A stretch of DNA of 58,960 bases, taken from assembly GCA_027490055.1 (NCBI GenBank), contig JAIXYV010000006.1, positions 1-58,960 of the forward strand. Direction: 5' to 3'. Source of the DNA: Bacteroidota bacterium. GTDB lineage: Bacteria > Bacteroidota > Bacteroidia > NS11-12g > UBA955. Shown here piece after piece: positions 1 through 58,960 of this stretch (positions are counted from its first letter, which is position 1; every line of letters begins with the position of its first letter). A program made the translations under genes and the position numbers. Below the pieces are notes generated by a model, which saw only the letters and a list, made by a program, of their open reading frames with translations, did no database searches and was not told the origin of the DNA.

Positions 1-399
1 AATAGGTTCTGGTGCAGGAGGCGCAACGACCACTTGAGGTTTTATTTCTACCGGAGGAGGAATAACAACACTTTCAGGGACTTCAATTTTAGGTTCTGTT
101 GGTGTACTTGTAACAGGTTTTAAACTGACTTTTTCAATGACAGGTTCTGGAACTTTTACAGGTTCTGGCGTTTTAACGGCTTCTAAAACTTCTTCCTGCT
201 TAACAATTTTAATGTGAGGAGGAGTGGAGCATTTGCCTTCAGCTGTAATAGATTCAGCGTGTTCATATAGTTCAATGCTTTGTTTCTGAAGCAAGGATTT
301 ATAGAAAGATAAATTTTCGCCTTTCTCTATTTCGGAGATAGTTTTTGAGATGGCGCTTACAAGCTGTTTCATTTTATCCATTTGCTCTTTCTGTTTCAT
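1..399 (-). CDS. Hypothetical Pro/Val/Glu-rich protein, 3' end outside window
   Basis: An open frame of 133 codons runs from an ATG at 399 to the left edge without a stop, so only the N-terminal part is visible. Residues 1-60 are charged and look helical (MKQKEQMDKMKQ...). From about residue 65 the sequence becomes a linker rich in Pro, Val, Glu and Lys with recurring PEPV-type units. Such linkers often join an N-terminal helical part to a C-terminal domain, but that domain is not in the window, so no function can be given. An upstream ATG at 413 is out of frame. The gene is divergent from thymidine kinase. Confidence 0.6.
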   Translation of the reverse strand, partial: MKQKEQMDKMKQLVSAISKTISEIEKGENLSFYKSLLQKQSIELYEHAESITAEGKCSTPPHIKIVKQEEVLEAVKTPEPVKVPEPVIEKVSLKPVTSTPTEPKIEVPESVVIPPPVEIKPQVVVAPPAPEPI

Positions 400-448
400 A
401 TTGATATAACCATAGCAATATTAATCAAATTGTGTCCTACGGGAGAAA

Positions 449-456
449 TATTTTTG
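449..456 (+). promoter_or_regulatory. Bacteroidota -7 element TATTTTTG upstream of tdk
   Basis: A perfect match to TAnnTTTG lies 63 bases before the tdk start. A one-mismatch copy (CAATTTTG, 499-506) lies closer, so the start site is uncertain. Confidence 0.4.
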
Positions 457-519
457 CAGATTTTTATAAACAGAGTTTCAGGTCTGCGAAATTTTAGTCA
501 ATTTTGCTGGTCATAAATC

Positions 520-1065
520 ATGTCTGGTACAGGAAAATTAACGGTATTTTTTGGTTGCATGTTTGCAGGTAAAACCACTTCGCTTATTAAATACATTAGC
601 GAGCAGAACTTCAGACAGAATGAATTTCTGGTATTAAAGCCATCGGTGGATATAAGATCCGGTAAAGCGACCATCACCACACATGATGGCAAATCTCATG
701 ATTGCATTATCTATTCAAACGAATTGGATATTTTTGAGCATGTCACGCCATTTACCAAATTGATAGCCATAGATGAGGCTCAGTTTTTTGACAAAGTATT
801 CTTTAGTGATCTCAAGCGTTTAATGGGCAGAGGGATACAGGTTGTGGCGGCCGGACTGGATAAAGATTATCTGGGCAGACCATTCGGACTGATGTCTTCA
901 CTGTTAGAAATTGCTACAGAGCGGGTACATTTGAAGGCTAAATGTCAGTGTTGCGGGAAAGATGCTGAGTACACCTACCGTAAAACAGATAATAAGGTTT
1001 TGATTTTAATAGGGCAGGACAATCATTACGAAGCCCGCTGTGAGTCATGTTATAAAGGCGCTTAA
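520..1065 (+). CDS. tdk: Thymidine kinase (type II)
   Basis: The product phosphorylates thymidine to dTMP in the salvage pathway, in the cytoplasm. The 181-residue protein has the family's P-loop (GCMFAGKT, residues 12-19), the DEAQF segment with catalytic Glu at 85-89, and two CxxC pairs (142/145 and 174/177) that bind structural zinc in this family. The length is normal for bacterial TK1-type enzymes. The ATG at 520 precedes the conserved GKLTVFFGCMFAGKT start. The gene stands alone on the plus strand, and its stop overlaps the convergent NifU-like gene by 4 bases. Confidence 0.95.
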   Translation: MSGTGKLTVFFGCMFAGKTTSLIKYISEQNFRQNEFLVLKPSVDIRSGKATITTHDGKSHDCIIYSNELDIFEHVTPFTKLIAIDEAQFFDKVFFSDLKRLMGRGIQVVAAGLDKDYLGRPFGLMSSLLEIATERVHLKAKCQCCGKDAEYTYRKTDNKVLILIGQDNHYEARCESCYKGA

Positions 1066-1298
1066 TCGTTAAGGGCCATCACTGACTTTACTTCTGGCAG
1101 TACTTTTTTAATCGCTTCTTCAATGCCAGCTTTCATGGTCATGTGACTCATTGAACAGCCATTGCAAGAGCCCAGTAATTTAAGAATGACAACATTGTCA
1201 GCATTCATCTCGACAAACTCTACATCACCGCCATCCATTTTTAAAAATGGTCTTACTGACTCTAAAGCTTCTTCTATTTTACTTCTGTAATCTGACAT
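1062..1298 (-). CDS. NifU C-terminal-domain Fe-S scaffold protein
   Basis: This is a 78-residue protein made only of the NifU C-terminal (Nfu) domain, which carries or transfers Fe-S clusters. The cluster-binding motif CNGC is at residues 45-48, after the typical MDGGDVEF segment. I chose the ATG at 1298, one base after the stop of mrp (TAA-T-ATG). A longer frame back to 1346 would lie inside mrp and adds a non-conserved extension. Coupling to mrp fits a shared role in Fe-S protein maturation. Confidence 0.9.
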   Translation of the reverse strand: MSDYRSKIEEALESVRPFLKMDGGDVEFVEMNADNVVILKLLGSCNGCSMSHMTMKAGIEEAIKKVLPEVKSVMALND

Positions 1299-1299
1299 A

Positions 1300-2352
1300 T
1301 TATTTTGCATTGGATATAGCAATCTGCTGAACCAAACGGCCTGCAATTTCTATAAAATTTTTGACATTTTTATTATGCCTGATATTGCCACTATCTGAAT
1401 CTTGCATGAGGGCAGGTTCGATTGGTAGTTTGCCAATAACAGGTACATTAAATTCTGCTGATAGTTTTTCGACACCGCCTTCTCCAAAGATCTTGTATGT
1501 TTTGTCTGGCTGGTCTTCAGGTGTGAAATAGGACATGTTTTCTACCAGTCCGAGTATTGGAACGTTAACCCCCTGGATATTGAACATGGCACAGGCTCTG
1601 CGCGCATCGGCCACTGCCATGTGCTGTGGTGTACTCACGATGACCGCCCCACTTAGAGGTAGATTTTGAACCAAAGTCAATTGCACATCTCCGGTGCCTG
1701 GAGGTAAATCAATAATCAGATAATCCAGTTCACCCCAGTTAACACCGTTCATGAACTGTTTCAGAGCCGATGATACCATGGGGCCTCGCCATACAACAGC
1801 CTCATCAGGTTTCGATAAAAATCCTATAGAGAATAATTTAATACCACCAGCATCCACTGGTCGCATCAGCTCTTTGCCATCAACCATGTCCATTTCTATG
1901 ATGGCATTTTCAACACCAAATAAAATAGGTACAGATGGTCCGTAAATATCTGCATCCATTAGACCGACTTTAGCACCTGCCTGGTGAAGGGCATTAGCTA
2001 GGCCAGCAGATACAGTAGATTTACCCACGCCACCTTTACCACTGCCAACGGCAATGATATTTTTAACACTTGGCATTACTTCAGTTTTGCGTTTACCTGC
2101 CACCACATCGGCTGTCATGTTAATTTTAACAGTGGCAGTATCGGATATAAAATGCGCAATGGCATTTCTGCAGGCGTTTTCAATGACCTCTTTCATCGGG
2201 CATGCCGGAGTGGTCAGGTAGACCGAAAAGCCAATGTTATTGCCGTCAATTGTAATATCTCTTACCATGCCAAGGGTAACAATATCCTTGTGCAGGTCGG
2301 GGTCGTCGACATGACTTAAAGCTTGAAGAATATCTTTTTCGCTAATGCTCAT
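1300..2352 (-). CDS. mrp: Mrp/NBP35-family Fe-S carrier ATPase
   Basis: The 350-residue protein has an N-terminal MIP18/DUF59 domain (about residues 5-80) and a MinD-like P-loop ATPase with the deviant Walker A GKGGVGKST at 105-113 and DLPPGTGD further on. The family loads Fe-S clusters onto apoproteins. The CxxC usually found after the ENMSYF segment in proteobacterial Mrp is absent here (the segment continues TPEDQPDK). The start overlaps the upstream membrane-protein gene by 4 bases (ATGA), and the NifU-like gene follows, so the three form an operon. Confidence 0.93.
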   Translation of the reverse strand: MSISEKDILQALSHVDDPDLHKDIVTLGMVRDITIDGNNIGFSVYLTTPACPMKEVIENACRNAIAHFISDTATVKINMTADVVAGKRKTEVMPSVKNIIAVGSGKGGVGKSTVSAGLANALHQAGAKVGLMDADIYGPSVPILFGVENAIIEMDMVDGKELMRPVDAGGIKLFSIGFLSKPDEAVVWRGPMVSSALKQFMNGVNWGELDYLIIDLPPGTGDVQLTLVQNLPLSGAVIVSTPQHMAVADARRACAMFNIQGVNVPILGLVENMSYFTPEDQPDKTYKIFGEGGVEKLSAEFNVPVIGKLPIEPALMQDSDSGNIRHNKNVKNFIEIAGRLVQQIAISNAK

Positions 2353-2645
2353 TTTTTTGATCTGAAGAGATTTATAATTTTTGAGAAGAAACGTTTTTCG
2401 AATGCCAGGAAAAATTTGAATTGACCGAAGATAAAACCATAGCCAAGCAGCAATAAATTGTATATCGGCAGCACTCCCACATAAAACAAAATTCTGTTAG
2501 ACACCGAAGTTTCAGCGTTGATACCAATGAGATGTTTAATTAAAACGATAGAATAACCTGTGCATGCAAAAACCACCAGAATGATTAATACCTGAAGGCC
2601 GCTTTTAACCTGCCATCTGCTCTTAAGTTTATCAATGAAAGACAC
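2349..2645 (-). CDS. Small membrane protein, DUF6787-like
   Basis: A 98-residue protein with two hydrophobic segments (about residues 18-38 and 50-75) and a basic C-terminus (FRSKK). It resembles small Bacteroidota proteins encoded next to mrp that I recall as DUF6787; that assignment is from memory and its function is unknown. The start is GTG at 2645, 18 bases after a perfect -7 element. It is the first gene of an operon with mrp and the NifU-like gene. Confidence 0.65.
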   Translation of the reverse strand: MSFIDKLKSRWQVKSGLQVLIILVVFACTGYSIVLIKHLIGINAETSVSNRILFYVGVLPIYNLLLLGYGFIFGQFKFFLAFEKRFFSKIINLFRSKK

Positions 2646-2662
2646 TACTAAATTAGGGTCTG

Positions 2663-2670
2663 CAAAGTTA
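2663..2670 (-). promoter_or_regulatory. -7 element TAACTTTG for the mrp operon
   Basis: A perfect TAnnTTTG on the minus strand ends 17 bases before the GTG of the first operon gene. Confidence 0.55.
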
Positions 2671-2687
2671 GGACTTTGACACAGAAT

Positions 2688-2714
2688 AAAAAAAGAATAA
2701 ACAGATGCTATTCT
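2688..2714 (-). terminator. Weak intrinsic terminator after the PorV-like gene
   Basis: On the minus strand AGAATA and TATTCT form a 6-bp stem with a 9-base loop followed by a run of seven T. It lies directly downstream of the PorV-like gene. The stem is short and AT-rich. Confidence 0.35.
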
Positions 2715-2741
2715 GCTATATCCTATAAAAATAAATGATAA

Positions 2742-3854
2742 TTACTTCCCTTCGCGGTTAATGGCGAGTTTCAGGGAAAAGATATTGCTGTACAAAGCTG
2801 GTCCGCTACCTGCAACAGCAGTAAGGTTTGTTAAGGCATAATCCAAAGAGAATTTACCAAAGGTGAATCCAAGTCCGACGTTTGGCATTATTGAAGCTAC
2901 TTTTTTGCCATTGCTGTTGGTGTACTGCTGGAAATTATTAATACCAGCGCGGAAATATAAATGGTTAGCATCGCTGATATCATAGCCTATTTCAGTTCCC
3001 ATGTATGGGTCGATACTGAAAGCAGATGTTTTAATCAGCGTATTTCTTTTGCCATCCAGAGTAATATTCATGTCGGCTTCTGCAAGGAAAGACCAGTTGT
3101 CTTTTTCCCATGTTTTAGCGAAGCCACCCATAATTCTTGGCAAGGTAATTTCTAAGGTGTTTTTAGGGATGGCGTTCTGAGTTGCCGCAAGCACATCTTT
3201 TTGCGCATCGGTGAAAGTGTACCTCCAGCTATTGAAAGTAGAAGTAACATCTCTGATGACCACGCCTAGTTCCCAGTTCTTTTTATCGTTCACGAATTTA
3301 CCGCCGACATCAAATCCAAATCCGAAGGCTTTAGCAAAAGGACCCACTTTACGGCTAATGATTTTCATATTCCCGCCCCACGAAAAATCCACTTGTCTTA
3401 AACTTCTGATATCTTCTTTTCTGGCGTAAGAAATAATAGCCGCGAAATCGGTGGTATTGAAAGAGGTGACCCTTGAGTAGTCTATTTCGCCATTTCTGAT
3501 CAGGTCGAAAGTGTTGGCAATACCATCTACACCAAATCGTACCATGCTAATTCCAATTGCACTGTTGTCGCTGGTTTTAGTGGCCCATGCACCGTAGTCG
3601 TAGTTAGCAATACCAGCAAAGTAAGAGGCATGCATCAGCGCAACCTGAGCATTGTCTTCAATAGCCGCTAAACCTGCAGGGTTCCAGTATCCTGAATACA
3701 CATCTCTGGAAGAAGCAATCATAGCGCCGCCCATACCAAGAGAGCGAGCACCAACACCAATCTGAAGGAATTCGTTACTGTATTTTGTGGCGTTTTGACC
3801 ATTCAGTCCGAAAGCTGACAATAATAGTGTGATGACGATGCCGTATAGTTTCAT
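2742..3854 (-). CDS. PorV/PorQ-family outer-membrane protein
   Basis: The 370-residue secreted protein has a signal peptide (MKLYGIVITLLLSAFGLNGQ). It then shows the family opening of FLQIGVGARSLGMGGA and SGYWNPAGLA, as in FadL-like beta-barrels such as PorV (LptO) and PorQ. PorV shuttles T9SS cargo at the outer membrane, and a T9SS cargo gene lies at 11964. I chose the ATG at 3854 because it starts the signal peptide; the upstream ATG at 3875 would add seven mainly polar residues. Whether it is PorV itself or a paralogue cannot be told from sequence alone. Confidence 0.75.
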   Translation of the reverse strand: MKLYGIVITLLLSAFGLNGQNATKYSNEFLQIGVGARSLGMGGAMIASSRDVYSGYWNPAGLAAIEDNAQVALMHASYFAGIANYDYGAWATKTSDNSAIGISMVRFGVDGIANTFDLIRNGEIDYSRVTSFNTTDFAAIISYARKEDIRSLRQVDFSWGGNMKIISRKVGPFAKAFGFGFDVGGKFVNDKKNWELGVVIRDVTSTFNSWRYTFTDAQKDVLAATQNAIPKNTLEITLPRIMGGFAKTWEKDNWSFLAEADMNITLDGKRNTLIKTSAFSIDPYMGTEIGYDISDANHLYFRAGINNFQQYTNSNGKKVASIMPNVGLGFTFGKFSLDYALTNLTAVAGSGPALYSNIFSLKLAINREGK

Positions 3855-3886
3855 ACTTTCCCGCAAATATCTCATTTTTTTTTATT

Positions 3887-4534
3887 TTAATCTATTTTTA
3901 GTTCTACTTTAAGGTGTTCGTAACCCAGCTTCATGAATTCCAGTTGTTGAGGAATAACTTCTAAAAGCCAGGTTTTGTCGTAGTCAGTCCATTCATAATC
4001 AATACCCAGACGCTGATACACCCTGCTTAACGCCAAAATTATTTTTTCATTGTGTATGTAGTCAAAAATAAACTGTGCGGTGACAAATTTATCCAGTCCT
4101 GCGCCAAAATTCTGATAATTGGCAATGCCAGACATCTTCAGGTATAATTCGACTTGCTCTTTGTTAACCGACTTTAAATCATCGTAAAACCGGGCACAAA
4201 CGTCTGGGTTTTGGTCCATGATCAGGCGGTCGAGTATGATTTCACAAAGTAGGTGGTTAAGAAACCATTTTCTTGGCCATTTGGCTTTAGAATCAGCCAG
4301 GTTGGATAAATGCTTTTCTGAGGTAGTGAAAAAGAAAGAGTTATGGAATAATTTATCGGCGTTCAGATGAATTATACTGCCCTGGTTCAGTGCATTCAGT
4401 TGCGGGTGTACCATTCGCTCTGCTGGCTTAAGGTGGGTCTTGCAAAATGACTTTACCAAATCGGGTAAAACCAGGCCTAAGTTAAAGTAACTATCATCGG
4501 ATTGGTAAAAGTGATAGTGGGCTATAAAATTCAT
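3887..4534 (-). CDS. AcpH-like protein (acyl-carrier-protein phosphodiesterase family, DUF479)
   Basis: The 215-residue protein begins MNFIAHYHFY and continues NLGLVLPDLVK, the pattern of the ACP phosphodiesterase/DUF479 family, which removes 4'-phosphopantetheine from ACP in Escherichia coli. Bacteroidota homologues are divergent and mostly untested, so the enzyme activity is inferred. No signal peptide is present. The ATG at 4534 lies eight bases after a perfect -7 element. The gene is divergent from tyrS. Confidence 0.5.
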   Translation of the reverse strand: MNFIAHYHFYQSDDSYFNLGLVLPDLVKSFCKTHLKPAERMVHPQLNALNQGSIIHLNADKLFHNSFFFTTSEKHLSNLADSKAKWPRKWFLNHLLCEIILDRLIMDQNPDVCARFYDDLKSVNKEQVELYLKMSGIANYQNFGAGLDKFVTAQFIFDYIHNEKIILALSRVYQRLGIDYEWTDYDKTWLLEVIPQQLEFMKLGYEHLKVELKID

Positions 4535-4542
4535 TCAGTACA

Positions 4543-4550
4543 CAAACTTA
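4543..4550 (-). promoter_or_regulatory. -7 element TAAGTTTG for the AcpH-like gene
   Basis: Perfect TAnnTTTG on the minus strand, with eight bases between the final G and the ATG at 4534. Confidence 0.55.
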
Positions 4551-4603
4551 AATAAATTAATTCACATTAGTGATGGTATACTGACTTTTGACCTTATTTG
4601 GAT

Positions 4604-4611
4604 TATCTTTG
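4604..4611 (+). promoter_or_regulatory. -7 element TATCTTTG for tyrS
   Basis: Perfect TAnnTTTG, 30 bases before the ATG of tyrS, in the 107-base divergent region shared with the AcpH-like gene. Confidence 0.6.
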
Positions 4612-4641
4612 CCAACCTAATTAAGATTGAGTTTACTAGAT

Positions 4642-5907
4642 ATGTCGCCGAAATACAGTTTTATAGAAGAGCTTCGCTGGAGAAACATGTTGCAGGATAT
4701 TATGCCCGGAACCGAGGATTTATTGAATTCACGCATGGTTACTGGTTATATTGGATTTGATCCAACTGCAGATTCACTTGGCGTTGGTAACCTGGTTCAG
4801 ATCATGACTTTACTGCATTTTCAGAGAGCTGGTCACAAGCCGGTTGCACTGGTAGGCGGCGCAACTGGTATGGTAGGCGATCCAAGTGGAAAGAGTGCAG
4901 AAAGAAATCTGTTAAATGAAGAAGTACTTCAGCACAACCTTGCTTGTCAGAGAGCTCAGTTAGAGAAATTTCTTGATTTTAACTGTGGTGAAAACAGTGC
5001 TGAAATAGTCAATAATTATGACTGGTTTAAAAGTTTCAGTTTCCTTGATTTTATCAGAGATGTGGGCAAACACATCAGCGTGAACTATATGATGGCAAAA
5101 GATTCAGTGAAAAAGCGCCTTGAAACAGGGATGTCATTTACCGAATTTTCTTATCAGTTAGTTCAGGGCTACGACTTTTTCCATCTTTGGAAAACCAAAG
5201 GTATTCAGATACAGATGGGAGGGAGTGATCAGTGGGGTAATATTGTTACTGGTACTGAGCTAATCAGACGCATGGAAGGTGGCGAAGCCTTTGCCTTAAC
5301 AACGCCATTGATTAAGAAAGCGGATGGTACTAAATTTGGAAAAACAGAAGGTGGCAACATCTGGCTGGATCCAAAGCGTACATCGCCATATGCCTTTTAT
5401 CAGTTCTGGATTCGCTCAAGCGACGAGGATGTGCAAAATTTCATTCGTATTTTCTCACTTAGAACGAAAGAAGAGATTGAAGCAATTCCTTCGCATATGT
5501 TGCAAAAGGAACTCGCCAAAGAAATTACCATTAGAGTTCACGGAGAGGAAGCATATGAAAAAGCTGTAAGAGCCACCGAAATTTTATTCGGAAAAGGTTC
5601 AGCGGAAGAATTAGCGACCATTGATGAATCAACGCTTTTAAGCGCCATGGATGGTGTGCCTCAGGCAAGAGTATCAATGGCAGAGCTGGAAGCGGGAATT
5701 AACATCGTTGATTTTCTTAGTGAAAAAATCAATCTCCTGCCTAGTAAAACTGAAGCCAAAAAGATGTTGCAAGGCAATGGCATCAGCATCAACAGAGATA
5801 AAGTATCTAATATTGAAAACATTATCGGTAAAGAAGCCTTAATCAATGGTAAGTATATACTTGCACAGAGAGGTAAAAAAGAATATTGCTTAGTAATAGT
5901 AGAATAA
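4642..5907 (+). CDS. tyrS: Tyrosyl-tRNA synthetase
   Basis: The product charges tRNA-Tyr with tyrosine. The 421-residue protein has the class I catalytic domain with GFDPTADSL, the QGYDF tyrosine-pocket segment, GGSDQWGN and a KMSKS-type loop KFGKT (231-235). A C-terminal S4 RNA-binding domain follows (about 350-421). The HIGH signature is replaced by GVGN at 47-50, so both histidines are missing. I chose the ATG at 4642 because the family starts shortly before FIEELRWR; a TTG at 4627 would add five residues. pepA and pdxA follow closely, suggesting co-transcription. Confidence 0.95.
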
Positions 5908-5917
5908 ACAAACAGTC

Positions 5918-7345
5918 ATGAAACCTATAAAAATCATTTCAAAACCAAGTGCAAAAGATCAGTTAATTCTGATTGTAAATGCCGAAAAGTTTAAAGCCAG
6001 CAAATCTCTGGACAAAGCCCATAACGAAGCTGTTACAGAGGCGATAAAAAACAAGAAGCAAGAGCTGGTGTTTAACAATGCAGGTAAACTTACCATGGTG
6101 GTATTGTATTCAGATCTTAAAGGCTGGGAATTGTCTGAAAGTTTAAGGAAAAGCGGCGCTAAAGCCACTGATTTGATGAACAAGTACAGCAAAGAATCTG
6201 TTTGTATAGAGTCAGAAAGTAAGCATGAAGCACTAGCCTTTGCAGAAGGAATGGCTTTAGCTTCTTATGAGTTTTTAAAGTATAAATCGAATCCAAAACC
6301 TGCATCATTGAAACATATCTATCTTTGTGTTTCAAAGTTGACAGAAGAGGAAGTACAACATCTGAATATTGTTGTTGAATCTACGCTAATTGCCCGCGAC
6401 CTTGTAAACGAGCCACACAGTTTTCTTAACTCATTGCAGATTTCTGAAGAGTTTAAGAAGATTGGAAAATCGGCTGGTTTCAAAGTTGAAGTTTGGAACG
6501 AAGCCAAGATTACTGCTCAGAAAATGGGGGGTATTTTAGCCGTTAATAAAGCCAGTAAGACACCTCCAACTTTTAATATCATGGAGTACAAGCCTAAGAA
6601 TGCGGTGAACAAACATCCGTATGTGCTTGTAGGTAAAGGTGTGGTGTATGACACTGGTGGATTAAGTTTGAAGCCAACGCCAATGAGTATGGATCACATG
6701 AAGTGTGATATGGCTGGAGCAGCAGTAGTAGCAGGTGTTTTGAACGCTGTTGCTAAACTTGAATTGCCACTTTATGTAGTAGGTTTAGTGCCTGCTACCG
6801 ATAACTGGATTGGTGAAAACAGCTACGCACCTGGTGATGTTATCACCATGTACAACGGCACTACCGTAGAGATTTTAAATACAGATGCGGAAGGTCGACT
6901 AGTCTTGGCAGATGCCTTGCATTTTGCTAAAAAACTGAAACCAGCTCTGGTATGTGATTTTGCGACTCTGACAGGTGCAGCGGTTCGTGCTATCGGTCCG
7001 TACGCCACAGCCGTTATGGGCAAGGCAGATGATTCGATCAAGCAGGAAGTTTTCGAAAGTAGTTACTCTGTTTTCGAGCGTTTAGTAGAATTTCCGCTTT
7101 GGCAGGAATATGCTGATGAGCTAAAATCAAGTATTGCGGACATGACCAATTTGGGTAAAGGCGAAGGCGGACAAATTAGTGCTGCTAAGTTTTTAGAACA
7201 CTTTACCGATTATCCATGGATGCACTTTGATATTGCCGGTCCAGCTTTCAATCATGCGCCAGATGCTTATAAGCCTAAGGGCGGAACAGGTGTTGGTGTG
7301 CGATTAATGATTGATTTTTTAGTGAAACAAAGTAAAAAGAAATAA
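5918..7345 (+). CDS. pepA: M17 leucyl aminopeptidase
   Basis: The 475-residue cytoplasmic aminopeptidase removes N-terminal residues from peptides using two metal ions. The M17 signature NTDAEGRLVLADAL is present. The metal-ligand segments GKGVVYDTGGLSLKP and KCDMAGAA are also visible. The N-terminal macro-like domain is poorly conserved, as usual for the family. It starts 10 bases after tyrS and ends 6 bases before pdxA. Confidence 0.93.
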   Translation: MKPIKIISKPSAKDQLILIVNAEKFKASKSLDKAHNEAVTEAIKNKKQELVFNNAGKLTMVVLYSDLKGWELSESLRKSGAKATDLMNKYSKESVCIESESKHEALAFAEGMALASYEFLKYKSNPKPASLKHIYLCVSKLTEEEVQHLNIVVESTLIARDLVNEPHSFLNSLQISEEFKKIGKSAGFKVEVWNEAKITAQKMGGILAVNKASKTPPTFNIMEYKPKNAVNKHPYVLVGKGVVYDTGGLSLKPTPMSMDHMKCDMAGAAVVAGVLNAVAKLELPLYVVGLVPATDNWIGENSYAPGDVITMYNGTTVEILNTDAEGRLVLADALHFAKKLKPALVCDFATLTGAAVRAIGPYATAVMGKADDSIKQEVFESSYSVFERLVEFPLWQEYADELKSSIADMTNLGKGEGGQISAAKFLEHFTDYPWMHFDIAGPAFNHAPDAYKPKGGTGVGVRLMIDFLVKQSKKK

Positions 7346-7351
7346 TTCAAT

Positions 7352-8416
7352 ATGAATAAGCCAATAATTGGAATAACACAAGGTGATCCTAATGGTGTAG
7401 GACTGGAAGTGATCATTAAGACACTTCAGCATTCTATGATTTATGATTACTGCATTCCGGTTTTATATGCCAATCCGAAAACCTTTGCTTACCATAAGAA
7501 ATTACTTGGAATTGAGCAACCTGCATATGTTCAGGTAAAAGATATCAGCGAAGTAAAAGGCCATCAGCTTAACTTAATTGTATCAAGTAACGAGGCCTTT
7601 GAAGTACAGATCGGTCAGGCTTCTGAAGCAGCGGGCAAGGAAGCATTAGCCTCTATAGATCGCATGCTGCAGGATGCGAAGAGTGGTAAACTGCACGGTA
7701 TCCTTACCGCTCCGGTTGACAAATCAAGCATTAAACATCCTGAAGGATTTACAGGTCATACAGGCTATATTACAAAAGCATTAGGTGCCGATAATTCATT
7801 GATGGTATTGTACAATGATGATATCAGAGTTGGATTATTAACCGAGCATCTGGCATTGGCTAAAGTGCCACAATCAATTACAAAACCGGCCATCATAGAG
7901 AAACTTAAAATTGCGAGTGATAGTCTTAAAAAAGACTTTGGAATTAATAAACCAAAGATTGCGGTACTGGGATTAAATCCGCACAACGGCGACAATGGCA
8001 AGATGGGTGTTGAAGAAAAAGACATCATCGAGCCTGCAGTAAAAGAAGCCAACGAACAAGGTGTTTTCTGTTTCGGTCCGTATAGCGCAGATGGGTTCTT
8101 TGGTATGCGCAATTACCACAATTTTGATTTGGTTCTGGCGATGTATCACGATCAGGGTTTAATTCCATTTAAGTCGATGGCATTTGACGATGGCATTAAC
8201 TACACTGCTGGTTTACCGGTTGTTAGAACTAGTCCCGACCACGGAACAGCCTACGATATTGCCGGTAAAAACTGTGCATCTCCATTGAGTTTCACCAATG
8301 CGTTATTTGAAGCGATTGCCTTGTATCATCAGAGAATTGAAACAGGTCAGCTTAAAGAAAATCCATTGGGTTATAGCGAATTCAGAAGAGAACGCTTCCG
8401 TTTGGAACAAGCCTAA
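7352..8416 (+). CDS. pdxA: 4-hydroxythreonine-4-phosphate dehydrogenase
   Basis: PdxA performs the NAD-dependent oxidation in DXP-dependent pyridoxal phosphate synthesis. The 354-residue protein starts with the family motif GITQGDPNGVGLEV. It has histidines in GHTGYI and AMYHDQGLIPFK that act as metal ligands in PdxA, and the TSPDHGTAYDIAG signature near the C-terminus. The length fits the family. It lies 6 bases after pepA and 41 before uvrB. Confidence 0.95.
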   Translation: MNKPIIGITQGDPNGVGLEVIIKTLQHSMIYDYCIPVLYANPKTFAYHKKLLGIEQPAYVQVKDISEVKGHQLNLIVSSNEAFEVQIGQASEAAGKEALASIDRMLQDAKSGKLHGILTAPVDKSSIKHPEGFTGHTGYITKALGADNSLMVLYNDDIRVGLLTEHLALAKVPQSITKPAIIEKLKIASDSLKKDFGINKPKIAVLGLNPHNGDNGKMGVEEKDIIEPAVKEANEQGVFCFGPYSADGFFGMRNYHNFDLVLAMYHDQGLIPFKSMAFDDGINYTAGLPVVRTSPDHGTAYDIAGKNCASPLSFTNALFEAIALYHQRIETGQLKENPLGYSEFRRERFRLEQA

Positions 8417-8457
8417 TTGCTTGTTTATTTCTCTGTTTTTAACTATATTAGTAAGTC

Positions 8458-10500
8458 GTGTCAGCCTTTCAACTTAATGCCCCCTTTGTTCCTACCGGAG
8501 ATCAGCCTGAAGCGATTAAGCAGCTTGTTGCTGGCTTAAAGCAGGAAGTTCGTTCACAGACATTGCTTGGAGTAACTGGAAGTGGAAAAACCTTTACCAT
8601 TGCCAATGTTATCGAGCAGGTTCAAAGACCGGTTCTTGTATTAAGTCATAATAAAACCCTGGTAGCTCAATTGTATGGAGAATTCAAGCAGTTCTTTCCG
8701 GAGAATGCTGTAGAGTATTTTGTTAGTTACTACGATTATTACCAGCCAGAGGCTTTTATACCAACTACCGGAACTTATATTGAAAAGGATTTAGCGATCA
8801 ATGAAGAGATAGAGAAGATGCGTCTTAAAACCATCTCTACACTTCTGAGCGGCAGAAGGGATGTCATAATTGTGGCATCGGTGAGTTGCATTTATGGTGC
8901 AGGAAATCCGAAAGACTATGAAGACAGTATCATCCGACTCAGCAAAGGCGATACCCTGGCCCGAAATGCTTTATTGCATCGATTGGTGGATAGTTTATAT
9001 AGCAGAACCACTGATGATTTTAAAAGAGGAAATTTCAGGGTTAAGGGCGATGTAGTAGACATCTATTTAGCCTATAATGATTTCGCCTACAGAGTGTCTT
9101 TCTTTGGAAACGAGATTGAGGAGATTCAAGCCTTTGAGCCATCTTCGGGAGAGATATTAAATGACCTGACGGATGTTGCGATTTATCCAGCCAATATTTA
9201 TGTTTCGCCTAAGGAACGATTGAATCAGGCCATCAGAGATATTCAGGATGATCTGGTTTTACAAATAGAATTTTTTAAAGAGCAAGGCAAGCATCTTGAG
9301 GCAAAGCGACTTGAGGAAAGAGTGAATTTTGATTTAGAGATGATGCGCGAGCTCGGGTATTGCAGTGGCATAGAAAACTACAGCAGATATATGGACAGGC
9401 GTAATGCCGGAGAACGTCCTTTCTGTTTACTGGATTATTTTCCGGATGATTTTCTCCTGGTAGTTGACGAGAGCCATGTGAGTATGCCACAGATAAAAGC
9501 CATGTATGGCGGCGACAGAGCGAGAAAAATCAATCTGGTAGATTACGGCTTCAGGTTGCCTGCAGCGATGGATAACCGACCATTGAAATGGGAAGAGTTT
9601 CACAGTATTGTTAACCAGGTTATCTATGTCAGTGCAACACCTTCACCATTTGAGATTACAGAGTCTGAGGGTGTGGTGGTTGAGCAGTTAATTCGCCCGA
9701 CAGGCTTATTAGATCCGGTGATTGAAGTTCGTCCGTGTACCAATCAGGTAGATGATTTACTGGATGAGGTAGATGAGCGCGTGAAAGCTGGCGACAGAGT
9801 TCTGGTAACGACATTAACGAAGCGAATGAGTGAAGAGCTGGCGAAGTACATGACCCGTTTGGGAATCAAATGTCAGTACATTCACAGTGAGGTTAAGACC
9901 CTTGACAGGGTGGAGATATTAAGAGATTTAAGACTGGGTAAGATTGATGTATTAATAGGGATCAACTTGCTCAGAGAAGGATTGGATTTACCAGAGGTAA
10001 GTTTTGTGGCGATTCTGGATGCGGATAAGGAAGGCTTTTTAAGAAGCGTCACCAGTTTGGTGCAAACCATTGGTAGGGCAGCCAGAAACTCCAATGGTAA
10101 GGTGATTATGTATGCTGACAGAATAACGGATAGTATGCGCAAAACCATCGATGAGACAGAGCGCAGAAGAGAAAAGCAAATAGCCTATAATACCTTGCAC
10201 AATATCACACCGACAACGGTTCTGAAATCTAAAGAACAGATTATGAATCAAACCAGCGTTGCCGATGCTAAGAGAGGCGATATTGATGCAGTATACAATA
10301 ATGAAGGTGCTGAATTATCGGCAGCAGCAGATCCGGTGTTTGATTACATGACGATTCCAGAACTGGAAAAAGCTATCAAAGAAACCGAGAAAAGTATGAT
10401 GAAGGCTGCCAAAGAAATGGAATTTATTGAGGCCGCCCGATACAGAGATCAGATCGAAGATTTGAAGAAGAGAATTAAGCGACTTAATACTAAAGTATAG
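8458..10500 (+). CDS. uvrB: UvrABC excision repair helicase subunit B
   Basis: UvrB verifies DNA damage and is loaded by UvrA in nucleotide excision repair. The 680-residue protein has the Walker A GVTGSGKT (38-45) and the Tyr-rich damage-binding hairpin YYDYYQPEAF (91-100). Helicase motifs include DESHV and the motif VI region QTIGRAARN. A C-terminal UVR coiled-coil (about 637-675) contacts UvrA and UvrC. The start is GTG at 8458, directly before the conserved FQLNAPFVPTGDQP segment. Confidence 0.97.
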   Translation: MSAFQLNAPFVPTGDQPEAIKQLVAGLKQEVRSQTLLGVTGSGKTFTIANVIEQVQRPVLVLSHNKTLVAQLYGEFKQFFPENAVEYFVSYYDYYQPEAFIPTTGTYIEKDLAINEEIEKMRLKTISTLLSGRRDVIIVASVSCIYGAGNPKDYEDSIIRLSKGDTLARNALLHRLVDSLYSRTTDDFKRGNFRVKGDVVDIYLAYNDFAYRVSFFGNEIEEIQAFEPSSGEILNDLTDVAIYPANIYVSPKERLNQAIRDIQDDLVLQIEFFKEQGKHLEAKRLEERVNFDLEMMRELGYCSGIENYSRYMDRRNAGERPFCLLDYFPDDFLLVVDESHVSMPQIKAMYGGDRARKINLVDYGFRLPAAMDNRPLKWEEFHSIVNQVIYVSATPSPFEITESEGVVVEQLIRPTGLLDPVIEVRPCTNQVDDLLDEVDERVKAGDRVLVTTLTKRMSEELAKYMTRLGIKCQYIHSEVKTLDRVEILRDLRLGKIDVLIGINLLREGLDLPEVSFVAILDADKEGFLRSVTSLVQTIGRAARNSNGKVIMYADRITDSMRKTIDETERRREKQIAYNTLHNITPTTVLKSKEQIMNQTSVADAKRGDIDAVYNNEGAELSAAADPVFDYMTIPELEKAIKETEKSMMKAAKEMEFIEAARYRDQIEDLKKRIKRLNTKV

Positions 10501-10630
10501 TCGTATCAGGCTGCTTTGAGTTTTTAGTCGTGCTTGTTTTTCAAAGGTTTTTCGTATACTTGCCGGAGTCAAATCTATCTAAACTTGAGTTTTAATCCGT
10601 TTGGCACGATTTGTGCAAAATCATAATCAA

Positions 10631-11002
10631 ATGATAAAAAGTATTTTAATAGCATTAGTTGCATTTGTTAGTATCAGCGCTAAAGCAAGCGAAAGCGAAA
10701 GGATTGCCAATGCCATCCAGGCCGCTAATACTTCAGAGTTGTCTCAGATGTTTAATACCAGCATCGAGCTGGTGACGCCGGCCTCTTCAGGTGTTAATAC
10801 CAAAGAGCAGGCTAAAATTGTATTAGACAATTTCTTCAAGAACCATCAGCCCATTAAGGCTACTGTTACTCACGAAACCAGCGGTACTACCAATAGTATG
10901 ATAGTAATAAGTCTTCAAACTAAAAATGGTACATACCGTATTTCTATTTCCGGCACCTATAAAGCCGGCACCTTTTATATCAACGAATTCAAAATCTCCT
11001 GA
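10631..11002 (+). CDS. Secreted DUF4783-family protein
   Basis: A 123-residue protein with a signal peptide (MIKSILIALVAFVSISAKA) and a small NTF2-like-looking domain with segments TKEQAKIVLDNFF and THETSGTTNSMIVISL. It matches what I recall as DUF4783, a Bacteroidota periplasmic family of unknown function. I chose the ATG at 10631 because it starts the signal peptide; the frame extends to 10601 without conservation. A strong terminator follows. Confidence 0.65.
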   Translation: MIKSILIALVAFVSISAKASESERIANAIQAANTSELSQMFNTSIELVTPASSGVNTKEQAKIVLDNFFKNHQPIKATVTHETSGTTNSMIVISLQTKNGTYRISISGTYKAGTFYINEFKIS

Positions 11003-11027
11003 TTTTAGAATATAATTTAGTGTAAAT

Positions 11028-11061
11028 AAAAAGTACTGCGTTAATTTGCAGTACTTTTTTT
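11028..11061 (+). terminator. Intrinsic terminator abutting the nadC start
   Basis: A perfect inverted repeat, AAAAAGTACTGC and GCAGTACTTTTT, with an 8-base loop is followed by further T residues. The T-run ends one base before the nadC ATG at 11062. The loop and right arm contain TTAATTTG, one mismatch from TAnnTTTG. Confidence 0.75.
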
Positions 11062-11931
11062 ATGTCTAACATTTTAGCAGATATCAGCAAAGATCCAAGG
11101 GTATTGGATATCATCCATGCCGCGCTTAAGGAGGATATTGGAACTGGCGATCATTCATCGCTCTCGTGCATCAGTGATTCTAAAATTTCGGCAGCGCGTC
11201 TGATTTTTAAAGATACTGGTATAGCTGCGGGATTAAATATCGCTTATGTCATTCTGAAATTAAATGATCCGGATGTAGAGATAGAGGTTTTTAAACAGGA
11301 TGGCGATGCGGTTGCCTATGGCGATATTGGCTTTACTGCAAAAGGTAAGGCGCATGGTTTATTGAAAAGTGAACGTCTGTTGTTGAATATCATGCAGCGT
11401 TTAAGTGGTATTGCTACAGTAACCAGAAAGGCTCAGGACAAGATTAGCGCTTATCCGACCAAGGTGCTGGACACGCGTAAAACTACCCCAAATCTGAGAG
11501 TATTGGAGAAATGGGCAGTAACAGCAGGAGGAGGCGCCAATCACAGATTCGGGTTATATGATATGATTATGTTAAAAGACAATCATATCGATGTGTCTGG
11601 CGGAATCAGCAATGCAATTCAGAGGGCACAGCAGTATCTGAAAGACCATCAGCTAAGTCTTGGTATTGAGGTAGAAACCAGAAATCTGGATGAAGTTCAG
11701 CAAGCCCTGGATGCTATGCCTGTTCAGAGAATAATGCTGGATAATTTCAGTCCCGAGCTCACCGCCGAGGCCGTAAAGCTTATCAATAAACGATGTGAAA
11801 CTGAAGCCTCAGGCGGAATAACCTTGGACAATATTGAGCAATATGCTGCAGCGGGCGTCGACTTTATTTCATTAGGAATGTTGACGCATTCTGTTAAGTC
11901 GCTGGATATCAGCTTTAAAATTATTATATAA
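11062..11931 (+). CDS. nadC: Nicotinate-nucleotide pyrophosphorylase (quinolinate phosphoribosyltransferase)
   Basis: NadC converts quinolinate and PRPP to nicotinate mononucleotide in de novo NAD synthesis. The 289-residue protein shows LKEDIGTGDHSS near the N-terminus, the RLLLNIMQRLSGIAT helix, the active-site TRKTTPNLR and the GGGANHRFGLYDMIMLKDNHI segment, and the EVETRNLDE metal/PRPP region. The length is normal. The ATG lies directly after a terminator T-run, so its promoter must overlap that terminator or the gene depends on read-through. Confidence 0.95.
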   Translation: MSNILADISKDPRVLDIIHAALKEDIGTGDHSSLSCISDSKISAARLIFKDTGIAAGLNIAYVILKLNDPDVEIEVFKQDGDAVAYGDIGFTAKGKAHGLLKSERLLLNIMQRLSGIATVTRKAQDKISAYPTKVLDTRKTTPNLRVLEKWAVTAGGGANHRFGLYDMIMLKDNHIDVSGGISNAIQRAQQYLKDHQLSLGIEVETRNLDEVQQALDAMPVQRIMLDNFSPELTAEAVKLINKRCETEASGGITLDNIEQYAAAGVDFISLGMLTHSVKSLDISFKIII

Positions 11932-11951
11932 ATTCTCAGAATTTTTTTCGT

Positions 11952-11959
11952 TATTTTTG
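11952..11959 (+). promoter_or_regulatory. -7 element TATTTTTG for the T9SS cargo gene
   Basis: Perfect TAnnTTTG with only four bases before the ATG at 11964, which suggests a leaderless or nearly leaderless transcript. Confidence 0.6.
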
Positions 11960-11963
11960 CATT

Positions 11964-12647
11964 ATGTTAAAAAGATTATTACTTATCTGTACACTTGCCT
12001 TTGCATTGAATTCTCAGGCACAGTTCGAAATCGAACACGACACCTTGTATGCCTTAGGTTATGCAGGAAAAACTGCCAGCTCTTTTGTGGATTTAGAAGC
12101 TCATTCTAAAATTAAGCACACTGCTATGCAGAAAGAAACTATTAAGTGGGTTAGAACCACAAACGCTTTGCAAAGTTCGGAATGGACTTCAGCGGTATGT
12201 GATATTTTGAGCTGCAGAGGTGTTGAAGTAGATACAGGATCATTTCAGCTTTCAGGTATGGATTCAGGCTCATTGTCTTTCCATTTCTATCCTAAAAATG
12301 TAAGAGGTACTGGTACTATGGTAGTGAGATTCTTCAGAGAGAACAACCCAATGGATTATCATGATGTGGTTATTTTATGTCAGGCATGGACAGCAACTTC
12401 TGTCAGCACTATGTCAAATGAATTAACTTCAGTTTACCCTAATCCTTGTGCTGCAATGATATCAGTGAACAATTCAGTAATTGCTAACGGTACTTATTCT
12501 ATATTGAATAGTTTTGGTCAAATGATCAGCACTAACGAATATGTGAATGGCATGACCATCTCAACGGCTGATTTAAGTTCAGGTGTTTACACCATTATCA
12601 TTAAAGACGGCGTCAATACATCAGCAAAACAATTCGTAAAAGAATAG
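11964..12647 (+). CDS. Secreted protein with T9SS type A C-terminal sorting domain
   Basis: A 227-residue protein with a signal peptide (about residues 1-20, ending SQA). A beta-rich middle part has two cysteines (CDILSC). The C-terminal 70-75 residues form a T9SS sorting domain: SVYPNPC, ISVNNS, YSILNSFGQ, ISTADLSSGVYTIII and a final Lys-rich strand. Such proteins cross the outer membrane through the type IX system and are anchored or released. The middle domain is not one I recognise. The gene stands alone between two terminators. Confidence 0.8.
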   Translation: MLKRLLLICTLAFALNSQAQFEIEHDTLYALGYAGKTASSFVDLEAHSKIKHTAMQKETIKWVRTTNALQSSEWTSAVCDILSCRGVEVDTGSFQLSGMDSGSLSFHFYPKNVRGTGTMVVRFFRENNPMDYHDVVILCQAWTATSVSTMSNELTSVYPNPCAAMISVNNSVIANGTYSILNSFGQMISTNEYVNGMTISTADLSSGVYTIIIKDGVNTSAKQFVKE

Positions 12648-12665
12648 TTAAAAACGATAATCAAT

Positions 12666-12700
12666 AAAAAAGCCGCTTAGTTTTTAAGCGGCTTTTTTTT
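12666..12700. terminator. Bidirectional terminator between the T9SS cargo gene and obgE
   Basis: The stem AAAGCCGCTTA/TAAGCGGCTTT has a short loop and is flanked by an A-run and a run of eight T, so it can serve both convergent transcripts. The obgE stop codon overlaps the T-run. Confidence 0.85.
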
Positions 12701-13706
12701 AGTCCCATTCCTCTTCGGTATGTTTAATTTTATCCCAGAGTTTGTCTTTTAGTTTCTGGATGTTTAGACCAGTGACTGCAGAGATAAACAGAGGGTTCAT
12801 TGATTTAAGGTCTTTTTTCATGAGCGACATTAATTCATCGTCCATCATATCACATTTAGTGATGGCTACCACTCTTTCTTTTTCAAGAAGTTCGGGGTTG
12901 AACTGTTTTAATTCATTCTGAAGGATTTTGTATTCCTTTTTAATATCCGGACTATCGGCTGGGATCATGAACAGGAGCACAGCGTTTCTTTCAATGTGTT
13001 TGAGGAAACGGTGACCTAAGCCTTTGCCTAAGTGAGCATCCTCGATAATTCCGGGGATATCAGCCATTACAAACGAGCGATAATCGCGGTATTGCACCAT
13101 ACCCAGGTTTGGTACCAGGGTGGTAAAAGGGTAATTAGCGATTTCAGGTTTAGCGGCAGAAACTACAGACAGTAAAGTAGATTTTCCAGCGTTGGGAAAG
13201 CCTACCAGTCCCACATCCGCCAATACTTTTAGTTCGAGTACAATCCATTTTTCAATACCAGGCTCGCCAGGTTGAAAGTGGGTTGGCGCTTGTTTGGTAG
13301 AGGTTTTAAAGTGCGAGTTGCCTAATCCGCCTCTGCCACCTTTTAAGAGTACTTTTTCCTCGCCATCTTTGGTGATTTCGAGCAATACTTCACCTGTTTC
13401 GGCATCTCTGGCGATGGTGCCTAAGGGTACTTCGATAAAGTCGTTTTTGCCAGACGCACCAGTGCAAAGCGCAGAGCCTCCACCTTCGCCATCTTCGGCA
13501 TGAATGTGTTTGCGGTATTTTAAGTGCAGGAGCGTCCAAAGTTGAGCATTACCTCTTAGACGAATATCGCCACCCTTACCCCCGTCGCCACCATCTGGTC
13601 CGCCATTCGGCAAACCCTTGGCACGGTGAAAGTGGGCACTGCCCCGGCCACCTTTGCCGCTTCGGAAGAAGATTTTGACGTAATCTATAAAATTGGAATC
13701 CTGCAT
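12699..13706 (-). CDS. obgE: Obg-family GTPase
   Basis: Obg is an essential GTPase involved in large-ribosomal-subunit maturation and stress control. The 335-residue protein has the Gly-rich Obg fold (1-160) with GGPDGGDGGKGGD, then a G domain with G1 GFPNAGKST (169-177), G3 DIPG (216-219) and G4 TKCD. It lacks the C-terminal OCT domain found in some Obg proteins. It follows adk by 30 bases on the same strand, a likely operon. Confidence 0.96.
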   Translation of the reverse strand: MQDSNFIDYVKIFFRSGKGGRGSAHFHRAKGLPNGGPDGGDGGKGGDIRLRGNAQLWTLLHLKYRKHIHAEDGEGGGSALCTGASGKNDFIEVPLGTIARDAETGEVLLEITKDGEEKVLLKGGRGGLGNSHFKTSTKQAPTHFQPGEPGIEKWIVLELKVLADVGLVGFPNAGKSTLLSVVSAAKPEIANYPFTTLVPNLGMVQYRDYRSFVMADIPGIIEDAHLGKGLGHRFLKHIERNAVLLFMIPADSPDIKKEYKILQNELKQFNPELLEKERVVAITKCDMMDDELMSLMKKDLKSMNPLFISAVTGLNIQKLKDKLWDKIKHTEEEWD

Positions 13707-13736
13707 GTTTGTTTTTTTGTGTTAAACTTGAAGGGT

Positions 13737-14315
13737 TTAACGGCCTTTTTCTACGATTACAGAAGAAAGTCTGTCGAAGATTTCTTCTATGCTGCCCACA
13801 CCATGAATGCTGTGGAATTTGCCTTGTTGATTGTAATAATCAGCCGCAACCGCAGTTTGTTCGTTGTAGACATTAATTCTGTTTCTGATGATTGACTCAT
13901 CGGTATCATCCGCTCTGCCACTGTCTTTACCTCTAAGCAGAAGACGTTGAATCAATTCTTCTTCGTCAACCTGTAGGGCAAGCATCAAAGAAATTGAAGT
14001 GCCTTTAGATTCAAGGTATTTATCCAGCGCTACAGCCTGATTGGTGGTTCTTGGGAAACCATCAAAAATAAAACCTTTAGCATCCGGGTATTTTGCCACT
14101 TCAGCTTCCAGCATATTGATGGTTACCTCATCTGGTACCAGATTGCCTTTGTCCATGTATGATTGGGCTAACTGACCAAGTTCGGTATTGTTCTTAATGT
14201 TGAAACGGAAGATATCACCGGTAGATAAGTGCACAAGGTTGAAAGCATCAACCAGTTTCTGTGACTGAGTGCCTTTACCTGCACCCGGAGGTCCGAATAA
14301 AACGATATTTAACAT
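13737..14315 (-). CDS. adk: Adenylate kinase
   Basis: Adk interconverts ATP + AMP and 2 ADP. The 192-residue protein has the P-loop GPPGAGKG (8-15), the AMP-binding STGDIFR, and GFIFDGFPRT. It has a short LID (LLLRGKDSGRADD) without zinc cysteines, the short-type enzyme common in this phylum. I chose the ATG at 14315 because the frame's earlier ATG at 14351 lies inside the promoter element. Confidence 0.95.
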   Translation of the reverse strand: MLNIVLFGPPGAGKGTQSQKLVDAFNLVHLSTGDIFRFNIKNNTELGQLAQSYMDKGNLVPDEVTINMLEAEVAKYPDAKGFIFDGFPRTTNQAVALDKYLESKGTSISLMLALQVDEEELIQRLLLRGKDSGRADDTDESIIRNRINVYNEQTAVAADYYNQQGKFHSIHGVGSIEEIFDRLSSVIVEKGR

Positions 14316-14348
14316 TTTTTGTGGAATGGTTGTTAATTCTGTATCCTG

Positions 14349-14356
14349 CAAAAATA
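14349..14356 (-). promoter_or_regulatory. -7 element TATTTTTG for adk-obgE
   Basis: Perfect TAnnTTTG, 33 bases before the adk ATG at 14315. It overlaps the alternative upstream ATG and so argues against that start. Confidence 0.6.
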
Positions 14357-14398
14357 CGCTCTATTATTGAGAAATATAAATTTAAACACGAATTGTCT

Positions 14399-14406
14399 TA
14401 ATTTTG
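14399..14406 (+). promoter_or_regulatory. -7 element TAATTTTG for wecB
   Basis: Perfect TAnnTTTG, 23 bases before the wecB TTG start, in the divergent region with adk. Confidence 0.6.
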
Positions 14407-14429
14407 CCCGAATAAATCTCATATAAGCC

Positions 14430-15521
14430 TTGAAAAAGATTCTCATCGTCGTTGGCACCCGTCCCAACTTTATAAAAGTTACCAGATTCAGACAGGTAGC
14501 TCAGAATTTCCCTGATCTGGAAGTGAAATTTGTGCATACTGGTCAGCATTTCGATCAGAAGATGAGTCAGATTTTCTTCGATCAGTTTGATCTCCGACCA
14601 GATTTCATGCTGAATATCGGTCAGGGTACTCCCAATAGTCAGATGGCTAATGTTATGCTTGGACTTGAAAAAGTTTGTCTTGAGTATGCACCAGATTTAC
14701 TTGTGGTGGTTGGTGATGTTAACAGCACGTTTGCGGCGGCTTTAACCGGTAATAAAATGGGTATTAAAGTGGCGCATTTAGAAAGTGGCTTGAGAAGTTT
14801 CGACAGAGATATGCCAGAAGAAATCAATCGTTTGCTGACGGATGAAATTGCCAATTATTATTTCGTTACAGAACAAAGTGGGATGAATCATCTAAAAGCA
14901 GAAGGAAAACCAGATAATGCCGTGTTTTTTGTCGGAAATACTATGATTGATAGTTTAGTGGCCTTCGAAGAACAAGTACAGCAAAGTGAGATCATGAACG
15001 AGATGCAACTTGAAAAAGGAAAGTTCGTTTTGATGACCATGCACCGCCCAAGTAACGTGGATAGTGAAGAGGGATTGGTGATATTGATACAAATGATAAA
15101 AAGTATTACTAAAAACTATAAGCTTGTTTTCCCAATACATCCGCGTACGGTTGCTAAATTAAAGCAGTTCGGGTTGTGGGAAGAAATCGAACATTTAGAG
15201 GGCTTGATTTTTAGTGAACCAATGGATTATTTTGCGTTCCAGAAACTTACAGCAGCCTGTAGTTTTGTAGTAACGGATAGTGGCGGCATACAGGAAGAAA
15301 CAACCTTCAGAAGTGTGCCATGTCTGACCTTGAGAAATAATACGGAGCGACCAAGTACGATAGACATAGGCAGTAATGTTCTAGTGCCTTATACTTTAAA
15401 GGATCTGGAAGAACAAATTGAAAAAATTCAGAATGGAAGCTTCAAAAAAGGGGCAGTGCCTCCTTTATGGGATGGCAAAAGTACCGAGCGTATCATGGAA
15501 GTGATACAGTCGATTCTTTAA
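14430..15521 (+). CDS. wecB: UDP-N-acetylglucosamine 2-epimerase (non-hydrolysing)
   Basis: The enzyme interconverts UDP-GlcNAc and UDP-ManNAc for surface polysaccharide synthesis. The 363-residue protein has VVGTRPNFIK at the N-terminus, HTGQHFD, VVGDVNSTFAAAL, HLESGLRSFDRDMPEE and SGGIQEE, all family signatures. The start is TTG at 14430, directly before the conserved KKILIVVGTRP. It stands alone; its last 29 bases overlap the end of the convergent membrane glycosyltransferase gene. Confidence 0.94.
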   Translation: MKKILIVVGTRPNFIKVTRFRQVAQNFPDLEVKFVHTGQHFDQKMSQIFFDQFDLRPDFMLNIGQGTPNSQMANVMLGLEKVCLEYAPDLLVVVGDVNSTFAAALTGNKMGIKVAHLESGLRSFDRDMPEEINRLLTDEIANYYFVTEQSGMNHLKAEGKPDNAVFFVGNTMIDSLVAFEEQVQQSEIMNEMQLEKGKFVLMTMHRPSNVDSEEGLVILIQMIKSITKNYKLVFPIHPRTVAKLKQFGLWEEIEHLEGLIFSEPMDYFAFQKLTAACSFVVTDSGGIQEETTFRSVPCLTLRNNTERPSTIDIGSNVLVPYTLKDLEEQIEKIQNGSFKKGAVPPLWDGKSTERIMEVIQSIL

Positions 15522-16884
15522 ATTTATTTTTTAAAACGGTACTTAAAACCAGTATGAGGAGGCACAGTTGTATCTGTGCAAATCCAATGCTGTACCAGTT
15601 GGCAGGCAGATAAATACCCAGACTTTCCAGATTGAAATATTTGGCGGTGTTATGCGCGGATACAAACATTATATAGTAGCTGCTCAGCAACAAATACAGC
15701 CAGCTAATGAATTGCTTTCTGTACAATGCAATTGTTAAGACTGGAATCAGGAAGTACTGTTCACTGATGGCCAGAGAACTGGCAACCAGATAGGCCAGAT
15801 ATAATTCGAAGGTATGTCCCGTTTTATATTTATTGATGAGAAAGCCAAGTCCCAGGAAACTGGCGATCCACAAAGGTTTGTAGCCATTTATCAGAGGGAT
15901 TAACTGTAGAGACTCGAATTCACTAAAGGCATGCGGTATGGCAATTTCAAATAGTTTATAAAACAATGTCTGTCCGTGGTTGAGTTGATAAGAGAGTACA
16001 TTCTTCTGTATGGCAACAAAATCTGCCAGGAAAGGAAGAAATGACAAGCCAAAAATCAGACCTGGAACTACGATAGTCAATAGGCGGTTTTTAAGACGGA
16101 TTCGCGTGTCAAAAAGCATCAGCAGTGGCAGGAACACCAGGAGGTGTTTGATGCTAAATGACAGACCCAGGAGTATGAGTCCGCCAAGCATTTGTTCTTT
16201 TTTGATTTTATGGTAAGCGTAGTAACCTGTTGCAATAGCGAGCATATCAAATTGAGAATGGTGGCCAATCAAAATGATACTAACCGGGTTAAACAAAAGA
16301 ATAAGACAAGTGATGTCAGAGAAGCCGTGTTTCTTTATGCCTTTCAGTAAGGCCAGTTCGGCAAGAAACAAAGTGATTACAATATACGAATGAAATAGGG
16401 TCTTATTGTAACCGCCACCTATAGAAGACAGGAATTTTAGCAAGCCAAGCCAATAGGCCCAAATTGGTCCGTAATTGTACCTGCTGGTTGAGGCATACAC
16501 ACTATCACCGCGAAGTATGATATCAGCCGTAATCTCAAATGACTCCAGGTCGTAGTTGCCACCCAGCTGAGCCATTAGCAGTCTTAATAGAAGCGCAAAA
16601 GGGATAATAAAAAACCAGTATGTTTTAGTGAGTTTAAAATTGCTGATGCGCAGACTTTTTAGAAAAGCAGCGTAGCAAAATCCAAGGGCTACTATCAGAT
16701 TGCAATAAAATCTGAACATGCCCAATATGCTATCCGAGCCATCGGCAGAAAGCGGATTAAGAGCAAACAGGCCATTCATGACAATGCCAAGGAAAAGCAG
16801 GAAAATCCAGGCATGGCGACTATTGAGAGTCGCGCGCAAAACATTGCTTAATGAGGCGCCTGATATTGAATTCTTGTCTGACAT
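15493..16884 (-). CDS. Polytopic membrane glycosyltransferase (GT-C fold, GT87-like)
   Basis: A roughly 463-residue protein with about ten hydrophobic segments. Segments such as GDSVYASTSRYNYGP, LLFNPVSIILIGHHSQFD and SFSIKHLLVFLPL are typical of GT-C enzymes that use lipid-linked sugars, like the DUF2029/GT87 and ALG6/ALG8-type families. Acceptor and donor cannot be predicted. I chose the ATG at 16884; another at 16893 is possible. It overlaps the 3' end of the upstream archaemetzincin gene by 37 bases and that of the convergent wecB by 29. Confidence 0.6.
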   Translation of the reverse strand: MSDKNSISGASLSNVLRATLNSRHAWIFLLFLGIVMNGLFALNPLSADGSDSILGMFRFYCNLIVALGFCYAAFLKSLRISNFKLTKTYWFFIIPFALLLRLLMAQLGGNYDLESFEITADIILRGDSVYASTSRYNYGPIWAYWLGLLKFLSSIGGGYNKTLFHSYIVITLFLAELALLKGIKKHGFSDITCLILLFNPVSIILIGHHSQFDMLAIATGYYAYHKIKKEQMLGGLILLGLSFSIKHLLVFLPLLMLFDTRIRLKNRLLTIVVPGLIFGLSFLPFLADFVAIQKNVLSYQLNHGQTLFYKLFEIAIPHAFSEFESLQLIPLINGYKPLWIASFLGLGFLINKYKTGHTFELYLAYLVASSLAISEQYFLIPVLTIALYRKQFISWLYLLLSSYYIMFVSAHNTAKYFNLESLGIYLPANWYSIGFAQIQLCLLILVLSTVLKNKFKESTVSLP

Positions 16885-17459
16885 TTGCCGCACAAATAAC
16901 GCGATTTTCCTTCAATACTTGAAAGTTTGCCATGAGCATCTTTCATAATACAGGTGGTGTCGCCGCAGTGGGGCAGACCGTAGTTATGACCGATTTCGTG
17001 AATCGCCACATTCTTTAGACGAGTTGCTATTTTGGTTTTGTCAGCATTTTTTTTCAGTCGGAAAGTCGATATGACATTTGATACACCGGGGCACTGACCA
17101 TAGCCGAAGACGCCCCAGTCTTTATAGTTGGAAACAGTGGCAGAGATATCGAAATCTGTCAGACCAAGGATAAAGTTGACAGAATCTGGTTTGATTTGCT
17201 CCAGGAAAATCAGCAATGAGTCGGCTCTGTACCGCTGACGTTTTTTATTAAAGGCAGAAGAGGGGATGTTTTGGTTAGGCAGCAGGATAACTTTGCAGCT
17301 ATAAAACTTCTCAATATTGTTTTTTAATTCTGTGACAGAAGCTATTGTGGGATTATTTAGCGGCGCGATGGCAATAATGTCAGATTTTTGGACTTGTCTG
17401 ACAGTGTCGGAATGGCAGGACAAAAAAAATATCCATGGTAGAAGCAGTTTTCGCATCAT
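16848..17459 (-). CDS. Lipoprotein archaemetzincin (M54 zinc protease family)
   Basis: The C-terminus matches the full archaemetzincin signature HExxHxxGx3Cx4CxMx17CxxC: HEIGHNYGLPHC, GDTTC, IM, then CGKC after 17 residues. The family binds a catalytic zinc (three His) and a structural zinc (four Cys); its natural substrates are poorly known. The N-terminus (MMRKLLLPWIFFLSC) is a lipoprotein signal peptide, so the protein should be membrane-anchored outside the cytoplasm. The start is at 17459 or 17456; a frame back to 17486 exists and matters for the hairpin described separately. It lies 54 bases after the TetR gene. Confidence 0.8.
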   Translation of the reverse strand: MMRKLLLPWIFFLSCHSDTVRQVQKSDIIAIAPLNNPTIASVTELKNNIEKFYSCKVILLPNQNIPSSAFNKKRQRYRADSLLIFLEQIKPDSVNFILGLTDFDISATVSNYKDWGVFGYGQCPGVSNVISTFRLKKNADKTKIATRLKNVAIHEIGHNYGLPHCGDTTCIMKDAHGKLSSIEGKSRYLCGKCQTRIQYQAPH

Positions 17460-17492
17460 TGAAGTTGCAATTTCGGCTTTTACCATGGATAT
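17421..17492 (-). promoter_or_regulatory. Hairpin with T-run over the archaemetzincin start (terminator or attenuator)
   Basis: On the minus strand the arms 17492-17476 and 17445-17429 pair over 17 positions with a single A.C mismatch and a 30-base loop. Seven T residues follow. The two candidate ATGs (17459, 17456) lie in the loop and an in-frame ATG (17486) lies in the left arm. It looks like an intrinsic terminator for the upstream TetR transcript placed inside the next gene. Confidence 0.6.
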
Positions 17493-17513
17493 ACCATGTA
17501 TTGGAGATTTTAA

Positions 17514-18158
17514 TTATTTACAATTGAAGGCTTTAAGTAGCATTTTTACAACCGCTTCTTTTTTAGCATTATGGTTTTCCAAATGCTGAATCTGGTTGCT
17601 AATGTTCTTCACTAATAAAGCTGACAGACCCATTGAGTTTACAAGGTCGAGCATGGTTTCAGAGAATTCATCCACTTCGTGAATGGTTTTGTTATCTGTA
17701 ATTTTTACAAGGATGCTGCTGAGGTATTTAATTTCAGACTTCTTGTAAGGGGCGTAAATTTCTTCGAAAGTGTTGTTTAGGTCAAGGATGTTTTCGCTTG
17801 ATAAACTGGTAATTTTTATCAGGTTGGTGTACACCTGAGTTCTGTTCCACAAATACTTAAGGATCTTGGCTTCGGTATCTGGCATGTCAGATAAATCTGC
17901 CTGTAATTTGTTCAGTCCAAGGGTTAGCTGATTGTTTACTACCTGAATGAATAATTCTTCTTTGTTCTTAAAATAGTAATAAAGCGCAGCCTTGTTAAAA
18001 CCGATGGCATCACCGATCTCGTCTAGTGTAGTTTTGTTGAATCCAAATTTGATAAAACACTCTGTTGATTTTTCTAGGATTTCTTTACGTCTGGAATCGT
18101 TGGTAGATGGTCTGCCAGGTTTCCTTTTCTCAATTTTATTTTCTATTGGAGTTTCCAT
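17514..18158 (-). CDS. TetR/AcrR-family transcriptional regulator
   Basis: A 214-residue DNA-binding repressor-type protein. The N-terminal region is basic (EKRKPGRPS), followed by a TetR helix-turn-helix (TLDEIGDAIGFNKAALYYYFKNKEELF, about residues 43-67) and a ligand/dimer domain of unknown specificity. I chose the ATG at 18158; the frame extends to 18188 but overlaps the promoter and repeats. It is divergent from mreB and upstream of the archaemetzincin. Direct repeats flanking its own -7 box suggest autoregulation. Confidence 0.85.
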   Translation of the reverse strand: METPIENKIEKRKPGRPSTNDSRRKEILEKSTECFIKFGFNKTTLDEIGDAIGFNKAALYYYFKNKEELFIQVVNNQLTLGLNKLQADLSDMPDTEAKILKYLWNRTQVYTNLIKITSLSSENILDLNNTFEEIYAPYKKSEIKYLSSILVKITDNKTIHEVDEFSETMLDLVNSMGLSALLVKNISNQIQHLENHNAKKEAVVKMLLKAFNCK

Positions 18159-18160
18159 TT

Positions 18161-18192
18161 TGCCAATTATCATCAAATTTAATGCCAATTAT
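18161..18192 (-). promoter_or_regulatory. TetR-gene promoter with flanking direct repeats
   Basis: The sequence TGCCAATTAT occurs at 18161-18170 and 18183-18192, 22 bp apart (two helical turns). Between the copies lies a perfect minus-strand -7 element TAAATTTG (18174-18181). This is the arrangement expected of an operator bound by the TetR protein itself. Binding by this regulator is inferred. Confidence 0.5.
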
Positions 18193-18295
18193 TAAAAAAT
18201 TACTGTGGAAGGTAAATTATTTTTTTACAATAAAAACTTAAATATTGATGAAATTATGTTTATTTTGCGTGGGCAAATAACACTTTATTTAAGAA

Positions 18296-19321
18296 ATGGG
18301 ATGGTTTAATTTTTTCACACAAGAACTGGCGATAGATCTTGGAACTGCAAACACGCTAATAATTCACAAAGATCAGGTCGTCGTTGATGAACCATCTATT
18401 ATTGCCATTGAGCGCAGTACTGGTAAAGTCATTGCTATTGGTCATGAAGCCATGCAGATGTATGGTAAAGAAAATGACAATATCAAGACAATCCGTCCTT
18501 TAAAGGATGGGGTGATTGCCGACTTCCAGGCTGCAGAGCATATGATCAGAGGGATGATTAAAAAAATCAACAAGTCTGGTAAAACATTTTCGCCACAGCT
18601 CAGAATGGTTATTTGCATTCCATCTGGTATCACTGAAGTTGAAAAGCGCGCTGTTAAAGACAGTGCTGACAGAGCGGGTGGTAAAGAAGTATACATGATT
18701 CACGAGCCAATGGCTGCTGCGGTAGGTATTGGTATTGATGTCACTGAACCAATGGGTAATATGGTGATTGATATCGGGGGTGGTACCAGTGAAATCGCAG
18801 TTATTGCGCTTGGTGGTATCGTTTGCGATCAGTCCATTCGTGTCGCCGGAGATGAGTTCAACATGGACATCTCTGAGTACATGAAACGTCAGCATAACTT
18901 ACTTTGCGGCGAAAGAACAGCAGAAAAAATAAAAATCAATGTGGGTTCTGCTCTGACAGAACTTGATACACCGCCTGAAGATTACGCCGTTTACGGTCGT
19001 GATTTGATGACAGGTATTCCGAAACAAGTGTTTGTGTCTTATTCAGAAATAGCATTAGCGCTTGATAAATCTATCGTTAAATTAGAAGAAGCAATTCTTA
19101 AAGCGCTTGAAAATACACCGCCTGAATTAGCAGCAGATATCTACCAAACCGGTATTTACCTGACTGGTGGAGGTGCATTGTTGCGCGGACTGGATAAACG
19201 TTTGGCTGCAAAAACCAAATTGCCGGTACATATTGCCGAAGATCCTCTTAGGGCCGTTGTTAGAGGAACTGGTATCGCCCTGAAAAACATTGGTAAATTT
19301 AAGTTTTTAATGAATTCCTGA
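18296..19321 (+). CDS. mreB: Rod-shape actin homologue MreB
   Basis: MreB polymerises at the inner membrane and organises the cell-wall elongation machinery. The 341-residue protein has the actin-fold phosphate loops DLGTANTLI (residues 14-22) and DIGGGTSEIAV, and the adenosine motif TGGGALLRGLD near the C-terminus. It begins with a hydrophobic stretch (MGWFNFF) typical of membrane association. It is the first gene of mreB-mreC-mreD-mrdA-rodA, spaced 3 bases or less or overlapping. A near -7 match (TTATTTTG) lies about 27 bases upstream. Confidence 0.97.
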   Translation: MGWFNFFTQELAIDLGTANTLIIHKDQVVVDEPSIIAIERSTGKVIAIGHEAMQMYGKENDNIKTIRPLKDGVIADFQAAEHMIRGMIKKINKSGKTFSPQLRMVICIPSGITEVEKRAVKDSADRAGGKEVYMIHEPMAAAVGIGIDVTEPMGNMVIDIGGGTSEIAVIALGGIVCDQSIRVAGDEFNMDISEYMKRQHNLLCGERTAEKIKINVGSALTELDTPPEDYAVYGRDLMTGIPKQVFVSYSEIALALDKSIVKLEEAILKALENTPPELAADIYQTGIYLTGGGALLRGLDKRLAAKTKLPVHIAEDPLRAVVRGTGIALKNIGKFKFLMNS

Positions 19322-19324
19322 TAA

Positions 19325-20176
19325 ATGAATTCCATATTCAAGTACCTAAGGAGCAAATTACATGTGCTGTTGTTTCTTGTGCTTGAATTGTTATGCATTA
19401 TCGCGATCTTCCGTTTCAACTCTTACCAGGCTTCCTTTTACTACAGCAACACTCGCAGTCTTAGTACAAAACTGCACGAAATGAATAGTTCGCTGTTTGA
19501 TTACTTTGCACTTTACAATAAAAATCAGGCCTTGTTCAACGAGAACCTCGAGTTGCGCAGAAGAATGAAAACCAATTACGTTTTGGAGTCGAAAGCCGTT
19601 TTTGAAGTCAATGACACTATCTACAAACAGCGCTATCGCTATTATCCTGCTCAGGTAATTACCAATTCCACCAACAAACAAAACAACTATATTACTATTA
19701 ACAGAGGCTCAAGTTCCGGACTTCAAAAGGGAATGGGTGTTTTTTGTCCTGATGGTATTGTTGGTACTATCACTGAAGTTTCAGAGAACTACGCTATCGC
19801 CTCTTCGGTGTTAAATACCAGTGGTTTTAAATTAGTGCCAAAAATCAAGGAATTGAACTATACCAAAGGTACCATTGTTTGGGATGGCAAAGATCCTAAC
19901 TATCTCGACCTGCGGGAGATTAATAAATACGAAGCACTCAAGGAAGGCTATCATATTGTTACCAGTCCGTATTCGAAAAATTATCCTGAAGATATTCCGA
20001 TTGGTACAATAGAGAAGCTCGTTAAATACCCAAAGGAAACCTATTACAGAGTTAAAGTTAAATCGGCTGTAAATTTTGGTAAAATACAGACGGTGTATGT
20101 GGTGATAGATATGTTCAAGGACGAGATTGATAAACTGGAAAAACAAGTAGAAGAAAAGGAGAAGAAAGTAAAATGA
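19325..20176 (+). CDS. mreC: Rod shape-determining protein MreC
   Basis: A 283-residue bitopic membrane protein that links MreB to the periplasmic synthesis machinery. One transmembrane segment lies at about residues 13-32, followed by a coiled coil (about 55-85) and the paired beta-barrel MreC domain (GSSSGLQKGMGVFCPDGIVG). The C-terminus is highly charged (KLEKQVEEKEKKVK). It starts 3 bases after mreB and overlaps mreD by 4. Confidence 0.93.
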   Translation: MNSIFKYLRSKLHVLLFLVLELLCIIAIFRFNSYQASFYYSNTRSLSTKLHEMNSSLFDYFALYNKNQALFNENLELRRRMKTNYVLESKAVFEVNDTIYKQRYRYYPAQVITNSTNKQNNYITINRGSSSGLQKGMGVFCPDGIVGTITEVSENYAIASSVLNTSGFKLVPKIKELNYTKGTIVWDGKDPNYLDLREINKYEALKEGYHIVTSPYSKNYPEDIPIGTIEKLVKYPKETYYRVKVKSAVNFGKIQTVYVVIDMFKDEIDKLEKQVEEKEKKVK

Positions 20177-20703
20177 TAGTATCAGTACTTAAATATCTGG
20201 GATTGTATCTCTTTGTGCTGTTAGTGCAGTTGTTCATCCTGAACAATATATTTATTGGCAGTTCTTATTCATTTCTTTTTCAGCCACAGCTCATCGTAAT
20301 GTTTTTGCTGTTATTGCCTGCCTCTATGTCTCACGAATGGTTAATTATTGTATCGTTTCTGGCTGGATTTCTCTTCGATATTTTCTTCAATTGCTGGGGG
20401 ATTCATGCATCTGTAGCGACCTTAATTGGTTTCACCAGATTTTATGCTACCAGAGAAGTTGAAACTGTTATTGCTGCCAGAGATGAGGACAACCAAATAT
20501 GGACGTCTAAAAAGGGCAGTGCCTGGAAATGGACTTACTTCCTGACCTTTATTGGACTGTATCATTTTCTCTATCTTTTGATTGAAACACATGGCAATAA
20601 TTTCTTTACACGAATGTTGCCAGCCTTTGTCAGTAGTACCGTAATGGCATTCTTACTGGTCTTGATTTTCGAGAATCTTATTTATAAACCTACTAGAAAT
20701 TAA
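20173..20703 (+). CDS. mreD: Rod shape-determining protein MreD
   Basis: A 176-residue polytopic membrane protein with about five hydrophobic segments and the Bacteroidota-type FLFDIFFNCWGIHA stretch. Sequence conservation in MreD is low, so the call rests on its size, its hydrophobicity and its place between mreC and mrdA. It overlaps mreC by 4 bases (ATGA). Confidence 0.85.
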   Translation: MIVSVLKYLGLYLFVLLVQLFILNNIFIGSSYSFLFQPQLIVMFLLLLPASMSHEWLIIVSFLAGFLFDIFFNCWGIHASVATLIGFTRFYATREVETVIAARDEDNQIWTSKKGSAWKWTYFLTFIGLYHFLYLLIETHGNNFFTRMLPAFVSSTVMAFLLVLIFENLIYKPTRN

Positions 20704-20706
20704 ACC

Positions 20707-22575
20707 ATGGAAAAAAGCAGCAGGTTATATGTTTTCCTGGGCGTACTAGTACTTGTAGGTGTTATCTTTATTACCCGTCTGTTTTTCCTGCAGATTGTTG
20801 ATACGTCCAATTATTACAAAGCACAGGCCTACGGCTCTAACGATATTACTATTTATCCTGCCAGAGGTACCATTGTCGATCGTTTCGGTCGCTTAATGGT
20901 GTATAACGATGCCAGCTACGACTTAATGGTGGTTCCTCAAAAAGCCAAAGATTTTGATAAAGTGGCACTTTGCAAGGAGCTGTTGATTGATACTGTTGAA
21001 TTTAACAAGCGACTTAAAAAAGCTGCGAAATACAATCCCCGAGAGGCTTCGGTTATTTATAAAAATCTGCCCTTTCACGTTTATACCCGTTTGCAGGAAG
21101 TACTCTATCAGTTTCCGGCATTTTATATAGAAACAAAAATCGATCGTCGTTATAACATCGATGGTGCAGCGCACTTGCTGGGGTATATGGGAGAGGTGAG
21201 TGAGAAGGAACTGGAAAACGATTGGTATTATAAACCAGGAGATATTAAAGGGATTACCGGACTTGAAAAATCGTATGAGCAATACCTTAGAGGCGTTAAA
21301 GGCAAGAAGGTAGTTTTAGTCGATAAGTTTAGCAAGCAGCAGGGTAGTTTTGCCGGAGGTAAATTTGACAGTCTGCCTTCTGCAGGTGAAAATATCATCT
21401 CTTCAATTGATCTGGATTTGCAGATTTATGCAGAGCAATTACTCGCTAATAAAATTGGCTCTATCGTCGCTATAGAGCCTTCGACGGGAGAGATTCTCTG
21501 CATTGTTAACAGTCCGAATTACGACCCTAACTTATTGGTTGGTCAGCAACGTAATAAGAACTTTAGTGCTCTGTTGTTAGATCCAAGTAAGCCATTATTT
21601 AACAGAGCGCTTAAAGCACCCTATCCTCCGGGTTCTACCTTTAAAACGGTGCAGGCTCTAATAGGCTTACAAGAAGGTGTATTAACACCTGGCACGAGAT
21701 ACCCTTGTCATGGAGGTTACCATATGGGTTCAATTACGGTTGGTTGTCACGCTCACGGTTCACCTTTGGATCTTGAGAACAGTATTGCCAAGAGTTGTAA
21801 TGCTTATTATTGTTATGTCTACAGAAGCATTTTGGACAATCCTAAATATGGTAGTGTTCAGGAAGCCTATGTTCAATGGAGTAAATATTTGAATAGTTTC
21901 GGCATTGGTATAAAGACTGGTATTGATTTACCCGAAGAATCTCCGGGTATTCTAAAGAAGCCAGCGTATTTCGAACGAGTATTTGGTAAAAACTGGCGCT
22001 CGTCTAACGTTGTCTCCATGTCTATCGGTCAGGGTGAAATAGGTTTGACGCCTTTGCAAATGGCCAATGTAGCTGCCATTTTGGCCAACAGAGGGTATTA
22101 CTACACACCACATGTGGTGCGTTCTATAGGCGATAAACACTTTATTCCGGGCGAGTTTAAAACCAAACACTATACTATGGTGAACAGCATGTATTTCGAT
22201 TCTGTGATTGCGGGTATGGCTAAGGTTTGTATACCCGGCGGAACAGCAGGAAGAACTGGCATAGAAGGCGTTGATATTTGCGGAAAGACAGGAACAGCGC
22301 AGAATCCGCATGGCGAAGATCACTCAATCTTTATTGCATTTGCTCCACGTGTGAATCCTAAAATTGCGATTTGTGTCATTGTAGAGAATGGTGGTTTTGG
22401 TGCCGATTATGCTGCGCCGATTTCAAATCTTTTGATAGAACGCTATCTGTCACCTGATCGCAAGTTGCCATCTTCAAAACCAGATATGCAGAAACGCATG
22501 CTGAATGCCAACTTAACGGGTAAAAAACTCAGTGCTTCAGATTCTTTAAAACGGGCTAATTTTATTGTTAAATAA
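20707..22575 (+). CDS. mrdA: Penicillin-binding protein 2 (elongasome transpeptidase)
   Basis: PBP2 cross-links lateral-wall peptidoglycan. The 622-residue protein has an N-terminal transmembrane anchor (about 8-28) and a pedestal domain beginning at ARGTIVDRFGR. The transpeptidase domain carries SxxK (STFK in PPGSTFKTVQ), SxN (SCN in KSCNAYYC) and KTGTAQ. The order and the direct coupling to rodA are those of the classical elongation operon. Confidence 0.96.
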   Translation: MEKSSRLYVFLGVLVLVGVIFITRLFFLQIVDTSNYYKAQAYGSNDITIYPARGTIVDRFGRLMVYNDASYDLMVVPQKAKDFDKVALCKELLIDTVEFNKRLKKAAKYNPREASVIYKNLPFHVYTRLQEVLYQFPAFYIETKIDRRYNIDGAAHLLGYMGEVSEKELENDWYYKPGDIKGITGLEKSYEQYLRGVKGKKVVLVDKFSKQQGSFAGGKFDSLPSAGENIISSIDLDLQIYAEQLLANKIGSIVAIEPSTGEILCIVNSPNYDPNLLVGQQRNKNFSALLLDPSKPLFNRALKAPYPPGSTFKTVQALIGLQEGVLTPGTRYPCHGGYHMGSITVGCHAHGSPLDLENSIAKSCNAYYCYVYRSILDNPKYGSVQEAYVQWSKYLNSFGIGIKTGIDLPEESPGILKKPAYFERVFGKNWRSSNVVSMSIGQGEIGLTPLQMANVAAILANRGYYYTPHVVRSIGDKHFIPGEFKTKHYTMVNSMYFDSVIAGMAKVCIPGGTAGRTGIEGVDICGKTGTAQNPHGEDHSIFIAFAPRVNPKIAICVIVENGGFGADYAAPISNLLIERYLSPDRKLPSSKPDMQKRMLNANLTGKKLSASDSLKRANFIVK

Positions 22576-22577
22576 CC

Positions 22578-23912
22578 TTGGAAGAGAAAATACATATCGA
22601 TTGGCTGAGTGTGATCTTATACATACTAATTGTGCTTTTTGGCGCAGTTAATATTTATTCGGCCAATAGCGGCGTGGATGAACCATTGGCGCTTGATTTT
22701 TCTAAAGAGTATGGTAAGCAAGTGATTTGGATTGGCATCAGTGCAGTGATTGTTTTCATGATTTTGCTGACCGACTTCAAGTTTTTTAACTTTTCTGCTT
22801 ATGGTATCTATGTTGTGATTATTGGTATGTTGCTGGTTTTATTAGCAACGGGTTCGTTTAATAAGGGCGCTCAGGCCTGGTTTAAAATCGGTGCATTCAA
22901 GTTGCAACCGTCAGAGTTTGCTAAGTATGCGACAGCTTTGGCGCTGGCTAAATTCCTGGGCACATTTGATATAAAATTTGAAGGGCGCAAAAATCAGTTA
23001 ATCTGCTTTGGAATTATACTCTTGCCGATGCTGCTTACCCTCTTGCAAAATGATACGGGATCGGCATTGGTGTTTGCCTGTTTTATCCTGGTATTATTTA
23101 GAGAAGGCCTTTCAGGCTGGTGGCTGATATTGGGTTTATACCTGGTGATTATATTTGTTGTCACCATCTTATATCCTTCAATTTATATTATTCTCGGCTT
23201 GCTTTTGATCGTCTCCGGATTCATTTATTTTATTAGAAAGCAGCGGCAGTTTGTCTTTGTTACCGTGTTGATTTTTGTGTCTTCCGTTGTGTATATTCTG
23301 AGTCTTGATTTTGTGTTTTCGAAAGTCTTGAAACCCCATCAGCAACAAAGGATTCTTGTGACATTAGATCAGGATGTTGATCAGTATTATCTCAAGAAAT
23401 CACAGGGATTCAGTATCTTCAAATTTGAACGCAAGAAGGATGAGAAGAAAGACAGGAAGCGCGATTACAGTTATAATGTCAGGCAGTCTAAAATCAGTAT
23501 TGGTGCAGGCAGATGGTTAGGTAACGGATTTAATAACGGCACGCAAACCAAAGCTAAACTGGTGCCAGAACAACATACCGATTTTATCTTCTGTACGGTA
23601 GGTGAAGAGTACGGTTTTGTGGGCTCATCAATTTTTCTTATAGTTTATCTGGTTTTTATAGGACGCATTTTCTTTTTAGCAGAGAGGCAGAAAAATATCT
23701 TTAGTCGCGTTTTTGGTTATAGCACTGGCGCGATTTTATTCTTCCACTTTTTTATCAATATAGGGATGGCCATAGGTGTATTGCCGGTAATCGGAATTCC
23801 TTTGCCGTTTATGAGTTACGGAGGTTCGTCGCTGATTAGTTTCAGTATGTTACTCTTCACATTTTTAAAGCTCGACGCTAACCGTGTCAACGAGATTTCG
23901 AGGCTGTACTAG
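22578..23912 (+). CDS. rodA: Peptidoglycan glycosyltransferase RodA (SEDS family)
   Basis: RodA polymerises lipid II together with PBP2. The 444-residue protein has about ten transmembrane segments and SEDS signatures: GAQAWFKIGAFKLQPSEFAK, EQHTDFIFCTVGEEYGF and GIPLPFMSYGGSS. A long charged loop (KKDEKKDRKRDYS) lies between the middle segments. The start is TTG at 22578, two bases after mrdA. The end overlaps the convergent phosphatase gene by 4 bases. Confidence 0.95.
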   Translation: MEEKIHIDWLSVILYILIVLFGAVNIYSANSGVDEPLALDFSKEYGKQVIWIGISAVIVFMILLTDFKFFNFSAYGIYVVIIGMLLVLLATGSFNKGAQAWFKIGAFKLQPSEFAKYATALALAKFLGTFDIKFEGRKNQLICFGIILLPMLLTLLQNDTGSALVFACFILVLFREGLSGWWLILGLYLVIIFVVTILYPSIYIILGLLLIVSGFIYFIRKQRQFVFVTVLIFVSSVVYILSLDFVFSKVLKPHQQQRILVTLDQDVDQYYLKKSQGFSIFKFERKKDEKKDRKRDYSYNVRQSKISIGAGRWLGNGFNNGTQTKAKLVPEQHTDFIFCTVGEEYGFVGSSIFLIVYLVFIGRIFFLAERQKNIFSRVFGYSTGAILFFHFFINIGMAIGVLPVIGIPLPFMSYGGSSLISFSMLLFTFLKLDANRVNEISRLY

Positions 23913-24565
23913 CTAAAGTCGCTTTCGAAGTGGCTGATATCATTAGCCTTTACCACATCAAAGCATTCGCCATTGTATTGCAGTTCATACAAGCATAAAT
24001 TGCTGTGATGCCATTGTTCCATTTCTTTCAGCGGCGTATTGGTTAAGAGGCACAGAAAACTTCGGATTGCTCTGCCATGCATACAGATGAGTATTTTTTC
24101 TTCTTGAGTTTTGCTCATCAATTGTTCCAAACCTCTGCTTTGTCTCTCAAACATTGCTTCTGGTGTTTCGCCACCTTCTACCGTTTCATCAAGGATACCG
24201 CTGCTCCATTTCTGTACAGTTTCATGGTAGAGTTTGGCGTTTTCGGGTTTGCTCTGAGCACCTTCCATAATGCCCCAGTTAATTTCATTTAACTCTGTCA
24301 GAGCAGTATGCGGAATACCATCATTGATAAACTGCATCACACTTTGCTGAGCCCTCTTTAATTTCGAGGTATACACATGCTGATAAGGATAGGTTTTATA
24401 ATGCTCGTAAAAACGTTTTGCCTGATCGAGTCCGGTCGCATTTAAATCGCTGTCGATACCACTTCCCTGAATGATGTTTTTAAGGTTAAAGTCTGTTTGA
24501 CCGTGTCTGATCAAATGAATGGTTTTTTGTATCTTTGTCTTTTTATTTTCAGAAATGGGTTCCAT
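23909..24565 (-). CDS. Histidine phosphatase (phosphoglycerate mutase-like)
   Basis: A 218-residue protein with the RHG motif (residues 20-22, LIRHGQTDFN), the second half-site EINWGIMEGAQ, and CMHGRAIRSFLC, marks of the histidine phosphatase superfamily. The substrate cannot be predicted; mutase, sugar-phosphatase and cofactor-phosphatase functions all occur in this group. It is divergent from the menaquinone pair, with 25 bases between start codons. Confidence 0.85.
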   Translation of the reverse strand: MEPISENKKTKIQKTIHLIRHGQTDFNLKNIIQGSGIDSDLNATGLDQAKRFYEHYKTYPYQHVYTSKLKRAQQSVMQFINDGIPHTALTELNEINWGIMEGAQSKPENAKLYHETVQKWSSGILDETVEGGETPEAMFERQSRGLEQLMSKTQEEKILICMHGRAIRSFLCLLTNTPLKEMEQWHHSNLCLYELQYNGECFDVVKANDISHFESDFS

Positions 24566-24590
24566 ATTTTACGATACCGCAAATATACAG

Positions 24591-24989
24591 ATGGATTGGC
24601 TGAATGCCTACAATAAAGATACTATGGTTGAGTATCTCGGCATAGAGTTCATAGAATTAGGGGATGATTACTTAAAGGCGCGCATGCCTGTAAACGGCCG
24701 AACAGTTCAGCCTTTAAGGATGTTGAACGGCGGTGCAAGTCTGGCCATGTCAGAATGTGTAGGCAGTATGGCCGCTAATCTGGTTTTCGACCGCAGTAAA
24801 TATGTCGCTTTGGGCTTAGACCTTAATGGCAACCATTTGCGACCAGTAATGGAAGGCAGTTGGGTGTTTGCCATAGCCAAGCCTATTCACATTGGCAATA
24901 CCACACAAGTCTGGGAAATTAAAATTGAAACAGAAGATGGTAAACTCGCTCATATCAGCAGACTGACAATGGCGGTTAAACAGCGATAA
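24591..24989 (+). CDS. Hotdog-fold thioesterase, probably DHNA-CoA thioesterase
   Basis: A 132-residue PaaI/YdiI-type hotdog protein. The family motif LNGGASLAMSE carries the likely catalytic Glu; DLNGNHLRPV and GKLAHISRLTMAV follow. It overlaps by one base (TAATG) with an isochorismate synthase gene, so hydrolysis of 1,4-dihydroxy-2-naphthoyl-CoA in menaquinone synthesis (MenI) is the best guess; this is inferred from context. I chose the ATG at 24591 because earlier starts at 24519 or 24555 would run into the divergent phosphatase gene. Confidence 0.7.
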   Translation: MDWLNAYNKDTMVEYLGIEFIELGDDYLKARMPVNGRTVQPLRMLNGGASLAMSECVGSMAANLVFDRSKYVALGLDLNGNHLRPVMEGSWVFAIAKPIHIGNTTQVWEIKIETEDGKLAHISRLTMAVKQR

Positions 24990-25948
24990 TGTCAGCGTCA
25001 CCAATAGTTTTCAGATTACCTGGTAGCAACCAGATTCAGGCATTTTATACCGACAAGGGAGATGATGTTTTCATCATACATCCATTTGATCGGCAGCAGG
25101 CAGCTATTCGATTAACAGGGTATTCAGAATCAATTGATGGAGAGAAGGCACGTGCAATCATCAATGAATGGCACTTGCCCGAATGGTCTGTAAATAATGA
25201 GCAGTCTGTATCCTACACCAAAATAGTACAGCTGGCTATTCAAGAGATCGAATCAGGTGGTTTTGACAAAGTTGTTTTAGCCAGACAGCAAGTAATAGCC
25301 TCGGAAACTAATTTTAGTGAAGTCTTTCTTACTTTAGAGGAAAAGTATCCAGACGCCTTTGTCTATGCCTTTTGTGTAGACGGTAAAGCGATGCTTGGTG
25401 CCAGTCCAGAAACCCTTTTAAGTTTAGAGAATGGACAATTAAAAACCGAAGCACTTGGAGGCACCAAAACGCACGGCGTGTATACAGAAAAAGAGCACCA
25501 GGAACATCAGCAGATTATCGACTATATCACAGAGGGTATCAGTGAACTGGATTACACCTTTCAAGTAATGCCCGTGCAAGAGAGACTTGCTGGTAAGGTA
25601 GAGCATTTAAGAAGTGAGATCAGACTAGATTCTAAGGGTATTGAAAGCGATTTACAATTGCTACAGGTATTGCATCCAACCTCTGCGGTTTGTGGCATGC
25701 CTTATGCGTCTGCGCTTAATTTCATCAAAAATAATGAGGGTTTCGACCGGGCATTTTATGCTGGTTATCTTGGTTTAGTGAAGAAAGATACTGCCTTTAA
25801 ATTCTTTGTAAATCTTCGCTGTGCCTCAGTTTACAAAGGGTTGTATCTCTTGTCAGCCGGAGCGGGCATTAACCATTTATCGGTACCAGAAGATGAGTTG
25901 GAAGAAACAAATAATAAGTTTCAAACCATTGCTCAATGCCTGAAATAA
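24989..25948 (+). CDS. menF: Isochorismate synthase
   Basis: The enzyme converts chorismate to isochorismate, the entry to menaquinone. The 319-residue protein contains the chorismate-binding signatures GGFDKVVLARQ, GASPETLLS, TEALGGTKT, LHPTSAVCGMP and LSAGAGI. It is shorter than typical MenF (about 400 residues or more), mostly at the N-terminus. The preceding hotdog gene supports menaquinone rather than siderophore synthesis. No other men genes are in the window. Confidence 0.85.
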   Translation: MSASPIVFRLPGSNQIQAFYTDKGDDVFIIHPFDRQQAAIRLTGYSESIDGEKARAIINEWHLPEWSVNNEQSVSYTKIVQLAIQEIESGGFDKVVLARQQVIASETNFSEVFLTLEEKYPDAFVYAFCVDGKAMLGASPETLLSLENGQLKTEALGGTKTHGVYTEKEHQEHQQIIDYITEGISELDYTFQVMPVQERLAGKVEHLRSEIRLDSKGIESDLQLLQVLHPTSAVCGMPYASALNFIKNNEGFDRAFYAGYLGLVKKDTAFKFFVNLRCASVYKGLYLLSAGAGINHLSVPEDELEETNNKFQTIAQCLK

Positions 25949-25950
25949 AT

Positions 25951-25958
25951 TAATTTTG
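25951..25958 (+). promoter_or_regulatory. -7 element TAATTTTG for the small DUF4834-like gene
   Basis: Perfect TAnnTTTG, three bases after the menF stop and 19 bases before the GTG at 25978. Confidence 0.55.
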
Positions 25959-25977
25959 CGGTAATAATTCTAAGTCA

Positions 25978-26187
25978 GTGTTAAAATTAATCTTCAATAT
26001 ATTTGTTGTCTATGCCATCTGGCAGTTGATTCGTATGATGTTTGCCGTTAACAAGACACAAGAGAAGTTTCACGAAAAGATGCGCGATATGGACAGAGAC
26101 ATGTCCAGACCAGAGCCTAAAGCAAATTCTAACAAGTCGAAGGACAAGAACGAAGGCGAGTACATCGACTACGAAGAAATTAAATAA
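25978..26187 (+). CDS. Small membrane protein, DUF4834-like
   Basis: A 69-residue protein with one N-terminal hydrophobic segment (about residues 3-22), a charged helical middle (RDMDRDMSRPEPK) and a C-terminal GEYIDYEEIK, a tail typical of what I recall as DUF4834 in Bacteroidota. Function unknown. The start is GTG, supported by the promoter just upstream. The gene ends before a terminator that serves the opposite strand. Confidence 0.6.
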   Translation: MLKLIFNIFVVYAIWQLIRMMFAVNKTQEKFHEKMRDMDRDMSRPEPKANSNKSKDKNEGEYIDYEEIK

Positions 26188-26205
26188 GTATTCATTAAGG
26201 GGCAT

Positions 26206-26234
26206 AAAAAAAGCCCTGCGATTAACAGGGCTTT
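26206..26234 (-). terminator. Intrinsic terminator for the DUF4468-like gene
   Basis: The stem AAAGCCCTG/CAGGGCTTT has a 7-base loop and, on the minus strand, a run of seven T after it. The plus-strand side lacks a clear T-run. Confidence 0.8.
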
Positions 26235-26252
26235 CAAGTATTGTATTGGTGA

Positions 26253-27011
26253 TTAGAAATTGTCCTGATCGATAACGATAGGGTCTTTCATCACTTTAGC
26301 TAAGTCTTTAACAATGTCTTTAACCATTTTGTCAATGGCTATCAAAACCTGATCGGTGCTTTTAAAGCCACGGGTATTGTTAGCGTAGTACTCGATATAG
26401 GTTTTTGTAGGTTTTTCAGAACCTTTCTCAACGGTGTTGTGTACAAAGTTGGTGAATTTGTATCTGTATTTGTCTTCTTTGACACGAATTTCAATTTTGA
26501 AGGTCAGAGTACCCCATTCAGATTTGGTGAAGTTGTTTGAGCTGATATAGAGCGGCACAGTAGGTTTAATAACTATTCTACCGTTTTCACCATCTGGCTT
26601 CATGTCTTCAATAAGGATATCTTTAGGAAAGATATTGTCTTTTGGATTTTTAGATGCTCTGTAGTCTTTAATGTACTTCTGCATGAGGTAGAGTTTAGCT
26701 CTCATGTATAGCGAGTCAATTGTACCGCCATCATATACATCATTAGGAAGGGGTTTAAAAGGAACGATACCCATATAGGTTACTAATTCAGTAACGGTAT
26801 CCATTGGCGCTTTGAACCTTTCGTACTTTTTGTAGGATGTTGGCATATCATCCGGATTGGCAGAAGTTGTTACAGTTTCTGTTATTCCAGAAGATGAATC
26901 AACATAGGCTGCTGAGTCGTAATTGTAACTCGAGCCAAAGGGATCACTTTCAGGTTGTGCTTTTGCACTGATGAAAATTGAAGTGAAAACTAATAAAAAT
27001 AAAATTCTCAT
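26253..27011 (-). CDS. Secreted DUF4468-like protein
   Basis: A 252-residue protein with a signal peptide (MRILFLLVFTSIFISAKA) and a low-complexity Ser/Thr-rich N-terminal part. A C-terminal half has segments SLYMRAKLYLMQKYI, GRIVIKPTVPLYI and KYRYKFTNFVHN, which resemble the DUF4468 TBP-like fold. The role is unknown. I chose the ATG at 27011 because it starts the signal peptide; the frame runs back to 27038 into a palindrome. Confidence 0.55.
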   Translation of the reverse strand: MRILFLLVFTSIFISAKAQPESDPFGSSYNYDSAAYVDSSSGITETVTTSANPDDMPTSYKKYERFKAPMDTVTELVTYMGIVPFKPLPNDVYDGGTIDSLYMRAKLYLMQKYIKDYRASKNPKDNIFPKDILIEDMKPDGENGRIVIKPTVPLYISSNNFTKSEWGTLTFKIEIRVKEDKYRYKFTNFVHNTVEKGSEKPTKTYIEYYANNTRGFKSTDQVLIAIDKMVKDIVKDLAKVMKDPIVIDQDNF

Positions 27012-27037
27012 TGTTGTGTAGTAACGTAAATATGACA

Positions 27038-27056
27038 ATCTTATTACAAATAAGAT
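27038..27056. repeat. Perfect palindrome in a divergent promoter region
   Basis: ATCTTATT-aca-AATAAGAT is a perfect 8-bp inverted repeat with a 3-base spacer, between the divergent DUF4468-like gene and the M1 peptidase gene. It could be an operator; no regulator is evident nearby. Confidence 0.5.
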
Positions 27057-27127
27057 ACCATTTTTTTTATGAAGGGCAAATGTAGTAAATACTGAGATAT
27101 TTTTTAAATAGTTTTTTGCGCATGTAT

Positions 27128-27135
27128 TACCTTTG
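27128..27135 (+). promoter_or_regulatory. -7 element TACCTTTG for the M1 peptidase gene
   Basis: Perfect TAnnTTTG, ten bases before the ATG at 27146. It lies inside the longer frame that begins at 27116 and so supports the later start. Confidence 0.6.
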
Positions 27136-27145
27136 TGAATTCGAC

Positions 27146-29017
27146 ATGTTACAAATACTATCCAGAATTACAGTCATAGCTGTTTTCGTTGTTTCTATTG
27201 CGTCCTGCAGTCATAAGAATGTAGGAAAGATGCCGGTCCTTTCGGTAAAGAATCACTCGTTTTCGAATTATGATTCAATAACACTTAAGCACATGTACTT
27301 AAGTCTGAAAGTTGATTTTGATCAGCGTATTTTAAAAGGAAAGGCGGTTTTAGAGATCGACAACCACTCCAATTGTCACTATCTGATTTTAGATACCCGA
27401 CAGCTGGTAATAGACGATGTTTTGCTGGATGATTCGGTGTCGGCGGCCTGGAGTCTGGGTGAAGAAGTGCCAATTGTTGGTCGCGCGCTCGTGATTGAAC
27501 TCGGTCCGAAAACCCGAAAAGTGGCCGTTTATTATGAAACCAGCAAAGATGCAGAAGCCTTGATGTGGTTGTCGCCAGAACAAACTTTAGGTAAGAAACA
27601 TCCTTTTATGTTTACTCAGAGTCAGGCTATACTTGCCCGCACCTGGGTGCCTTGTATGGATGTGCCGGCGGTAAGGTATACTTATTCTGCGGATATCGAA
27701 TGCGATAAAGCCTATCTGCCATTGATGAGTGCTTCCAATAATTTCAAGAAGAACACTACTGGCAAATACCACTTCGAAATGCCACAGCCAATTCCGAGTT
27801 ACCTGATGGCACTGGCAGTTGGTAATATTGAGTTTCAGTCTTTGAGTGCGAATTCTGGAGTGTTTGCAGAACCAGAGATGCTGAAGAAAGCGGCGGCAGA
27901 GTTTTCTGAATTGCCTGCCATGATTGATGCTGCCGGTAAACTGTACGGTGAATACGCCTGGGGTCGCTACGATGTACTGGTATTACCGCCAAGTTTCCCA
28001 TTTGGTGGTATGGAGAATCCGCGACTAACTTTTGCGACGCCAACGGTTATTGCAGGGGATAAGAGTTTAGTGTCCCTTGTGGCGCACGAACTGGCGCATA
28101 GTTGGAGTGGTAATTTAGTAACGAACAGAACCTGGGAAGACTTCTGGTTAAACGAAGGATTTACAGTATATTTCGAAGACCGTATCATGGAGGCAGTTTA
28201 TGGTAAACCATATGCCGATATGCTAATGGCATTAAGTGTTGGCGAGTTAAATCATACCCTCGAAACACTCATGAAAGACGGTCCCGGGGACACAAAACTA
28301 AAACTTAATCTCAAGAACCGCAATCCAGATGATGGCGTGTCCGATATTGCTTATGTCAAAGGGGCGATGTTCTTAAAATATTTAGAAGGCTTATATGGAA
28401 GAAAAGTATTTGACGATTTCTTAAATGCCTATTTCAATCATTTCAAATGGCAGACCGTAACCACCGAAGAGTTTATCGAGTACTTCAAAAGTCATATGTC
28501 GAAGTGGCCTAAAATTAAACCAGAATTAGATGCCTGGATTTATGAAGTAGGTTTGCCGGCAAGCTGTCCTAAAATTGTTAGTGTAGAACTTAATCGCGTA
28601 GAGGCAATGGCCAATAGTATTAATACAGAGAAGTCGTTGAAAGCGCTCGATACTGCTGCATTTACAACACAGCACTGGATGCATTTGCTGAGACATCTTG
28701 AAGCTGATTCAATAAAAGATTTGATGCCCGAGATGGACAAGGCCTATCAATTGTCGGCCAGTACCAATAGTGAGATTCAATGCGACTGGTATTTGTTGTG
28801 CATTTCTGCCGATTATAAAGCGGCTGATCCATATCTGGAAGCCTATCTGATGAGTGTCGGAAGACGCAAGTTCCTAGAGCCACTATATGAGCGTCTGGTA
28901 TTAACTCCTGAAGGTAAGGAAAAAGCATTGCGTATTTTCAGAAAAGCGTCTGGAGGATACCATGCTGTTTCGCGCAATACTATTAAGGAGATATTGGCTC
29001 GTACCACTGTAAAATAA
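27146..29017 (+). CDS. M1-family metallo-aminopeptidase, LTA4-hydrolase type, lipoprotein
   Basis: The 623-residue zinc aminopeptidase has GGMENP, HELAHSW (zinc His 314 and 318) and the third ligand Glu 337 in WLNEGF, matching HExxHx18E. An N-terminal beta-saddle domain precedes it, and the C-terminal helical domain with QHWMHLLRHL resembles leukotriene-A4-hydrolase-type aminopeptidases. The signal peptide ends in a lipobox-like IASC, so it is probably a periplasmic or surface lipoprotein. It should trim peptides for nutrition. The CAP-domain gene follows 29 bases later. Confidence 0.9.
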   Translation: MLQILSRITVIAVFVVSIASCSHKNVGKMPVLSVKNHSFSNYDSITLKHMYLSLKVDFDQRILKGKAVLEIDNHSNCHYLILDTRQLVIDDVLLDDSVSAAWSLGEEVPIVGRALVIELGPKTRKVAVYYETSKDAEALMWLSPEQTLGKKHPFMFTQSQAILARTWVPCMDVPAVRYTYSADIECDKAYLPLMSASNNFKKNTTGKYHFEMPQPIPSYLMALAVGNIEFQSLSANSGVFAEPEMLKKAAAEFSELPAMIDAAGKLYGEYAWGRYDVLVLPPSFPFGGMENPRLTFATPTVIAGDKSLVSLVAHELAHSWSGNLVTNRTWEDFWLNEGFTVYFEDRIMEAVYGKPYADMLMALSVGELNHTLETLMKDGPGDTKLKLNLKNRNPDDGVSDIAYVKGAMFLKYLEGLYGRKVFDDFLNAYFNHFKWQTVTTEEFIEYFKSHMSKWPKIKPELDAWIYEVGLPASCPKIVSVELNRVEAMANSINTEKSLKALDTAAFTTQHWMHLLRHLEADSIKDLMPEMDKAYQLSASTNSEIQCDWYLLCISADYKAADPYLEAYLMSVGRRKFLEPLYERLVLTPEGKEKALRIFRKASGGYHAVSRNTIKEILARTTVK

Positions 29018-29046
29018 ATCTTAACAAAGTGCCGTTAAGAATAAAG

Positions 29047-30138
29047 ATGAAGAAGCAGAGTGTTTTAATTGGGTTAATGGTATTGTTGCTTGCAACTGGA
29101 TTTACGTTCATGAGCAGAGTGCAGCAACCTAAGCCTGTCAAAAAAACCACTGCTACTACTGGTTCTACTCTGGACGCCTCTGTAAAAAGTATTAAAGCTT
29201 CAATAGATAATGCCCGCTACACAGAAGCTGGTACTAATATTAGAAAAGCATTGCAGATGTATCCAGCCAATGCCGAATTGTTAAAGCTTAAGCGACAGTG
29301 GGTGTTGGCCGACTACAAAGCACATGTTGTTGCAATGAGCGAGCTGAGTCTGGTGCTCGACCGTAAAACCAATCCTTTAAAATGCGATGCGGGTTTGGTC
29401 AGTGCCATATCCGATCAGAAATTACTACAGCGTATTAATTATGTTAGGCGACTGGCAGGGGTGTACGATTCTTGTGTGCTGGATCCGGTGTTGAATAAAA
29501 AGGCACAGCAGGCAGCCTATATGATGGAAGCCAATAATCAATTAAGTCACGCGCCCAAAACCTCCTGGAAGTGTTATACCAAAGACGGGGCATTAGCTGC
29601 GGGCAGCGGGAACTTATCTTTAGGCTATGGATTTATTGAAGCATTGATGGGGCAGGTTGAAGATGATGGTCCCAATAACGGGGCCGTCGGTCATCGTCGC
29701 TGGATACTCAATCCGACTAACAATGTATTCGGTCATGGTAGTACCGACAATGCCATGTGTTTATATGTGTTTGGCAGTAGCAATAAAACTTTACAAAAGA
29801 CCTTGTTGTTTCCAGATACGCAGTTTGTGGCTTGGCCTGCAGCCGATTATTTTCCAAAGGCATTAGTGCCACAGCGCTGGAGTTTTTCTTACAAAGATGC
29901 CGAATTTGATCAGTCAATAGTAACGGTAAATGCAGCAGGAAAGCCTTTAAGAGTAGTTAAAGAAAAGCCAGAGTATGGTTATGCCTTAAACACCCTGGTG
30001 TGGCAGATGCCCGCAGCAGTGAATGCTAATGTGGCCTATACCGTTCGGATTAGCAATGTTAAAATTTACAATCCAACAATTTCTAAATATCAGTTTAAGA
30101 CATTTACTTATACGGTAACACCGGTAAGTGAAGAGTAA
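29047..30138 (+). CDS. Secreted CAP-domain (SCP/PR-1 superfamily) protein
   Basis: A 363-residue protein with a signal peptide (MKKQSVLIGLMVLLLATG), a short TPR-like helical region (about 45-95) and a CAP-type domain. The CAP features are LLQRINYVRRLAGV, KKAQQAAYMMEANNQLSHAP and AVGHRRWILNP. A C-terminal beta domain (about 250-363) follows. Bacterial CAP proteins are secreted and their activities are mostly unknown. I chose the ATG at 29047 over a GTG at 29029. The stop codon is directly adjacent to that of the convergent rlmD. Confidence 0.75.
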   Translation: MKKQSVLIGLMVLLLATGFTFMSRVQQPKPVKKTTATTGSTLDASVKSIKASIDNARYTEAGTNIRKALQMYPANAELLKLKRQWVLADYKAHVVAMSELSLVLDRKTNPLKCDAGLVSAISDQKLLQRINYVRRLAGVYDSCVLDPVLNKKAQQAAYMMEANNQLSHAPKTSWKCYTKDGALAAGSGNLSLGYGFIEALMGQVEDDGPNNGAVGHRRWILNPTNNVFGHGSTDNAMCLYVFGSSNKTLQKTLLFPDTQFVAWPAADYFPKALVPQRWSFSYKDAEFDQSIVTVNAAGKPLRVVKEKPEYGYALNTLVWQMPAAVNANVAYTVRISNVKIYNPTISKYQFKTFTYTVTPVSEE

Positions 30139-31542
30139 TTATTTGCGGATCAGCAGAGCCACCGACTCGACGTGATGCGTGTGTGGGAACATATCAACGG
30201 CCTGAATTTTCTTCACCGAGTAGTTGTCTGCAAGCAAAGCGATATCGCGCGCCTGAGTCGCGGGATTGCAGCTTACATAGACAATCTTATCTGGCAGAAG
30301 TTCATTGATTTTCTGAACCACATCTGGGTGCATACCGTCGCGAGGCGGGTCAGTAATAATCACCTGAGGTTTGCCGTGTTTAGCAATCAGTTCGTCGTTG
30401 AGCACCAGTTTCATATCGCCGGCATAGAAAGACGTATTGTCGATGTTGTTCAATACGGCATTTTCTTTGGCATCCAGAATAGCGGCTTCCACATATTCAA
30501 TTCCTACGACACTTTTGGCGCCTGCAGCAACAAATTGTGCGATTGATCCGGTGCCTGTGTATAGGTCGTAAACGATTTCGTTTCCAGTTAGTCCGGCGAA
30601 CTCACGCGTTATCTGGTAAAGTCTTAACGCCTGAGCGGCATTGGTCTGGAAGAACGACTGAGGTCTGATTTTAAACTTAAGATTTTCGAGCGATTCGATG
30701 AGGTAACCATTGCCTTTGATTGTATGCACTTCGAGATCGGTCCACGAGTCGTTTTTCTTTTCGTTGATGACAAAGCACCATTCGGTCACCATGCTAAGTT
30801 GTGGCATTACGGCATTTAGAAGTTCTGTTGCCAGTTCTGGGTTGTTTTCTCCCACAACCAGCACCAGCATCCATTCGCCGGCGGTATTGCAACGCAGCAT
30901 CAGGTTGCGCAAGAAACCGTGTTGTTCGCGGATATCAAAGAAGGTAATGGCCATTTCGATGGCTTTTTCTTTAATGGTATCGCGTATGGTGTTAGCCGCT
31001 TCGGGTGCCAGGTAACATTTCTCGAGGTCGAGCACCTTATCAAACATACCTGGAATATGAAAGCCGAGGGCCGGTAAGCGCTTAGGATTTGCTTTATCGA
31101 AATGTTCTTCCCAGGCTTTATTGCTGAACGTAAATTCCAGCTTATTTCGGTAGTGAAAAATGTTGTTGCATCCGAGGATAGGGAGAAACTCTTCGACCTC
31201 TACTTTAGCGATTCTTTGCAAATCGTCTTTCACCTGAGTGTCTTTGAAAGCCAGCTGCGATTCGTATTGCACATGCTGCCATTTGCATCCACCGCATTTA
31301 CCGAAATGCGAGCAGGTAACGGTTGTTCTTATGGGCGAAGACTCAATCAGTTTAACGATTTCACCTTCGGCATAGCTTTTTTTCTGTTTAGTAACTTTGA
31401 TATCCGCCACATCACCGGGAGCAGCGAAAGGGATGAAGATAACTTTACCCTCGTGCCTGGCAATGGCTTTGCCTTCGGCCGCAGCGGCAGAGATGGCAAC
31501 AGATTCGAGTAAAAAGGATTTTTGTTTGTATTTTCTGGACAA
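30139..31542 (-). CDS. rlmD: 23S rRNA (uracil-5-)-methyltransferase, RlmD/RumA type
   Basis: The 467-residue protein has an N-terminal TRAM RNA-binding domain. Fe-S cysteines follow at 77, 83 and 86 (CSHFGKCGGC). The SAM-dependent methylase part has DLYTGTGSIAQF, TDPPRDGMHP and the catalytic VYVSCNPATQARD. Family members make m5U in 23S rRNA or tRNA; the exact position cannot be told. The start is TTG at 31542, 21 bases after the thioredoxin-like gene, so the two are probably co-transcribed. Confidence 0.9.
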   Translation of the reverse strand: MSRKYKQKSFLLESVAISAAAAEGKAIARHEGKVIFIPFAAPGDVADIKVTKQKKSYAEGEIVKLIESSPIRTTVTCSHFGKCGGCKWQHVQYESQLAFKDTQVKDDLQRIAKVEVEEFLPILGCNNIFHYRNKLEFTFSNKAWEEHFDKANPKRLPALGFHIPGMFDKVLDLEKCYLAPEAANTIRDTIKEKAIEMAITFFDIREQHGFLRNLMLRCNTAGEWMLVLVVGENNPELATELLNAVMPQLSMVTEWCFVINEKKNDSWTDLEVHTIKGNGYLIESLENLKFKIRPQSFFQTNAAQALRLYQITREFAGLTGNEIVYDLYTGTGSIAQFVAAGAKSVVGIEYVEAAILDAKENAVLNNIDNTSFYAGDMKLVLNDELIAKHGKPQVIITDPPRDGMHPDVVQKINELLPDKIVYVSCNPATQARDIALLADNYSVKKIQAVDMFPHTHHVESVALLIRK

Positions 31543-31563
31543 GACTGTACGACTTCTATTAAA

Positions 31564-32127
31564 TTATTCCTGAATAGATTTGTTCAATACAGCATTGAAA
31601 GTAGTGGTATCCATATAGCCAGAATAAGGTTCAATTTTACTTGAATTGCTTAGGTCTTTCCAAACGAAAGTCATTGGGTAGCCTGGGATTCTGCCACCTT
31701 TATTAAGGTAGGTTGCAAGTTGATCTGAGTTCATTACTTGTCCGTTGACTGTGTGGTTAGCATTTACTTCAGGGTTGAATTTTACAGCCACGGCGTATTT
31801 TTTCATTTTAGTAACGATGCTTTTGTTCTCGTATGTAAGTTTATCCATCACTTTACACCAGTAGCACCAGTCGGTGTAAACATCCACAACAAGCACTTTC
31901 TTTTCCTTTTTCGCTTTAGCAAAACCATCGGTCATAGAATACCAGGTAAGTTTTTCTGTATTGGCAGTGGCTGCTGCAGGTGTTTTGTCGTCGTCTTTAG
32001 ATTTTTTAGCCTTGGTTTTTTTGGCTGCTTTTTTAGTAGGCTTTGGCTGATTTTCGGTGAAAGATGCTGAGCTAATGCCTATTGCCAAAGTTAAGGCAAG
32101 TGTGATGAAAATTAATTTACGAAACAT
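31564..32127 (-). CDS. Secreted thioredoxin-fold protein (CYWC)
   Basis: A 187-residue protein with a signal peptide (MFRKLIFITLALTLAIG) and a very Lys-rich linker (about 28-48). A thioredoxin-like domain carries the active site CYWC at 88-91 in DVYTDWCYWCKVMD, like DUF255/thioredoxin_7 proteins that act as periplasmic disulfide reductases. The partner is unknown. I chose the ATG at 32127; the frame extends to 32280, but two -7 elements lie inside that extension. Confidence 0.8.
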   Translation of the reverse strand: MFRKLIFITLALTLAIGISSASFTENQPKPTKKAAKKTKAKKSKDDDKTPAAATANTEKLTWYSMTDGFAKAKKEKKVLVVDVYTDWCYWCKVMDKLTYENKSIVTKMKKYAVAVKFNPEVNANHTVNGQVMNSDQLATYLNKGGRIPGYPMTFVWKDLSNSSKIEPYSGYMDTTTFNAVLNKSIQE

Positions 32128-32142
32128 AAGATTTCTTTTATA

Positions 32143-32160
32143 CAAAAATAACCAAAAATA
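32143..32160 (-). promoter_or_regulatory. Two tandem -7 elements TATTTTTG for the thioredoxin-rlmD operon
   Basis: Perfect minus-strand TAnnTTTG copies lie at 32143-32150 and 32153-32160, ten bases apart and 15 or 25 bases before the ATG at 32127. Confidence 0.55.
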
Positions 32161-32232
32161 GGGCCAAAAAAAAATTCTTTCAAACTCTGTCAAAATTTCG
32201 TGGCAATGGTAACAAAATCGGGCAATTTGCGT

Positions 32233-32240
32233 TATATTTG
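32233..32240 (+). promoter_or_regulatory. -7 element TATATTTG for the DUF4175 gene
   Basis: Perfect TAnnTTTG, eight bases before the ATG at 32249. Confidence 0.6.
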
Positions 32241-32248
32241 TCTGACTG

Positions 32249-35200
32249 ATGCCCGACACTCCAAACATATTAACTGACAAACTGGATGAGTTTATACGAA
32301 AGTATTACATCAACAGGTTTATTCAGGGTTTGCTCATCAGTGTTGGCGGATTATTAGCGTTTTTTTTAGTTGCAAGTTTACTCGAGTATTTTGCACATTT
32401 CGGTAAGGGTTTTCGCAGTTTTCTATTTTTCAGTTATCTGATTTTTGCAACTGTCGTTATAGTTTTTTACTGGGTACTGCCTTTGCTCAAGCGATTCAGG
32501 ATTGGAAAAGTCATCAGTTACAGTCAGGCTTCTGAGCTGATTGGGCAACATTTTCCGGAGATAAAGGACAAATTGCTCAACACCCTTCAGTTGCAAGAAC
32601 AGGCAAGTCATTCTGATAACGAACTATTAGTTGCCAGTATCAACCAGCGCATTCAAAAGCTCAGTCCTTTTAGATTTTCTTCGGCCATCGATTTATCTGG
32701 TTCAGCTAAACAATACGGCAAGTATACATTATTACCACTCTCGGTTTTAGTTGCTATTCTGATTTTTCAGAGCAGTATGATTACAAAGCCAGCCGAACGC
32801 ATTATTGGCTACGACAGGCAGTTCGCCAGGGAAGCGCCTTTTGAATTTGTCTTGCGCAACACCAGTTTAAAGACCCTTAAAAATTCTGACTATAAATTTG
32901 AGATTGAAGTAAAAGGCAAGCAATTGCCAGCAGTAGTCTATATAGAAATCGATAACCATTTAATCAAGATGGAATCGAGTGGCAAGAATCAGTTTATTTA
33001 TGAGATGGCTAATCTGACTGCCAGTCATACCTTTAGTTTTACTGATGGCGAATACCATTCTAATACCTATCAATTGGATGTGTTGCCGAATCCTACTCTT
33101 GTCAATTTTAAAGTTAATCTGAACTATCCTGCCTACATCAACCGAAAGAATGAATCTTTAAATAATGTGGGAGATTTTACCATTCCTGAAGGCACTCAGG
33201 TGGAATGGGTTATTCAGACCAAAGATGTTGAAACAATTCAGTTTGCCTTTGCTGGCGAGCAAGCCCAGGTAAGTCGTCAGGAGGATGTTTTTACGGTGAA
33301 GGCCAAGGTGCTGCGACCAGTAAATTACACCATTCAACTTTTAAATAAATACATAGCCAACAAAGATACTATGCACTATGCACTGCAGGTGGTTAGCGAC
33401 CGTCATCCGGGCATTGCAGCAGAGCAGAAGAAAGATTCTATCAATCCATTTGTAGTGTATTTTTATGGCAAGGCGGATGATGATTATGGTATCAGCAGAT
33501 TGAATTTTGTGTATCGCAATACCAGCTCTGGTAATGCTCTGAAATATTTACCGGTCAATATTGGTCGCGCAACTGACGAAATTTTCTATTACATGGTCGA
33601 TCTGAGAGAGCTTGTAAAAGAGGATGGCGCTGAACTGGAATACTACTTTGAGGTATGGGACAATGATGCGGTAAATGGCAAGAAATCCAGCAAAAGTCAG
33701 GTTTTCAAAATGCAGGCACCTAGTGAGCAGAGTTTGAGAAAGGAAACAGAGAGCGGCAATAAATCTTTGAAGAGCAAGATGGCTCAGATGATGAAAGATC
33801 TTGAAACCATGCAGAAGCGCGGCACTGAGTTAAAACGCGAACTGATGGAAAGCAATGAACTGGACTGGCAGCAACAGCAAAAGCTGAAAGAATTTATTGC
33901 CGAGCAAAAGAAACTGGAACAAAAGGCGGAAGAACTCAAACAGGAAAATGCAGCACAGAATGAGAAGCAGCAGAACATTGATCCTTTAGATGAGGAGATA
34001 TTAAAGAAACAACAGGAGTTAGATAAACTCATCAATGCGATCATGACTCCAGAGATGAAAGATCTTGTGAAGAAGCTGGAGGAAATGGTGAAGCAGCAGA
34101 ATAAAGATGCTATTCAGAATCAGCTTGACAAAATGAAGCTGAATAACGAGGAGATAAAGAAAGAACTCGACCGCAGTCTCGAACAATTTAAGCAACTGGA
34201 GTTAGAGAAAAAGATCAATGAGCAAACCGATGCTTTGCAGAAATTAGCGGAGAAACAAAAAGAGCTGGCTCAGAAAACTCAGGACAAAACAGAGACAAAA
34301 GAAGCATTGAAGCAGCAGCAAGATGAACTGAATAAGCAGTTTGACGAGTTAAAGAAAGAGATAAAAGCCACCGAAGAAAAGAACAAAGATTTGGAAACAC
34401 CTCTCAACATGGAGAGCACTGAGAAAGACCAGCAGGAAATTGATCAGAACATGGATGAGAGTTCTGAGAACATAGAAAAGAAGCAAAACAAGAAAGCAGG
34501 GGAGTCTCAGAAGAAAGCAGCGGATAAAATGGAGGAGATGGCTGCAAAGATGAAAAAGTCGCTCGAGCAAGCTCAGCAGGAGCAAGAAGAAGAGGATTAT
34601 TATACCCTAAGGCAAATACTGGAAAATCTGATAGAGTTAAGTGTTCAACAGGAAGCTTTGATGGATCAGATGAAAGACAACCGTTATTACAGTCCGAAAT
34701 ACGTCGAATTAAGCGCCAGGCAGCAGAAGTTGAAGGAGAGCGCTAAGATGGTGGAGGATTCGTTGCTGGCCTTAAGTAAAAGACAAATTCACATCAAGAG
34801 TTTTGTCAATAAAGAGATTGGCAATGTCAATTACCACATGAATCAGGCGATTGAGGATTTTAGTAAGGTGATTGTGTCGCGCGGACTGAGTAATCAGCAA
34901 TATGTTATGACAGGTTTAAACAATCTGGCATTGATGCTTAGTGAGTCGTTGAAGAACATGCAGGAAAGCATGAAGGATAAGAAGAAAGATGGCAATTCTC
35001 AGTGCAAGAACCCTGGAAAGAAAAAGGGCAAATCTGGCAATGAGGGCAAGCAGAAAAAGATGGGTGGCATGAAGCAGATGCAGCACGAGCTGAGCAAACA
35101 GCTTCAGCAGATGAAAGACGGCAAGCAGCAGCAGGGCAAAAATCCGAATAGCGAGCAGTTTGCCCGAATAGCAGCAAAACAAGAGGCTTTACGCAGGGAA

Positions 35201-35578
35201 ATAGAACGCCTGCAGAAAGAATTGAAAGAACAAGGCAAACCTGGTTCCTTAGGGGATTTAGAAAAAACCAAACAACTAATGGAGCAGCAGGAGAAAGATT
35301 TAGTGAATAAACAGATTACGCCAGAGACCATGCGCCGCATGAAGGAAATCGAAACCAGAATGCTGGAACACGAGAAGGCAGAGATGGAACAGGACATGGA
35401 CGATCAGCGTGAGGCCGAGCAAGCCAAAGAAGTAGAGAAGGAAATGCCGCCAGCTATCAAAGCTTATCTGGAAAAGAAGGCCAAAGAGATGGAGTTACTG
35501 CGCAGTGTGCCTAACGAACTTTCTCCATATTATAAAGACAGAGTAAGGGTATATTTTCAGAAGCTGGGTAATGTCTGA
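32249..35578 (+). CDS. Large coiled-coil membrane protein, DUF4175 family
   Basis: The 1109-residue protein has three N-terminal transmembrane segments (about 24-45, 56-76 and 158-177) and a beta-rich extracytoplasmic region (about 190-490). A very long charged coiled coil rich in Lys, Glu and Gln follows (about 490-860 and 930-1090), with low-complexity runs such as KKGKSGNEGKQKK. This matches the DUF4175 layout in Bacteroidota. Function is unknown, though the architecture suggests a structural or scaffold role at the envelope. tsaB overlaps its end by 8 bases. Confidence 0.75.
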   Translation: MPDTPNILTDKLDEFIRKYYINRFIQGLLISVGGLLAFFLVASLLEYFAHFGKGFRSFLFFSYLIFATVVIVFYWVLPLLKRFRIGKVISYSQASELIGQHFPEIKDKLLNTLQLQEQASHSDNELLVASINQRIQKLSPFRFSSAIDLSGSAKQYGKYTLLPLSVLVAILIFQSSMITKPAERIIGYDRQFAREAPFEFVLRNTSLKTLKNSDYKFEIEVKGKQLPAVVYIEIDNHLIKMESSGKNQFIYEMANLTASHTFSFTDGEYHSNTYQLDVLPNPTLVNFKVNLNYPAYINRKNESLNNVGDFTIPEGTQVEWVIQTKDVETIQFAFAGEQAQVSRQEDVFTVKAKVLRPVNYTIQLLNKYIANKDTMHYALQVVSDRHPGIAAEQKKDSINPFVVYFYGKADDDYGISRLNFVYRNTSSGNALKYLPVNIGRATDEIFYYMVDLRELVKEDGAELEYYFEVWDNDAVNGKKSSKSQVFKMQAPSEQSLRKETESGNKSLKSKMAQMMKDLETMQKRGTELKRELMESNELDWQQQQKLKEFIAEQKKLEQKAEELKQENAAQNEKQQNIDPLDEEILKKQQELDKLINAIMTPEMKDLVKKLEEMVKQQNKDAIQNQLDKMKLNNEEIKKELDRSLEQFKQLELEKKINEQTDALQKLAEKQKELAQKTQDKTETKEALKQQQDELNKQFDELKKEIKATEEKNKDLETPLNMESTEKDQQEIDQNMDESSENIEKKQNKKAGESQKKAADKMEEMAAKMKKSLEQAQQEQEEEDYYTLRQILENLIELSVQQEALMDQMKDNRYYSPKYVELSARQQKLKESAKMVEDSLLALSKRQIHIKSFVNKEIGNVNYHMNQAIEDFSKVIVSRGLSNQQYVMTGLNNLALMLSESLKNMQESMKDKKKDGNSQCKNPGKKKGKSGNEGKQKKMGGMKQMQHELSKQLQQMKDGKQQQGKNPNSEQFARIAAKQEALRREIERLQKELKEQGKPGSLGDLEKTKQLMEQQEKDLVNKQITPETMRRMKEIETRMLEHEKAEMEQDMDDQREAEQAKEVEKEMPPAIKAYLEKKAKEMELLRSVPNELSPYYKDRVRVYFQKLGNV

Positions 35579-36239
35579 TCGGTTTAGAATATTGTGTTTA
35601 GAAACCTCTGCACAGATATGTTCAGTGTCGGTGGTAACAGAGTCTGGTGAGTTTCATTCAGTGTCTGATGCCATACAAAATCACGCCGAAGTATTAATGC
35701 GCCTGATACAAGACTGTCTTGACAAGTCGGGTACAGGCATGAAGGATATCTCAGCCATCGCCATCAGTGATGGTCCGGGTTCGTATACCGGACTGCGCAT
35801 AGGCAGCAGCACAGCCAAGGGATTGTGTTATGCATTGCAGGTCCCATTAATTAAAGTGAGTACTCTCGGAGCTTTAGCGCAAGCGGCCTTAAGTCATACA
35901 GAAAAAACGATTATTTGGCCGATGATAGACGCCCGGAGGATGGAAGTCTACCATGGCATCTATAACAGAGCATTGGAGCCGTTACAAGCTATTAATAACG
36001 GCATCATCGATCAGGAGGGATTTGTGCCGAACTGGCTAAGACTAGAGGCAACGATAATTTGTGGGGATGGTGGCGAGAAAGCAGCGAAATATCTGGGACT
36101 GCCATTTCTTTCATTGGCTCCCAGTTCAGCCTATTTATGTTCTTTAGCGACAGAGGCTTGGCATCAGAAGGATTTCGTTGATGCAGTCAGTTACGAACCA
36201 TTTTATTTAAAGCAAGCTAATATAACTGTAGCGAAGTAA
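35571..36239 (+). CDS. tsaB: tRNA t6A synthesis protein TsaB
   Basis: TsaB is the scaffold partner of TsaD in making N6-threonylcarbamoyladenosine at tRNA position 37. The 222-residue protein has the actin-like N-terminal ILCLETSAQICSVSVV, the NHAEVLM segment and the hallmark DGPGSYTGLRIG. The length is normal. It overlaps DUF4175 by 8 bases and is followed by a palindrome cluster and a terminator. Confidence 0.93.
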   Translation: MSDRFRILCLETSAQICSVSVVTESGEFHSVSDAIQNHAEVLMRLIQDCLDKSGTGMKDISAIAISDGPGSYTGLRIGSSTAKGLCYALQVPLIKVSTLGALAQAALSHTEKTIIWPMIDARRMEVYHGIYNRALEPLQAINNGIIDQEGFVPNWLRLEATIICGDGGEKAAKYLGLPFLSLAPSSAYLCSLATEAWHQKDFVDAVSYEPFYLKQANITVAK

Positions 36240-36242
36240 GGG

Positions 36243-36340
36243 ATGACCTTTCAGGTCATACACCTTCCAGGAAATACACCTTCCAGGGTCGGAGGCTTTT
36301 TAGGAAATACACCTTCCAGGATCGGAGACCTGGAAGGTGT
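36243..36340. repeat. Cluster of short palindromes with ACACCTTCCAGG units
   Basis: ATACACCTTCCAGG occurs three times in direct orientation (36258-36271, 36274-36287, 36307-36320). ACACCTTCCAGG recurs inverted at 36329-36340, so 36309-36340 is a perfect 12-bp hairpin with an 8-base loop. A separate palindrome ATGACCT-ttc-AGGTCAT lies at 36243-36259. This resembles REP-type intergenic elements of the sort mobilised by RAYT transposases; no such transposase is in the window. Confidence 0.7.
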
Positions 36341-36348
36341 GTGTGTGC

Positions 36349-36384
36349 AAAAAAAAAGCCTTCCGATTTTCGGAAGGCTTTTTT
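36349..36384. terminator. Bidirectional terminator between tsaB and the OmpA-family gene
   Basis: A 15-bp stem (AAAAAAGCCTTCCGA and its complement) with a 3-base loop, flanked by A and T runs on either side, serves both converging genes. Confidence 0.9.
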
Positions 36385-36402
36385 AGAATATGATGAATTC
36401 AA

Positions 36403-37899
36403 TTATTGAATTTTCAGTTCGATGGTGTTTTTAGATTCGGTACCAGCGTTGTAGTTGGTAACGATTCTGTCGCGAGAGATACCGAATTTTTCAGTTAAGA
36501 ATTTAACGATTTCATCCATGCAACGGGTGTTGGTAGCAGCGTTGTATTTAGAGCTCTTACCAGCTGGGCCATTGATTACTAATTTCTTGTCTGGGCATTG
36601 CTTCATTTTGTCAACTACCTGGTACAACATCGCTTTAACTTCTTTAGTTAAGCAGTTGCTGCTGATAGAGATTGGAGGGAAAGCAACGTTATCACAGCTG
36701 CAGCATAATTTGATTTCAACACCGTTAGCATCTACTAAAGCACCTGGAGAAGAGTTTAATTCTCTGTCTCTGTGATCAGGGATGTTATCGCCATCGCTAT
36801 CAATAGCAGCACCAGTTACAGGGTCAACAGTAGCACCTTTATCAGTGAAAGGCTCCTGATCTTGACAATCTGGAACACCGTCCATGTCAGAGTCAACCGC
36901 CATACCGTTACCGTATACCATACAAGAGTCTGGAGTTTTGTTATCTTGGTCGAAGCAATTAGACACGTGGTCTTTGTCGTCATCAACACCTAAACAATCT
37001 GTTTTCTTTTTAACATCAGCCATCTGGTCGTAGATAGATTCAACCGGACTTAACCAATCGTAGTGTTGAGCGTTTTTAGCACCGAATTTGTAACCAATGC
37101 TTGCACGGATGAAAGCATAAGAATCAAACCATCTGTTTTGCCAGATTGCAGTGTTGTATACATCAACATCATCACTTCTTAACCAGGTGTGACGGTATTC
37201 TAAACCTAAGTCAAATTTAGTACTTAAGTAATGTTTTAAACCGATACCGTAAGGGATCATGAATTTTCTGTCCTGGAACTCTTCAGTTACTTCTTTACCT
37301 AAGTTTGGATTTGGAGTACCAGTACCGAAGTATGAAGTTAAGTAGTAGTCACCTAAGAATAATCTTTGGTCTACGAAAGTAGCTTTAGATTTGAAGGTGG
37401 TCTGACCAATACCAGCATACAGGTACATTTGAGTTTTACGTAAAGGACGCAGGAAAGAGATGTTACCTAATGTAAAATGACCTTGTACACTCCACTCTTG
37501 AACCATGCTGGTAAATCTGAAATTGTCTTTGAATAGAGTCGGGTTTTGTAAATCCCTTTGGCCTCTTAATTTACCATAGTTAAATTCACCTCTCAAAGCA
37601 AAAGTCTGAGAAACTGAGTATTTTACGAATGGAGAAACCGCCCAACCTAATTGTTTCTTGTCAGCATCACCATTGAATAATGATGTACCAGCCATTAAAC
37701 CAACTGTGAACTTCTTTGCTCTTCTGTCCATATAGTACGCAGAGTGCAAGCTTTGACCAGAATCGGTTTGTTTGCCTTCCACCCATTTGGTTTTAGCGTG
37801 CGGGTGGCGCTTCCAAGTAGAATCTTGAGAGGCAGTGTTAGCAAATGCTGATACTGTGACCAGGCATAAGCTTAAAATTGTCATTTTGAGTATTTTCAT
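36403..37899 (-). CDS. OmpA-family outer-membrane protein with thrombospondin-3 repeats
   Basis: The 498-residue protein has a signal peptide (residues 1-20) and an N-terminal beta-barrel (about 40-300). Calcium-binding TSP3 repeats follow (DSDMDGVPDCQDQ, DSDGDNIPDHRDR; about 320-385). The C-terminal domain resembles OmpA (about 400-498) but is divergent; it probably binds peptidoglycan. Codon use is restricted compared with its neighbours, which suggests high expression. I chose the ATG at 37899 because the upstream ATG at 37959 precedes the promoter. Confidence 0.8.
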   Translation of the reverse strand: MKILKMTILSLCLVTVSAFANTASQDSTWKRHPHAKTKWVEGKQTDSGQSLHSAYYMDRRAKKFTVGLMAGTSLFNGDADKKQLGWAVSPFVKYSVSQTFALRGEFNYGKLRGQRDLQNPTLFKDNFRFTSMVQEWSVQGHFTLGNISFLRPLRKTQMYLYAGIGQTTFKSKATFVDQRLFLGDYYLTSYFGTGTPNPNLGKEVTEEFQDRKFMIPYGIGLKHYLSTKFDLGLEYRHTWLRSDDVDVYNTAIWQNRWFDSYAFIRASIGYKFGAKNAQHYDWLSPVESIYDQMADVKKKTDCLGVDDDKDHVSNCFDQDNKTPDSCMVYGNGMAVDSDMDGVPDCQDQEPFTDKGATVDPVTGAAIDSDGDNIPDHRDRELNSSPGALVDANGVEIKLCCSCDNVAFPPISISSNCLTKEVKAMLYQVVDKMKQCPDKKLVINGPAGKSSKYNAATNTRCMDEIVKFLTEKFGISRDRIVTNYNAGTESKNTIELKIQ

Positions 37900-37928
37900 T
37901 TTGAAATGATTTTTCAACTTAATTGCCG

Positions 37929-37936
37929 CAAAAATA
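37929..37936 (-). promoter_or_regulatory. -7 element TATTTTTG for the OmpA-family gene
   Basis: Perfect minus-strand TAnnTTTG, 29 bases before the ATG at 37899. It excludes the longer frame starting at 37959. Confidence 0.65.
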
Positions 37937-38026
37937 CACATTCTTTGCACAAAAAACAATGGAATTCTGTAAAAAATTAACTGACTTGGGTTAGTTTCAC
38001 TAATTAACTAACAATAAATCAATTAA

Positions 38027-39613
38027 TTAAAGTGAAGTAACATGCCCAAAAGAATTGTTTAAGTTTAGGCCATTTTTTACACTAAAGACGACATCTCGGT
38101 GCTTTATCAACATTTCCAGAGAATCGACCTTTCGCTCTTGTATATTATTGAGGCTAAATAAATTGTCTTTGATGTCCTGTAGTTTTTCGAAAACTTGAGC
38201 ATGACTGGCAATGGCTGCCTCTCTGATCTGTTTGTCAATATTTTTCAGGTGCTTTTCGTAAATTTTTCCAGCTTCAACCAGGCTTTTTAATTCACTACTA
38301 ACTGTCTGTGCAGTAATGCCTTGAATGGTAGTTCGAAGCTCGTTAAAGGCCGCAATTTCACCCTCCAGGTTGGGGACATTGTCAGCGACTAAACCCAGTA
38401 ATTCTTCGCGACCCTTACTTGTTAACAATTGGAGGGGTGAGATATTACGTTTTTCAAGCCATTGGAGGGTTTTTAATGGACTTATCCACACACTTGGTCG
38501 CAGAATTAACTTTGGATGACTTATGTTGTTGTTAGTCATCACTTTATGTAACTGTATCCAATAGGTGATTTCTGCGTTTCCGCCGATGTAGGCAATATTG
38601 GGCAAAATGCACTCCTGATACAAAGGGCGCATCATGGCGTTAGGACTAAACCTTTCGGGATGTGCTTCAATTAGTTCGCTGATCTCTGATTCCGGACAAA
38701 TTTCGCGCCCATTCAGGGTTTTGTATACGCCGTTTTCTTTGATGATTCGTTGTCGACTGCCTTCGAAAAGATAGAAAAAATTGATGTCCCTGGCATTCAG
38801 TTGAGTGCTGAATCCTTTGTCTTCCATCATTTTTCCGGTTTCGTTAAAAGCTTTGATATTGTCTTGCTCTATCAGGTCTTTTTTAATGACCGGAATGAAA
38901 TTGCGCTTTAGCTCTGCCTGATCGCCATTCACGCAGATGACGCCATACTGTCCCATAAAAGCATTGACAATTCGGATGGTGGCCTCACTCAAATTTTCAG
39001 AACTGGCATAGATGGCTTCAAATTCGGATAAGAGTTTTACCTGTTCATCGTTGAGATTCACTGAAGCACTAATCTGTTCGATGACTTCTTTAACGGTATC
39101 GGTTTTTAATCTTCCACAGGCATCGCCAGGACTGGCATTCCAGGTAAAAGTCTGGTTAAACACCTTGGTGTTTTTGATCTCATCGAAATCATGGTCCTCA
39201 GAAGCAGGCCAGTAAACAGGCACAAAGTTTTTGTCAGGATATTTAGCGGCTAGTTCATTGCAAAAGTCTACCAATGACAGAATTTTATAAATCACAAAAG
39301 CTGGCCCAAAAAACAGGTGAAGCTGCTGACCAGTGGTAAGGGTAAAGGTATTGGCTTGTCTTAGTTTCTGGATATTCTCCCATACCCTGGCATCGACATG
39401 TTCTTTGTTGGCAATGGCCTGGTACTGGGTCTGTAAATTATCGCAGAGTATGGTTCTGGCTGATTCGGGGAAAGCCATTTTGCCTTCTATCGCTTTGTCG
39501 AAGCTGTAATAGGCATGGTTGTCGCCGAGCAAATTTTTTAGATGTTCATTGCCATCTACAAATGCTTTTGTAGTGGCCGATAGCATGCCCGTTTCAGACA
39601 GTTTAAAGTTCAT
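38027..39613 (-). CDS. bshC: Bacillithiol synthesis cysteine ligase BshC
   Basis: BshC adds cysteine to glucosaminyl-malate in the last step of bacillithiol synthesis. The 528-residue protein has the family signatures TLTTGQQLHLFFGPAFVIYK and VPVYWPASEDHDFDEI, and a C-terminal coiled coil (about 430-490). The length matches the family. The ATG overlaps the rimO stop by one base, so it is the last gene of the ribosomal-protein-ftsY-rimO operon. bshA and bshB are not in the window. Confidence 0.92.
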   Translation of the reverse strand: MNFKLSETGMLSATTKAFVDGNEHLKNLLGDNHAYYSFDKAIEGKMAFPESARTILCDNLQTQYQAIANKEHVDARVWENIQKLRQANTFTLTTGQQLHLFFGPAFVIYKILSLVDFCNELAAKYPDKNFVPVYWPASEDHDFDEIKNTKVFNQTFTWNASPGDACGRLKTDTVKEVIEQISASVNLNDEQVKLLSEFEAIYASSENLSEATIRIVNAFMGQYGVICVNGDQAELKRNFIPVIKKDLIEQDNIKAFNETGKMMEDKGFSTQLNARDINFFYLFEGSRQRIIKENGVYKTLNGREICPESEISELIEAHPERFSPNAMMRPLYQECILPNIAYIGGNAEITYWIQLHKVMTNNNISHPKLILRPSVWISPLKTLQWLEKRNISPLQLLTSKGREELLGLVADNVPNLEGEIAAFNELRTTIQGITAQTVSSELKSLVEAGKIYEKHLKNIDKQIREAAIASHAQVFEKLQDIKDNLFSLNNIQERKVDSLEMLIKHRDVVFSVKNGLNLNNSFGHVTSL

Positions 39614-40923
39614 TATGATAGTTTACCCATCAGGTCGAACGACTCGGCCTCGGTGACTACAATATTCGCGAAATCTCCTAACCTTACAAAATTTTCTGAA
39701 GCATTTACCAGCACTTCATTATCCACTTCAGGAGAGTCGGCTTCGGTTCTGCCAACAAAGTAATTCCCTTCTTTTCTGTCGAACAATACTTTGAAGGTCT
39801 TTCCTACTTTTTCGAGGTTTTTCTTTATGGATATTTCTTCCTGAAGGGCCATTAATTCAGCGGCTCTTGCTTGTTTTACTTCTGCAGGAATATCGTCTTC
39901 TAAAGTATGAGCGTGAGTGTTCTCCTCGTGAGAGTAAGTAAACACACCTAGGCGATCGAATTCAAAATCTTTCACAAACTGTTTCAGGTCTTCGAAATCG
40001 GCTTCGGTTTCGCCGGGGTGACCAACCAAAATAGTGGTACGCAGCGTAATGCCAGGAACTTTTTCGCGAATGGTGTTCAACAGTTCGTAAGTGCGGCGCT
40101 TGGTAATTCCACGGCGCATAATTTTAAGCACATTGTCTGAGATATGTTGAACAGGAATATCAAGGTACTTGCAGATATTGGCTTTTTCGGCCATTACCGG
40201 CAGGATGTCTTCAGGGAATTGAGAAGGGTAGGCGTAGTGTAGGCGGATCCATTCCAAACCTTTAACTTCAGAAAGCTGTTCAAGTAAATCCTTTAAACGT
40301 CTTTCTCCGTAGAGGTCGAGACCGTAATACGTGCTATCCTGGGCAATCAGCATGATTTCTTTGGTGCCGTTCTTTACCAGATTTTCGGCTTCCAAAACAA
40401 TCTGTTCGATCGACTTGCTGACGTGTTTACCGCGCATCAAAGGGATGGCACAAAACGAGCAGGGGCGGTTACAGCCTTCGCTGATTTTTAGGTAAGCATA
40501 GTGCTGAGGCGTAGTGGTTAAACGCTCGCCAATCAGTTCGTGTTTATAGTCGGCGCCCAGTGTTTTCAGCAGATTGGGCAATTCGAGCGTACCGAAATAG
40601 GCATCCACTTGTGGAATTTCTTCTTCCAGTTCGTCTTTATAGCGGTGCGACAGACAGCCTGTCACATAGAGTTTGTCAATTCTGCCAGCTTCTTTTTCGC
40701 CTACATATTGCAGGATAGTATCGATGCTTTCTTGTTTAGCATTATCAATAAAACCGCAGGTATTTACAACAATAATATTGGCGTCGTTTTTTTCGGATTC
40801 GTGGGTCGCCGCCATGTCATTACCTTTCAGCTGACTGAGTAATACCTCGCTATCCACCAGGTTTTTGCTGCAACCAAGTGTAACGATGTTGATTTTGTTG
40901 GGTTTAATAGATTTTGTCCGCAT
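39613..40923 (-). CDS. rimO: Ribosomal protein S12 methylthiotransferase RimO
   Basis: RimO adds a methylthio group to an aspartate of ribosomal protein S12. The 436-residue protein has the N-terminal UPF0004 domain (NIVTLGCSKNLVDSE), a radical-SAM domain with CNRPCSFC, and a C-terminal TRAM domain (about 370-436). It lies 2 bases after ftsY and overlaps bshC by one base. Confidence 0.95.
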   Translation of the reverse strand: MRTKSIKPNKINIVTLGCSKNLVDSEVLLSQLKGNDMAATHESEKNDANIIVVNTCGFIDNAKQESIDTILQYVGEKEAGRIDKLYVTGCLSHRYKDELEEEIPQVDAYFGTLELPNLLKTLGADYKHELIGERLTTTPQHYAYLKISEGCNRPCSFCAIPLMRGKHVSKSIEQIVLEAENLVKNGTKEIMLIAQDSTYYGLDLYGERRLKDLLEQLSEVKGLEWIRLHYAYPSQFPEDILPVMAEKANICKYLDIPVQHISDNVLKIMRRGITKRRTYELLNTIREKVPGITLRTTILVGHPGETEADFEDLKQFVKDFEFDRLGVFTYSHEENTHAHTLEDDIPAEVKQARAAELMALQEEISIKKNLEKVGKTFKVLFDRKEGNYFVGRTEADSPEVDNEVLVNASENFVRLGDFANIVVTEAESFDLMGKLS

Positions 40924-40925
40924 GT

Positions 40926-41891
40926 TTATACTTCAAACAAAGAGTTTACAAACTCGACAGGTTTAAATAATTTGATATCGTTGATGCCTTCGCCTACGCC
41001 GATATACCTTACCGGAATTTTAAACTGATCGCTAACACCGATGACCACACCACCTTTAGCGGTACCATCGAGTTTGGTGAGGGCCAGAGAGCTGACTTCG
41101 GTAGCGGCGGTAAAATGTTTGGCTTGTTCGAAAGCATTCTGACCAGTAGACGCGTCGAGTACCAGCATCACGTCGTTGGGCGCGGTTTCAATCACCTTGC
41201 TCATCACACGTTTGATTTTACTCAACTCGTTCATGAGGTTTACTTTATTGTGGAGGCGACCGGCGGTATCGATGATGACGATATCGTAGTTTTCGTTTTT
41301 AGCTTTGGTAATGGCATCAAACGCCACGGCAGAGGGGTCGGTATTCATGCCATGCGAGATGATATCGCAGTTAACACGCTGACTCCAGATGGTAAGTTGA
41401 TCGACTGCACCGGCTCTGAAGGTATCGCCTGCTGCCAGTAGTACTTTTTTGCCATGTTGTTTAAACTGATTGGCCAGTTTGCCGATGGTAGTGGTTTTGC
41501 CGACACCATTGACACCAACCACCATAAGAACATAGGGTTTAGAAACACCATTAAGATCGAAGTCGACATCCGGTGTTTTTTTATTTTCGGTTAGCAAGAG
41601 ACTGATTTCGTCTCTTAGCAGGAGGTGAAGTTCGTTAGAGTTAACATATTTGTCGCGTTTTACACGTTCTTCAACACGTTCAATAATTTTGATGGTAGTA
41701 TTAATACCGACATCGCTGCTTACTAGTATTTCTTCCAGTTCGTCGAGGAAAGAAGCATCGATGGTAGATTTGCCTGCGAGGGCTTTAGAGAGTTTTCCAA
41801 AGAAAGACTCTTTGGTTTTTTCGAGCCCTTTTTCGGGCTCAACAGGTTTTACGCTGTTTTTATCCTTTTTGAAAAAATCAAAAATTGACAT
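40926..41891 (-). CDS. ftsY: Signal recognition particle receptor FtsY
   Basis: FtsY docks the SRP-ribosome complex at the membrane. The 321-residue protein has the N helical domain, the P-loop GVNGVGKTT, the DTFRAGAVDQL and DTAGRLHNK motifs, and TKLDGTAKGG. The acidic A domain is almost absent, as in many Bacteroidota. I chose the ATG at 41891 (MSIFDFFKK); the frame's ATG at 41918 lies in a terminator. Confidence 0.95.
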   Translation of the reverse strand: MSIFDFFKKDKNSVKPVEPEKGLEKTKESFFGKLSKALAGKSTIDASFLDELEEILVSSDVGINTTIKIIERVEERVKRDKYVNSNELHLLLRDEISLLLTENKKTPDVDFDLNGVSKPYVLMVVGVNGVGKTTTIGKLANQFKQHGKKVLLAAGDTFRAGAVDQLTIWSQRVNCDIISHGMNTDPSAVAFDAITKAKNENYDIVIIDTAGRLHNKVNLMNELSKIKRVMSKVIETAPNDVMLVLDASTGQNAFEQAKHFTAATEVSSLALTKLDGTAKGGVVIGVSDQFKIPVRYIGVGEGINDIKLFKPVEFVNSLFEV

Positions 41892-41916
41892 TGTGTAAGT
41901 ATAAATCTTATTGAAC

Positions 41917-41941
41917 AAAAAAGCCCCCGTTTCCGGAGGCT
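41917..41941 (-). terminator. Internal terminator between the DUF4295 gene and ftsY
   Basis: The minus-strand stem AGCCTCCG/CGGGGGCT, with one mismatch and a 4-base loop, is followed by six T. It lies between the small ribosomal genes and ftsY and may reduce read-through. Confidence 0.65.
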
Positions 41942-41961
41942 GTTTTCCTTTTTAATTTCTT

Positions 41962-42111
41962 TTATTTGAAATAAGTTTTAGCATCTTCTCCGCTAATGAT
42001 CTCTTCTTTGAAAGAGTATGCACCGTTTTTTGATTTAACGGCTTTGAACACTTTAACGAAGTCCTTGCCTTCTCCTTCTTTTTTCAGGGTTGCAACTACC
42101 TTTTTAGCCAT
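41962..42111 (-). CDS. Small DUF4295 protein
   Basis: A 49-residue basic protein reading MAKKVVATLKKEGEG at its start and GEDAKTYFK at its end. It is the small DUF4295 protein that sits between rpmG and ftsY in many Bacteroidota. Function is unknown; the context suggests a link to the ribosome. The ATG at 42111 lies 9 bases after rpmG. It is too short for common ORF cutoffs. Confidence 0.85.
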   Translation of the reverse strand: MAKKVVATLKKEGEGKDFVKVFKAVKSKNGAYSFKEEIISGEDAKTYFK

Positions 42112-42120
42112 GGTCTGTTA

Positions 42121-42303
42121 TTATTTAATTTCTTTGTGGATGGTTACTTTTTTCATGAAAGGATTGTATTTTTTCAATTCAATTCTTTCAGTTGTATTTT
42201 TCTTGTTTTTGGTAGTAATGTATCTGCTCATGCCTGGAACATCACTGTTCTTCTGCTCTGTACATTCCAAAATAACTTGTATGCGATTACCTTTCTTTGC
42301 CAT
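42121..42303 (-). CDS. rpmG: 50S ribosomal protein L33
   Basis: A 60-residue basic protein with [17 protein letters not shown] and the ending [17 protein letters not shown], typical of L33. Only one cysteine is present, so it is the zinc-free type. It lies 12 bases after rpmB. Confidence 0.95.
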
Positions 42304-42315
42304 GTTGTTCTTGGA

Positions 42316-42549
42316 TTAAATGGTTCCTTTTTTGAATACTCTGTTTAACGCTTCAGTAATACCAATCTTGTTGATAGTTCTGATGGCTGAAGTGGAAACT
42401 TTCAAAGTGATCCATTCACCTGTTTCTGGGATATAGAACCTCTTCTCCTGCAAATTGGCGTAGAATCTACGCTTGGTTTTGCGGTTGGAGTGAGAAACAT
42501 TGTTTCCTTTCAATGCCTTTTTACCGGTTAGGTCACAAACTCTTGCCAT
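42316..42549 (-). CDS. rpmB: 50S ribosomal protein L28
   Basis: A 77-residue protein with MARVCDLTGKKALKGNNVSHS and TKRRFYANLQEKRFY, typical of L28. It is the first gene of the rpmB-rpmG-DUF4295-ftsY-rimO-bshC cluster and follows a perfect -7 element by 20 bases. Confidence 0.96.
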   Translation of the reverse strand: MARVCDLTGKKALKGNNVSHSNRKTKRRFYANLQEKRFYIPETGEWITLKVSTSAIRTINKIGITEALNRVFKKGTI

Positions 42550-42569
42550 GATTTTAAAAATTGGGAGTG

Positions 42570-42577
42570 CAAAGGTA
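42570..42577 (-). promoter_or_regulatory. -7 element TACCTTTG for the rpmB operon
   Basis: Perfect minus-strand TAnnTTTG, 20 bases before the rpmB ATG. An imperfect palindrome (GGGAnTTAAnTCCC) lies just upstream at 42578-42591. Confidence 0.65.
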
Positions 42578-42734
42578 GGGATTTAATTCCCAAATATCCA
42601 AATTTTTTTGAATATTTTGTTTGCTGATGAGATTTTTATCCCCCTGATTTTGCAAAGTGTGTAATTTTAAGGAATGGGTAAATTCTATAAAAACCTCTTG
42701 TCATATCCTGCCCGCATTTTTCTGAATGCCTTTA

Positions 42735-43904
42735 TTAACGCCATTCGTAGAGCAAATAGGGTCTTTGCATGACTCTGTATTTGTCGAGACCACTCTGCCA
42801 CGATTGCTTAATTTCGAGGGCGGATTTGCCTTCTAAAATTTGTTTTTTTAATTGTGCTGTTCCAGCCAGTTTTTCGAAGAAATCGTTAAAAAACTGGGGC
42901 TTATTTTTACTTAACCTGTACGACATGATCAACCAGTTGAGGTTTATTTCGGCTTCTGAGCGGGCTTTTTTGTACCCATAATCGGTCAGGTCAAAACCCG
43001 TGCAAGGCAGTCCCAGCGACTTCGGTTTTTCGGCCACGCCTTTGATGCTGATGGGCGTAAAATTGAAATTTCCCCAATCCATAGCCGGCGATCCGAAACA
43101 CTGATAAGGCTTTTCTGTACCCTGTCCCATGCTCATGGTAGTGCCTTCGAACAGGCCCAGAGAGGCATATAAATAGATGGCACTCTGAGTTTGCAGGTTC
43201 GGCGATGGCTTTACTGGTAAAATGTATTCGGTGCCATGGGTGTAGTTTTTACAGGTGATGACACTCAATTCGCATTTGAGCTTCTTGTTCAGCCAGCCTT
43301 CGCCGTTGATCATGCCCGCCAATTCGCCTACTGTGCAGCCGTGTACTAAAGGAATAGGGTGCATGCCCACAAAGCTTCTATAGGCAGTATCCAATATCGG
43401 TCCGTCAATAAAATGCCCGTTGGGATTTGGACGATCAAGTACCATAAATGGAATTTTTAGTTCGGCACAGGTTTCCATCACATAGTGCATCGTACTGATA
43501 TAGGTGTAGTATCTGATGCCCACATCCTGAATATCAAACACCACTTGTTGAATGTCTTTTAGATCGTCGTGTGTAGGCTTTTTGTGACTGCCATACAAGG
43601 AGATAATTTTAATGCCTGTTTTATCGTCTTTGCCATTGCTAACAGTGGTGCCAGCGCTGACATTGCCTCTGAAACCATGTTCAGGGGCAAAAATGCAATG
43701 GATATCGATACCTAGTTTTAGCAAGGAGTCTACCAAATGGGTATTGCCAATTTTGCTGGTCTGGTTGACCACCAGTGCTACTTTCTTGCCTTTAAGGGCT
43801 GGCAGATAGGTGCTGGTTTGTTCGGCGCCGGTAATCACCGCCGAATGCAGTATCAGTGGACAAAGTAGTAATAACAGACCAAAGTGTTTTCCCGGAAACG
43901 TCAT
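42735..43904 (-). CDS. Exo-beta-N-acetylmuramidase NamZ-like protein (DUF1343, GH171)
   Basis: The 389-residue protein has a signal peptide (MTFPGKHFGLLLLLCPLIL) and the DUF1343 signatures VALVVNQTS, FAPEHGFRG, VFDIQDVGIRYYTY and FMVLDRPNPNG. Characterised members (NamZ) release MurNAc from the non-reducing end of peptidoglycan fragments, so a role in wall recycling or scavenging is likely. I chose the ATG at 43904; the frame runs back to 43955 into a terminator. It stands alone. Confidence 0.85.
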   Translation of the reverse strand: MTFPGKHFGLLLLLCPLILHSAVITGAEQTSTYLPALKGKKVALVVNQTSKIGNTHLVDSLLKLGIDIHCIFAPEHGFRGNVSAGTTVSNGKDDKTGIKIISLYGSHKKPTHDDLKDIQQVVFDIQDVGIRYYTYISTMHYVMETCAELKIPFMVLDRPNPNGHFIDGPILDTAYRSFVGMHPIPLVHGCTVGELAGMINGEGWLNKKLKCELSVITCKNYTHGTEYILPVKPSPNLQTQSAIYLYASLGLFEGTTMSMGQGTEKPYQCFGSPAMDWGNFNFTPISIKGVAEKPKSLGLPCTGFDLTDYGYKKARSEAEINLNWLIMSYRLSKNKPQFFNDFFEKLAGTAQLKKQILEGKSALEIKQSWQSGLDKYRVMQRPYLLYEWR

Positions 43905-43953
43905 CTTGCAATGATACTGATATTTTGTAAAACCTGTTTTTGTAAGTATCAAC

Positions 43954-43987
43954 AAAAAAGCCGCGACTGTCGGGTCGCGGCTTTTTT
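43954..43987. terminator. Strong terminator after the efflux operon
   Basis: The 14-bp stem AAAAAAGCCGCGAC/GTCGCGGCTTTTTT has a 6-base loop. On the minus strand it ends the RND operon; it is nearly symmetric. Confidence 0.9.
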
Positions 43988-44004
43988 GAGAATTATATTA
44001 GATA

Positions 44005-47000
44005 TTAGTAATCGAGGTTGCCGTAGTCGAGTTTTTCACCTTTTAATTTAAGGATCAGTCTCAGAACTATTACCAGGAACGGCACATACGCCAATACTTT
44101 AGGCAAATCGAAGTGGTTTAGTACTATCATTGATTTGCGTTTTAAGCGTTCAGTAATCAGGTACATTGAAGGGATAAGCAACAAAGTCAGTATAGTAGCA
44201 AACAATAAACCGAAGATCATGGTCCAGCTTAGCGGACCGAAGAAAGCGACGCTATCGCCACCAAAGAAGATCTGCGGATCGCCATGAGAGAACAAGGTTT
44301 CGAAGTTGATGTTTAAACCGATGGCAAGTGGAATCAAACCAAGGATAGCTGCAGCGGCGGTTAAGATAACTGGCGTCATACGCGTGCGACCGGCTTCAAC
44401 GGTTGCTTCGTAGAGCGACATGCCACCTTCTCTGGAGAGTTCGGCAAACTCTACCAGCAAGATACCGTTTCTTACCACGATACCCCCGAGGGCCACAATA
44501 CCGATACCAGTCATTACTATACTCATTTCCATCTTAAAGATCGCAACACCCAGAATTACACCGATGATACTGAAAACAATTTCAGATAGAATAATGATAG
44601 GTTTTCCGATGGAGTTAAACAGACCAACCAATACTAACAGCATTAAACCAATGGCTGTTAACATGGCATTGCCGAGGAAACTCATAGTTTCTTCCTGTTC
44701 TGCCTGGTCGCCAGAGAATTTAATTTGCACATCACCAGTTGGGGTATAATTTTCCATTTTAGCCTGTACATTGGCAACCACTTCATTCGGGTTAAAGCCT
44801 TCTTTCACATCAGAAGAAAGGGTGATAACACGTTTGTTGTTTTTGCGTTTGATGCCGGCATAGGTATAGTCGTAGCGAATATCGCAGACAGAGGAGATAG
44901 GTACGCTTCTCACCATACCACCCATATTCATATCTCTGTAAGTGATTTTTAAGTTACGGATGGTTTCGATGTCCATACGCTGATCGGCTGCATATCTTAA
45001 CTGAATAGGATATTCGTCGTCGACATCTCTGAACTTAGACGCTTCAGCGCCATAAACAGCGCCTCTGATTTCCATGGCCAGTTGTGCGGTAGATATACCT
45101 TCTCTCAGGGCTCTTTCGCGGTCGATATCGAAAACAATTTCAGGTTTGTTGCTCACGAAGTCAGACTTCAGATTGGCAATACCATCAATTTTAGAATCGG
45201 TGATAAACTTTTTAAGTTTATTGGCATTTACAATTAACTCATCGAAGTCTTCACCAATAATTTCAACACTAACAGGTTTTGGTGTTGGCGGTCCGCTTTG
45301 CTCTTTGTTGACGATGATTTCAGCAGCTGGTATATCCCAGTTAATCGCTTGTAATTTTCTGAGGTATTCGTTGGTGTTTTCGCCGTTGCGTTTCGAGAAT
45401 TCAACGAAGGCAATCGCAATTTTACCTTTGTTAGGATAGGCGTTTTGGTCACCATCCTGAGGGTCGGTAACACCGATAGTAACGTTACTAATCATAGATT
45501 CAACAATCGGATTGTCTTTACCTAAAACGGTATATACTTTAGCTTCCACCTTACGCATCACCTGATCAGTAACAGCGGGGTCGGTACCTTCTGGTAATTT
45601 TACATACACATACAAGTTACTAGGTTCGCCACCTGGGAAGAACACCACTTGCGGTCCGCGTGCTATGAAGAAGAAAATTGAGAATACAAAGGTTAGCAAT
45701 ACATAGAACAGTGGGCGCCAAGGTTTGCGCAGGCACCATTCCAGAATTACAGAGTACCATCTGATGAAGCCTGGCCAGGCTTTTTCTTGCCAGTAGTCGA
45801 TTACTTTATATAACCACAATCTGTTAAGGAGCATGAAGGCTGCCAGGAATACTACGAAGTTACCGATACCGAAATTGCCAGAGATATAAGAAATAATAGC
45901 AACAACAGCATATAGTGCTAAACGCAGACCGGTTTTACGGGTAATTTTACCATGGGCTTTATTTTCTTCTTCTTTGGTTTTCATAAAATCAACGGCAAAA
46001 ACCGGGTTGATGATATAAGCCACAAATAGAGAAGCCAATAGAGATATAATGAGGGTTACCGGCAGGAAGTACATAAACTTACCGATGATACCACCCCAGA
46101 AGGCGAGTGGAATAAAAGGGGCCAGTGTGGTGATGGTACCAGAGAGTACCGGCATAAACACTTCGCCAACGGCCATTTTAGCGGCAGTTTTAATATCGCG
46201 TTTACCATCGCCAAAGAGACGGTGGGTATTTTCGATTACCACAATGGCATCGTCTACCACAATTCCTAATGCGAGGATGAACGAGAAGAGTACGATCATG
46301 TTAAATGAGAAGTCGATGCTAGGCATTACCAGGAAGGCAATGAACATGGACAATGGTACAGATAGTGCAACGAACAGGGCGTTTGTTACACCCATAAAGA
46401 ACATCAATACGATGGTCACCAAAATGAAACCAATGATAATAGTATTGATCAGGTCGTGCAACATGGTTTTAGTTTTCTGACTCTGATCGCCGCTCACGGT
46501 GATATCAAGACCATCAGGGAATTCGTCGGCCTTCGTTTCTTTGATGATCTCTTTAATTTTATCAGAGGCATCAATCAAGTTTTCGCCAGAGCGTTTGATG
46601 ATGTTGAGGGTAATAACGTTTTTGCCTTTAGAGCTCGAGTAACTTTCTTTTTCTTTGAAGCCATCTACAACAGTTGCGAAGTCGCGTACAAACAATTTAG
46701 CACCTGTTTGAGAGGTTACCACTATGTTTTCGATTTCTTTAGGGTTCTGGAATTCGCTTTTTATGCTCAGGGTAGGTTTCATGCCATTGATAGGCACATT
46801 ACCACCTGTGATGGTAAGGTTTTCATTAGCAATAGCTCTTTGGATATCACCGATGCTGAGGTTAGCGGCTTGTAATTTATAGGCATCAATATTCACCTGG
46901 ATTTCTCTTTCGAGGGCACCTACAATTTTAACTTCGTTGATTTCTGATAAACCTTCGATACGATCACTCAGGTCGTCGGCGTATTTTTTCAACTGATTAA

Positions 47001-47469
47001 GGTTGTACTGACCGGCCACGTTGATGTACATGATCGGAATTTCGGAGAAAGCAATCTCTTTGATCATTGGCTCACGAGTAAGCGTTGCAGGCATATCGCC
47101 ACGTGCTTCGTCAACCGCATCTTTTACTTTTTGTTTGGCCTCTGACACTTCCACATCGGTATGAAACTCGACCACAATCACAGAGATATCCTGCATAGAG
47201 GTAGAGTTAAATTTCTTAACACCCGAAATCGCTTTCAGACGTTTTTCGATGGGTTTGGTGATGGTGTTTTCTATATTGGTAGGAGAGTTACCACCATTAA
47301 CAGTACTGATATAGATAGTAGGAACAGTAATGTCTGGGAAGTTCTCTTTCGGCAGCGATTGGTACGCCATGATACCAGCGAAGGAGATGATAATCGTAAT
47401 CAGATAAATCGTGATTTTATTATCAATGGCCCAGCTGGAGGGTTTAAATTCTTTAAATTTGTCTAACAT
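44005..47469 (-). CDS. RND efflux pump inner-membrane transporter (AcrB/HAE-1 type)
   Basis: The 1154-residue proton-driven exporter has TM1 near residues 20-38, two large periplasmic loops, and TM segments around 340-480 and 940-1110. The proton-relay aspartates lie in GIVVDDAIVVIEN. A middle stretch of extra hydrophobic residues (about 500-590) enlarges it beyond the usual 1030-1050 residues. Substrates cannot be predicted. It is the last gene of a TetR-TolC-MFP-RND operon. Confidence 0.94.
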   Translation of the reverse strand: MLDKFKEFKPSSWAIDNKITIYLITIIISFAGIMAYQSLPKENFPDITVPTIYISTVNGGNSPTNIENTITKPIEKRLKAISGVKKFNSTSMQDISVIVVEFHTDVEVSEAKQKVKDAVDEARGDMPATLTREPMIKEIAFSEIPIMYINVAGQYNLNQLKKYADDLSDRIEGLSEINEVKIVGALEREIQVNIDAYKLQAANLSIGDIQRAIANENLTITGGNVPINGMKPTLSIKSEFQNPKEIENIVVTSQTGAKLFVRDFATVVDGFKEKESYSSSKGKNVITLNIIKRSGENLIDASDKIKEIIKETKADEFPDGLDITVSGDQSQKTKTMLHDLINTIIIGFILVTIVLMFFMGVTNALFVALSVPLSMFIAFLVMPSIDFSFNMIVLFSFILALGIVVDDAIVVIENTHRLFGDGKRDIKTAAKMAVGEVFMPVLSGTITTLAPFIPLAFWGGIIGKFMYFLPVTLIISLLASLFVAYIINPVFAVDFMKTKEEENKAHGKITRKTGLRLALYAVVAIISYISGNFGIGNFVVFLAAFMLLNRLWLYKVIDYWQEKAWPGFIRWYSVILEWCLRKPWRPLFYVLLTFVFSIFFFIARGPQVVFFPGGEPSNLYVYVKLPEGTDPAVTDQVMRKVEAKVYTVLGKDNPIVESMISNVTIGVTDPQDGDQNAYPNKGKIAIAFVEFSKRNGENTNEYLRKLQAINWDIPAAEIIVNKEQSGPPTPKPVSVEIIGEDFDELIVNANKLKKFITDSKIDGIANLKSDFVSNKPEIVFDIDRERALREGISTAQLAMEIRGAVYGAEASKFRDVDDEYPIQLRYAADQRMDIETIRNLKITYRDMNMGGMVRSVPISSVCDIRYDYTYAGIKRKNNKRVITLSSDVKEGFNPNEVVANVQAKMENYTPTGDVQIKFSGDQAEQEETMSFLGNAMLTAIGLMLLVLVGLFNSIGKPIIILSEIVFSIIGVILGVAIFKMEMSIVMTGIGIVALGGIVVRNGILLVEFAELSREGGMSLYEATVEAGRTRMTPVILTAAAAILGLIPLAIGLNINFETLFSHGDPQIFFGGDSVAFFGPLSWTMIFGLLFATILTLLLIPSMYLITERLKRKSMIVLNHFDLPKVLAYVPFLVIVLRLILKLKGEKLDYGNLDY

Positions 47470-47502
47470 AAACTTATTAATATAAATGGTCAGTTAAGTT
47501 GA

Positions 47503-48633
47503 CTATTTCTGTTCAGTTGTTTTGGTTTTTACTTTGTCGCCGGCGTTGATCAGGTCGTAACCTTCGGTGATCACTTTATCGCCTTCTATCAGGCCACTGC
47601 TCAATTCTGCCATGCCGTTGTATTCTTTCAGGATACTAACAGTTTTCTTAACGGCCACTCCTGCTTCTTCAACTAGTACAAACGATTCGTTGCCATCTTT
47701 CTGAATGAATTTAACAGGGATGATGATAACAGGTTTGCTCGACTGGTAGTCGTTGATCTTCAATTTAGCGACCATGTTAGGGTGGTATTTAGAACCTGAA
47801 GGAAGCAGTATTTCTACAGCGAAGGTTCTGGTCATCGGATTGATGGCTCTCGCTGCATAATTGATTTTACCTGTAATTGAGTCGTTGATATCAGGGAAAT
47901 AAATTTGGACGGTATTGCCAGTTTTAACTCTTGAAGAGTAGGTTTCAGCCAGGTCGGCTTCCACTTTAAGGTTGTTAAAGTTTACGACATTGATAGCACC
48001 CATACCTGGAGCCACCATTTGAGCGATTTTAATATTAACAGCGTCTACAGTACCATTGATAGGAGAGATGATTTTGCTCATGCGCACCTGTTCGTTCATG
48101 GCGCTCATTTTTTTCTCTAAACTTTCTTTGGTGGTTTTAGCTTGCAGGAATTGCATTTCTGTGCCGATATTTTGTTTCCAAAGGTTTTGCTGTTTAGTAA
48201 AGGCTTGTTTAGCCAGAGATAGGTTAGTTTCCAAATCAGAGATTTGCTGCATTAAGGCATTAATGTCTGTTTCGGCAAGTACCTGACCTTTGCTCACCTG
48301 GTCGCCAGCTTTTACATTGATTCTGGTAATTACGCCCGGCATTTGAGTAGAGAGAGCAACACTTTCGTCGGCGTCAACACGACCCTGGATATCGATATAG
48401 GTTTTGAAGATATCTGCTTTCACTGGCATAACGGCGATTTCGAGGTCTTCATCCGCTTTTTTGCTGGTGTCTAATTTAGCGATTTCAGCTTCAAGGGCTT
48501 TGATTTTACCTTGTACTGTTTTTTCTTCCTGTTTTAGTTTTTCCAGTTCTTTTTTCTTTTGATCAAGAGTACTGTTGTCACCGCAGGCTACTAGTATGAG
48601 TGCGGCGATTGCGATATTGAATATGGTTTTCAT
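47503..48633 (-). CDS. RND efflux periplasmic adaptor (membrane fusion protein)
   Basis: The 376-residue protein has a lipoprotein signal (MKTIFNIAIAALILVAC), an N-terminal coiled coil (about 25-62), a biotinyl-lipoyl half-motif (GVITRINVKAGDQVSKGQVL), an alpha-hairpin (about 130-190) and beta-barrel domains. It joins the inner-membrane pump to the TolC channel. It sits 25 bases after the TolC gene and 33 before the pump gene. Confidence 0.93.
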   Translation of the reverse strand: MKTIFNIAIAALILVACGDNSTLDQKKKELEKLKQEEKTVQGKIKALEAEIAKLDTSKKADEDLEIAVMPVKADIFKTYIDIQGRVDADESVALSTQMPGVITRINVKAGDQVSKGQVLAETDINALMQQISDLETNLSLAKQAFTKQQNLWKQNIGTEMQFLQAKTTKESLEKKMSAMNEQVRMSKIISPINGTVDAVNIKIAQMVAPGMGAINVVNFNNLKVEADLAETYSSRVKTGNTVQIYFPDINDSITGKINYAARAINPMTRTFAVEILLPSGSKYHPNMVAKLKINDYQSSKPVIIIPVKFIQKDGNESFVLVEEAGVAVKKTVSILKEYNGMAELSSGLIEGDKVITEGYDLINAGDKVKTKTTEQK

Positions 48634-48658
48634 TTTTTTGAAAATTGAAGGGATAATA

Positions 48659-49999
48659 TTATAATTTGATGGTTTGTCCAGATGCTACTATGTAATCGAG
48701 TTTAGCAACCAGTAAGTCGTAAACAGCGCTTAAGTAATTGGTTTGAGTGGTTTTTAAGTCCTGGTTGGCAGTAATAAGTTCTAGGTTGCTGCCGATACCT
48801 TCGTTGTATTTGATGGTAGTAACATTAAGAATACGGGTTGCCAGGTTGAGGTTTTCTTTTTGTTGCTCAACATATTCGAGGGCTCTCATGTATTTCAGTT
48901 TATTCTGCATCACTTCAAGAGAGATCAGGTTTTCTACTTTGTTAATGGTGTATTCAGTTTTAATCTGCTCTATTTTGGCTTTTTGAATTTTAGCATCATT
49001 GCCAAAGCCTGAAAAGATAGGTACGTTCATTTGCAAAGCGATAAATGAGTTAGAGAACCAATTTTCTCTTGAGTAATTGATTGACTCGCCAAAATTACTT
49101 TGCTGATAGGTGAAGGCACCTGCCAGGTTAGGGTATTTTCCGAACTGGTATCTTTTTACGTTGAGTTTGCTCAGTACCAGTTGCTGTTGCAGAACCTGAT
49201 AGTCTGTGCGCGCCGCCAGATTAACATTACCGGTAGTGTCGATGCCTGTAAAACGGCTATTGAGTTCGGTGATATTATCCGTTAACTTGATAGGGGTTGT
49301 TTGGTCGAGACCGATCTTCACTTTTAATGCACCCAGTAGAATCTGGTATTGATCGTAAAGTTTTTGGCGACTGATTTGAAGGTTGTTCAGTTGCAATTGC
49401 AGGCGGTCTACATCCAAGGCTTCAGAGAAACCTTCTTTGTTAAGGGCTTTCACCTGTTCGAAGGTTTTGTTGAGTGTGTTGTAGGTTGCGTTAATCAAAG
49501 AAATATTTTCTTTTGTTATAAGGCACAGAAAATAGGTTTTGGTAACATCAATTTTAATATCGGTTTCGGTTTTACTGGCAATCTTTTTAGACATATCGGT
49601 AAACTGTTTGGCCGATTTAAGTCCGAGGAAATAGGTGCCATCCAGCATCAGCCAGCTCACATTTAGAGAAGCTTGTGTGGTATAGGTATTACCAACTCTG
49701 ATAGGCGTTCCTACACCATTGATCGGGAATACGAATACCTGTTTTTCTAAAGCGTCCTGAAATGCTACAGTACCTCTCACCTGTGGGATACCAATAGAGG
49801 TAACTTCTTTAACGGTTTGCCTGGCGATGGCGATGTCGGCATAAGCATTTTTGACATCGGCGTTGTTGGCCATGGCAAAGTCGATAGCCTGCACAATGTT
49901 AAAGCTCATGGTATCAGCTGCCTTGTTTTGCGCGTAGCCATTGCCAAAGGTAAAGATACCGATTGCGGCCAGGATAAACAGTCTGCCATTTGCATACAT
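48659..49999 (-). CDS. TolC-family outer-membrane channel
   Basis: A 446-residue outer-membrane efflux protein with a signal peptide (MYANGRLFILAAIGIFTFGNGYAQ) and two OEP repeats rich in long helices (about 35-230 and 245-440). The C-terminal repeat has the LNLATRILNVTTIKYNEG segment. I chose the ATG at 49999 because it begins a normal signal peptide; an ATG at 50038 is possible. It is the exit channel of the efflux operon. Confidence 0.92.
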   Translation of the reverse strand: MYANGRLFILAAIGIFTFGNGYAQNKAADTMSFNIVQAIDFAMANNADVKNAYADIAIARQTVKEVTSIGIPQVRGTVAFQDALEKQVFVFPINGVGTPIRVGNTYTTQASLNVSWLMLDGTYFLGLKSAKQFTDMSKKIASKTETDIKIDVTKTYFLCLITKENISLINATYNTLNKTFEQVKALNKEGFSEALDVDRLQLQLNNLQISRQKLYDQYQILLGALKVKIGLDQTTPIKLTDNITELNSRFTGIDTTGNVNLAARTDYQVLQQQLVLSKLNVKRYQFGKYPNLAGAFTYQQSNFGESINYSRENWFSNSFIALQMNVPIFSGFGNDAKIQKAKIEQIKTEYTINKVENLISLEVMQNKLKYMRALEYVEQQKENLNLATRILNVTTIKYNEGIGSNLELITANQDLKTTQTNYLSAVYDLLVAKLDYIVASGQTIKL

Positions 50000-50052
50000 T
50001 GTCTTTTTTCTGTCGTTTGAAATAGTATGGGAATGCATGTTTTTTGAAAGTT

Positions 50053-50667
50053 CTATTGTAATTGAAATGTGGATGTAGGTTTAAATTCTTTTAAAAACTG
50101 AAGGCCTTTTGGTGTGCAAATGGCATTCATGTGGTAGTCGATTAAGTAGTTGTATTTTTCACCGAAACTCAGGTTGGATAAGGCTTGTAAGCTGGTGTCC
50201 AGGCAGGCTTCTACCAGTACCATATAGAAACCGGTGGTGACGCCAATATTGATGTCGCTGCGGTAGATGCCCTGATTAATGCCGAGTTGAATATTGTCGA
50301 TGAGTTCTTTAACAATTGTGTTTTCGCGGTGCTCGGTAAACATCTGATAGGTTTCGGCATGGTATTTTTTCAGATCGAACAGCAAACTCTGATTCATTTC
50401 TTTGTGCATGCTGATCATCATATCGGCAATTTTCAGGATCTGTAAAATGGCATTTTCTTCAGACTGTATTACTTTCTGGCAAAGCACATCCATGGTCTGC
50501 ACATGCAGAATGATGGTTTTCTTCACCAGGTCGTCTTTGTCGGTCACATACTGATAAATAGTTTTTTTGGAGATGCCCAGATCCTTTGCCACATCATCCA
50601 TAGTGATGCTTTTTATGCCGTATCGCATAAAGAGTTTTTCGCTGGCTGCGCAAATTTTGTCTAACAT
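50053..50667 (-). CDS. TetR-family regulator of the efflux operon
   Basis: A 204-residue protein with an N-terminal TetR helix-turn-helix (SITMDDVAKDLGISKKTIYQYVTDKDDLV, about 22-50) and a divergent C-terminal ligand domain. It is the first gene of the efflux operon, with TolC, MFP and RND genes following on the same strand, so it probably represses its own operon until a pump substrate binds. I chose the ATG at 50667; the frame back to 50724 crosses the promoter. Confidence 0.9.
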   Translation of the reverse strand: MLDKICAASEKLFMRYGIKSITMDDVAKDLGISKKTIYQYVTDKDDLVKKTIILHVQTMDVLCQKVIQSEENAILQILKIADMMISMHKEMNQSLLFDLKKYHAETYQMFTEHRENTIVKELIDNIQLGINQGIYRSDINIGVTTGFYMVLVEACLDTSLQALSNLSFGEKYNYLIDYHMNAICTPKGLQFLKEFKPTSTFQLQ

Positions 50668-50696
50668 GGGTTTTATCGGCCGCGAAATAACACCAA

Positions 50697-50747
50697 AAAC
50701 TTTGGAAACAAAAATAATCTTCAAAGTTTCCGACGAAGTCCGACGAA
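50697..50747 (-). promoter_or_regulatory. Promoter and candidate operator of the efflux operon
   Basis: A perfect minus-strand -7 element TATTTTTG lies at 50709-50716. The inverted repeat AAACTTTG (50697-50704) and CAAAGTTT (50722-50729) is centred on it. Upstream, TCCGACGAA is repeated in tandem at 50729-50737 and 50739-50747 with a 10-bp period, where the -33 region would be. Confidence 0.55.
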
Positions 50748-50946
50748 AATTTAATTTTATCGGTTAAATGGCGTAAATGTTTATAAATTAGTAGCATTAA
50801 ATTAAACAAATGACAATGTTATAAGACATTTAATGGAAAGTAAAAAAACGGGATTTGTCGTTTTTGGGGTATATGTCTTTAAATTGTGTATATGTCCTTT
50901 TAGAGTCGAAATGGATAATACTTATAATTGCATAGAAGAAAACGCA

Positions 50947-51333
50947 ATGACACCTTCACTGACCAAAGCCATCAGAGTTAAAGTTAAATCCTCATTCAGC
51001 GAATTGCAGAGCAATATCGATTTGAACGAGTTCTTCTTTACCTATCATATTCAGATAGAGAACTGCAGCGATCAAACCGTTCAGCTCTTATCTCGCCGTT
51101 GGTTGATAAAAGACAGCAATGGACAGAACCGTATGGTAGAGGGCGAAGGGGTAGTGGGCGAGCAGCCGATTCTTGGTCCGGGCCAGGTCTACGAATACTA
51201 CTCAGGTTGTCTTCTAAAAACAGGTTTCGGTAAGATGAAGGGCATGTATATGTTCCAGACCCTTCCAGAGTTTGAGCCTTTCGAAGTAGAGATTCCGGCC
51301 TTTAATCTTGTGCTGCCCTGGGTGCTTAATTAA
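50947..51333 (+). CDS. apaG: ApaG-domain protein
   Basis: The 128-residue protein is a stand-alone ApaG (DUF525) fold with FFFTYHIQIENCSDQTVQLLSRRW, GEGVVGEQP and a C-terminal EVEIPAFNLVLP strand. Its role in bacteria is unclear. I chose the ATG at 50947 because it gives the family's normal length; the frame extends to 50833 (other ATG at 50911) without conserved sequence. It is divergent from the efflux operon. Confidence 0.85.
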   Translation: MTPSLTKAIRVKVKSSFSELQSNIDLNEFFFTYHIQIENCSDQTVQLLSRRWLIKDSNGQNRMVEGEGVVGEQPILGPGQVYEYYSGCLLKTGFGKMKGMYMFQTLPEFEPFEVEIPAFNLVLPWVLN

Positions 51334-51347
51334 GCCAGGCATTTTTG

Positions 51348-51355
51348 TATCTTTG
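51348..51355 (+). promoter_or_regulatory. -7 element TATCTTTG for the M28 peptidase gene
   Basis: Perfect TAnnTTTG with four bases before the ATG at 51360, suggesting a leaderless transcript. It lies inside the longer frame that starts at 51345. Confidence 0.65.
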
Positions 51356-51359
51356 CCCT

Positions 51360-52340
51360 ATGAAATTGAAGCTTTTGTTTTGCCTTTCTTTATTGGCATT
51401 GGCCTGTAATAATTCAGATAAAAACGGACAGAATACAGTAAGTGGTTCGGATACATTGCAGGCTGAGAAGCCTAAAGTGACTGCTACTTTCAACGAAGAC
51501 AGTGCCTATTGGTATGTTAAACAACAAGTTGATTTCGGTCCGCGTATGCCAGGCAGTAAAGGCTACAACCAGTGCTACAAATTTCTGGTAACCCATTTCA
51601 AGCAATTAGCGGACACCTTATACTTACAGAGTTCGACGGCACAGACCTACGATAAAAAAACCATTCCGGTTCAGAACATCATCGCTTCCTTTAATCCCAA
51701 AGCAGAGCGACGCATTTTGTTGTGTGCTCACTGGGATACCAGACCATTTGCCGATCAGGACGATGTCGATCAAGATAAACCAATTCTTGGAGCCAACGAT
51801 GGTGCCAGTGGGGTTGGCGTATTAATGGAGGTTGCTGCTCAGCTAAGGAAAAAGCCTTTGGATATTGGTATTGATATCATCTTGTTTGATGCCGAAGACT
51901 GGGGCGATAATTCTGGTCAGGTTGAAAACAGTTTTTGTTTAGGTTCGCAGTATTGGGGCAATAATCTTCATGTGCCGCATTACAAAGCCGACTTTGGTAT
52001 TTTACTCGATATGGTAGGTGCTCCTAACGCCTTGTTTGGTTACGAAGGATACAGTTTGGCACAAGCCTCTACCTATCTTTCGCTGGTGTGGAATACAGCA
52101 GCAGAGAACGGTTATGGTAACTATTTTAAGAGCTTCGACCGAGGTGCAGTTACCGACGATCATGTGTATGTGATGAAAGCTACCCGTATTCCAATGATAG
52201 ACATCATCGATACCGATCCAAGCACCAGCAGTCACTTTGGTAAATACTGGCACACCCACGACGACAATATGGATGCCATCGATAAAAAGACCCTCAAAGC
52301 GGTAGGGCATACAATAATGACTGTTATTTCTAATTACTGA
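51360..52340 (+). CDS. M28-family peptidase / glutaminyl cyclase-like lipoprotein
   Basis: The 326-residue protein has a lipoprotein signal (MKLKLLFCLSLLALAC). The M28 zinc fold shows CAHWDTRPFAD, GANDGASGVGVLME, FDAEDWG and a C-terminal WHTHDDNMD. The GPRMPGSKG start and these motifs match the M28B group that includes glutaminyl-peptide cyclotransferases, so it may cyclise N-terminal Gln of secreted proteins or act as an aminopeptidase. It overlaps the convergent PLP-enzyme gene by 7 bases. Confidence 0.85.
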   Translation: MKLKLLFCLSLLALACNNSDKNGQNTVSGSDTLQAEKPKVTATFNEDSAYWYVKQQVDFGPRMPGSKGYNQCYKFLVTHFKQLADTLYLQSSTAQTYDKKTIPVQNIIASFNPKAERRILLCAHWDTRPFADQDDVDQDKPILGANDGASGVGVLMEVAAQLRKKPLDIGIDIILFDAEDWGDNSGQVENSFCLGSQYWGNNLHVPHYKADFGILLDMVGAPNALFGYEGYSLAQASTYLSLVWNTAAENGYGNYFKSFDRGAVTDDHVYVMKATRIPMIDIIDTDPSTSSHFGKYWHTHDDNMDAIDKKTLKAVGHTIMTVISNY

Positions 52341-53203
52341 GCTGGATAAGCCAGTAAGCCGCCTGTGTGAATGCACAGCACTTTATGGTGCGGTAATATT
52401 TGGCCTGACTGTATGAGCTCATTAAACGCCATCAACATTTTTCCTGTATATACGGTATCGGTTTTGATGCCGGTCTCCTCATAAAACGCATGAATAAACT
52501 GTATGAGTTCGGGGTCAGATTTGGCGTATTTACCCCGGTGAAACTCGTGGAATATTTTATACAATGCTGAAGGGTAAGGCGCCAGTTTGCGGTCGAGGTC
52601 AAAATTATTTTTAAGTGAGCTGATGCCCCATATTTGGGTTCCTGAGTCTTTTTCTGCCAGCGCTTTTACCAGACCCTCCATGGTAGTGCCAGTGCCTATA
52701 GAGAGGAGAATATAATCGTAGTGTTTAGAAAGTTCGTTTAATATTTCGGCGCAACCGGGTAAGGCCAATGGGTGGTCGCCACCCTCGTCGATAAACATAG
52801 TATTTGGGTCGGTGCCAAAATGGGTATCAAACAACAAAGCTTTATTGCGGTAGGCGCTGCGCTCGGTTTTATGAAGGATCATGCCATTGTCGACACAGAT
52901 ACTTTCGTAAAGGTTGAGCGGTCTGTCTTCGTCGCCGCGCACAAAAGCATGTGTTTCTATGCCAAAATGTTTACCGGCATAAGCCAGGGCCACGAGGTGG
53001 TTGCTGTAGGCACCGCCGAAACTCACCAGACGCTGGGTGTTTTGTTGCAGGGCTTGTTGAATGATGTATTTCAGCTTGCGCCATTTATTGCCTGACACGA
53101 TGGGGTGAATGAGATCGTCGCGCAAAAAATCAAATTCGAAACCATGGCCAATTAAGGCAGAGCTAATGGTATCGACACGACTGTCATTAAAAGGCGAAAG
53201 CAT
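52334..53203 (-). CDS. PLP-dependent deaminase (ACC deaminase/D-cysteine desulfhydrase family)
   Basis: The 289-residue fold-type II PLP enzyme has the lysine segment SGNKWRKLKY (Lys forms the Schiff base), FGGAYSNHLVALAYAG and a phosphate-binding SIGTGTTMEG. The family includes ACC deaminase and D-cysteine desulfhydrase, which differ by a few residues I cannot resolve here. The ATG at 53203 lies four bases after a perfect -7 element. It is divergent from the patatin gene. Confidence 0.85.
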   Translation of the reverse strand: MLSPFNDSRVDTISSALIGHGFEFDFLRDDLIHPIVSGNKWRKLKYIIQQALQQNTQRLVSFGGAYSNHLVALAYAGKHFGIETHAFVRGDEDRPLNLYESICVDNGMILHKTERSAYRNKALLFDTHFGTDPNTMFIDEGGDHPLALPGCAEILNELSKHYDYILLSIGTGTTMEGLVKALAEKDSGTQIWGISSLKNNFDLDRKLAPYPSALYKIFHEFHRGKYAKSDPELIQFIHAFYEETGIKTDTVYTGKMLMAFNELIQSGQILPHHKVLCIHTGGLLAYPAQ

Positions 53204-53207
53204 CGTG

Positions 53208-53215
53208 CAAATGTA
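53208..53215 (-). promoter_or_regulatory. -7 element TACATTTG for the PLP enzyme gene
   Basis: Perfect minus-strand TAnnTTTG with four bases before the ATG, suggesting a leaderless mRNA. Confidence 0.65.
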
Positions 53216-53256
53216 AAGATATGATTTCTATTACTTCAAATTGTGTGCTTAAATTG

Positions 53257-53264
53257 TACATTTG
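53257..53264 (+). promoter_or_regulatory. -7 element TACATTTG for the patatin gene
   Basis: Perfect TAnnTTTG, eight bases before the ATG at 53273. It is the same octamer as the divergent promoter at 53208-53215. Confidence 0.65.
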
Positions 53265-53272
53265 CTGGTGAA

Positions 53273-54034
53273 ATGAAAACTATAGGATTAGCATTATCCG
53301 GAGGCGGCGCCAGAGGCATTGGGCATTTAGGTGTTTTAAAAGCATTGGATGAAATGGGTGTCAAGGTTAATGGCCTTTCAGGTACTAGTTCTGGTGCCAT
53401 TGTAGGTGCTTTTTATTCTGCGGGCTACAGTCCTGATGAGATATTAAAGATTGCTAAAGAAACCACCTTGTTTGGGTACAAAAATTTTCTGATAGGCAAG
53501 GCAGGTTTGTTTGATATGAAGACTTTCAAAGAGGCCTTTGACAAGTACATTCAATACCACAATATAGAACAATTGCCAATACCATTAACGGTAGTAGCCA
53601 CAGATATTGTCAAGGGCGAGATACGCTATTTTACCGATGGCGATTTAAGTATGGCATTAATGGCATCTTCGTGTGTGCCGTTGGTATTTCAGCCCATACA
53701 ATATGAGAGTACTATTTATTTGGATGGCGGAATACTGAACAATTTTCCGGTAGAGCCATTAACAGGCAAGTACGATGTGGTGATAGGTGTCAATGTAAAT
53801 GCCATCAGTAAAGATATTCAAAAGATACAGATGAAGGATATGTTAGACCGAAGTTTCCACTTAGCATTAAACAAAGAAATAAGCGAGAAGCACCAGTATT
53901 GTCATATTTTGATAGAGCCACCCGAGATGAGCAGGTTTGGTATGTTTGACATGGAGCGCATACAGGAGGTGTATGATTTTGCCTATCAGCATACGATGGG
54001 GCAGAGGGAGGAGATAGAGAAGGTGTTGGGGTAG
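53273..54034 (+). CDS. Patatin-like phospholipase (RssA type)
   Basis: The 253-residue serine hydrolase has the oxyanion Gly-rich loop GGGARG (10-15), the nucleophile motif GTSSG (Ser 39) and the catalytic Asp in LDGGILNNFP. It is a minimal patatin with no signal peptide, so probably cytoplasmic or membrane-associated. The lipid substrate is unknown. I chose the ATG at 53273; the frame to 53243 overlaps the promoter. Confidence 0.9.
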   Translation: MKTIGLALSGGGARGIGHLGVLKALDEMGVKVNGLSGTSSGAIVGAFYSAGYSPDEILKIAKETTLFGYKNFLIGKAGLFDMKTFKEAFDKYIQYHNIEQLPIPLTVVATDIVKGEIRYFTDGDLSMALMASSCVPLVFQPIQYESTIYLDGGILNNFPVEPLTGKYDVVIGVNVNAISKDIQKIQMKDMLDRSFHLALNKEISEKHQYCHILIEPPEMSRFGMFDMERIQEVYDFAYQHTMGQREEIEKVLG

Positions 54035-54272
54035 GGGATTGATTCTAGATATTGTTTCTTAATGCTGGTATTGGTAGGATAATGTAACAATTGCTAGCTT
54101 TACCAAATTAAATGTATCCCAATAAACCCCTATTTTCAATCGAGCCGGACTTCTCTAAAAGTGACTAACACTTTAAGTTCAAAGCTGATGACTTTCTTGC
54201 TTTGTGAATTTATTGTTTTTAGCTGTTATTCAAATAATTTGAAGTGCGTAAATAAAATGTCGTTAAAAATAG
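54035..54272. other. Intergenic stretch at the border of the RHS region
   Basis: These 238 bases hold no convincing frame, promoter or hairpin. They mark the change from the ordinary gene-dense part to the AT-rich RHS region. Confidence 0.6.
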
Positions 54273-54752
54273 TTAATCATTGAAAATTGCTTTGTTTACG
54301 AATGGTTTTAGTATGTCCATTGATGATCGGTCTTTCCAAGCGCCAATGCAGTATTGGGTTACAACAGTTTTAAATGGTTTGATTTGTTCGATTACAAAGA
54401 CGGGGTGTTTTTTAGGATTGCGGTAATATTTGATGTTGAAGTTTTTGTTTTTAATGTAAAGTCTTTTTAGCTTTGGTTTAAGGATTCCACTAGCAATCAC
54501 TAATGTGATACTATCTGAATCAGGCTTGTAATAGGCGCGATAGATGTAAGTTTTGAAAATGCCATATTTGAAGATAGATAATTGTGATGAAACGAGGGCA
54601 ATTAAATAAAATGGGACAAAAAATTGATTGTTAATACATTGTAAAATAACACCAAGAGTAGCGGATACAAGAAATAAAAAAGTAAATTTATATATGGAAG
54701 AGTTTTTTAATTTTAGAAAAAAATTGATTGTCTGGTTATGAATTAACTTCAT
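54273..54752 (-). CDS. Small membrane protein downstream of RHS tip 1 (possible immunity protein)
   Basis: A 159-residue protein with two hydrophobic segments (about 22-40 and 43-60) followed by a soluble basic part with segments PKLKRLYIKNKNFNIKYY and QIKPFKTVVTQYCIGAWK. I do not recognise a family. It starts 4 bases after the RHS tip 1 frame. In RHS and other polymorphic-toxin loci the gene directly after a tip usually encodes its immunity protein, so that role is inferred from position only. Confidence 0.5.
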   Translation of the reverse strand: MKLIHNQTINFFLKLKNSSIYKFTFLFLVSATLGVILQCINNQFFVPFYLIALVSSQLSIFKYGIFKTYIYRAYYKPDSDSITLVIASGILKPKLKRLYIKNKNFNIKYYRNPKKHPVFVIEQIKPFKTVVTQYCIGAWKDRSSMDILKPFVNKAIFND

Positions 54753-54756
54753 GGAA

Positions 54757-55869
54757 TTACTTCTGTATTTTTACAAGTTTTATTGGTGCTTTTTTTGATT
54801 GAAGAACATCTTGGTCAGTTTTTAGAACTTTTAAGCCAGAACTATTTAAGTCAATAAATTTAGGGTCAAATTTTTTATCATTGATTTTACTAAGAGTTGC
54901 CTTTTGGGGCAATTTACTTATTCTGTTTGATTGAATAGAGCCAGAGGATTGTGTGCTCGATATAACTACTGGATTTTTAAAGTTCTTTTGGTTTAGATCT
55001 GAATTCGATGAATTATTAATGTTGTTCATGATTTCTGCGGCAGTATAGGTCATACTAACTATAGAAATGATGTTGCCAGCTTTCTCTAGCTCATTCGAAG
55101 TTGGAAAATTCATTGACAATCCACCCTCTATTAGTTCAAGTACTCCTGTTATTGTTTTAGTAGTAGAATTGTCGCCATTTACAATCTTTAAAGTCGCGCT
55201 AAATGTGGCACCAACATATGAAGTTGGAACTACTTTTTCAGCTTCTGTTTCACCTGCTAAATTTAATCCTATTTTAATTAACCCTCCAGAAATAGCCATA
55301 GAACCTGATAGCACAGTTGTAACTGTTGCGAATACAGATGGAGTTGCAGCTCCAGCTGTCGCAGCTATTGCAATAGCACCACCAGCTATAGTGACTGTTG
55401 GAATAATATATTTATCCGTAATGTCTTTTACTTCAGAAGCACATTTATTAACTGTTTCGACGCATTGGTTTGCAGTATTTTGATTGATCCCAATATCGTT
55501 CCATAAAATTGATTCTGCGGATTCTAGACCTTCGTTCTCGACAAATCTAATCACCTTGTTTTCGCAAAAGTTATAATTTCCATTCCATGGGTATTTTTTG
55601 TTTATCGGGTCAATGGATATAAATCTTCCTGTTTTTGCATCAAATAATCGAAATTTGAATTCAAAATAATCCTCAATGTCATTGATCTCAAAATCTTTCT
55701 CTTGTCCATTAAACCCATACCTATACCCCCTGCTAACATCGCTCCAGGCGCGGTTTGGCAAAGAACTACCAAAGGGAGAGGCTATGAGGCGGGCGCTTGG
55801 CCTTTTCAACACTGGTAATGAATTGAAGTTATAAGAAGTTAAATTGAGCACTCTTAGTTTAGTTTTCAA
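54757..55869 (-). CDS. RHS-core remnant with Gly/Ala-rich hydrophobic tip (RHS tip 1)
   Basis: A frame of about 370 codons holding only the last part of an RHS core (SPFGSSLPNRAW, SRGYRYGFNGQEKD, FRLFDAKTGRFISIDP, NKVIRFVENEG; about residues 31-114). A tip with a Gly/Ala-rich hydrophobic stretch (about 155-205) and a Ser/Lys-rich C-terminus follows. The repeat region of a full RHS protein is missing. The frame opens with TTG at 55869, with a GTG at 55851 as alternative, so it may be a displaced, silent tip. The core DNA contains 40 bases identical to the right edge of the window. Confidence 0.65.
   Translation of the reverse strand: MKTKLRVLNLTSYNFNSLPVLKRPSARLIASPFGSSLPNRAWSDVSRGYRYGFNGQEKDFEINDIEDYFEFKFRLFDAKTGRFISIDPINKKYPWNGNYNFCENKVIRFVENEGLESAESILWNDIGINQNTANQCVETVNKCASEVKDITDKYIIPTVTIAGGAIAIAATAGAATPSVFATVTTVLSGSMAISGGLIKIGLNLAGETEAEKVVPTSYVGATFSATLKIVNGDNSTTKTITGVLELIEGGLSMNFPTSNELEKAGNIISIVSMTYTAAEIMNNINNSSNSDLNQKNFKNPVVISSTQSSGSIQSNRISKLPQKATLSKINDKKFDPKFIDLNSSGLKVLKTDQDVLQSKKAPIKLVKIQK
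55709..55748. repeat. Exact 40-base RHS-core repeat, copy 1
   Basis: This stretch, coding for SDVSRGYRYGFN on the minus strand, is identical to 58921-58960. The identity may continue beyond the right edge. Confidence 0.9.
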
Positions 55870-55881
55870 GCAAATTTAGGG
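55848..55881 (-). promoter_or_regulatory. Shared upstream element of displaced RHS tips, copy 1, with -7 box
   Basis: These 34 bases match 57514-57547 at 29 positions and contain a perfect minus-strand -7 element TAAATTTG (55871-55878). The same element precedes RHS tip 2, so each displaced tip may have its own promoter. Confidence 0.5.
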
Positions 55882-55955
55882 TGGAGGTTTCAAGTGGGTA
55901 AATTTTAATAATGAATTTAAATTTAATAAAAAAACTGTGAATTAATATTTGGAAA

Positions 55956-56438
55956 TTAACAATAGCTGCTGACAATTTCTAATTTTTTACTTTTGTTTTT
56001 ATATTTCCTTATTACTTTCCACTTTCTATAGTTTAAGCAAGTATTTTTAAATTTAACAACCAAGCTCTGATGTTTCATTTTGGAGAAAAATGTGTTTTTA
56101 AATACCATATCTTTACTTACATACATTATCTCTAATTGGATATTTAGTTTACATCTAATTTTCAAAACACTATCTGTAACATATAGCCCTATTGTGTCCA
56201 AAAGGAATTCAAATTCTTTATATCTGAAATAAAAAAACTCACCAAATGCACTTTTCTGACCCAATGAGTCACTCTTGTAAAATATGAAATTTAATGGCAT
56301 TAACGTATCATTGTATTTTAAGACCTCTTTTTCACATTTAATTTCATTTATTATACATTTTCCTTTAGGTTGTCCATAACAATGAGATAGTGAATTCAAA
56401 ATCAAAACAATCGTAATCCCCATTCTATATTTAGTCAT
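55956..56438 (-). CDS. Secreted hypothetical protein downstream of RHS tip 2
   Basis: A 160-residue protein with a signal peptide (MGITIVLILNSLSHCYG, start at 56438 or 56423). The mature part is basic and cysteine-containing, with no family I recognise. The start overlaps the RHS tip 2 stop by 8 bases. As the gene directly after a tip it is a candidate immunity protein, acting outside the cytoplasm if the signal peptide is real. The AT content is high, as in the whole array. Confidence 0.5.
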   Translation of the reverse strand: MTKYRMGITIVLILNSLSHCYGQPKGKCIINEIKCEKEVLKYNDTLMPLNFIFYKSDSLGQKSAFGEFFYFRYKEFEFLLDTIGLYVTDSVLKIRCKLNIQLEIMYVSKDMVFKNTFFSKMKHQSLVVKFKNTCLNYRKWKVIRKYKNKSKKLEIVSSYC

Positions 56439-57450
56439 TAATGTTCTCATTGGTTTTATCCAAATCATTTTTTTCATTATATTTTTTATAAATTTCACTA
56501 TCAGTTTTCCCTTTTTCACTATTTATCAATTTTAATGCTTCATAATCTACTGATTTAGATAAGATGGCCTCCGAGTTGTAAAAGTAAACTTCTAACTTAA
56601 TACCAATGTTTTCATCAGAATTATTGGGGTTTATTGGTCGATTTTGCCCAATGATAATATTTGTTTTAAAATATTTAAATGTAATTTTATCTTCTTCTGA
56701 AGGACCTATTTCAGAGAAACACACTTCAGAATTAAGATGATCAATGTTATTTAAAATTGGGTGATTGTGTATGCTATAATTATATTGAACAGATTCGTTA
56801 AAAGGAATTTCAGCAGAAGCTTTACAGTTTTTATCATCGATCTGTTCTCCATTTATTATTCCAGATGATTTCATTTTGTCATCAAAAACTAATGCAGATT
56901 CGTGCTCTCCAGCTGGTATTAGAATTTTAGTTGGGTCATCTGAAGCTAATACTGGTGCATCTGAAGCCGTTTGAACTGCTATGACGGCATCTATAACAGA
57001 CTTTTCAGGCAGGGAGTAGAATAACCCATTAGGTATTTCACTAACCCAATTTGTACCAAGTTTCGAACTTTTAATAATTTTCTTCGCTAACTTATTGTCA
57101 GTTATTATATAAATTTCAGTTTTAGTTGTTTCATTGCCATCCGTTCCAATCCAATTGCCGCTTTGGTTATAAAAATCTCTTTCTCCATTTTTGTCAATTA
57201 CTACAATTGGTGATGAATTTAAAGCTTTATAGTTGGACCCTGAAAATAGACTATAAGGATCCAAGCTCAACCATCTCCCCAATCTGCCATCATATATCCT
57301 TGCTCCAAAATCGAAATTATCACTCGCTGTTTCGGAGTCTTTTTCCTTGCCATTAAACCCAAATCTATATCCTCTATTGCCATCATTCCAGGCTCGATTT
57401 GGGAGTGAACTCCCGAATGGAGGGTAATTTGGTGGGTGGCATGAGGTCAT
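56431..57450 (-). CDS. RHS-core remnant with JAB/MPN-like tip (RHS tip 2)
   Basis: A 339-residue frame. Residues 11-90 are the end of an RHS core (PFGSSLPNRAW, NRGYRFGFNGKEKD, DFGARIYDGRLGRWLSLDP). The tip contains HNHP (His 228 and 230) and GPSEED (Ser 251, Asp 254), with an upstream Glu in GEHESALVF (182-188), the pattern of JAB/MPN (JAMM) metalloproteases found among polymorphic toxins. The His-to-Ser spacing is longer than in canonical JAMM, so the call is tentative. The start at 57450 gives no signal peptide. Confidence 0.65.
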   Translation of the reverse strand: MTSCHPPNYPPFGSSLPNRAWNDGNRGYRFGFNGKEKDSETASDNFDFGARIYDGRLGRWLSLDPYSLFSGSNYKALNSSPIVVIDKNGERDFYNQSGNWIGTDGNETTKTEIYIITDNKLAKKIIKSSKLGTNWVSEIPNGLFYSLPEKSVIDAVIAVQTASDAPVLASDDPTKILIPAGEHESALVFDDKMKSSGIINGEQIDDKNCKASAEIPFNESVQYNYSIHNHPILNNIDHLNSEVCFSEIGPSEEDKITFKYFKTNIIIGQNRPINPNNSDENIGIKLEVYFYNSEAILSKSVDYEALKLINSEKGKTDSEIYKKYNEKNDLDKTNENIND

Positions 57451-57513
57451 TAAACTGGATTTAAAAATACGTTAAATATAAAAGTTTATTATCATGTAAG
57501 GTTGCTGATTTAG

Positions 57514-57547
57514 GCACTTTTGGTTTAGTTTTAGAACAAATTTAGGG
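57514..57547 (-). promoter_or_regulatory. Shared upstream element of displaced RHS tips, copy 2, with -7 box
   Basis: This matches 55848-55881 at 29 of 34 positions and contains a perfect minus-strand TAAATTTG (57537-57544), about 85 bases before the tip 2 ATG. The rest of the 232 bases between tip 2 and the next gene shows nothing recognisable. Confidence 0.5.
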
Positions 57548-57682
57548 GGATTTTGGGAGGAAATAAAGCGATAAATTCAAAGATTGGCGAGCTGATATTT
57601 ACATTTATTTTCGCAATGGTTTAAAATTGGAGGTTTTTCCATTTAATTTTGGGTATAAAGAAGTTATTTCATCTTTATGTAT

Positions 57683-58216
57683 TTACCTTTTTATGCTATC
57701 GATATATTTTTGAAATAATAATGACGATGAAGGTATTTTTTGGTTTTTATAAATTTCATCAATATCATTTTGAGCCCAAATATAGCCTAATTCTCTTGAT
57801 TTTAATAATGTATATAAAGCGTAAAACCTTGTTTTTTCATCTAATTTAGAATAATCTAATATATCTGAATAAAGACATGTTAAAATGCTAAATTGATCAT
57901 AATACGCATTACCATAGTTATTCTTATTAGCCATTTGAAACGCAGTTGGAAAGAAACGATCTTCAATGTCATTGCTAAAAAAATAATTCGATAATTTTGA
58001 GTAAGCAAAAGTGTCATTCATTTCCACCGATAGATATATTAAACTATCTATTGTTTTTTGTGATAAAATATAAGTTAAAGAAATGTTTGGAGATTTGTCA
58101 TCGTTGAAGTTCTTACAATTGTTGTCACAACCCATATTAAGAAACTGAATGATAATTAAACTAAGGTATAGGCTTTTTAAGCCCCTTTTTAGGTTTATAT
58201 GTCCCGGAATATGCAT
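57683..58216 (-). CDS. Lipoprotein downstream of RHS tip 3 (possible immunity protein)
   Basis: A 177-residue protein with a basic N-terminus, a hydrophobic segment and a lipobox-like LNMGC, then a helical soluble part (KSRELGYIWAQNDIDEIYKN). I recognise no family, though the tail has a faint Sel1-repeat look. The ATG at 58216 lies inside the end of RHS tip 3 (56-base overlap), so the two are tightly coupled. A periplasmic immunity role is inferred from position. Confidence 0.5.
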   Translation of the reverse strand: MHIPGHINLKRGLKSLYLSLIIIQFLNMGCDNNCKNFNDDKSPNISLTYILSQKTIDSLIYLSVEMNDTFAYSKLSNYFFSNDIEDRFFPTAFQMANKNNYGNAYYDQFSILTCLYSDILDYSKLDEKTRFYALYTLLKSRELGYIWAQNDIDEIYKNQKIPSSSLLFQKYIDSIKR

Positions 58217-58960
58217 AAACTTTTTTAAATTTCTTGATACCATTTATAATTGTAACAAATCCTCCTTGTCCAGTATTTTTTACTTTTTCATCAAGTTGTT
58301 GTTGTGCTCCAATAAATTTTCCGACACTATTAAACATTCCATATCCATCTAAGGCATTTACAACTGACTTATTATTCTTTAAATATAAAAATTCGGAAAT
58401 GTCTTGTGCTATTGTTTTATCTGTTTGTATTATACCTCTCCCAAAATAACAATCATAATACACATTTGATGCTGCATTGCAGGAATATAATACTAGTGTG
58501 ATTTTTGAGCCATTATCTATAGCTTCTTTCCATTCCTTGCAATTATCATACATGTACTTATTAAATTCTTTGGCATTGTTTACTTTTATTTTTTTGCCGT
58601 CACCTATTTGAAAGCTAATGCCTTTTGAGCTGGAATGAGCAAATACGGCAAAAACACCATCATTAATTTGGTTTTTTACATTAGCAGTTGCTGCATTTTT
58701 TAAGGAGTTTGTTTCGTTTTTTAGTCCATTAACACTTATGGTATCACCATATAAATCAACAAACCAGATAGGGTTATTTAAGAAACAGTTATAATTTGAG
58801 TTTGATGGATTCGGTTTAGGGTCTAAATTAAATCTTCTTCCTAACATAGGGCTGTATTGCCAAAATTCTGCAGTGTAAGAATTACCTTCACCTGATACCT
58901 CATTGTCTTTTTCTTGTAAATTAAACCCATACCTATACCCCCTGCTAACATCGCTCCAGG
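58161..58960 (-). CDS. RHS-core protein with caspase-like tip, 5' end outside window (RHS tip 3)
   Basis: The frame is open to the right edge and encodes SDVSRGYRYGFNLQEKD and FWQYSPMLGRRFNLDP, the end of an RHS core. The tip has a His in FAVFAHSSSKG and a Cys in LVLYSCNAAS (codon 58479-58481), the His/Cys dyad layout of caspase-like (clan CD) peptidases, followed by KTIAQDISEFL. This fits a protease toxin tip. The upstream RHS repeats, if present, lie beyond the window, so this could be the main gene of the array. Confidence 0.65.
   Translation of the reverse strand, partial: WSDVSRGYRYGFNLQEKDNEVSGEGNSYTAEFWQYSPMLGRRFNLDPKPNPSNSNYNCFLNNPIWFVDLYGDTISVNGLKNETNSLKNAATANVKNQINDGVFAVFAHSSSKGISFQIGDGKKIKVNNAKEFNKYMYDNCKEWKEAIDNGSKITLVLYSCNAASNVYYDCYFGRGIIQTDKTIAQDISEFLYLKNNKSVVNALDGYGMFNSVGKFIGAQQQLDEKVKNTGQGGFVTIINGIKKFKKVYAYSGTYKPKKGLKKPIP
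58921..58960. repeat. Exact 40-base RHS-core repeat, copy 2 (at the window edge)
   Basis: Identical to 55709-55748. The tip sequences after it are unrelated, which marks this as the likely recombination junction of the array. Confidence 0.9.

Follow-up and report, generated by a model that had tools for sequence, protein, structure and literature searches.

Putative displaced RHS tip-immunity cassettes with promoter-like boxes and a linked tyrosine recombinase in a Bacteroidota lineage

In polymorphic toxin systems with standalone cassettes, a constant body carries a variable C-terminal toxin, an immunity gene lies behind it and spare cassettes are kept elsewhere; expression is attributed solely to the complete toxin and the immunity gene next to it, and a lipoprotein immunity protein counts as an exception (PMC3482391). 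In Salmonella, orphan rhs genes have been proposed to act as type II toxin-antitoxin systems driven by internal promoters (PMC7043789). For the T6SS effectors of Vibrio cholerae, sequential displacement has been described, with old effector-immunity genes remaining behind the current one (PMC5361080). The usual account of how a tip can be changed without losing protection is rare homologous recombination among silent spares.

The locus studied here, from a Bacteroidota bacterium, resembles the polymorphic toxin systems: RHS cores stand before variable tips, a full-length gene carries the same core, and tip-immunity pairs occur on main genes as well as on orphans. Unlike the systems reviewed in PMC3482391, its cassettes bear promoter-like boxes and start codons, and an export-like N-terminus of the immunity protein is the rule. 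With the Salmonella orphans it shares an RHS toxin that has a start codon and a promoter (here a promoter-like box) of its own. In Salmonella, however, the promoter lies inside the core and is common to main and orphan genes, whereas here the box and leader precede the core and are seldom seen at that place in main genes; judged by their N-termini, the immunity proteins here would also be of an envelope type, unlike those of Salmonella. From the V. cholerae effectors the locus differs in its RHS body, in tips kept with their immunity genes and in the linked recombinase. Relative to known systems, box-bearing spares, export-like immunity as a rule and an array-linked recombinase appear to be new, and the array looks functional. 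A text search of the literature returned no shufflon-type or recombinase-linked RHS tip system, which does not by itself prove that there is none. We did not class the array as a polyimmunity locus, which requires uninterrupted immunity genes, since every one of the immunity candidates is preceded by a tip.

The window array and its main gene

The window, that is, the whole stretch of DNA analysed, is an entire contig of 58,960 nt (C97) from a genome of 3.02 Mb in 121 contigs (G000). Three RHS-core ends lie head-to-tail on its minus strand at 54273-58960, each with its own tip followed by a small unique gene (Table 1). This layout, which the original prediction had read from the letters, is borne out by TIGR03696 matches; those of cassettes 2 (57184-57426, E 1.9e-11) and 3 (55525-55779, E 6.8e-10) are above the curated cut-off. 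The core of tip 1 starts beyond the contig end, so that its cut reflects assembly and not biology. Two cores had been described as truncated just before PFGSSLPNRAW; PFGSSLPNR forms the left edge of the RHS part of tips 2 and 3. As predicted, the three tips share no detectable similarity and the region is AT-rich, with a GC content of 0.28-0.35 against 0.37-0.46 in the rest of the window. The small genes, which had been said to match no known family, indeed match none convincingly; a ureidoglycolate lyase assignment for the third was discarded at 17.9 bits against a cut-off of 275. Of the junctions proposed between tips and small genes, the 8-base overlap at tip 1 (ATG at 58168) and the 4-base gap at tip 3 stand, but the 56-base overlap at tip 2 does not: depending on the start codon, tip 2 and its small gene overlap by 89, 47, 38, 20 or 8 bases or are separated by 7. 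The two genes to the left of the array adjoin each other in five congeners, in which no RHS core was found beside them within the 1.5 kb fetched. Judged from these sequences, the window array is accessory.

Table 1. Features of the cassette array in the window
Feature	Position	Strand	Remarks
RHS core end and tip 1	58161..58958	-	TIGR03696 E 0.0025 at 58746-58934; tip 58164-58739
Candidate immunity gene 1	57683..58168	-	ORF; conserved with tip 1 in G013 (E 8.6e-19)
-7 box TAAATTTG upstream of tip 2	57537..57544	-	inside repeat D3 (57514-57547)
Orphan cassette 2	56431..57450	-	ATG leader MTSCHPPNYP, RHS core, tip 2 (56434-57171)
Candidate immunity gene 2	55956..56519	-	ORF; start codon uncertain
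-7 box TAAATTTG of cassette 3	55871..55878	-	inside repeat D3 (55848-55881)
Orphan cassette 3	54757..55851	-	GTG leader, RHS core, tip 3 (54760-55512)
Candidate immunity gene 3	54273..54752	-	ORF

A full-length RHS gene had been expected near the array and was found in the same genome on another contig. A genome-wide search for the core recovered seven copies: three in the window, three on contig C84, which holds a second orphan array with three tips, and one on contig C53, at the end of an open frame of 3956 aa with a signal-like N-terminus and RHS-like repeats. The core motif of this main gene is the same as that of the orphans. All five testable orphan cores of the genome are closer to the resident main gene than to the main genes of other genomes, the narrowest match being 0.73 against 0.70. 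A search for another full RHS gene that could belong to the window array found none. The ends of C53 and C84 share a 16-nt overlap, although this finishes in a homopolymer and no conclusion was built on it. Taken with the order of genes in G016 (main gene, immunity gene, outer-membrane-type protein), it suggests a position for the C84 array downstream of the main gene. The main protein (L015:194-12064) also contains a block of Ycf48-like (PSII_BNR) repeats.

Candidate tip-immunity pairs and their likely site of action

The comparison covered about 90 cassettes, drawn from 17 genomes that belong to the family of G000. RHS cores were present in 11 of 17 genomes of the genus, one of which has 25, and in 13 of 42 near-complete genomes of the family; most tips were unique across the cassettes compared. 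Tip 1 and its immunity candidate both have homologues in G013 (52% and 35% identity, respectively). Tip 2 matches, at 42% identity, the tip that a full-length G011 protein carries; the fetched loci held no homologue of immunity candidate 2. No relative of tip 3 was found in 108 genomes of the order, nor was any homologue of immunity gene 3 found. Within the window, conservation of the pair was thus seen for tip 1, and for tip 2 that of the tip only. Over all cassettes, a tip and its immunity gene were kept together in four comparisons, two of them between the main gene of one species and an orphan of another; the shared pairs include a main gene of G005 with an orphan of G007, a main gene of G014 with an orphan of G013, and orphans of G005 and G013. 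Because tip and downstream gene are conserved together in these four cases, the proposal that the array consists of displaced, swappable tip-immunity cassettes is supported, as it is by a main gene with the same core and by tip families that occur on both mains and orphans elsewhere. The JAB-like tip on the full-length protein of G011 (L067:6442-7182) has one in-frame stop.

None of 75 orphan tips has a hydrophobic, export-like leader, and signal peptides are lacking. Among the downstream proteins, by contrast, 67 of 82 begin with a hydrophobic, export-like segment, versus 20 of 44 ordinary genes of the window (p 4e-5). Candidate immunity protein 1, whose hydrophobic N-terminus ends in ..QFLNMGC, is a possible lipoprotein; immunity protein 2 has a secretion-signal-like N-terminus (..MGITIVLILNSLSHCYGQ), and the N-terminal half of immunity protein 3 is hydrophobic and membrane-like. 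Among the tips, an HExxH motif occurs in 24 of 94 (0.4 expected), a JAMM-like pattern in five and a His/Cys pattern in five, and Pfam matches comprise M91, Tox-MPTase2 (metallopeptidase toxin 2), glucosaminidase, OmpA, LysM and lipase-like families. The recognisable tips thus appear largely peptidase- or lipase-like, their activities being read from motifs. In the window, the His/Cys pattern FAH..YSCNAAS suggests a caspase-like peptidase for tip 1, tip 2 would be JAMM/JAB-like by its motif HNHP..SEED, and tip 3 has a glycine/alanine-rich hydrophobic segment and belongs to no known family. Structure models were poor (mean pLDDT 45 for tip 1 and 35 for tip 2), a fold search with tip 1 gave nothing significant, and profile searches of solved structures gave no match. 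Since the tips look peptidase- or lipase-like and the immunity N-termini export-like, action in the cell envelope is likely. We infer toxicity of the tips and protection by the genes behind them.

Promoter-like boxes and start codons

The Bacteroidota -7 element was searched upstream of the cores as TANNTT[TC]G; its TTTG form is documented (e.g. PMC6847099), and the TTCG variant is our own extension. Of 72 orphans, 48 had such a box. Dinucleotide shuffles gave 9.9 +/- 2.7, the reverse strand gave 17, and among main genes the box stood in 3 of 22. The first start codon past the box was in frame with the core, with the frame open, in 39 of the 47 orphans that allowed this test. The p-values for box frequency in orphans versus mains (Fisher, 1.5e-5) and for the reading frame (3.4e-12 against an expectation of 1/3), like the others given here, overstate independence, the cassettes being of common ancestry. 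The same geometry of box, 19 nt, start, 40 codons and core recurs in cassette 3 of the window, in G002 and in G014.

Cassette 3 obeys this rule, with its box 19 nt before the GTG start (55849-55851). Cassette 2 has the box, but the conserved GTG behind it is out of frame; either a later ATG serves as the start or the cassette is damaged. In G000, three of five testable orphans carry the box, and two orphans on C84 have no exact copy. Some arrays are mostly without boxes (2 of 8 orphans in G013, 2 of 10 in G047). From the predicted boxes and starts, the displaced tips do not look silent, and we infer their expression.

The linked recombinase and the possible exchange of tips

In the R64 shufflon (rci/pilV), a constant gene receives switchable C-termini from cassettes in both orientations, with a tyrosine recombinase at the edge of the array. 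Relatives of our genome resemble it in the linked recombinase and in a constant gene with putatively switchable C-termini, and some of them perhaps in the orientation of the cassettes. The likeness is one of layout, and unlike the R64 cassettes those studied here carry promoter-like boxes and antidote genes. Integrons were set aside as a model, their cassettes being promoterless and those here having promoter-like boxes of their own.

G000 encodes a single copy of the tyrosine recombinase, beside the C84 array; the flank of the window array that lies within the contig has none. The same family stands beside RHS cassettes in ten genomes (G000, G005, G007, G010, G011, G013, G014, G018, G022 and G047), usually abutting the outermost cassette and diverging from it, and a remnant occurs in G002. 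Thirteen matches were found in 70 genomes of the family, one of them (G093) without an RHS core nearby and two cut by contig ends. Among near-complete genomes, the recombinase was present in 8 of 13 with RHS cores and in 0 of 29 without (p 1.1e-5), and its catalytic set looks intact. In G007, G010 and G022, two convergent series of cassettes lie between recombinase and main gene; in G011 contig ends point to both orientations, and no such layout was seen in G000.

Third-position identity peaks at the core edge, at 0.93 for one class of G007, and drops to 0.59 within 15-30 nt. Such a peak would be expected if exchange took place at the core edge, and it fits site-specific and homologous exchange alike. 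The core edge is conserved at third positions, but no short inverted-repeat site common to the arrays was found; an imperfect dyad at the core edge of G000, ATTCGGGAGTTCACTCCCAAAT, was not taken as a recombination site, as by eye it is not common to the other genomes. Direct rearrangement was not seen in the genomes compared. A 1612-nt overlap in G021 proved to be a plain contig overlap. Two contigs of G007, C17 (L056) and C18 (L053), have exactly 141 nt in common at either end, and their sequences part at the core edge. At first they looked like two states of one locus, but recombinase pieces at two other contig ends fit two paralogous loci, which they probably are, and the pair was not used as proof of rearrangement. 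Recombinase-driven tip switching is plausible but unproven.

We consider it fairly probable that these loci form an RHS polymorphic-toxin system in which displaced cassettes stay transcribed and the core is the place of tip exchange, possibly through a dedicated recombinase. A large exported RHS protein would bear one C-terminal tip, while spare tips, all of which open with one short core sequence, would wait elsewhere; a crossover at that sequence would join the RHS body to a new tip followed by the matching antidote gene. Displaced cassettes, which usually have a promoter-like box, a start codon and a short non-exported leader of their own, would yield a tip without an export signal and an antidote that reaches the envelope by its own. 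As most recognisable tips look envelope-acting, a tip that stays unexported may do no harm, and the array would then hold a bank of expressed immunity genes. The candidate for driving the exchange is the tyrosine recombinase next to the arrays. The fuller version, in which a dedicated recombinase would rearrange tips at the core in the manner of a shufflon or integron, between the secreted main gene and promoter-bearing sockets that keep all displaced antidotes expressed, so that tip switching would be programmed, we put forward tentatively, as something that may well turn out otherwise.

Ordinary silent orphan cassettes, recombining by RecA-dependent homologous exchange between core repeats, would make boxes and recombinase incidental. 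This is the classical picture of polymorphic toxins (PMC3482391); the G000 cassettes offer core repeats of ~90-190 nt at 86-93% identity, and no recombinase adjoins the window array on its sequenced flank. The boxes and in-frame starts, however, are far above chance and rare at that place in main genes, and the recombinase family is linked to arrays across genera with an intact-looking catalytic set; we think this explanation rather unlikely. Less likely again are expressed toxin-antitoxin or addiction modules, whose tips would be made inside the cell and kept because loss of the antidote kills. Immunity candidates that mostly look exported and recognisable tips that mostly look like envelope hydrolases fit neutralisation in the cytoplasm poorly, even though cassettes may be started from a promoter-like box and start codon of their own, the tip gene overlaps the immunity gene or lies very close to it, and the Salmonella rhs orphans provide a precedent (PMC7043789). 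That the arrays are decaying debris, pseudogenised RHS gene ends left by tandem duplication and deletion, strikes us as very improbable: low GC, the broken leader of cassette 2, the in-frame stop in the related JAB-like tip and truncated cores in G047 agree with decay, but frames are open, motifs intact and pairs conserved across species, and the box-start-core frame is kept in most testable orphans.

If promoter-bearing spares are indeed served by a site-specific recombinase, tip switching would be a programmed, testable process, and the mutual immunity of kin with different active tips would be explained. The lineage also offers dozens of uncharacterised families of putatively envelope-type tips and immunity proteins.

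A 24-nt element, GGTAGTGTTACAGATGTGTTGATG, lies behind the stop codons of immunity genes in G007 (L053-L056) and G022 (L101-L102). It is absent from G000, and genome-wide it occurs only in the RHS arrays of those two genera. A protein of ~810 aa (L014:9457-11889), with no Pfam match and a secretion-signal-like N-terminus, is encoded in G000, G005, G007, G013, G014 and G016 beside either the recombinase or the main RHS gene and may be part of the RHS locus.
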